Source of the DNA: a virus
DNA: 20,550 bases
Direction: 5' to 3' (one strand)
Virus record (IMG/VR): IMGVR_UViG_3300030333_002007
Location: 1-20,550 of that record
Part shown: one piece after another, positions 1 to 20,550 of the stretch
How positions within the stretch are numbered: the first letter of the stretch is position 1
Layout: every line of letters begins with the position of its first letter
Position numbers and translations under genes: made by a program
Notes under the pieces: generated by a model
Told to the model about the DNA's origin: nothing
Seen by the model: the letters and a program-made list of their open reading frames with translations, nothing else
Database searches by the model: none

Positions 1-19
1 CTATTGTAACTGTTGCCAT
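1..19 (-). CDS. Start of a gene cut by the window edge
   Basis: An ATG on the minus strand at 19-17 follows the portal stop codon with no gap. It has AGGGAGAA, the end of the portal gene, as its ribosome binding site. Only Met-Ala-Thr-Val-Thr-Ile can be read before the window ends. In head modules the gene after the portal is often a scaffold or capsid gene, but six residues cannot decide this. Confidence 0.4.
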
Positions 20-2188
20 TTACAATTCTCCCTGTTGTTGTGGCCCTTGCAATATTTGCTTTGCCATTGTTATTATCTGAGCATAATTAGGATGCTCAGG
101 TAGTTGGGCACCTTCTTTAGTTGCCTTTATTGCAAGGTCAGCCCATTCTTGAAAATGCTTATCAATAGACACTGCTAATTGTTTAGCATTATCATCTTGA
201 GTATTCTTGGTTTGAGCATTAGTAAAACCAACGTTTGCCTCCGCTAAAGCGGATTCAGCCACAGCTTTCCTTTGCTCCTGTTGTTTCATCTGTTCAGCAT
301 CTTGAGATTGCTTTTCAATTTGCTCAGCAGCTTTCTGTTTAAATTCATCAGTGGTATAGTCTTCTAAGAAATCATTACTATCTAAGTTCATAGCTTCTAA
401 TAATTTAGTAGCTAAGACAGCAGGAGCTTCAGGTTTAATTACCATACCTACACCTTGATTATTTAATGCTGGTAATATTTCTGAACCTACTTTAGCAAGT
501 TTAGTAATTTGATTAGCGTTAGAATTTTCACCAATATCTAATAAAATTTCTACATCCATTTTATTTGGTAATGTATCTATATTAACCGTGCCATATACAC
601 CGTCAAGATTATAAGATATATTACCTTTCATATTCTTACGCATTGTTTCATATATACCAACTATTAATCTCTTAAAGCCGGTTTCAGCAAATCGTCTAGC
701 AATATGCTGTATACGTTTTTGTGCTGCAGACTGCACAGCAGCTAGCTTTTGTTCTGAGTTACCTGATATATACAAAGTATCATTAAGACCCTGTGCGGCC
801 TTTGACATGCCCGTTGCCTGTTCTTTTATTAGCTGTAAGTATTCTAATAATGGCACTGTACTCGTAGATATTGTTTCAGGAGGCATTTGTAATACAGCCT
901 GCTGAGGATTACCATTAGTTGGAATAATTTGTTTAGGCTTCATATTCTGTAATGCACTGAAGTCTACAACATTCGGATCAGCTAACTTAGGTGAATAGTT
1001 TGTTAAGTAAGTATTTTCTACAAACCCACGTAAGATTGCAGTTGATGCTAGTGTAGAACTACGTGTAAAGTCTGCCATTGATAATCCATAAAATTCAAAC
1101 GGAATATCAATAGGAACAATTGAAGCTAACGGAATATCTTCTACATCTGTTTCCTGAAGTATATTATCACCAACAGAAATAATATGCTTTAATTCTGCAA
1201 TACCATCACCGTCTCTATCAACATTAATCCAGGATTCTGTTAATACAACATTTCTATTTGCTTCTAATGGAATTAAATCATGCTGCTGATTACCTTGCCA
1301 GTATTCCTGACCTGTAATTTCTTTTCTTGCTGCAACATCTTCAGAGTATTGTGTACTCCCTAACCATTCTTCATTTGATAATTCATCCCACTCAGTTATA
1401 TTATCTGCAACTTCAGGATATAATTTACGTAATTCAGAACGTGTCATCTCAGTCTGAATACCTACAAAGTTTGCATCAGTAATACACGTTGCTTCTCTGG
1501 ATAACCTAAAGTTTTCCGGTGGAACAATTTCTATTTTAACTCTTGACTTATCTATTGTCTTTTTTATTCGGACATTAACGTACATTAATTCTAGATTTTC
1601 TTGGCCATCTACTAATGGTGCTTCAGCATTTACAATATTTTCAAATTGAAGATCTCCAACAACTTCTATATTATCATCTGCCAGTAGCTCATCTAATTTT
1701 GTTTGCGAAATCTGTTCGAATTCCTCAAATGTATAATCATAATCTTCAATATATGACCAACGACAAATAGCATTCTTCCATAATAGTGATGCTTTAATCC
1801 ATTGTTGCATTAATTCCCAGCCATTATTCTTTTTAAACAAACAATAATTAACTATATTACCTGCATCTTTAGCTGCTGCAAAACTACCAGGAGTCTCATC
1901 ATATGGTATAAATCGTGCTAATCTGTGGTTACTTAAGAACAAATCAGAGATAACTGCAGTATATGCTTCAATAACTTCAGTTGTTGATGTATCTACTATT
2001 GTACTAACACCCTGTGGTGTTAAGTGATTCTCAGCTAAACCTGCATATTCGTATGTAGCTTTTAATCTTTCTCGTGCAAGATCTGAACTGTTAAGCCAAT
2101 CACCACTGGAATTAGCAACACCAGTTTCAATTAACTGTATAAGTTGCTCATCGGTAACTTTTTCTTTATATCCGTCAGGTTTACTCAT
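20..2188 (-). CDS. Portal protein (P22-type, podovirus-like)
   Basis: A protein of 722 residues. It is recognised as a phage portal by overall sequence character, not by a single motif: an N-terminal Ala/Glu-rich helical part, a long mixed alpha/beta centre with a stretch near residue 365 (FYGLSMAD) that resembles the conserved portal core, and a Gln- and Ala-rich helical C-terminus with coiled-coil character (about residues 630-720). Length agrees with P22-like portals (about 700 residues). The portal forms the dodecameric ring at the head vertex through which TerL drives DNA. The start is well placed behind AGGGAGAACC. It overlaps the stop of the upstream small gene by ATGA and lies downstream of terL in the same leftward operon. 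Confident on role, less on the exact family. Confidence 0.85.
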   Translation of the reverse strand: MSKPDGYKEKVTDEQLIQLIETGVANSSGDWLNSSDLARERLKATYEYAGLAENHLTPQGVSTIVDTSTTEVIEAYTAVISDLFLSNHRLARFIPYDETPGSFAAAKDAGNIVNYCLFKKNNGWELMQQWIKASLLWKNAICRWSYIEDYDYTFEEFEQISQTKLDELLADDNIEVVGDLQFENIVNAEAPLVDGQENLELMYVNVRIKKTIDKSRVKIEIVPPENFRLSREATCITDANFVGIQTEMTRSELRKLYPEVADNITEWDELSNEEWLGSTQYSEDVAARKEITGQEYWQGNQQHDLIPLEANRNVVLTESWINVDRDGDGIAELKHIISVGDNILQETDVEDIPLASIVPIDIPFEFYGLSMADFTRSSTLASTAILRGFVENTYLTNYSPKLADPNVVDFSALQNMKPKQIIPTNGNPQQAVLQMPPETISTSTVPLLEYLQLIKEQATGMSKAAQGLNDTLYISGNSEQKLAAVQSAAQKRIQHIARRFAETGFKRLIVGIYETMRKNMKGNISYNLDGVYGTVNIDTLPNKMDVEILLDIGENSNANQITKLAKVGSEILPALNNQGVGMVIKPEAPAVLATKLLEAMNLDSNDFLEDYTTDEFKQKAAEQIEKQSQDAEQMKQQEQRKAVAESALAEANVGFTNAQTKNTQDDNAKQLAVSIDKHFQEWADLAIKATKEGAQLPEHPNYAQIITMAKQILQGPQQQGEL

Positions 2189-2328
2189 TGTGGTTCTCCC
2201 TGATGCATATAAACTTTCTTAGCTTCTTTTAATTGTTTACTTGTATATGAACCCGGATTAGTAAGAGTTCTAGTCTTTTCTTTTTTAGACTTTTCTTTCT
2301 TTCTAGGTTCTTGTATAAATCTTGACAT
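2185..2328 (-). CDS. Small lysine-rich protein, 47 aa
   Basis: A short gene between the transporter-like gene and the portal. It starts at 2328 behind a strong AGGAG site and ends in a TGA that overlaps the portal ATG (ATGA), so the two are probably translationally coupled. The product is very basic: a run of alternating Lys/Glu/Arg in residues 9-20, then a Gly-Ser-Tyr stretch and a second Lys-rich helix. No membrane segment and no known motif. Being highly charged and next to the portal, it could be a minor head or nucleic-acid-binding protein. That is inference only. Confidence 0.7.
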   Translation of the reverse strand: MSRFIQEPRKKEKSKKEKTRTLTNPGSYTSKQLKEAKKVYMHQGEPQ

Positions 2329-2344
2329 ATTCCGCTCCTGGGAT

Positions 2345-2806
2345 TTACAATTTATTTAAAAATCTTGCTATATGATGTACAAATGGTAACAATGTAGCTG
2401 CCATAAATAGATTAACACCTGAGTGTGCTACAGCTATTCGTAATGTATCACCCTTAGGTAAACCATCTGAAACAAGCAGTCCTGCTAACCATATAGTTCC
2501 GGTTGTTCCTATATTAGCACCTAATACTGCAGCAACAGCAGAAGGTAAAGGTAAGAAACCACTTGCTACCAATCCTACGATTGCTGTTGTTGACAGTGAA
2601 CTTGACTGCCACATTAATGTACAAACAATTCCACCTAAGAACATTAGGTATGGATTAGCTATAAAAGGTTCAAGCTGTTCTACTCTACCAAGCGCTTTCA
2701 TTCCGCCTGCAAACATTTTAAGCCCTACATAAAATACTATTAGTCCTACTATAATTTTAAAAACTGGTGTATGATGTATTGAAGCTATATTAGGTAAATC
2801 TGTCAT
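2345..2806 (-). CDS. Single-repeat Na/Pi-cotransporter-like membrane protein
   Basis: A protein of 153 residues that matches one complete repeat of the Na+/phosphate cotransporter II family (PF02690). It has a glycine-rich helix at about residues 17-37, the hallmark QSSS at 67-70 followed by a hydrophobic helix, GANIGTT at 96-102, and a final RIAVAH...NLF helix at 122-140. Cellular members carry two such repeats in inverted orientation plus, often, a PhoU domain; here there is one. It would sit in the inner membrane. The gene lies 3 bases after the coiled-coil gene and uses a GAGGA site within that gene's end. Either a dimeric half-transporter aiding phosphate uptake during infection or a membrane protein reused for another purpose would fit. 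Family call strong, function open. Confidence 0.8.
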   Translation of the reverse strand: MTDLPNIASIHHTPVFKIIVGLIVFYVGLKMFAGGMKALGRVEQLEPFIANPYLMFLGGIVCTLMWQSSSLSTTAIVGLVASGFLPLPSAVAAVLGANIGTTGTIWLAGLLVSDGLPKGDTLRIAVAHSGVNLFMAATLLPFVHHIARFLNKL

Positions 2807-2809
2807 GAG

Positions 2810-3022
2810 CTAGTCCTCACATTTACATTGGTTCTTTTTTAAATTAATTACTTCTTCTATTAATTCAGCATTACGCTTTAATAATTTATAATGCGCATCC
2901 TGATGTTCTTTTAAATCCATTTTAACTAACCAAAGCTCTTGCCTTGCAGCCAACATCTCTCTTCTTAATGTTTCTTCAAAACTCTCTTCATGATTTTTCC
3001 AGCCGTCCCCTGTATTAAACAT
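2810..3022 (-). CDS. Small coiled-coil protein, 70 aa
   Basis: Not recognised. Residues 12-65 form a continuous charged helix with heptad-like Leu/Met spacing, so a coiled coil is likely. The C-terminus has a Cys-Lys-Cys pair. There is no signal peptide or membrane segment, which argues against an inner-membrane spanin. The start follows AGAGGATAAC and lies one base after the stop of the EF-hand gene. With the two adjacent membrane proteins it forms a compact group in the usual place of accessory or lysis genes in such operons, but a lysis role is not shown by the sequence. Confidence 0.75.
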   Translation of the reverse strand: MFNTGDGWKNHEESFEETLRREMLAARQELWLVKMDLKEHQDAHYKLLKRNAELIEEVINLKKNQCKCED

Positions 3023-3023
3023 G

Positions 3024-3359
3024 TTATCCTCTTCTACTCATCCAGGCTGATGCACCCATATATGCACCGACTATACCTGCTCCTGAGATATAAAATAAAT
3101 TACTAACGTCACTCAATGCTTCCACTCTATCAAGTGGGACCCACGGCAAAAACATTGCCGCGGTAAACACACCCATAGCTATTAAAGTATATCTTGCCAT
3201 CCTTAATTGTGCAAGTTCTTTACGTAATAAAGATTCTGTTTCTTTTATTTCTTTCAAATGTGCTAACTCCGCATCGGATACAACACCATCACCATCCTCA
3301 TCGTATTCGTTGAACCTTGAGTTTTTCTCTAAGTTTTTTTGAATTGCTTTCATTATCAT
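3024..3359 (-). CDS. EF-hand membrane protein, possible holin-like
   Basis: A protein of 111 residues in three parts. Residues 20-31 form a textbook EF-hand loop (Asp20, Asp22, Asp24, Gly25, Glu31 at positions 1, 3, 5, 6 and 12), which normally binds calcium. Residues 32-54 are a charged helix. Two membrane segments follow at about 57-74 and 87-105, with a basic tail. Size and two-helix topology resemble class II holins, yet a cytosolic or periplasmic calcium-binding domain is unusual for them. The start at 3359 is behind GAGAAG; Met3 is an alternative. Domain calls are firm, the lysis role is inference. Confidence 0.75.
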   Translation of the reverse strand: MIMKAIQKNLEKNSRFNEYDEDGDGVVSDAELAHLKEIKETESLLRKELAQLRMARYTLIAMGVFTAAMFLPWVPLDRVEALSDVSNLFYISGAGIVGAYMGASAWMSRRG

Positions 3360-3453
3360 TTTTCTTCTCAGGTAATTTAGTTTCTAAGTTGTATGTCTTC
3401 CTAACTTTATGTATCCTCATTTTAATTAAACTAACTCTGTCTTCTAAGTCCAT
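3298..3453 (-). CDS. Candidate small basic protein overlapping two genes
   Basis: An open frame of 51 codons starts inside the last codons of the 66-residue gene (10-base overlap) and runs 62 bases into the EF-hand gene in another frame. The product begins with a helical segment (MDLEDRVSLIK) and is rich in Lys, Arg and Asn. It fills the only gap in this tightly packed operon, which favours a real gene. Its ribosome site is weak (GGAAAAACGG) and the end overlaps a better gene, which counts against it. Confidence 0.4.
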   Translation of the reverse strand: MDLEDRVSLIKMRIHKVRKTYNLETKLPEKKNDNESNSKKLREKLKVQRIR

Positions 3454-3644
3454 AATCCGTTTTTCCACTGATGCAAGTGAGTCTCAATAAACTCATCAGT
3501 GTTACGAATTTTTAATTTATTAAATTCTTTTAAAGAATCCCACAGTACTTTACGATCAAAGTGGGGTGTATTTAAATTATTCTCTTCACAATAGTTATCT
3601 AATACTTCCATTGCTTTCTGAGCTTCTTGAGGTTTTACCTTCAT
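3444..3644 (-). CDS. Hypothetical protein, 66 aa
   Basis: Not recognised. It is a soluble, largely helical and slightly basic protein with His and Trp near the C-terminus (ETHLHQWKNGLW). The ATG lies directly after the stop of the DUF6321-like gene, so it is probably translated by coupling, as the upstream AAGG is weak and distant. It lies in the leftward packaging operon. Confidence 0.65.
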   Translation of the reverse strand: MKVKPQEAQKAMEVLDNYCEENNLNTPHFDRKVLWDSLKEFNKLKIRNTDEFIETHLHQWKNGLWT

Positions 3645-3920
3645 TTACCATTTAACCTTATGTGACCAGTATCTAGCACTTAGCTTACTTGGATTTGCAT
3701 CTTGCGCATTATGTCTAGCATAATATGATTTCTTACGCGCTTTATCTTTTGCACTAGTAGGATTCTTACCAGCACCACGTACGCCTTGCTGTCCAAATCT
3801 TACTAACTTAACTTGATCTCCAACTTTTGCTAATACTGCATGTGAGCTTCTAGCATGACCTGGAGTTCGTTTTGGTTTATTATATCCAGAAAATTTTTCA
3901 CCTCTGTAATCAATCGACAT
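3645..3920 (-). CDS. DUF6321-like small basic protein
   Basis: A protein of 91 residues with a pattern I recognise from many phages and some bacteria: N-terminal SIDYRGEKFSGYNKPKRTPG, a central AVLAKVGDQVKLVRFGQQG strand region, a Lys/Ser-rich helix and a closing SARYWSHKVKW. I associate this with DUF6321, whose role is unknown. The many Arg and Lys residues suggest contact with nucleic acid or with the virion interior. The start follows AGGGATAAG. It overlaps the upstream 41-residue gene by 11 bases. Confidence 0.75.
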   Translation of the reverse strand: MSIDYRGEKFSGYNKPKRTPGHARSSHAVLAKVGDQVKLVRFGQQGVRGAGKNPTSAKDKARKKSYYARHNAQDANPSKLSARYWSHKVKW

Positions 3921-4035
3921 TCTTATCCCTCATTTTTTTAACGTAAGCTATAGCCTCTGCCATAGATGGTATGTAGTTTCCTTTAGCTGCCACACTATTT
4001 TGATAACGTATAGCAGCTCTTCTTAATTTTTTCAT
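3910..4035 (-). CDS. Small basic protein, 41 aa
   Basis: A short gene joined to both neighbours. Its ATG overlaps the TGA of the 38-residue gene (ATGA), and its TGA lies 11 bases inside the DUF6321-like gene. The product is basic and helical (MKKLRRAAIRYQNSVAAKGN at the start). Not recognised. The perfect chaining and the lack of other coding potential here support it. Confidence 0.6.
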   Translation of the reverse strand: MKKLRRAAIRYQNSVAAKGNYIPSMAEAIAYVKKMRDKNVD

Positions 4036-4148
4036 TGTATAAAGATATGGTATATTAACAAACCAATTATTAATAACTTACCATAATCTAAATCCCAGGC
4101 TGTGCCTTCACCGAATTTTTTACTAAAATTTTTTAATTTTTCTTTCAT
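4032..4148 (-). CDS. Small membrane protein, 38 aa
   Basis: It starts at 4148 behind a consensus AAGGAGGT site with ideal spacing, the best ribosome site in the leftward operon. Residues 1-11 are Lys-rich and residues 25-37 (LLIIGLLIYHIFI) form a short C-terminal membrane segment, so a single-pass protein with its N-terminus in the cytosol is likely. Function unknown; such tiny phage membrane proteins can be lysis regulators or host-envelope effectors. Confidence 0.65.
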   Translation of the reverse strand: MKEKLKNFSKKFGEGTAWDLDYGKLLIIGLLIYHIFIQ

Positions 4149-4158
4149 GTATACCTCC

Positions 4159-4224
4159 TTAGGTGGCGGATTTATCCCCTGCTTCCGCCGGAGCAGCGAG
4201 GACAATGGGAACTCTTAGAGCCAT
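4159..4224 (-). CDS. Candidate 21-aa peptide after terL
   Basis: A very short frame begins inside the terL stop region and runs to a TAA just before the strong ribosome site of the next gene. It reads as a hydrophobic start followed by an Ala/Pro/Glu/Gly-rich end (LAAPAEAGDKSAT). This stretch is clearly richer in G and C than its surroundings and also holds an inverted repeat (GGCGGA / TCCGCC). It could be a leader peptide, a gene remnant or just a hairpin linker. Confidence 0.2.
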   Translation of the reverse strand: MALRVPIVLAAPAEAGDKSAT

Positions 4225-5882
4225 CGTGTATCATCTTGCTGCGGTATTGAACCTGCCTTTTGAGACCATGGCACTTTATCTGCGGTTAATTTATCGTAAT
4301 GTGTTCTTAATGTTTCTAAGGCAATAGCTGTAGCCATAATAGTATCATCATGACACCCAGGAGCAGCCTCAGTTCTTCCGGATTCGGTACTAACATAATC
4401 TTTTAGTTCCTGTATAATTACTTTAGATCCTATCCATATATCATCATTTTCTACAGCATTCTTTAAATTACCTATAATATGAGGCTTAGTAACCTGTGTT
4501 GTTCTAAATCCAGGCACCTGACCTTCTTCTTTTGATATTGAGGAAATCTTTGTTTGTTTATATATATTTAAATAATTCATCTGCGATAAACGAGATAAGG
4601 TTGCAACACCCATTGAATTACTTTCAACAGTTAGTAATGCATTATTATAATACCTACCAAGGTAAAACAACAAATCACCAAACTTACTAGGGTCAATATA
4701 GCTGTCACGATACAAAGCAATTACTTTCCTATCTGTATCCATAACAACTGCTGCTGAATAATCTTGGCCTACGCCTAGAGCCACATCGGCAGCAAGTATA
4801 AAATTACTATCCCAATCAGGATACTCCCATATATCCAGGTTGCCATCGTTAGAATCCTCCCATGTTAACGAATTAAAATCAAAAAGCATTTTCTTTTGAG
4901 GTGTATGCGCAATTAACTGGTTTACTTTGTCCATAGCAAATACAGACTTACCAGCTGTTATAAACGCTTCATCGGGAGTTGCTGGGTATTCCTGGCGGAA
5001 CTTTAGTTCCCCACCTTCAGCAATCTTCAACCGACGCCAGTAGAGTTGTCCGTTGTTTAAGTTGTGCTGCTCTACCAGTAGCTCCTCTTCTGAGGAACGT
5101 TCGAAACCTTCAGGTGGATCTCTATAGTATTCCGGTGTAGAGAACCACGGAAGGAATATCGGTAAATACTCATTCTCACCATCCAGTGCACCTTTCCACA
5201 ATCTGTAGAATTCACCTTGAGCGCCGTTAGCTGTTGACTCAAGTATGACTTCGGTACCTGGAGCTTCAGATATACCCTGGAACAAACCAGCTAATATCTT
5301 TTCATCATGCTGCCAGAAGGCAACCTCTGATAAATGTGCGATCGTTGGTGTTGTACCACGACCTGCTTCAGGTGATCCTGCAGTATATAATCTATATGAC
5401 GATATAGGTTTATCTTTACCTTCCTTTTTAAAATGAGGTGAAGATATAACAATTTCTTTAGCATTCGATTTAATTTCATTTGGCTTATAGATAGTATTCA
5501 TATTCTTAATAATATTCTTAGACAAATTAAATAATGCGTCAGATGTTGCACTGTCATGTGCCATAACAACTGATCGTGCGTGCGGAGTGAAATATGTTTT
5601 CCAGAATACTCTACCAGCACAGTAAGTACTAATACCTTGCTGTCTGGCTTTCAATATGATTGCTCTAACTTTTCCAGTATCAGCCAGCTGTTTATCTAAA
5701 AGTTCTGTAATTTTTTTCTGGCAGCTGTTGAACTTAAAATCTATAAAGCCCCTTCTTGCATCCTTAGTAATGATCTTAATATTGTCAGATGCAAAAGAAG
5801 TAAAGTTATTTTCGTAATCTTTTAATTTATTTCTTTTATTCTTTTCTTCGAGAAGTCTTAATAGTTCTTTCTTCTTATTCAT
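4215..5882 (-). CDS. terL: Terminase large subunit (TerL)
   Basis: DNA-packaging motor ATPase and headful or end-cutting nuclease, 555 residues, a normal length. The ATPase domain has the Walker A variant KARQQGIS at 78-85, a Walker B-like IAHLSE ending at Glu186, and the coupling motif ESTANG at 215-220. The nuclease domain (from about residue 360) has the RNase H-like acidic set: Asp366 in ILAADVA, Glu420 and the Asp512-Asp513 pair in HDDT. It docks on the portal and uses ATP to drive DNA into the head. The start at 5882 follows GGAGAGG. It is the first gene of the leftward block, right behind a dyad element also linked to the terS-like gene far away. Confidence 0.95.
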   Translation of the reverse strand: MNKKKELLRLLEEKNKRNKLKDYENNFTSFASDNIKIITKDARRGFIDFKFNSCQKKITELLDKQLADTGKVRAIILKARQQGISTYCAGRVFWKTYFTPHARSVVMAHDSATSDALFNLSKNIIKNMNTIYKPNEIKSNAKEIVISSPHFKKEGKDKPISSYRLYTAGSPEAGRGTTPTIAHLSEVAFWQHDEKILAGLFQGISEAPGTEVILESTANGAQGEFYRLWKGALDGENEYLPIFLPWFSTPEYYRDPPEGFERSSEEELLVEQHNLNNGQLYWRRLKIAEGGELKFRQEYPATPDEAFITAGKSVFAMDKVNQLIAHTPQKKMLFDFNSLTWEDSNDGNLDIWEYPDWDSNFILAADVALGVGQDYSAAVVMDTDRKVIALYRDSYIDPSKFGDLLFYLGRYYNNALLTVESNSMGVATLSRLSQMNYLNIYKQTKISSISKEEGQVPGFRTTQVTKPHIIGNLKNAVENDDIWIGSKVIIQELKDYVSTESGRTEAAPGCHDDTIMATAIALETLRTHYDKLTADKVPWSQKAGSIPQQDDTRWL

Positions 5883-5902
5883 AAAACCTCTCCTCGGATT
5901 AA

Positions 5903-5940
5903 CTTTAAGGGGACATTTAAATTTAAACGTCTCCTTAAAG
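5903..5940 (-). promoter_or_regulatory. Dyad element upstream of terL
   Basis: Arms CTTTAAGGGGAC (5903-5914) and GTCTCCTTAAAG (5929-5940) pair over 12 positions with one G-T, around an A/T-only palindromic centre. It lies 20 bases before the terL start. Part of it, AGGGGACATTTAA at 5908-5920, recurs exactly before the terS-like gene. On the minus strand AT-rich -10-like sequence (about 5946-5962) lies upstream of it. It may be an operator, a late promoter part or an mRNA leader hairpin. Confidence 0.5.
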
Positions 5941-5999
5941 GGGGGATCTATATAATATATACTACCTTAAGAATAAGTCTGATTAACCTAAAAAATGAG

Positions 6000-6570
6000 T
6001 ATACCCCTTATACATCTCTAACCCCCTAACTTTTATATTAAACATCTCTTAAAATTATCTCAAAAAATATCAACACCTTCTTCTATTCCTTTATATCTTC
6101 TCTTATTTTTTTCAATAATTTTTTTATCCTTAATTTAATATCTTCTTTTAACAACATAGAAAGTACCCAAATTATGCAACATATTAATCCTTTATATAAT
6201 ATCTCTCAAATAATTCAATTCACCAAATATTTTTCTCACCCAACTATTTACCCTCTTCTTCATAATAAACAATTATCCCTATCTTATACACTGATTGATA
6301 CCTCAACCAATATCTTCTATACCAAACATCATCAAAATATCAATCAAACACTTCAATCTCAACCAATCTCAAATACCAACTTTTCTGCACCACCTTTATC
6401 TCTTCAACTGCAGTCCCAACCTCAAGCACAATCTCAATCCTTCCAACCTCTTCCTGTGCTTCAACAATCCCAACCTCAACCTGCAGTACCTCAACCTCAA
6501 GCACCTGCAGCACCTCAACAATCTCAACCTCAACCAATAGATAATAATCCTATACCAACTTAATCTCCAA
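6000..6570 (+). other. G-depleted, C-rich tract in the divergent control region
   Basis: By hand count positions 6001-6570 hold 17 G and about 167 C on the + strand (about 3 % and 29 %). From 6000 to about 6157 there is no G at all. The second half is a degenerate array of CCTCAA / CTCAA / CTTCAA units. The first part (to 6173) has no convincing gene; the second part is open as the Pro/Gln-rich frame. Such C-rich, G-poor RNA matches the known preference of Rho for loading sites. Confidence 0.85.
6174..6563 (+). CDS. Pro/Gln-rich low-complexity protein
   Basis: A frame of 129 codons from ATG to TAA, ending 13 bases before a strong terminator. Residues 1-60 are Asn/Ile/Tyr/His-rich; residues 61-125 are a Gln/Pro/Ser/Ala repeat (QSQPQ, PQPQAPAAPQQ). 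The near absence of G removes most Gly, Val, Asp and Glu codons, so the composition may simply follow the DNA bias. In favour of coding: most of the few G bases in the second half fall in first codon positions (GCA, GTA, GAT), and the frame runs cleanly to the terminator. Against: a weak ribosome site (AGAAAG), and a second frame is also open for 80 codons. Function unknown; a linker or disordered protein is conceivable. Confidence 0.45.
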   Translation: MQHINPLYNISQIIQFTKYFSHPTIYPLLHNKQLSLSYTLIDTSTNIFYTKHHQNINQTLQSQPISNTNFSAPPLSLQLQSQPQAQSQSFQPLPVLQQSQPQPAVPQPQAPAAPQQSQPQPIDNNPIPT

Positions 6571-6576
6571 TAAACT

Positions 6577-6601
6577 AAGAGCGCTTACGCGCTCTTTTTT
6601 T
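6577..6601 (+). terminator. Rho-independent terminator
   Basis: Stem AGAGCGC / GCGCTCT with a TTAC loop (6578-6595) followed by six T. It closes the transcript of the G-poor region before the next early genes. Confidence 0.85.
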
Positions 6602-6605
6602 AAAT

Positions 6606-6700
6606 GGTACCGTCATCCTCAGTGCGAGGAGAGTGTCAGAGAACTGACGTTGAAGTTTACTTGAAGTTATTCTGTCGAAATACTGACAGTGCGACCGGCG
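6606..6700 (+). other. Structured segment with direct repeats
   Basis: No gene is seen between 6602 and 6815. This part is richer in G and C than its surroundings and holds three short hairpins: CCTC/GAGG near 6616-6630, TCAG-AGAA-CTGA near 6636-6647, and CTGTC/GACAG near 6672-6689. CAGTGCGA occurs twice (about 6620 and 6687) and TTGAAGTT occurs twice in tandem, 11 bases apart (about 6650 and 6661). It may be a small RNA, an mRNA leader or a protein-binding region. Confidence 0.35.
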
Positions 6701-6771
6701 TCCTATCTTCCTCTCACCTTCCAACATCCTTAAAATTATTTATGGTTGTCACCCAATAATTTTTTTATCCT

Positions 6772-6800
6772 CTTTTTAACCTTTTAATTTTAATTATAAT
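6772..6800 (+). promoter_or_regulatory. Possible sigma70-like -10 site
   Basis: TATAAT at 6795-6800 lies 16 bases before the ATG of the first rightward gene after the terminator. The -35 region has only T-rich sequence, so the site is weak. AT-rich DNA gives such hexamers by chance. Confidence 0.2.
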
Positions 6801-6815
6801 GAAAGTGATTATATT

Positions 6816-7229
6816 ATGCAAAATAATAATACAAAAATACTATTAGATCCGTCAAATGATAAAGAGTTCATCTCGTCGTTCTCTAACAAACCTGTCAGTC
6901 TTGCAGAGTACCTATTCGAGTTCTATCTAGCTAACGTCTTTGATGAAGTCTTTGATCCTGCGTTATATAAATATCAACCAAAAACTCAGAAAAAGAAATT
7001 CATACATAAAGTAATTCCTTTTAATCTCGAGTATGCTTGTCAATATATAGATCCCAGAGATCTTAACAAAATTATAAATAAATATTACGATCTCTTAGTC
7101 AAAGAAAAACTAGAGTCAATTGAAGTATTTAATAATAACAGTGATGATTTCTTAGAAAATTATACTACTGTAGACTTAGATATGAACAGAATAGTTATAA
7201 AGAAGCCATCAAAGAAAGCGAGTGTGTAA
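6816..7229 (+). CDS. Hypothetical early protein, 137 aa
   Basis: Not recognised. A soluble protein with an aromatic-rich acidic centre (LAEYLFEFYLANVFDEVFDP, residues 29-48), a Lys-rich patch and an acidic C-terminal part closing with a basic tail (KKPSKKASV). The start is behind a modest GAAAGTG site. It is followed after one base by the zinc-ribbon gene and then a terminator, forming a two-gene early unit. A host-takeover role would fit its place but is not shown. Confidence 0.75.
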   Translation: MQNNNTKILLDPSNDKEFISSFSNKPVSLAEYLFEFYLANVFDEVFDPALYKYQPKTQKKKFIHKVIPFNLEYACQYIDPRDLNKIINKYYDLLVKEKLESIEVFNNNSDDFLENYTTVDLDMNRIVIKKPSKKASV

Positions 7230-7230
7230 T

Positions 7231-7386
7231 ATGTGTCCATCATATAATCCCGATGAAGACTTCGAAGAGCTCGAAGGCGAAGAAGCTCAATGTCCTAATT
7301 GTTATCATGAAGAAGACTTTCCTCATGAAACCTTAGTGCTAAATAAACATACTCAAACGACGCTATGTCTATATTGTCATAGGTGA
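7231..7386 (+). CDS. Small zinc-ribbon protein, 51 aa
   Basis: Starts one base after the previous stop. Two Cys pairs, CPNC at residues 21-24 and CLYC at 46-49, together with nearby His, fit a zinc ribbon. The first 20 residues are very acidic (DEDFEELEGEE). Phage proteins of this size and kind often bind a host enzyme or nucleic acid. The gene ends 12 bases before a terminator stem. Zinc binding is inferred from Cys spacing. Confidence 0.65.
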   Translation: MCPSYNPDEDFEELEGEEAQCPNCYHEEDFPHETLVLNKHTQTTLCLYCHR

Positions 7387-7398
7387 AGAGAGAGAACT

Positions 7399-7428
7399 GA
7401 GAGAGCGCGAAAGCGTTCTCTCTTTTTT
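7399..7428 (+). terminator. Rho-independent terminator
   Basis: Ten-pair stem GAGAGAGCGC / GCGTTCTCTC (one G-U) capped by a GAAA tetraloop and followed by six T. It closes the 6816-7386 unit. Confidence 0.9.
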
Positions 7429-7468
7429 AAGATTAACCGCCAACATCCACCTACTTAAGGAGAACTAA

Positions 7469-7693
7469 ATGTCTAATAATCAAATAGATTTAAAAGCAGA
7501 ATTCTTATTAATCTTTACAAAATTCGAAAAGATCAATGAAAAACTTGATCTAATCATAAATAAACTTGATCCTAATCCCGAAGATCTTTTATCAACATCC
7601 GAAATCAATATGATGAAATCATGGCGAGCTGATGTAGCTAAAATGAATCAATTACCACATCCAGCATATGATGATGATCATGAAAAATCCTGA
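7469..7693 (+). CDS. Hypothetical early protein, 74 aa
   Basis: Not recognised. Residues 8-33 are an amphipathic helix (FLLIFTKFEKINEKLDLIIN) that could dimerise, followed by an acidic C-terminus (DDDHEK). Good AAGGAG site 7 bases before the start. It is the first gene after the 7399-7428 terminator and the CAACATCC element at 7441, so it probably opens a new transcription unit. Confidence 0.7.
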   Translation: MSNNQIDLKAEFLLIFTKFEKINEKLDLIINKLDPNPEDLLSTSEINMMKSWRADVAKMNQLPHPAYDDDHEKS

Positions 7694-7820
7694 ACGTTAT
7701 ATATTTCCATATAACATTAGATTTATGAATCCTATTAAAAGATTTATATATCTTAAAATATATATGAAAATACACAGTTTATTTTGTTTCTTAGATACTA
7801 AGATCCACAAATTCTTTTAG
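7680..7820 (+). CDS. Candidate small basic protein, 46 aa
   Basis: An open frame that begins 14 bases before the previous stop and ends exactly one base before the 7821 terminator repeat. The product is basic and aromatic (many Lys, Ile, Phe, Tyr). Its ribosome site is poor, so it would depend on coupling. The fit between neighbour and terminator supports it; the amino-acid make-up could also come from AT-rich non-coding DNA. Confidence 0.4.
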   Translation: MKNPERYIFPYNIRFMNPIKRFIYLKIYMKIHSLFCFLDTKIHKFF

Positions 7821-7855
7821 TTAAAATTGTCTCGGCTGTCGCTCGACAATTTTTT
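7821..7855. terminator. Two-way terminator, copy 1 of an exact repeat
   Basis: Stem AAAATTGTC / GACAATTTT (7823-7831 and 7845-7853) with a T run on the right and an A run on the left, so it can stop transcription both ways. All 35 bases recur at 12568-12602. Confidence 0.85.
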
Positions 7856-7864
7856 AATCCTTAA

Positions 7865-7966
7865 CTTCTCACTCTTAAATTATCTTGCAGTGGCTGTATT
7901 AATCCACGAAATGCAGATACATGTTATTCTTATAACAATCGAGAAGTAAAGCATGGACCTGAGTAA
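7865..7966 (+). pseudogene. Cys-rich coding remnant without a start codon
   Basis: One frame from 7865 to the TAA at 7964-7966 reads like protein: CSGC, a gap of ten residues, another Cys, then a polar end (NNREVKHGPE). A CxxC plus a third Cys resembles a zinc-binding small phage protein. No ATG, GTG or TTG exists in this frame after the stop at 7862-7864, directly behind the terminator repeat. It may be the tail of a gene cut off by a rearrangement at the repeat, or it may start at a rare codon. The rest of 7856-8021 shows no gene. Confidence 0.3.
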
Positions 7967-7984
7967 GTCTTAAAAACTGCTCAT
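7958..7984 (+). promoter_or_regulatory. Repeat element before the SSB gene
   Basis: A 27-base element that begins CCTGAGTA and ends TAAAAACTGCTCAT. A near-copy lies at 10111-10136. It is 37 bases before the SSB start. The spaced TGAG/CTCA ends and the position before a gene group suggest an early or middle promoter or a regulator site. Confidence 0.4.
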
Positions 7985-8021
7985 CAATAATATTAACCTC
8001 TAGCATAGAAAGGTACTATTC

Positions 8022-8513
8022 ATGCAAGTTTTTGAACCTAGAAATTATCGTATAGATAATGTAGAATTAAATTGGGCTAAATTAGCCAAACCAGTTAATC
8101 CATTCGGCACAGAGCAGTGGGAGTTACAAATAGCTACTACAGATAAAGCTCAAGCAGACGAGTGGTCTAATAATCATTTTGCAGTTAAGCAGGATAAAAT
8201 GGATCCTAATAAATTTACTGTATCTCTTAAGAGAAAAGCAGTAAAAGCTGATGGATCTGCTAATGGTCCTGTAAGAGTTGTAGATGCTGCTGCTCAACCT
8301 TTTGCCGATGTCTCTAAGATTGGTAATGGTTCTGTTGGTAATGTTGTTGTCTATCAGTATCCTTATGAAACTGCTGGCCGCAAGGGCATTGCTAGTTCTT
8401 TAACTGCAGTTCAAGTTGTAACTCTTCAAGAGTATACAGCTGCTGTAGAATTTGAACCAGTAGTCGTGGACACCCCTGCTGAATCTGGTAACTCAGATCA
8501 AATGCCGTTCTAA
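8022..8513 (+). CDS. Single-stranded DNA-binding protein (gp2.5-like / DUF2815-like)
   Basis: A protein of 163 residues with the layout of phage SSBs of the T7 gp2.5 type. It has an N-terminal Arg/Asn region, beta-rich OB-fold sequence with TVSLKRKAVKADGSANGPVR at about 66-85, a GNGSVGNVVVYQYPY strand pair at 101-115 and a final SSLTAVQVV strand. It ends in a short tail with a terminal Phe (SDQMPF), the kind of tail that SSBs use to recruit partners. It would coat ssDNA during replication and contact the polymerase and primase-helicase encoded further right. The tail is less acidic than in T7. Start is behind AAAGGTAC. Confidence 0.8.
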   Translation: MQVFEPRNYRIDNVELNWAKLAKPVNPFGTEQWELQIATTDKAQADEWSNNHFAVKQDKMDPNKFTVSLKRKAVKADGSANGPVRVVDAAAQPFADVSKIGNGSVGNVVVYQYPYETAGRKGIASSLTAVQVVTLQEYTAAVEFEPVVVDTPAESGNSDQMPF

Positions 8514-8524
8514 CGATACTATCA

Positions 8525-8552
8525 GAGGCTAAGAGAGAAATCTCTTAGTCTC
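8525..8552 (+). other. Strong hairpin after the SSB gene
   Basis: Twelve pairs (GAGGCTAAGAGA with TCTCTTAGTCTC, one G-U) around a GAAA tetraloop, 11 bases after the SSB stop. No T run follows, so it is better read as an mRNA-stability or processing hairpin than as a classic terminator. Confidence 0.6.
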
Positions 8553-8587
8553 TATTAAAATAATATTTCCGACATCCGGAGGCTTAT

Positions 8588-8890
8588 ATGAGAAAAATGC
8601 GTTGTTCTAATACTAAACAAGTGGTTCTTACTGAGCCTCTAGAAAATGAAGAAGTCATTAGCTTAATCGCTTTAGCGAAGGCACTTGATAATGTTTCATT
8701 AACTATCAGTAATTCTGCTAAAATACTTATATTTAAGTGTGATGATCTTAATACTGTCCTTGAGATACTATCGGCCCATGGATTAATAGAATATATCGGT
8801 AGTCTAAAAGAAATTATTGATTGGGAAATAGTTTCTGATAGTAATAGCAATAATGCTCAAATAATTCAATTTGATCCCAAAGAAGGATAA
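8588..8890 (+). CDS. Hypothetical early protein, 100 aa
   Basis: Not recognised. Mixed alpha/beta: an acidic helix (ENEEVISLIALAKALDNV) followed by alternating hydrophobic strands (KILIFKC) and a second helix. Only two Cys, no membrane segment. Very good GGAGG site; the preceding CCGACATCC element directly abuts it. It is followed within 4 bases by the lipoprotein gene. Confidence 0.7.
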   Translation: MRKMRCSNTKQVVLTEPLENEEVISLIALAKALDNVSLTISNSAKILIFKCDDLNTVLEILSAHGLIEYIGSLKEIIDWEIVSDSNSNNAQIIQFDPKEG

Positions 8891-8894
8891 TGAT

Positions 8895-9104
8895 ATGAAA
8901 TATATATTCGCAGCTTTAATCGGTATATCTTTCGCAGCTCTGTTAAGTGCTTGCTCATTTATGCCACCACCATTAAATGATCCACATGTTTCTACATTCG
9001 GTAAGAAATGTAATGAAGAAGTATGGAGTTACATCTGGATAACTAAAAGAGGTGAGAACCTTACCGCATCTGAAGAAAATTGTAAAATTCCAATTAAGAA
9101 ATGA
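8895..9104 (+). CDS. Small phage lipoprotein, 69 aa
   Basis: The start is set at 8895, not at the longer in-frame 8871, because AAGGA lies 8 bases before 8895 and the sequence from there is a clean signal peptide: Lys2, a hydrophobic core (residues 4-17), then lipobox L-S-A-Cys20 and Ser21. The Ser at +2 favours outer-membrane sorting. After the lipid-bearing Cys comes MPPPL and a 40-residue domain with two more Cys (near 37 and 62). In the early region such lipoproteins often block superinfection by masking a receptor. An outer spanin is the alternative, but no inner spanin lies beside it. Confidence 0.75.
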   Translation: MKYIFAALIGISFAALLSACSFMPPPLNDPHVSTFGKKCNEEVWSYIWITKRGENLTASEENCKIPIKK

Positions 9105-9316
9105 GTAATAATATGAGTGATAATGACAAACCTGTTGAAGGTCTGAAAGGTAAATTCGTTTCAGAACCTAAAGATTTTAGTTTAAAACAATACCACGTTC
9201 CTTTAATGACTGAAGAGTTCAAAAAGAATTATGCAGCTGAACTCAAAGAAGAAATCATTAAGAAAGCTAATGTTAATCGTGAGTGGGCTAAAGACCACTT
9301 AGAAGTTATTATGTAG
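9101..9316 (+). CDS. Hypothetical early protein, 71 aa
   Basis: Not recognised. Overlaps the lipoprotein stop by ATGA; a second Met at residue 5 could also serve. A polar N-terminus is followed by a Lys/Glu-rich helix (EEFKKNYAAELKEEIIKKAN). Soluble. Confidence 0.65.
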   Translation: MSNNMSDNDKPVEGLKGKFVSEPKDFSLKQYHVPLMTEEFKKNYAAELKEEIIKKANVNREWAKDHLEVIM

Positions 9317-9327
9317 AAAGGTATCTT

Positions 9328-9828
9328 ATGGCAGTATATAGACAACCTCGAAATGGTAAAGACTTTTGGCGTACATCGTCATATAGATTTACTATAGCAT
9401 CTAAAGACGATAAAAGTTTTATCGATCTTAAGACTAATATATCTAAACATAATGCATCAGTTAGAAAACGTGCTAGAACATGGCAAAAGCTTGATGACTA
9501 TGATAAACTCTATACAATTCGCCTTATGGCGAGGGGACCTCGAAGATGGCATACCAAGTATAAAGGTAACTTAGTTCGCTATTTCAAAGGTGCGTATGGT
9601 GTTCCTCAGCATCAAAAGTTGTTGCATGGCAATGCTGATTCTAATTTAAACCATAAATTTGCTGAAGAGTTTGATGTTTATATTCATAGATCCAGAGAAA
9701 TGGAAGAAACTTTAAGAACTGAAATTGAAACAGGTCTAAGTGCTGGAGATCAAAATAAAATACGTAAACTTAAAAGTGAAATCTGGCATTTAGAATGGAA
9801 AGCAAAGAATAAGGTCAAGCATGCGTGA
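9328..9828 (+). CDS. Hypothetical basic protein, 166 aa
   Basis: Not recognised, but the largest of the unknown early proteins. Strongly basic in residues 1-90, with Arg/Trp/Tyr-rich stretches (YRQPRNGKDFWRTSSYRF; RLMARGPRRWHTKYKGN). The C-terminal part is a charged helix (REMEETLRTEIETG; KIRKLKSEIWHLEWKAK) that looks like a coiled coil. A nucleic-acid-binding role is plausible. Good site GAAAGG 10 bases before the start; the end overlaps the next gene by 8 bases. Confidence 0.75.
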   Translation: MAVYRQPRNGKDFWRTSSYRFTIASKDDKSFIDLKTNISKHNASVRKRARTWQKLDDYDKLYTIRLMARGPRRWHTKYKGNLVRYFKGAYGVPQHQKLLHGNADSNLNHKFAEEFDVYIHRSREMEETLRTEIETGLSAGDQNKIRKLKSEIWHLEWKAKNKVKHA

Positions 9829-10006
9829 TTGGCTTGATAAAATAACCTTCATTCTTGAAGATGCTCTATCATCTCATTTATTACTACCTAGAGAATTTGA
9901 GCAAAAAATAGATCTTAGCGATATTCAAACTATTGATGAAGTTGAAATATTTCTAAAAGATGCTATTGAAGAACTTGAGTTACTCAAGGAGAGTTTAGAT
10001 GCATGA
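9821..10006 (+). CDS. Hypothetical acidic protein, 61 aa
   Basis: Not recognised. All-helical and acidic, rich in Leu, Glu and Asp (residues 26-61). Overlaps both neighbours, by 8 bases at each end, so it is part of one coupled string. The charge could let it pair with the basic protein just before it; this is only a suggestion. Confidence 0.65.
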   Translation: MRDWLDKITFILEDALSSHLLLPREFEQKIDLSDIQTIDEVEIFLKDAIEELELLKESLDA

Positions 10007-10100
10007 TGAAAACATAAGTCCATTTTGGGAATTCGTCGGTATTGGTTTAGCTGTAGTATTTATATTACGTGCTATAATGTACTGGTGGTCTTATAAATAA
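9999..10100 (+). CDS. Small membrane protein, 33 aa
   Basis: Starts behind AAGGAG with good spacing, inside the end of the previous gene. Residues 10-27 (EFVGIGLAVVFILRAIMY) form a single membrane helix. It is followed by Trp-Trp-Ser-Tyr-Lys. Likely an inner-membrane micro-protein. Function unknown; it is the last gene before the repeat element at 10111. Confidence 0.65.
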   Translation: MHDENISPFWEFVGIGLAVVFILRAIMYWWSYK

Positions 10101-10110
10101 TAACTAAAAT

Positions 10111-10136
10111 CCTGAGTATGATTTAAAACTGCTCAT
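10111..10136 (+). promoter_or_regulatory. Repeat element before the 10165 gene group
   Basis: Near-copy of 7958-7984: it shares CCTGAGTA at the left and TAAAACTGCTCAT at the right, with one base missing and three or so changes between. It lies 28 bases before the next gene, in the same relation as at the SSB gene. Confidence 0.4.
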
Positions 10137-10164
10137 TCCTTTTAACAACTTATAGGTAAAGAAA

Positions 10165-10380
10165 ATGTTTGAAGCAATCGTTTTAGTTTGCTATATGGGT
10201 AATCCGAATTACTGTAAACCCGTATCAGATACTCGTGGACCATATGAAGAAATTCAAATGTGCCAAGATCGTCTTGTAGAAATGAGAGATGATCTAATAG
10301 AAATATTCCCTCAAACCAAGCTTCTACCACACACAGGTTATTGTGGAAAAGCTCAAGAAAATCAGGAGTTATCCTTATGA
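10165..10380 (+). CDS. Small Cys-containing protein, 71 aa
   Basis: Not assigned. Residues 1-10 are hydrophobic (FEAIVLVCYM). Four Cys (near residues 9, 17, 32 and 60) and GNPNYC and TRGPY motifs follow. I have the impression of similar small proteins in marine phages and bacteria, where a short N-terminal segment is followed by a Cys-linked domain. Export is possible but there is no clear signal peptide. The start has a modest AGGTAAAG site and follows the repeat element, so it may open a unit that runs to 11795. Confidence 0.65.
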   Translation: MFEAIVLVCYMGNPNYCKPVSDTRGPYEEIQMCQDRLVEMRDDLIEIFPQTKLLPHTGYCGKAQENQELSL

Positions 10381-10559
10381 ATGATATGAAGTTGAAATAT
10401 GATGATTACTACGAAGGATACTTTGCTTTCTTAGATGAACTCAAAGAAAGTGGAGTAACAAATATGTTTGGTGCAGTTCCTTATTTAATGGATGAATTTA
10501 TATTAGATAAAGATGAAGCACTTGATATTCTCGGTAGATGGATGGAGAGTTATAAATGA
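10377..10559 (+). CDS. Hypothetical acidic protein, 60 aa
   Basis: The start at 10377 is chosen over the longer in-frame 10341 because CAGGAG lies at good spacing and the ATG overlaps the previous stop (ATGA). Acidic, aromatic N-terminal half (DDYYEGYFAFLDEL) and helical end. Not recognised. Confidence 0.65.
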   Translation: MNDMKLKYDDYYEGYFAFLDELKESGVTNMFGAVPYLMDEFILDKDEALDILGRWMESYK

Positions 10560-10861
10560 GTGAAATTATGAGTCTCAAGCAATTATATTTAAAAATCAAA
10601 ACTTTCATTGAAGTAGAAACTGAAAATGAAATGGATGATTTAAGAAATATGTTCTATGATATAATTCAAGAAAGAAAAAATGAAATTGAAGATAAAGTCT
10701 TTAACAATATCATAGATCCTAATGATAATCCATGTATTAGCAATTTAACTTCTAATGATATTAACGTAATTATTAAAGGTCATAGTGAATATGAAAATCT
10801 TGATGATATGATTCAAGGTATATTCGCAGATCCTTGTAATTCAGAATTCGGAGGTCTATAA
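10556..10861 (+). CDS. Hypothetical acidic protein, 101 aa
   Basis: Not recognised. Starts in an ATGA overlap. Largely helical and acidic; residues 20-42 (VETENEMDDLRNMFYDIIQE) look like a paired helix. Two Cys (near 69 and 94). No membrane segment. Part of the coupled small-gene string. Confidence 0.65.
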   Translation: MSEIMSLKQLYLKIKTFIEVETENEMDDLRNMFYDIIQERKNEIEDKVFNNIIDPNDNPCISNLTSNDINVIIKGHSEYENLDDMIQGIFADPCNSEFGGL

Positions 10862-11049
10862 TGGTAGTAGAATATAAGTTGTTACTCGATGAAAAAGAAA
10901 GAGATCTTTTAATTGATCTTATAGAACACCGAGTATTCTTAATTAATTCTAAAATTGATGAAAATTATAATATCAAAGATCGTAAAGGTTATAAAGATTC
11001 ATGTTCAGAATTAAACATGCTTCATAAAATAGGAGATAAATTAGTATGA
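10861..11049 (+). CDS. Hypothetical protein, 62 aa
   Basis: Not recognised. Strong GGAGG site 7 bases upstream and a TAATG overlap with the previous gene. Residues 8-25 (LLDEKERDLLIDLIEHRV) and 46-62 form two helices that resemble a helical hairpin common in small phage proteins. Confidence 0.65.
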   Translation: MVVEYKLLLDEKERDLLIDLIEHRVFLINSKIDENYNIKDRKGYKDSCSELNMLHKIGDKLV

Positions 11050-11156
11050 TAATTGAATTTCTAAGAGAAATCTTTAAAGATATGACAATTACTAGATTTG
11101 CAATTGGAATAGCTTTAGGCGTTATTGGTGTTTGTATAGTGGAGTATATGATATAA
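11046..11156 (+). CDS. Small membrane protein, 36 aa
   Basis: Joined to both neighbours by ATGA and TAATG overlaps. The N-terminal 16 residues form an amphipathic charged helix, and residues 17-32 (FAIGIALGVIGVCIV) form one membrane helix. Second tiny membrane protein of the early region; function unknown. Confidence 0.6.
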   Translation: MIIEFLREIFKDMTITRFAIGIALGVIGVCIVEYMI

Positions 11157-11389
11157 TGCAATTAACAAATATATTTAATAATAATAAATACGGTGATGCT
11201 ATTCAATACAACGTATTAATGTGTAAACAACAATACTCTGAAAAGAAAATTGCAATTAAGTTAGATGAGATTGAATCAATTGAAGAATGGAATACTGGTT
11301 CTTTATGTATGTATATGCAATCAGGTACCAGACATTATGTTGAAGGTAATCTATCTGATATATTTGAAGAGGTAAACTATCTAAAATGA
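11156..11389 (+). CDS. Hypothetical protein, 77 aa
   Basis: The start at 11156 is preferred over 11132 because it shares the TAATG overlap with the previous gene and has GGAG upstream. A soluble mixed protein with a central IKLDEIESIEEWN strand-turn and an acidic end. Not recognised. Confidence 0.6.
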   Translation: MQLTNIFNNNKYGDAIQYNVLMCKQQYSEKKIAIKLDEIESIEEWNTGSLCMYMQSGTRHYVEGNLSDIFEEVNYLK

Positions 11390-11619
11390 TTAAACTATTC
11401 CACTTTGATGTTTCTGAAAGATCTTCTGTTGATAACCGAGTTCGAGCATTTGCTAAAGCTACAGCTCTTGATCTCGGATTAGTTACTAAAGAAGAAATTA
11501 AAGCTAAACAAAAAATAAATGGAACTCACTGGGTTCCGTTAGGTTCTTTCAAAAATAAGAAAGATGCTTATGACTATATTCAAGTTCTTCGCGATGAACA
11601 GAAAGCGAGTAAAGTATGA
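11386..11619 (+). CDS. Hypothetical protein, 77 aa
   Basis: Not recognised. Starts in an ATGA overlap. Alpha/beta pattern with a Lys-rich helix (TKEEIKAKQKI) and a GTHWVPLGSFKNKKDAYDYI stretch that has the look of an SPOR-like or small beta-alpha fold, without enough to name it. Residues 20-31 are Ala-rich helix. Confidence 0.65.
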   Translation: MIKLFHFDVSERSSVDNRVRAFAKATALDLGLVTKEEIKAKQKINGTHWVPLGSFKNKKDAYDYIQVLRDEQKASKV

Positions 11620-11795
11620 CTAGAAAACACTTCAAGGCTTTAGCTCAATTCGCAGGTTCTAATAATTTAGATGATGATTTAATCGTAGAACTTGCTAATA
11701 TATGCAAAAGTTTTAATGGAAATTTCGATCGCAATAAATTCTATGAAGCAGCTATTGCTCAAAGAACTCAATTAGATCGAGAAAAGTTAAGGTGA
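11616..11795 (+). CDS. Small conserved-looking phage protein, 59 aa
   Basis: The N-terminus MTRKHFKALA and the later FNGNFDRNKFYEAA resemble a small helical protein seen in many tailed phages, including cyanophages; its role is unknown to me. Starts in an ATGA overlap. Its last two codons and stop lie inside the 5' end of tRNA-His, so processing of the tRNA would cut the mRNA right at its stop codon. Confidence 0.7.
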   Translation: MTRKHFKALAQFAGSNNLDDDLIVELANICKSFNGNFDRNKFYEAAIAQRTQLDREKLR

Positions 11796-11866
11796 TTATA
11801 GTGTAATGGTTAGCACAACAGTCTGTGATTCTGTTAGTTTGAGTTCGAATCTCAATAGTCACCCCA
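11791..11866 (+). tRNA. tRNA-His (anticodon GTG) with encoded CCA
   Basis: The extra 5' G of histidine tRNAs is at 11791. Acceptor GTGATTA (11792-11798) pairs with TAGTCAC (11856-11862). The D arm has GTG/CAC stem bases and the TGGTTAG loop. The anticodon loop is CTGTGAT with GTG. The T arm has the standard GAGTTCGAATCTC. The discriminator C is followed by encoded CCA at 11864-11866. The innermost anticodon-stem pair is a T-T mismatch. The acceptor stem overlaps the preceding gene's stop. Confidence 0.93.
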
Positions 11867-12029
11867 ATATTTGTGCAATAAGCTGACAAACCGCCGACGG
11901 GCTACGAGATGAGCACAAATTTGCAATGGGAATTAAGGCCTCCTAGTCGGTAGCGACGAAATTAAATAACCACGCGACCCCTCTTGACAGGTTCCTTGAG
12001 TTCACTCGGCCTGGTGAAATTGCAAAAAT
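11867..12029 (+). ncRNA. Probable structured non-coding RNA after tRNA-His
   Basis: No gene fits here, yet the sequence is much richer in G and C than the coding DNA around it and shows nested pairing. P1: ATTTGTGC (11869-11876) with GCACAAAT (11913-11920), enclosing AGC/GCT and CCG/CGG helices. P2: TTTGCAAT (11920-11927) with ATTGCAAA (12019-12026), closing a second domain that contains GTCG-GTAG-CGAC (11946-11957) and TTCAC/GTGAA (12001-12018). It is followed at once by a terminator. It begins right after the CCA of the tRNA, so both are probably cut from one transcript. It does not match tmRNA, 6S, RNase P or a group I intron by eye. Confidence 0.55.
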
Positions 12030-12077
12030 AAGCCTAGAGCGTACACAATTAAGTGATACCTCTAGGCTTCATTTTTT
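12030..12077. terminator. Two-way terminator between convergent units
   Basis: Ten perfect pairs AAGCCTAGAG / CTCTAGGCTT (12030-12039 and 12060-12069) with a 20-base loop. Six T follow on the + strand; on the minus strand the stem is followed by ATTTTT. It ends both the tRNA/ncRNA transcript and the leftward terS-like transcript. Confidence 0.85.
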
Positions 12078-12119
12078 GTTTCTGACCGGCATCCTTTTTT
12101 AGATAACCCACATCCGACT

Positions 12120-12524
12120 TCAGTCACTTGCGGCCGACAGCTCTGCAATCTTCTTTTGCAATTCATCTTCAGACAGCTCTGACGCATCTAACGACAAACT
12201 GGTCTGATCAACTCGTTGCAACTTTGGTTGCTCATATTCGGCAAGTGCTATAGCTAAACGCTCTATAGTCTCTTGGTCTTCTACTTGTATTGCTTTTGCT
12301 AGTTGAACCTTCAATATATCAACAGCAGACGGCATCTCAGTTATAACTTCATCTCTAATCTTTTTAAACTCGGAGGCTGATAATCTCATAGCTTCTCGGA
12401 GCGCTTTATTCTGACGGCGTTTCTCTGCGCCACGTGCTTGCATCTCTCGAGCAGTATCAGAATCTATAACTGGCCTAAGCTGTGCAAGAGAATTTGGGTG
12501 CTTACCGCAATTTTCATAACCCAT
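12120..12524 (-). CDS. Putative terminase small subunit
   Basis: A protein of 134 residues. The start is set at 12524 (MGYEN) because GGAGG lies 5 bases before it; the upstream in-frame ATG at 12536 would place the ribosome site inside the gene. The N-terminal part (residues 1-45) is basic with a KRRQNKALREAM stretch like small DNA-binding phage proteins often found beside terL. The centre is helical (residues 60-95) and the C-terminus is acidic and coiled-coil-like. TerS marks phage DNA and hands it to TerL. The identity rests on this character and on the 13-base element shared only with terL. It lies alone on the minus strand inside the rightward block and is more GC-rich than its neighbours. 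A regulator is the alternative. Confidence 0.55.
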   Translation of the reverse strand: MGYENCGKHPNSLAQLRPVIDSDTAREMQARGAEKRRQNKALREAMRLSASEFKKIRDEVITEMPSAVDILKVQLAKAIQVEDQETIERLAIALAEYEQPKLQRVDQTSLSLDASELSEDELQKKIAELSAASD

Positions 12525-12535
12525 AATAACCTCCA

Positions 12536-12560
12536 TAAATGTCTTTTAGGGGACATTTAA
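12536..12560 (-). promoter_or_regulatory. Hairpin and terL-shared element before the terS-like gene
   Basis: TAAATGTC (12536-12543) and GACATTTA (12552-12559) pair over 8 bases. AGGGGACATTTAA (12548-12560) is identical to 5908-5920 before terL. The element begins 23 bases before the ATG here and 25 before terL, so its placement is conserved. Confidence 0.5.
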
Positions 12561-12567
12561 TTCTCAT

Positions 12568-12602
12568 TTAAAATTGTCTCGGCTGTCGCTCGACAATTTT
12601 TT
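12568..12602. terminator. Two-way terminator, copy 2 of an exact repeat
   Basis: All 35 bases are identical to 7821-7855. It stands between the leftward terS-like unit and the rightward replication block, where it would insulate the two. Stem AAAATTGTC / GACAATTTT with A and T runs at the sides. Confidence 0.85.
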
Positions 12603-12628
12603 TAACCATTTTATATTATGAGTATATC

Positions 12629-12775
12629 ATGAAAATACATATAACAAATCCATTACTTATTAAAGTAAATCCAGTTGCTAAGACACTTGAAGATCCTAAA
12701 TATCGTCCTCAAGTTATTAAAAGCAAAAAGAAATATAATCGTAAAAAAGAAAGGAAAGACAAATGGCAAAAGTAA
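12629..12775 (+). CDS. Small conserved phage protein, 48 aa
   Basis: Contains NPVAKTLEDPKYRPQVIKSK followed by KKYNRKK. This pattern (NPVAK, then a variable turn, then KKKYxRK) is familiar from tiny basic proteins in many T7-like and other marine phages; no function is known to me. The end overlaps the DUF1599-like gene by 13 bases. The ribosome site is weak. It is the first gene of the replication block after the terminator. Confidence 0.7.
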   Translation: MKIHITNPLLIKVNPVAKTLEDPKYRPQVIKSKKKYNRKKERKDKWQK

Positions 12776-13065
12776 CAGCCTCAACTATATTACATGAAGC
12801 CGCTGAGCTTAAAGAAAAGAAGCAAGCTGATTATCAAGGTGACATGTGGACTGAAGAAGATTACTTTCCATACGGCAATAAGTCGTATATGCATATGATT
12901 CATACTAAATATTTACGTATGAGAAGTCTTGCAGAAAATGAAGACAAAGAAATTAACTTTGAATCATTAGAAGATACGCTAGTAGACATGGCAGTTTATT
13001 GTGCAATGTTCGCTGCATATTTAGAAAATAAAAAGTTAGATAAACCTGTAATGAGGTCAGGATAA
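12763..13065 (+). CDS. DUF1599 / Nmad1-like protein
   Basis: A protein of 100 residues resembling the family named nucleotide modification associated domain 1 (DUF1599, PF07659). It has an N-terminal EAAELKEKKQADYQG helix-turn with Asp23-Tyr24, a central SYMHMIHTKYLRMRSL helix (41-55) and the closing SLEDTLVDMAVYCAMF helix (68-83) with the ExxD pattern of an all-alpha MazG-like fold. Family members sit next to thymidylate-synthase-like base modifiers in phages, as here (two genes on). The exact reaction is not known. Good GGAAAG site. Confidence 0.7.
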   Translation: MAKVTASTILHEAAELKEKKQADYQGDMWTEEDYFPYGNKSYMHMIHTKYLRMRSLAENEDKEINFESLEDTLVDMAVYCAMFAAYLENKKLDKPVMRSG

Positions 13066-13421
13066 TGAGAGCAATACTTATAAATCCTATTGATGAAACT
13101 ATTAAAGAAGTATTCTATGAAGGAAATAAGCAATACTCAAGATTACATTGGATCCAAGATACTATAAATTGTGATACAATTGATGGTGTACGTTTAGATG
13201 AATGGGGTCAATATATGTATGTTGATGATAAAGGAATGCTTACAACTATGAATTATTTCTTTAGATATACTGACAACAGTTATTTTGTTGAACCTATATT
13301 ATTAGCAGGTAAAGCCTTAGTTGTAGGAACTAACGAAGAAGGTGATGATATAGAACCTGAATTAACTATTGGTGATTTAAAATCTAGAATAGAATTTCTA
13401 GGTAGAAAGGCATTACATTAA
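13065..13421 (+). CDS. DUF3846-like protein
   Basis: A protein of 118 residues beginning MRAILINPIDETIKEV, with a VRLDEWGQYMYVDDKG centre and an LLAGKALVVGTNEEGD segment near residue 100. This order is typical of DUF3846, a family common in phages and mobile elements with no settled role. Acidic overall. It is joined to both neighbours by 1-base TAATG overlaps, so it is made together with the Nmad1-like and TS-like proteins. Confidence 0.6.
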   Translation: MRAILINPIDETIKEVFYEGNKQYSRLHWIQDTINCDTIDGVRLDEWGQYMYVDDKGMLTTMNYFFRYTDNSYFVEPILLAGKALVVGTNEEGDDIEPELTIGDLKSRIEFLGRKALH

Positions 13422-14224
13422 TGAGCAGATATGAAAGTAAATATTTGCGTATAGCAGATGAGATACTAATGAATGGTGAATTCAGGGAAACTAGAAATGG
13501 TTGGGTAAAATCTTTATTTACTCAAACATTACACTTTGATATGAGTGATGATAGATTTCCTGTAATTACTACACGTAAAATGAATATTAATAGTGTACTA
13601 GGTGAGTATGCTGCAATAATTAGAGGACCTAAAAATATAAAAGATTTTCAGAAATGGGGGTGTAATTATTGGAATGAGTTCGGAGATCCTGATACTGGCG
13701 AGCTACGCATTGATTACGGTAATAGTTGGGTTGATTATAATGGTGTTAATCAAATAGAAAGATTAATACAGAATATTAAAGAAAATCCTCATAGCCGAAG
13801 ACTAATAGTAGATGCATGGAATCCTGAAAATATACCTACATCTAGCTTACCATGCTGTCATTTTATGTATCAATTTTATGTACAAGATGAAGGCTATGAA
13901 TCCTATTTAGATCTAACAATGTATCAAAGATCTGGTGACTGGATGATTGGTGTTCCTAGTGATATGATATTTGCAGCAACTTTCTTAGCAAATATAGCAA
14001 GTATTACTAACTTAAAACCAAGAAGAATTAATTTAATTGTAGGTGACTGTCATATTTATGAAGAACATTTTGATAAAGTAACTGAACAAATGAGTAGAGC
14101 TATAACAGCACCACCATTATACAGCTTACTACGTCAATTTAAATTTACAGATTTTGAACCTACAGATTTAAATATATTAGACTATAAACATAAGGAGTTT
14201 ATAAAGTATGACCTTAAAAAGTGA
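13421..14224 (+). CDS. Thymidylate-synthase-fold enzyme, probable dCMP hydroxymethylase
   Basis: A protein of 267 residues with the full ThyA layout: Glu62 (base activation), Arg126-Arg127 (phosphate), the nucleophile Cys146-His147 in SLPCCHF, QRSxD at 169-173, and GDCHIY with His211 and Tyr213. The residue aligned with Asn177 of E. coli ThyA, which reads the uracil base, is Asp181 (GVPSD where ThyA has GLPFN). T4 dCMP hydroxymethylase also has Asp there, and in TS this change is known to shift preference to dCMP. I infer transfer of a methylene from folate to dCMP, most likely giving 5-hydroxymethyl-dCMP. A TS with altered residue remains possible. Neighbours (Nmad1-like, MazG-like) fit nucleotide editing. 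Confidence 0.85.
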   Translation: MSRYESKYLRIADEILMNGEFRETRNGWVKSLFTQTLHFDMSDDRFPVITTRKMNINSVLGEYAAIIRGPKNIKDFQKWGCNYWNEFGDPDTGELRIDYGNSWVDYNGVNQIERLIQNIKENPHSRRLIVDAWNPENIPTSSLPCCHFMYQFYVQDEGYESYLDLTMYQRSGDWMIGVPSDMIFAATFLANIASITNLKPRRINLIVGDCHIYEEHFDKVTEQMSRAITAPPLYSLLRQFKFTDFEPTDLNILDYKHKEFIKYDLKK

Positions 14225-14726
14225 ATGGCTATCAGATATAAATGATATGCACTATAAGTTTGGTGCAACAGAGTGGGTAAAAGATATGTACCGCTCAAAG
14301 AATTATAAAATACTAAATGATTTCTTAGCATTTAGATTAGACTTTTTAGAAGAAGAGTTTGAAGAAACTCAAGCAGCCTTCTTAAATAAAGATCACAAAG
14401 AAGTAGTTGATGGTTTGATTGATCTTATTGTTATTGCAATTGGTACATTAGATTTATTTAACTGTGATGCTGATAAAGTATGGAAAGAAATACATAAATC
14501 TAATATGGCTAAAGAACCTGGAGCAAATAAATCCAGGAAGAATCCATTTGGTTTACCAGATATGGTTAAACCTGAAGGATGGAAAGGGCCTAACATAACT
14601 GAAGAAGATTGTGGTATACTTCCTAATATATTTGAAGCAGAAAGAGAAAGACTTCAAATATTAAGAGAAAAGCGTGATCTTAATAATGAACTTAAAAACA
14701 ATGTAGCTAACGCTCAATACGAATAA
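14208..14726 (+). CDS. MazG-like nucleotide pyrophosphohydrolase
   Basis: A protein of 172 residues of the all-alpha NTP pyrophosphatase superfamily. The metal-binding pattern is visible as LDFLEEEFEET (Glu49, Glu52/53) and, one helix later, KEVVDGLIDLI (Glu65, Asp68, Asp72). After it comes the VWKEIHKSNMAK motif and a Gly/Pro-rich stretch (PEGWKGPN) typical of phage MazG-like proteins. These enzymes split NTPs or dNTPs to NMPs; here this could feed the TS-like enzyme or remove unmodified dNTPs. The start lies 17 bases inside the previous gene behind AAGGAG. Confidence 0.8.
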   Translation: MTLKSEWLSDINDMHYKFGATEWVKDMYRSKNYKILNDFLAFRLDFLEEEFEETQAAFLNKDHKEVVDGLIDLIVIAIGTLDLFNCDADKVWKEIHKSNMAKEPGANKSRKNPFGLPDMVKPEGWKGPNITEEDCGILPNIFEAERERLQILREKRDLNNELKNNVANAQYE

Positions 14727-14735
14727 GGAGTATAT

Positions 14736-14915
14736 ATGAGTAAAGATGATTTACAAGAAACCAATGTAGCTAAAGAAAAACCTATAACAATAGATGATGT
14801 TAGAAGAGCAATCGTTGGAGATGATAAGAAATTTATGTTATTAAATGTATTTGATAATTTAATTAATGAAAACAATAGATTAAAAGCGCAGCAGGAGGCT
14901 GGCAGAAAGGAATAA
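14736..14915 (+). CDS. Hypothetical small protein, 59 aa
   Basis: Placed behind a very good AAGGAG site, and it fills the gap before the polymerase gene exactly (one base remains). Soluble and helical: ITIDDVRRAIVGDDKKFM, then a Leu/Asn helix (LLNVFDNLINENNRLKAQQE) that looks like a short coiled coil. Not recognised. Being next to the polymerase it might be a partner, but nothing in it shows this. Confidence 0.75.
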   Translation: MSKDDLQETNVAKEKPITIDDVRRAIVGDDKKFMLLNVFDNLINENNRLKAQQEAGRKE

Positions 14916-14916
14916 T

Positions 14917-16752
14917 ATGAGACTGGTTTTCGATATAGAAACCGATGGTCTTGATGCAACTAAAATCTGGTGTCTAGTCATAAAAGATATAGACACCGGG
15001 CGCATCATGAAATACACTGACGAATCAGATAAGTATGATGGTAACATTAGAATGGGTTTGTCACTATTACAACATGCAAAATTATTAATAGCACATAACG
15101 GAATAGGGTTTGATGCATTAGTAATAAAGAAACTTTATGATATTGATTTGTATGATGGAGATAGATTCTTCGATACATGGATAGCATCTCAAGTATTAAA
15201 TTACAGACGACCACATAAACATGGATTAGCTGGATGGGGTGAGCATCTTAAATATCATAAAGGAGACTACGATGATTGGTCACAATTCTCTGAGAAAATG
15301 ATGGAGTATTGTGTAAGAGATGTTAATTTAAATACTACAATATATAATCATCTTACAATCGAGCTTAATGTTATGGCTAAACGTAACCCTAAAATCCGCA
15401 GAGGTTTACGAAATGAAATGGCAACTGCTAAGTTCGACGCCTATTGTAGATACTATGGATGGTCATTCGATAAAGATAAAGCCTTGAATTTATTAGATAA
15501 AATTAAATCTCGAATGAATGAAATAGAAAAAGTTATTGAACCTAAACTTCCAGCTGTCACTCGATTAATTGATAAGCAACCTAAGACACCGAAATATACT
15601 AAGAAAGGTTATTATACTGCAGCTACTGCACGTATGTTAAGTGAATACCTAGGTGTTGAAGTTAAACCAGAAAACACTAAAGTCTGGGCAGTAGGTAAAG
15701 AGTTTCAAAGAAAAGTAACTAAGCCTGCAAACTTAGGTAACTTAGAACAAGTTAAAGAATATCTATATTCAATTGGATGGGAACCTGATGATTGGAAAAT
15801 GGAAAGATTAGGCAGAGAGTTCATTAAGAAAACACCTAAGCTAACTAAAACTTCTTTAGATAAATTAGGTTGGGATGGATCTGCTATACATCATTGGACA
15901 ACACTTAGATCTAGACGTGGTGTAGTAGAAGGTTGGATAGAAAACTTAAAGAATAACAGATTGCATGGTAATCTATGGGTAGTAGGTACACCTACATTTA
16001 GATGCCGTCATGAAGTTATCGCTAATCTACCTGCAGTAACTGCTGAACTTGGTAAAGAACTTCGTGAATTATTAACAGCAGAACCTGGAAGAAAGATAGT
16101 AGGCGCTGACTCTAGTGGTAATCAATTTAGATCTCTTGCACATTATGCTAAAGATGATAACCTCACTAATCAAATTATGAGTGGAGATATACATCAATAT
16201 AATGCAGACATTATTGATACTGATAGACGTACAGCTAAGACTTGGATCTATGCATTTCTATTTGGTGCTGGTGCTACTAAACTTGGTAAAGTATTAACAG
16301 GTGTTGGTAATATTAAAAGAGGCAAAGAATCTATTGATGCATACGGTAATGCTATACCAGGATTAAAAGCATTAAAAGATAAACTAGTTTCTATGTGGAA
16401 TGTAACAGACTGTCATAGCTCTAGTCTTGAAGGCTATATTCCTGGTCTTGATGGACGTAAAGTATATACACCTCAAGATTATCAGACACTTAATTATTTA
16501 CTACAAAGTTGTGAGGCTATTACAACTAAAGCAGCAGTAGCTTATCAGATGCGAAAGATTAAAGAAGAAAATCTTGATGCACAACCTAGACTTTATTATC
16601 ATGATGAGGTAGCTTGGTCAGCAGCAGATAAAGATGCTAACCGAGTATTAGAAATTCTAATCGAATCATTTGCTGAAGGCCCTAAAGAAATGGGTGTAGA
16701 TATTATGGCAGGTGAAGGTACAATCGGTAATAACTATGCGGAGGTTCATTAA
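14917..16752 (+). CDS. DNA polymerase, family A, with 3'-5' exonuclease
   Basis: Replicative polymerase of 611 residues. Exonuclease: Exo I FDIETDGL (Asp6, Glu8), Exo II LIAHNGIGFD (Asn61, Asp66), Exo III YCVRDV (Tyr131, Asp135). Polymerase: motif A at 398-405 (Asp398), motif B RRTAKTWIYAFLFG at 437-450 (Lys441), motif C HDE at 562-564. Compared with T7 (704 residues) it is shorter. Two key sites differ: the motif A Glu (T7 Glu480) is Gln403, and the second aromatic of the O helix (T7 Tyr530) is Phe449. Tyr445, the T7 Tyr526 site linked to ddNTP sensitivity, is kept. It would work with the SSB and primase-helicase. Confidence 0.95.
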   Translation: MRLVFDIETDGLDATKIWCLVIKDIDTGRIMKYTDESDKYDGNIRMGLSLLQHAKLLIAHNGIGFDALVIKKLYDIDLYDGDRFFDTWIASQVLNYRRPHKHGLAGWGEHLKYHKGDYDDWSQFSEKMMEYCVRDVNLNTTIYNHLTIELNVMAKRNPKIRRGLRNEMATAKFDAYCRYYGWSFDKDKALNLLDKIKSRMNEIEKVIEPKLPAVTRLIDKQPKTPKYTKKGYYTAATARMLSEYLGVEVKPENTKVWAVGKEFQRKVTKPANLGNLEQVKEYLYSIGWEPDDWKMERLGREFIKKTPKLTKTSLDKLGWDGSAIHHWTTLRSRRGVVEGWIENLKNNRLHGNLWVVGTPTFRCRHEVIANLPAVTAELGKELRELLTAEPGRKIVGADSSGNQFRSLAHYAKDDNLTNQIMSGDIHQYNADIIDTDRRTAKTWIYAFLFGAGATKLGKVLTGVGNIKRGKESIDAYGNAIPGLKALKDKLVSMWNVTDCHSSSLEGYIPGLDGRKVYTPQDYQTLNYLLQSCEAITTKAAVAYQMRKIKEENLDAQPRLYYHDEVAWSAADKDANRVLEILIESFAEGPKEMGVDIMAGEGTIGNNYAEVH

Positions 16753-17258
16753 TGATAGTAGATATTAAAATAACTAAAGACTTTATTAATCAACGTGATG
16801 CTCGCGCTGAGAAGTATAATCCAAGAGGTAGATCTTTTGAGCAACTAAAACTAGATATTGAATGTGAAGTATTTGAATGGCATTTAATTGATAGAGGTAC
16901 ATGGAAAGATCATGATGCCTGGCAGGTAGATGGTGTCGATCAGATCTGGGGTAATGTAGATGTTAAGTTTATTAAGACTTGGTATAATATACCATGTAAT
17001 AAAATGATTTACTTATTACAGCAAAGAGAAATAACAAATGCATTTATTTTCTGTGAGTGGCATAATAGACCTCAACGCTTATTAGTTCCTGGAGATACAG
17101 TCCAAGTAAATACTCTAGGTATATTAGAGTACTGGGAATTAATAGATCTAATTAGACCTTCTAAATATAACGGATTTTATGCAGATATTCGTAAGCATAT
17201 AAAGCAAATGGAAAATACAACTGCATATAAAATAGTTGATGAAAGGAAAGATAAATGA
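16752..17258 (+). CDS. Putative PD-(D/E)XK nuclease
   Basis: A protein of 168 residues between polymerase and FEN. The likely active site is Glu38/Glu42 in IECEVFEWHL, an Asp in WQVDGVDQIW (about residues 58-66), then WGNVDVKFIK, a beta strand with the D-x-K signature. The later IFCEWH could be the second core strand. Spacing fits the PD-(D/E)XK superfamily. Its place suggests a DNA repair, recombination or host-DNA-degrading nuclease, but the closest family is not clear. 1-base overlap with the polymerase gene and ATGA overlap with FEN. Confidence 0.5.
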   Translation: MIVDIKITKDFINQRDARAEKYNPRGRSFEQLKLDIECEVFEWHLIDRGTWKDHDAWQVDGVDQIWGNVDVKFIKTWYNIPCNKMIYLLQQREITNAFIFCEWHNRPQRLLVPGDTVQVNTLGILEYWELIDLIRPSKYNGFYADIRKHIKQMENTTAYKIVDERKDK

Positions 17259-18070
17259 AACCAATCCAAAAGTTTATGTTAGTAGATACTGATTCTATAT
17301 TCTTTAAGATAGCTTATAAAGCTAAGACTCAAGCTGAATTAAGACGAAGCTATAATGCTTTTTGTAATACTATGAGAATGGAAGTATCAAATAAAATAAT
17401 TAATCCTTTTGATGAAAGAGAAAAGCTAGTAGTATTATATGCTGTTAAAGGTAAAGGTAATTTCAGAAAAGATTTAAGTCCTGATTATAAATCTAATCGT
17501 CCTGAACTTGATAAGAAAATAAGAGACAGCTTAAATTACTTACATAAATATGCTGTATCTAAAGGTGCTATTCAAGCTGATGGTATGGAAGCAGATGATT
17601 TAGTTTCTATCTGGGCACATGAAGCATTAGATAATAAAGAAGATTATGTAATCTGTGGTATAGATAAAGATTTATTACAGATACCAGGTCACCATTATAA
17701 CTATGGTAAAGATACTTGGCAGCTTGTTAATGAAGAAGAAGCATTACATAATTTATATATCCAATGTTTAACTGGTGATAACACAGATAATATTCCAGGT
17801 CTAAAAGGTATTGGTCCTAAGAAAGCTGAAAAGATATTAGCTGGCGTACCACTATCAAGACAATGGAATAAAATTAAATCAGCTTGGAAAGAGCATGGAC
17901 AAACTATGAAACAGTTAGATCTTAGTCATAAGCTACTAAGAATGCTAACAACATGGAAAGAATATGAAGATATTAAAGCACACATTCAAGGTGAAACCTT
18001 TGTCAGCAAATCAGATGACGTACAGGAACAAAGCGATAAAGCAGATCAAGTACGTACAGTATCAGAATGA
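17255..18070 (+). CDS. 5'-3' exonuclease (FEN / T5 D15-like)
   Basis: A protein of 271 residues of the flap-endonuclease family. Metal-binding acids are visible in order: LVDTDS (Asp11, Asp13), GMEADDLVS (Glu112, Asp114, Asp115), GIDKDLLQ (Asp137, Asp139) and LTGDNTDNIPG (Asp175, Asp178). The last continues into the helix-3-turn-helix GLKGIGPKKAEKIL that grips DNA. The basic arch region YAVKGKGNFRKDLSPDYKSNR precedes. It removes RNA primers and flaps and trims ends in recombination. The last 36 residues are encoded in DNA shared with the resolvase gene in another frame. Confidence 0.93.
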   Translation: MKPIQKFMLVDTDSIFFKIAYKAKTQAELRRSYNAFCNTMRMEVSNKIINPFDEREKLVVLYAVKGKGNFRKDLSPDYKSNRPELDKKIRDSLNYLHKYAVSKGAIQADGMEADDLVSIWAHEALDNKEDYVICGIDKDLLQIPGHHYNYGKDTWQLVNEEEALHNLYIQCLTGDNTDNIPGLKGIGPKKAEKILAGVPLSRQWNKIKSAWKEHGQTMKQLDLSHKLLRMLTTWKEYEDIKAHIQGETFVSKSDDVQEQSDKADQVRTVSE

Positions 18071-18407
18071 ATTAAGAGATGAACTTCAAGGGGTTGAATG
18101 GCCCTTTGAAGATTCAGATCTTCTGGAGTTTGAAATTATTGCTGGTGTATCTAATAGAATGGCAGACCTAGATAATGTAGTTAAGCCTGTACTAGATACA
18201 TATCAAGGTATCTTTGAAAAGTTTAATGACAATAAAGTTTATCACATAACATTAGATAAACATATAACAACTAAAGGTAAAGAATATTTGTTTGTTAAAA
18301 TAGAAAAATGGATAGACGCTTTACCTTTAACAATAGTAAATGATAAAGACCTACTAGAAAGGACGGTTAACTATGAGTTACAGACAGACAGCATGTCCAA
18401 AGTGTGA
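17964..18407 (+). CDS. RusA-like Holliday junction resolvase
   Basis: A protein of 147 residues. The N-terminal strand (TFKVKPLSANQM) and a basic helix with Arg21 resemble RusA. The signature is RMADLDNVVKPVLDTYQG at 65-82 with Asp68 and Asp70, then FNDNKV with Asp89, matching the three catalytic aspartates of E. coli RusA (Asp70, Asp72, Asp91). It would resolve branched DNA before packaging, the role held by endonuclease I in T7. The start at 17964 (GGAAAG before it) lies 107 bases inside the FEN gene; without this overlap the first core strand would be lost, so the overlap is probably real. About 45 residues follow the RusA core. Confidence 0.85.
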   Translation: MKILKHTFKVKPLSANQMTYRNKAIKQIKYVQYQNELRDELQGVEWPFEDSDLLEFEIIAGVSNRMADLDNVVKPVLDTYQGIFEKFNDNKVYHITLDKHITTKGKEYLFVKIEKWIDALPLTIVNDKDLLERTVNYELQTDSMSKV

Positions 18408-20013
18408 TTCATCAGATGCGTTTACAATTTATGAAGACGGCGCATACTGTTTCTCATGTCAATATTCAACTAAGAAAGTAAATAATATGAATGACTTAGA
18501 ACCCGTTGTTAAACCTAATAACAACACAACTCTCGATGAAATCCACGAGTTAAATAGCTTTGCAATTACTTCTCGTGGTATAAGTAAACAAGTAGTAGAT
18601 CACTTCGGAATTAAGATGGCAGTAAATCCTGATGGTTCCGGTGGTTCACACTTCTATCCGTATACAAATAAGTATGATGGTAAAGTGATTGCATATAAAG
18701 AACGTAAGTTACCTAAAAGTTTTGTAACACATGGTAACTTTACTAATATAGAATTGTTCGGTCAAGCAGTAAGTAATGGTGGTAAGACACTTGTTATAAC
18801 TGAGGGCGAGCTAGATGCTTGTGCAGTGGCACAAAGTTTCTTAGATAAATATAATAAAATATTTCCAGTAGTATCTATACCAAGTGCATCAGGTTGTAAA
18901 GTTGTACTTGAACAAAGAGAATGGATTAGAAAATTTGAATCCGTAATATTATTCTTTGATAAAGATGAGGCTGGTCAAGCAGCAGTACAGAAAGTTGCTA
19001 AGATAATCGGTGCTGGTAAAGTTAAAGTAGCTAAGCTATTAGAGAAAGATCCATGTGAACAACTATTAAAGCATGGCTCTAAGAGTTTACTACAAAGCTA
19101 TTGGGATGCAGAAACCTGGTCACCTGCTGGTTTAATAGTAGGTGAATCTATATGGGAACAGTTTCAACAGCGACAAAGAACTAAGTCTAGACCTTACCCT
19201 AATTGTTTATCAGGTTTAAATGATAAGCTCAAAGGTATAAGACAAGGTGAGATTACTTTGTTTACTAGTGGCACTGGCTCTGGTAAATCTACAATAGTTA
19301 AAGAGATTATACTTGATTTGCTTGAAGATAAACCAGATGCTGATGGAGTTGTCGAAGAAAATAAAGTTGGTTTAATATCACTTGAAGAAAGTGTAGGTGA
19401 TACAGCTGAGAAGTTTATTGAGATGACTCTTAACCAAAGACTAGATCATGAAAGTAATAACTTAACTGATTTAGATTTAAGACAAGGCTTTGAGAAAGTA
19501 TTCGGTGATGAACGATTAATATTACTGGATCATCAAGGTTCTGTTGGTGACTCAACATTAACAGATAAGATAGAGTATATGTGTTTGATGGGTTGTAAAT
19601 ACCTGGTGTTAGACCATATAACTATAGCAGTATCAGAAGGATCTGAAGGTCTCTCTGGTAATGAAGCAATCGATAAAGTAATGAGTGATCTACTTAAGAT
19701 TGTTAAGAAACATAATGTATGGTTATGTTTAATATCCCACTTAAGAAAAGCTCCTGGTGGTGGGGCATCCTTTGAAGAAGGTAAGCTAGCATCTATAGAT
19801 GATATTAAAGGTAGTGGTTCTATCAAACAAATATCATTTGATATAGTAGCATTCGCTAGAAACCTAGTAGCTGATAACGCAACTGAACGTAATACAATTA
19901 AGTTTAGAGTATTAAAATCTAGATTTACTGGTCTTACTGGTTCAGCAGGTGCAGCTATCTATAATAATAAAACGGGGAGACTAACTTCAACTGACGTTTT
20001 CGCGGAGATTTAA
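18373..20013 (+). CDS. Primase-helicase (T7 gp4-like)
   Basis: A protein of 546 residues with all gp4 parts. Zinc-binding domain: Cys8, Cys11, Cys26, Cys29 (CPKC/CFSC). TOPRIM: Glu144 in ITEGELDA and Asp196, Asp198 in FFDKDEAG. RecA-like helicase: Walker A SGTGSGKST (299-307), catalytic Glu near 338 in ISLEES, Walker B LVLDH (411-415), motif with His456 in LISHLRKAPGG. It unwinds the fork and lays primers for the polymerase. An internal Met39 directly after the zinc domain could give a shorter form, as in T7 4B, though its ribosome site is weak. Overlaps the resolvase gene by 35 bases; start behind AAAGGACGG. Confidence 0.95.
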   Translation: MSYRQTACPKCDSSDAFTIYEDGAYCFSCQYSTKKVNNMNDLEPVVKPNNNTTLDEIHELNSFAITSRGISKQVVDHFGIKMAVNPDGSGGSHFYPYTNKYDGKVIAYKERKLPKSFVTHGNFTNIELFGQAVSNGGKTLVITEGELDACAVAQSFLDKYNKIFPVVSIPSASGCKVVLEQREWIRKFESVILFFDKDEAGQAAVQKVAKIIGAGKVKVAKLLEKDPCEQLLKHGSKSLLQSYWDAETWSPAGLIVGESIWEQFQQRQRTKSRPYPNCLSGLNDKLKGIRQGEITLFTSGTGSGKSTIVKEIILDLLEDKPDADGVVEENKVGLISLEESVGDTAEKFIEMTLNQRLDHESNNLTDLDLRQGFEKVFGDERLILLDHQGSVGDSTLTDKIEYMCLMGCKYLVLDHITIAVSEGSEGLSGNEAIDKVMSDLLKIVKKHNVWLCLISHLRKAPGGGASFEEGKLASIDDIKGSGSIKQISFDIVAFARNLVADNATERNTIKFRVLKSRFTGLTGSAGAAIYNNKTGRLTSTDVFAEI

Positions 20014-20447
20014 TGGATAAACAACAAAGATACGACGAGTTATATTTAGATATAGCTAAGAGGATCGGTGAGATGTCTCACGATACTGAGCATAAAGTAG
20101 GCGCAGTAATTGTTAAAGATAATAATATACTTGCATTCGGATTTAATGGTATGCCATCTGGTATGCCTAACGAATGTAAGCATGCTAATGGTAGTACACT
20201 ACCTGAAGTTATACATGCAGAAGCAAATGCAATATGTAAGTTAGCGAGGAGTGTAGGGAATGCAGAGGGTGCAACATTATATTGTACTCTCTCACCCTGC
20301 ATGGAATGCGCTAAACTCATAATGCAAAGTGGTATAACTAGAATTATATTTAGTGAAACCTATAAAGATGAAGCAGGTATATTGTTACTACATAATAATA
20401 ATAAAGAAGTAAAAGGAGTAAAATGGAGGAGCAGCTTGGGTACTTAA
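20013..20447 (+). CDS. dCMP deaminase
   Basis: A protein of 144 residues of the zinc-dependent cytidine/deoxycytidylate deaminase family. The HAE motif at 68-70 and PCMEC at 95-99 (Cys96, Cys99) bind zinc, with Glu70 as proton shuttle. The N-terminal HDTEHKVGAVIV strand and GFNGMPSGM substrate loop (43-51) are typical of dCMP deaminases. It turns dCMP into dUMP. Together with a TS-like enzyme predicted to use dCMP, it sets a branch point: dUMP for dTTP or modified dCMP. 1-base TAATG overlap with the primase-helicase gene. Confidence 0.93.
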   Translation: MDKQQRYDELYLDIAKRIGEMSHDTEHKVGAVIVKDNNILAFGFNGMPSGMPNECKHANGSTLPEVIHAEANAICKLARSVGNAEGATLYCTLSPCMECAKLIMQSGITRIIFSETYKDEAGILLLHNNNKEVKGVKWRSSLGT

Positions 20448-20550
20448 AACAAAAGATCACTAAGTCTAAAGCACATATTGCTTGTAATCTTTTGAAAGAA
20501 ACTTCGTTAGAAGATTTAAAAGCGTACTTAGTATTTACTATGGACACTAT
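20423..20550 (+). CDS. Start of a gene cut by the window end
   Basis: A new ATG at 20423 lies behind AAAAGGAG at ideal spacing, 25 bases inside the deaminase gene. The 42 codons visible encode a charged helical sequence (MEEQLGYLKQKITKSKAHIA at the start, later LKETSLEDLKAYL). No family can be named from this part. Confidence 0.65.
   Translation, partial: MEEQLGYLKQKITKSKAHIACNLLKETSLEDLKAYLVFTMDT

Follow-up and report, generated by a model that had tools for sequence, protein, structure and literature searches.

The window analysed here is a whole IMG/VR virus record of 20,550 bases, and no near match to it was found among phage genomes. Its terminase is 61.8% identical to that of Roseobacter phage CRP-7 (MK613349, PMC6918029) and it has the divergent gene layout of that phage, features by which the window is a marine phage contig related to CRP-7. 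Leftward genes include those for portal and terminase, and the rightward block, labelled early on the basis of gene order, encodes DNA polymerase, helicase-primase and nucleotide enzymes. The lineage is shared by terminase, divergent gene blocks and a phage RNA polymerase. However, CRP-7, a phage of RCA roseobacters, lacks the gene family described below, and has no G-free or C-free run longer than 63 bases.

Between these blocks lies a tract that a preliminary description of this DNA had singled out as starved of G. Its observations held. Exact counting of 6000-6570 on the + strand gave A195 T192 C167 G17, agreeing to the base with the 17 G and about 167 C reported; the fully G-free stretch, put at about 157 bases, measured 159 (6000-6158); the terminator said to close the tract is real (6577-6596, + strand, with a T tail); and the tract does separate the leftward portal and terminase genes from the rightward replication genes. 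The next longest G-free runs are 6177-6292 (116 bases) and 6298-6386 (89 bases). Across 200 second-order Markov simulations of the whole window, the C content of which is about 17%, the minimum was 64 G per 570 bases and the longest G-free run was 62 bases. The tract is one transcription unit, consisting of a G-poor leader, an ORF of a conserved family and a short 3' end. The features in and around it are:

5903..5940, no strand assigned: conserved palindromic block in the terminase leader, matching itself on the opposite strand; left border region of the unit, with normal G
6000..6026, + strand: TATACCCC ... CCCCCTA block, seen in aligned relatives, where G-lessness begins
6000..6158, + strand: G-free 5' leader of 159 bases, the untranslated leader of the 129-aa ORF
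6158..6163, + strand: Shine-Dalgarno-like AGAAAG, containing the first Gs of the transcript; GGAG or GAAAG in relatives
6174..6563, + strand: ORF of 129 aa with a G-poor CDS (14 G after the start codon), member of the conserved family
6564..6577, + strand: G-free 3' untranslated stretch reaching the terminator, as read from the sequence
6577..6603, + strand: intrinsic terminator AAGAGCGC-TTAC-GCGCTCTT with T tail (stem 6577-6596), end of the unit
6604..6720, no strand assigned: control region of the next rightward gene, conserved in relatives, with normal G; right border of the unit

Exact copies of the palindromic block at 5903..5940 occur in 20 relatives, both with and without a G-free unit, and the 6000..6026 block is also kept in relatives of both kinds. 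We infer that the latter block is a promoter -10 or start region; no canonical sigma-70 promoter match was found there, and the transcription starts of the units were placed by conservation and the drop in G. Before the second codon of the window ORF, Gs occur only in the ribosome site and the start codon. The control region on the right contains a palindrome, CTGTC-N8-GACAG, at 6672-6689. The first gene past this region in L006, L010, L032 and L037 encodes a small Cys/His-rich protein of the CDNCYH...HRICMYC type, and these proteins adjoining the G-free unit are probably zinc-binding. The window protein at 6816-7229, used as bait, returned no relatives.

Elsewhere in the window, the only Rfam match is a tRNA, and the tract itself belongs to no Rfam family; a tRNA-His gene (anticodon GTG) lies at 11792-11866. 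Adjoining genes encode a thymidylate-synthase (TS)-family protein (13421-14224) and a DUF1599 (nucleotide modification associated) protein (12763-13065), with a dCMP deaminase encoded near both. The TS-family protein has Asp where ThyA has Asn177 (VPSD), as does every full-length TS-family relative in the window's clade. We take this to be the change familiar from dCMP hydroxymethylases, and these genes suggest that the phage DNA may contain modified cytosine.

The ORF in the unit represents a conserved new family, ranging from 89 to 215 aa across relatives, with an NP(L/I)YN motif, a core of about 60 aa and a Pro/Gln/Asn-rich tail. The proteins are rich in N, Q, P and T. The open frame is conserved under purifying selection: 116 of 267 codon differences were synonymous (0.43, pooled over nine pairs, with four close or overlapping pairs left out), against about 0.26 expected without protein selection. 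Because the ORF thus appears to be under some protein-level constraint, the RNA of the unit is probably translated. No family match was found in PHROGs, phage isolates or bacterial genomes. Two AlphaFold models were of low confidence (pLDDT 55 and 54), and a fold search gave no significant matches. In L006, L007 and L012 the protein core is apparently tandemly repeated, giving a form of 167-170 aa, and L152 and L156, whose proteins are longer, may have a similar form. That the gene sits in a variable slot next to a control region hints at a protein for counter-defence or take-over.

Relatives were fetched by terminase, blind to composition; all are metagenomic contigs, many near-identical. In 21 of 35 loci with terminase identity of at least 80% and 400 bases upstream, a set that includes many near-duplicates, the slot contained 150 or more consecutive bases without G, and the strand was the same in every case. 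In a second clade, reached via the L104 terminase, depletion was seen in 10 of 35. The G-free runs extend to 1,047 bases in L185, 759 in L152, 648 in L007, 618 in L012, 603 in L163 (which is one contig with L117) and 515 in L006; the window (2.7% G) and L019 (4.4% G) are among the laxer units. The unit is unique in the 58-kb relative G003, where the next longest run without G or C is 58 bases. We rejected a general G depletion of phage leaders, as the remaining leaders of G003 and the window have 16-17% G on average; the only other low-G leader in these two is that of the next early gene.

Relatives hold the G depletion while the sequence drifts, a check that the preliminary description had proposed, and a homologue with normal G content, which would have spoken against it, was not found among them. 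The window and L003 differ at 246 of 528 positions in the unit (47%) against 49 of 1660 in the terminase (3%), yet both units are G-poor. L004 and L005, with 97% terminase identity, carry other, G-rich cargo in the slot and show no depletion. In L023 and L073 the slot genes are also G-poor, yet have no detectable similarity to the family, and we rejected them as distant homologues on this ground. The depletion holds its position while the sequence, and sometimes the gene itself, changes. In L004, L016 and L018, which have no G-free unit, the slot upstream of terminase is occupied by a G-rich tract that has repeats around ...CATGTCGTTAAACTGC... and precedes an ORF starting MAKGVTVLVCGGRDFND. 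This tract had no Rfam match and is possibly a structured RNA.

The distribution of G follows the transcript. Summed over 20 units, the G fraction was about 0.14-0.16 upstream, 0.04 in the start block, 0.010 in the 5'UTR, 0.11 in the Shine-Dalgarno window and 0.009 in the CDS. Beyond the unit it was 0.24, at a border that is self-defined, since it is set by the first G after the stop codon. Six of the 20 units have no G in either 5'UTR or CDS, and the G that remains in units is mainly at the Shine-Dalgarno site, start codon and terminator. Synonymous codons ending in G numbered 9 of 1465 in units against 197 of 1226 in other window genes. Between close relatives, changes between A and G numbered 39 in the unit, against 260 between C and T; the corresponding numbers in the terminase were 265 and 281. 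Residual Gs in the CDS have no clear motif (24 of 72 are in GA), and 44 of the 72 fall in the last quarter, mostly at first positions of Glu, Ala, Val and Asp codons. This suggests that the needs of the protein tail override the G purge there. The + transcript supposed in the preliminary description is consistent with these data, as the depletion behaves as a property of such a transcript and is bounded close to the promoter block on one side and the terminator on the other. G is all but missing from the entire message, synonymous and untranslated sites included, as would be expected of an mRNA that escapes base-specific attack.

In some relatives the purge extends to the signals that normally contain G. 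Most units have a Shine-Dalgarno site and an ATG. In clade 2 the Shine-Dalgarno site has been lost from L103, L104, L105, L109, L117/L163 and L185. Directly upstream of the start, where that site would be expected, these six genomes share an identical G-free element of 32 bases, AAAATATATTACATCTAATAAATTAATATATA. This element can form an A-U hairpin and, from its position and conservation, may be an unusual translation start signal. L117/L163 and L185 also have no ATG; the aligned position is ATC and the frame is open, giving a putative start in one contig each. At the 3' end, the units of L007 and L012 finish in a long A/T-only hairpin, and G resumes right after the T run.

Two further A/T-rich elements were seen. 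A conserved A/U-rich motif (AATCATATYAAAA...ATC), often within a long A-U-only stem, is located at the 3' end in L007 and L012, in the 5' leader in L029, L103 and L104, and in both places in L185, so that it precedes the ORF in some phages and follows it in others. In L185, copies of an A/T hairpin that has a T run (AAAAATAATTATTCAATTATTTTTTT) precede several rightward genes, lying in the leaders of the unit and the next two genes, and other relatives have their own versions of this hairpin.

Loss of G has not left these RNAs unfolded. Coding parts folded better than codon shuffles in 13 of 14 cases (z -2 to -10), only that of L003 being structure-free, and whole units had fold z-scores of -5 to -9 against shuffles. 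These scores led us to reject selection for unstructured RNA in most units. The fold excess is not peculiar to the unit, because two of seven control genes also had z below -3. The helices of the units consist almost exclusively of A-U pairs. Since structure is held by A-U pairs, G itself is targeted and not folding.

The preliminary description had proposed that the tract is a Rho-loading or Rho decoy RNA, in effect a single very long rut-like region. Rut sites are C-rich, G-poor, unstructured RNA (PMC9160355). By the C>G bubble definition of that work (PMC9160355) the whole unit is one long bubble, G-poor with C above G, which is its likeness to a rut site. C averages 20% in leaders and 25% in the CDS (32% in the window CDS, and high also in L003), and YC dimers are in mild excess in leaders (451 against 413 expected, z 3.6). 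However, the strictest units are at background C (14% in the CDS of L006 and L007, 14-16% when L012 is included; 61 of 408 in the L185 leader) and contain A-U helices, whereas rut sites are C-rich and unstructured, and most unit RNAs fold more than their shuffles. The protein sequence of the ORF is constrained, and rut sites are masked when an RNA is translated; nor would Rho binding demand the loss of ATG. It is absence of G that is conserved and not C richness, and the Rho proposal, which is not supported, is very unlikely, although incidental Rho binding to untranslated copies is possible. The same description had offered two other readings. A replication origin, or other strand-biased DNA element between divergent blocks, would suit the position of the tract and the change in GC skew there. 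However, the depletion tracks the transcription unit, spares the Shine-Dalgarno site, start codon and terminator, and is missing where the close relatives L004 and L005 carry other cargo, leaving an origin only a slight chance. As for a disordered Gln/Pro/Asn protein whose amino acids need no G, the protein exists and its richness in N, Q, P and T fits. Protein bias as the sole cause is nevertheless ruled out, because G is absent from UTRs and almost absent from the third positions of synonymous codons, neither of which composition explains; we give this reading next to no credence.

Three further explanations concern the template, its mutation or its transcription. A unit whose template is C-free could be read by host RNA polymerase immediately on entry if the phage DNA carried modified cytosine. 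The Asp variant of the TS-family protein, the nearby DUF1599 protein and dCMP deaminase, and the fact that CRP-7, without the unit, is also without a TS-family gene, fit this idea. However, phages of the window's clade have the variant whether or not they carry the unit (L016, L018 and L047 do not carry it), and we therefore rejected the variant as a diagnostic correlate. Host polymerase also reads hydroxymethylated T4 DNA, and this explanation is distinctly improbable. Alternatively, a - strand that is single-stranded for long periods, in an R-loop of leftward transcription or during replication, could be deaminated at cytosine, turning + strand G to A, with functional Gs kept by selection. 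Strand-specific loss of one base is the outcome expected of deamination, the retained Gs are functional, and the skew of a C-free - strand favours R-loops for leftward transcription. Against this, leaders are rich in T (T 0.46, A 0.35), when a change of G to A would be expected to enrich A, two genomes have ATC and not ATA where ATG once stood, the depletion borders match the unit borders, rightward transcription would expose C of the other strand, and an extreme local bias would be required for zero G over more than 1,000 bases. We consider such a mutational purge improbable. Transcription independent of GTP would account for more. If GTP were scarce, or replaced by a chain terminator, each G in a transcript would risk a pause or stop; triggers considered were an alarmone response, nucleotide depletion and ddhGTP of the viperin type, which prokaryotic viperins make. 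This accounts for context-free loss of G in leader, CDS, 3' end and start codon, and explains nearly as much as attack on RNA does. However, translation itself needs GTP and the retention of helices is left unexplained. This cause, too, is unlikely.

We tentatively favour, at somewhat less than an even chance, a small marine-phage unit purged of guanosine by RNA-level selection, with a putative G-directed RNA attack as the likeliest agent. Its parts differ in strength. Selection against G in the unit is highly probable, and RNA rather than DNA is probably the level at which it acts; attack on RNA as the agent is a possibility that we hold with some doubt. Under such an attack every G in the RNA of the unit would be costly. 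The putative attacker during infection could be a host abortive-infection ribonuclease, an RNA-modifying toxin or a phage shut-off factor, and the gene would have to be expressed while the attack runs, its message hence being kept free of targets. Loss of the Shine-Dalgarno site in clade 2, the ATC that replaces ATG in two genomes and the A/T-only terminators of L007 and L012 all fit RNA-level escape, as do the fast turnover of the slot and the unrelated G-poor genes found there in L023 and L073. CmdT, a known toxin whose chemistry depends on G, though on GA, shows that phage defence can act in this way, and it also spares double-stranded RNA (PMC11618068). On the other side, G is present in every other gene of the phage, and the unit would therefore need an importance under attack that no other gene has; the laxer units of the window and L019 also tolerate some G. 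Known motif-specific toxins do not fit, because the residual Gs lack a clear motif.

The pattern is strong, is present in two phage clades and requires a cause acting on each G. Once identified, it would prove to be a defence or shut-off system able to recognise individual guanosines in RNA, GTP-free transcription, or extreme strand-biased mutation, and the genomes that have ATC at the expected ATG would offer a test of initiation by bacterial ribosomes on a G-free message. The extreme form of such an mRNA has no Shine-Dalgarno site, an AUC start and a 32-base A/U/C element, and elsewhere an A/T-only terminator. It is quite possible, though less likely than not, that these mRNAs have evolved to hold no guanosine and are thereby protected from a guanosine-directed process in infection, which would be a new principle of message immunity. 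To our knowledge, no gene has been described that does without one of the four RNA letters; open-access papers yielded no precedent, although this is no proof that none exists.

The G-less cassettes used in transcription assays are likewise transcribed stretches without G, but these are laboratory constructs with no coding function or natural selection. ACA-less mRNAs survive the MazF interferase (PMC9102682), and the likeness proposed here is that a message which no longer offers an RNA cutter its target stays expressed while others are destroyed. However, those messages are engineered and lack one triplet, whereas the unit described here is natural and lacks a whole nucleotide, UTRs included, its attacker being putative. 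The CmdTAC anti-phage system makes a G-dependent attack, at GA dinucleotides, on single-stranded mRNA in infection (PMC11618068). It resembles the proposed process in its dependence on G, in acting on RNA during infection and in sparing double-stranded RNA. CmdTAC is an attacker and needs GA, whereas the unit would represent the side of escape, and avoids G in every context.

Follow-up and report, generated by a model that had tools for sequence, protein, structure and literature searches.

Introduction

In the thymidylate synthase (TS) superfamily, the use of dUMP or dCMP is linked to one site, that of Asn177 in Escherichia coli ThyA. According to work cited in PMC8670742, the Asn177Asp change alone makes ThyA prefer dCMP and yields 5-methyl-dCMP. 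The dCMP hydroxymethylase of phage T4, gp42, requires the same Asp (PMC6400193), and Asp177 is also the mark of TS homologues from phage contigs with modified cytosine (PMC8670742). The preference for deoxyribose in the family is set by the Arg127 and Ser171 sites, which hold Lys and Ala in MilA (PMC5175136). The two reactions at C5 also differ in their use of folate, since reductive methylation turns methylene-tetrahydrofolate into dihydrofolate and hydroxymethylation leaves tetrahydrofolate (THF) (PMC6400193). A signature for hydroxymethylases was derived from the 1.9 Å ternary structure of T4 gp42, namely an acid (Asp/Glu) at Cys-3, the third residue ahead of the catalytic Cys, with a Ser as its partner, and the D145N mutant of the T4 enzyme is inactive (PMC6400193). 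The genus of phage DLP4 includes the 5-methylcytosine (5mC) phage Xp12 and the restriction-resistant phage AXL1 (PMC9206674); the authors of the AXL1 paper state that it is not known how the modification is encoded genetically (PMC9206674). Here we compare with these systems a TS-like gene in a DNA of 20,550 nucleotides from a marine phage (IMG/VR record IMGVR_UViG_3300030333_002007, positions 1 to 20,550), called the window below.

Results

The TS-Like Gene and Its Clade

The gene and its most informative codons are located as follows.

13421..14224, plus strand: TS-like gene, predicted dCMP C5-methylase, 267 aa, ATG start, no internal stop
13853..13861, plus strand: codons of Cys145-Cys146-His147; Cys146 acts as the nucleophile in catalysis, and Cys145 is an additional Cys typical of the clade
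13961..13963, plus strand: codon of Asp181, the base-reading residue at the E. coli Asn177 site

The fold, residues, clade and gene cassette described here are computational observations. The encoded protein is a member of the TS superfamily: it matched PF00303 with 231 bits, above the cut-off of 24.3 (E 1.6e-68, Pfam), and PHROG 160 (E 5e-75), and TIGR03284 (NCBIfam) names it thymidylate synthase with 168 bits (cut-off 108). Its predicted structure had a pLDDT of 96, and the top structural match was thymidylate synthase 1f28 (Z 36.2, rmsd 1.4 Å over 266 residues). T4 dCMP hydroxymethylase was absent among the best 50 structural matches, which is not proof of absence. In an alignment with E. 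coli ThyA (NC_000913), T4 gp42 and SPO1 gp29, all ThyA catalytic residues were kept, including E62 (E. coli 58), R126/R127, C146, H147, R170-S171-x-D173, H211 (E. coli 207) and Y213 (E. coli 209), and the superfamily residues Cys, Glu58, Arg126/127, Arg166, Asp169, His207 and Tyr209 were all present. An earlier note on this DNA had listed the catalytic residues correctly at the positions that it named, and its assignment of Asp181 to the Asn177 site was borne out by the alignment with ThyA.

Relatives were gathered from IMG/VR, phage records and bacterial genomes, and residues were counted on a non-redundant set. The 177 site held Asp in 53/53 members of the window clade and Asn in 96/96 ThyA-group sequences. 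The clade includes Vibrio phage VPMS1, Pseudoalteromonas phage PH1, Edwardsiella phage KF-1, Dickeya phage Amaethon, Pelagibacter phage Kolga and two spring-water genomes, while the best matches outside it (Bacteroides phage B40-8, Arthrobacter phages Qui and Heisenberger, one Rhizobium phage and one Brevundimonas phage) have Asn177. The clade was monophyletic in a maximum-likelihood tree (SH-aLRT 99), and its support persisted after removal of the diagnostic columns and the tail (ultrafast bootstrap 100, SH-aLRT 99). Tree placement, which the earlier note had proposed as a check, thus gave a well-supported clade of its own with 53 sequences, nearest ThyA, and not a position within the T4-type, Xp12-type or SPO1-type groups; the window clade and the T4 gp42 clade were separate, with 100% bootstrap each.

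Several further pocket residues have changed relative to E. coli ThyA: Val93 to Asp, Pro145 to Cys, Trp61 to Ala and Ile79 to Tyr, and Trp83 is also changed. Residue 145 is Cys in 92% of the window clade and Pro in 98% of the ThyA group. These changes, together with the invariance of Asp in one group and Asn in the other, indicate that the Asp177 switch is fixed and old, and not tolerated drift. In the deep clade members L031 and L032 (G009), Leu143 is replaced by Val and His147 is lost, with Asp177 and the tail retained.

Substrate of the Enzyme

The window enzyme retained both Arg127 and Ser171 of the deoxyribose preference in the alignment. With the literature on Asp177, this makes dCMP the likely substrate. 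We strongly infer from these residues that the enzyme would act on dCMP and not on dUMP, a well supported prediction, and the preference for dCMP over dUMP put forward in the earlier note is supported by the invariant Asp of the clade and the invariant Asn of the ThyA group.

Neighboring Genes

The genes around the TS-like gene that bear on nucleotide metabolism are as follows.

12763..13065, plus strand: DUF1599 (Nmad1) protein, 100 aa (PF07659, 24.7 bits, slightly below the Pfam cut-off of 25, E 3e-5; phrog_18404, E 3e-16)
13065..13421, plus strand: DUF3846 protein between the DUF1599 and TS-like genes (PF12957, 35.7 bits), with a 1-base overlap on each side
14208..14726, plus strand: PRA-PH/MazG-like NTP pyrophosphohydrolase, proposed for the dCTP to dCMP step (PF01503, 42.8 bits)
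14917..16752, plus strand: family A DNA polymerase (PF00476, 81 bits)
20013..20447, plus strand: dCMP deaminase (PF00383, 87 bits; phrog_174, E 5e-53)

The DUF1599, DUF3846, TS-like and PRA-PH genes overlap end to start in that order, the last two by 17 bases. The Pfam and PHROG matches confirm the DUF1599/Nmad1-like, MazG-like and dCMP deaminase genes that had been recognized from the sequence alone. With near-copies excluded, 31/42 clade loci had a PRA-PH gene within 3 kb, as did 5/5 Xp12-type and 11/25 T4-type loci, compared with 2/47 loci of viral and 0/37 of bacterial ThyA. DUF1599 was located within the same distance in 13/42 clade and 4/5 Xp12-type loci, 0/47 viral ThyA and 1/37 bacterial ThyA loci. 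The T4-type gp42 loci (e.g., L052-L127) had a DUF1599-family protein within 3 kb in 21 of 25 non-redundant cases, so that DUF1599 marks the dCMP-modifying enzymes of three separate clades. PRA-PH and DUF1599 neighbors therefore track cytosine-using enzymes rather than TS in general, although the p values of these counts overstate independence, as the loci share ancestry. The part in producing modified cytosine that the earlier note had assigned to the gene is supported. The two neighbors mark Asp177 enzymes and not ordinary ThyA. T4 gp56 hydrolyses dCTP to dCMP, and by analogy this is likely the job of the PRA-PH and DUF1599 proteins.

A neighboring DHFR points to methylation, since DHFR is needed only after reductive methylation. 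DHFR was encoded within 3 kb of the enzyme gene in 13/96 viral clade loci, 7/9 Xp12-type loci and 0/81 T4-type loci; in those 13 clade loci it mostly abuts or overlaps the enzyme gene, and Pfam confirmed it in two such records. Without near-copies the Xp12 type retained 4/5, and the clade had 6/42 versus 0/25 in the T4 type (p 0.08). DHFR was not found in the near-identical 44.5-kb relative of the window, for which the host would have to provide it. The DHFR neighborhood is thus a modest signal in favor of methylation.

Genome Context

The closest terminase to that of the window phage is from Roseobacter phage CRP-7 (62%) and the closest polymerase is from Kolga (40%). CRP-7 was rejected as a proxy, as its first 30 kb contain no TS, PRA-PH, DUF1599 or dCMP deaminase gene, and a comparison of base composition and CpG ratio between the window and CRP-7 was uninformative. 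Relatives of 44.5 and 58 kb encode ribonucleotide reductase and a phage RNA polymerase; in the near-identical relative, a ribonucleotide reductase barrel protein (PF02867) is encoded at L128:12565-14340. Pfam scans of these two long relatives (~44 and 58 kb) detected no glycosyltransferase, carbamoyltransferase, TET-like enzyme or dNMP kinase, so the search for a dNMP kinase or transferase in the wider genome suggested by the earlier note found none there. The window itself contains no decorating transferase or TET-type enzyme in the Pfam scan; for transferases the note had said the same. This absence fits 5mC as the end product, which needs no decoration. Neither a second TS nor ThyX was found in 30 relatives, and the supply of dTMP would accordingly rest on the host. 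The literature searched on VPMS1, KF-1, PH1, Amaethon and Kolga contained no restriction or nucleoside data for these phages.

Other genes were observed in passing. A short Na+/Pi cotransporter-like protein of 153 aa (2345-2806, minus strand; PF02690, E 1e-16) is encoded among the structural genes of the window, and the related contig G004 encodes a phosphate-binding-protein-like PBP_like_2 protein (L130:10034-11059). A 111-aa protein (3024-3359, minus strand) has a weak EF-hand match. A 138-aa ORF (12120-12536, minus strand), also found in relative L002, lies inside the plus-strand early gene cluster and had no convincing Pfam match.

Discussion

Product of the Enzyme

Since Asp177 alone leaves methylation versus hydroxymethylation undecided, the Cys-3 residue, His147 and the tail were consulted for the product. 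Leu143, Asp98, Cys145 and the C-terminal tail all bear on this question and were unmentioned in the earlier note.

13712..13714, plus strand: codon of Asp98, which precedes the catalytic Tyr99 and occupies the E. coli Val93 site, the structural counterpart of T4 Ser94 according to PMC6400193
13847..13849, plus strand: codon of Leu143 (Cys-3, the T4 gp42 Asp145 site in the signature of PMC6400193), Leu as in ThyA by alignment
14201..14221, plus strand: C-terminal tail IKYDLKK (E. coli counterpart IKAPVAI), with a motif conserved in the clade, and overlaid in 3D with the ThyA tail

The Cys-3 residue is Leu in 96% of the window clade, as in ThyA, and Asp in 100% of the T4 group. An acid is present at this position in T4 gp42, in 26/26 T4-type relatives compared, and in SPO1 gp29. 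The window enzyme also keeps His147, which T4 gp42 has lost. Its tail has the ThyA length and overlays E. coli TS to the last residue, but its sequence differs, with the motif I/L-x-F/Y-x-L-K in the clade and PVAI/V in ThyA. These features, with the DHFR gene adjoining in several members, leave the 5-hydroxymethyl-dCMP predicted by the earlier note unsupported, and with moderate confidence 5-methyl-dCMP is the better prediction from the sequence.

The rival that fares best is a dCMP hydroxymethylase, in which the exocyclic methylene would be attacked by water activated by Asp98 to give 5-hydroxymethyl-dCMP and THF. Asp177 suits dCMP in this case too, DHFR is missing from most clade loci, and the T4-type enzymes are also found near DUF1599 and PRA-PH genes. 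The residue before the catalytic Tyr is specific to the clade, being Asp in 96% and Ser in 4% of its members and Val or Ile in the ThyA group, and E. coli Val93 has been spatially equated with T4 Ser94, the partner of Asp145 (PMC6400193). Asp98 may be the structural equivalent of T4 Ser94, and an acid at this place might serve to activate water or to hold the amino group of cytosine. The Ser/Thr that T4-type enzymes have two residues before the catalytic Tyr is absent, as the window enzyme reads Ile97-Asp98-Tyr99. Nevertheless, the acid at Cys-3 without which the T4 enzyme is inactive (D145N; PMC6400193) is missing, the tail and His147 that T4 gp42 lacks are retained, and several clade members, but none of the 81 T4-type loci, have DHFR adjoining the gene. 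In addition, no carbamoyltransferase that would decorate hydroxymethyl groups was found in 30 related records, most of them fragments. We therefore consider hydroxymethylation rather unlikely. A separately evolved dCMP hydroxymethylase, with the water-activating acid moved from Cys-3 to Asp98 in a tailed, ThyA-like closed site, is likewise rather unlikely.

An ordinary TS that tolerates Asp and converts dUMP to dTMP would agree with the name given by TIGR03284, with the dUMP-making dCMP deaminase in the same cluster, and with the lack of another TS or ThyX in the 30 relatives. However, Asn177 is not found, and the fixed, old switch to Asp with its accompanying pocket changes argues against tolerance. 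Genes resembling dCTPases are rare beside viral ThyA (2/47), and dCMP deaminase is paired with an Asp enzyme in the 5mC phage genus as well, which makes this explanation improbable. Another 5-substituted dCMP, or CMP as the substrate, is very improbable: TS-fold enzymes do include the CMP hydroxymethylase MilA (PMC5175136) and several pocket residues are unique to the window clade, but the Arg127 and Ser171 that are replaced in MilA, where Lys and Ala set the ribose preference, are kept, and the gene is located in a DNA replication cluster.

Comparison With Known Systems

The laboratory Asn177(229)Asp mutants of E. coli and L. casei TS, which are dCMP methylases, share with the window enzyme the ThyA fold, Leu at Cys-3, His147, the tail and Asp. 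Unlike these mutants, the window enzyme is natural, phage-borne and clade-wide, and has extra changes at 93, 145, 61, 79 and in the tail sequence. On the best reading, the clade is a natural counterpart of the ThyA N177D mutant made in the laboratory.

The related phages DLP4, AXL1 and PaMx28 served as proxies for Xp12. Their TS-like genes (DLP4 L039:15766-16707, minus strand; AXL1 L369:4001-4942; PaMx28 L370:2878-3774) code for enzymes that combine Asp177 with Asn at Cys-3 and with Pro147, and on these residues they are the candidate for the dCMP methylase in the genus of Xp12. Like the window enzyme they have Asp177 and no acid at Cys-3, and the cassette of PRA-PH, DUF1599, TS-like gene and dCMP deaminase is shared, in some loci with DHFR as well. 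They differ in forming a separate clade, in Asn at Cys-3 and Pro at 147, in the tail, and in the fusion of PRA-PH and DUF1599; in DLP4, P0003 beside the TS gene is a single protein with a PRA-PH domain followed by a DUF1599 domain, and both window-derived profiles match it. Because of the Asn and Pro, these enzymes are a separate lineage and no direct precedent. The window enzyme probably works like an Xp12-type dCMP methylase though outside that clade.

T4 gp42 shares Asp177, the Cys nucleophile and the Glu and Arg sites with the window enzyme, and many of its relatives have DUF1599 or PRA-PH neighbors; however, enzymes of the T4 type lack a C-terminal tail, carry Asp at Cys-3, Thr at 147 and Ser94, and lie far from the window clade in the tree. 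The dUMP hydroxymethylase SPO1 gp29 shares the TS fold but has Asn177, Asp at Cys-3 and a long C-terminal extension, and a scan found no relatives of it. The T4-type contig L110 carries at ~2064 a second TS homologue that is SPO1-like, with Asp177 and Asn at Cys-3 unlike SPO1 gp29. The MetaGPA TS homologues on cytosine-modified contigs have Asp177 with PRA-PH and dCMP deaminase domains, as in the window (PMC8670742). There, residue 147 also distinguished the modified contigs from the unmodified ones, and the gene was often followed by a carbamoyltransferase (PMC8670742), whereas the window enzyme has His147 and no such transferase was found.

Proposed Pathway

Taken together, the gene is read as a ThyA-derived dCMP C5-methylase in a cytosine-modification cassette, with 5mC predicted in virion DNA, at a probability of about 0.6. 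In the proposed reaction, Cys146 would attack C6 of dCMP, Asp181 would read and protonate cytosine N3 where the Asn of ThyA reads uracil, and methylene-tetrahydrofolate would deliver the one-carbon unit. Hydride transfer in a closed site formed by Leu143, Trp84 and the C-terminal tail would then give 5-methyl-dCMP and dihydrofolate, as in ThyA. The coupled PRA-PH and DUF1599 proteins would probably hydrolyse dCTP to dCMP, supplying the enzyme and excluding plain C from the DNA. Kinases would convert the product to 5-methyl-dCTP, which the phage polymerase would insert, giving 5mC in virion DNA; the family A polymerase would have to accept the modified dCTP. Several points stand against the methylase reading, namely Asp98, a tail chemistry unlike PVAI/V, the small non-redundant DHFR counts and the changed Trp83, Trp61 and Ile79. 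That no kinase for 5-methyl-dCMP was found also counts against it.

Conclusion

The window clade is new and wide, though its kind of enzyme is known; it is predicted to modify dCMP, and 5mC may replace ordinary cytosine in the DNA of its phages. In nature, methylation of dCMP as a nucleotide is known from phage Xp12. If the methylase reading is true, the window clade would be a second lineage, which arose beside ThyA through the same Asn to Asp switch as was made in the laboratory. The lineage would be common in marine and freshwater phages, filed as thymidylate synthase, and would include cultured phages of Vibrio, Pseudoalteromonas, Edwardsiella, Dickeya and Pelagibacter. Genomes with 5mC would thus be predicted in phages that can be grown, affecting their restriction-enzyme sensitivity and the reading of methylation data, and a three-residue code (177, Cys-3 and 93) would sort the TS-like enzymes of phages.
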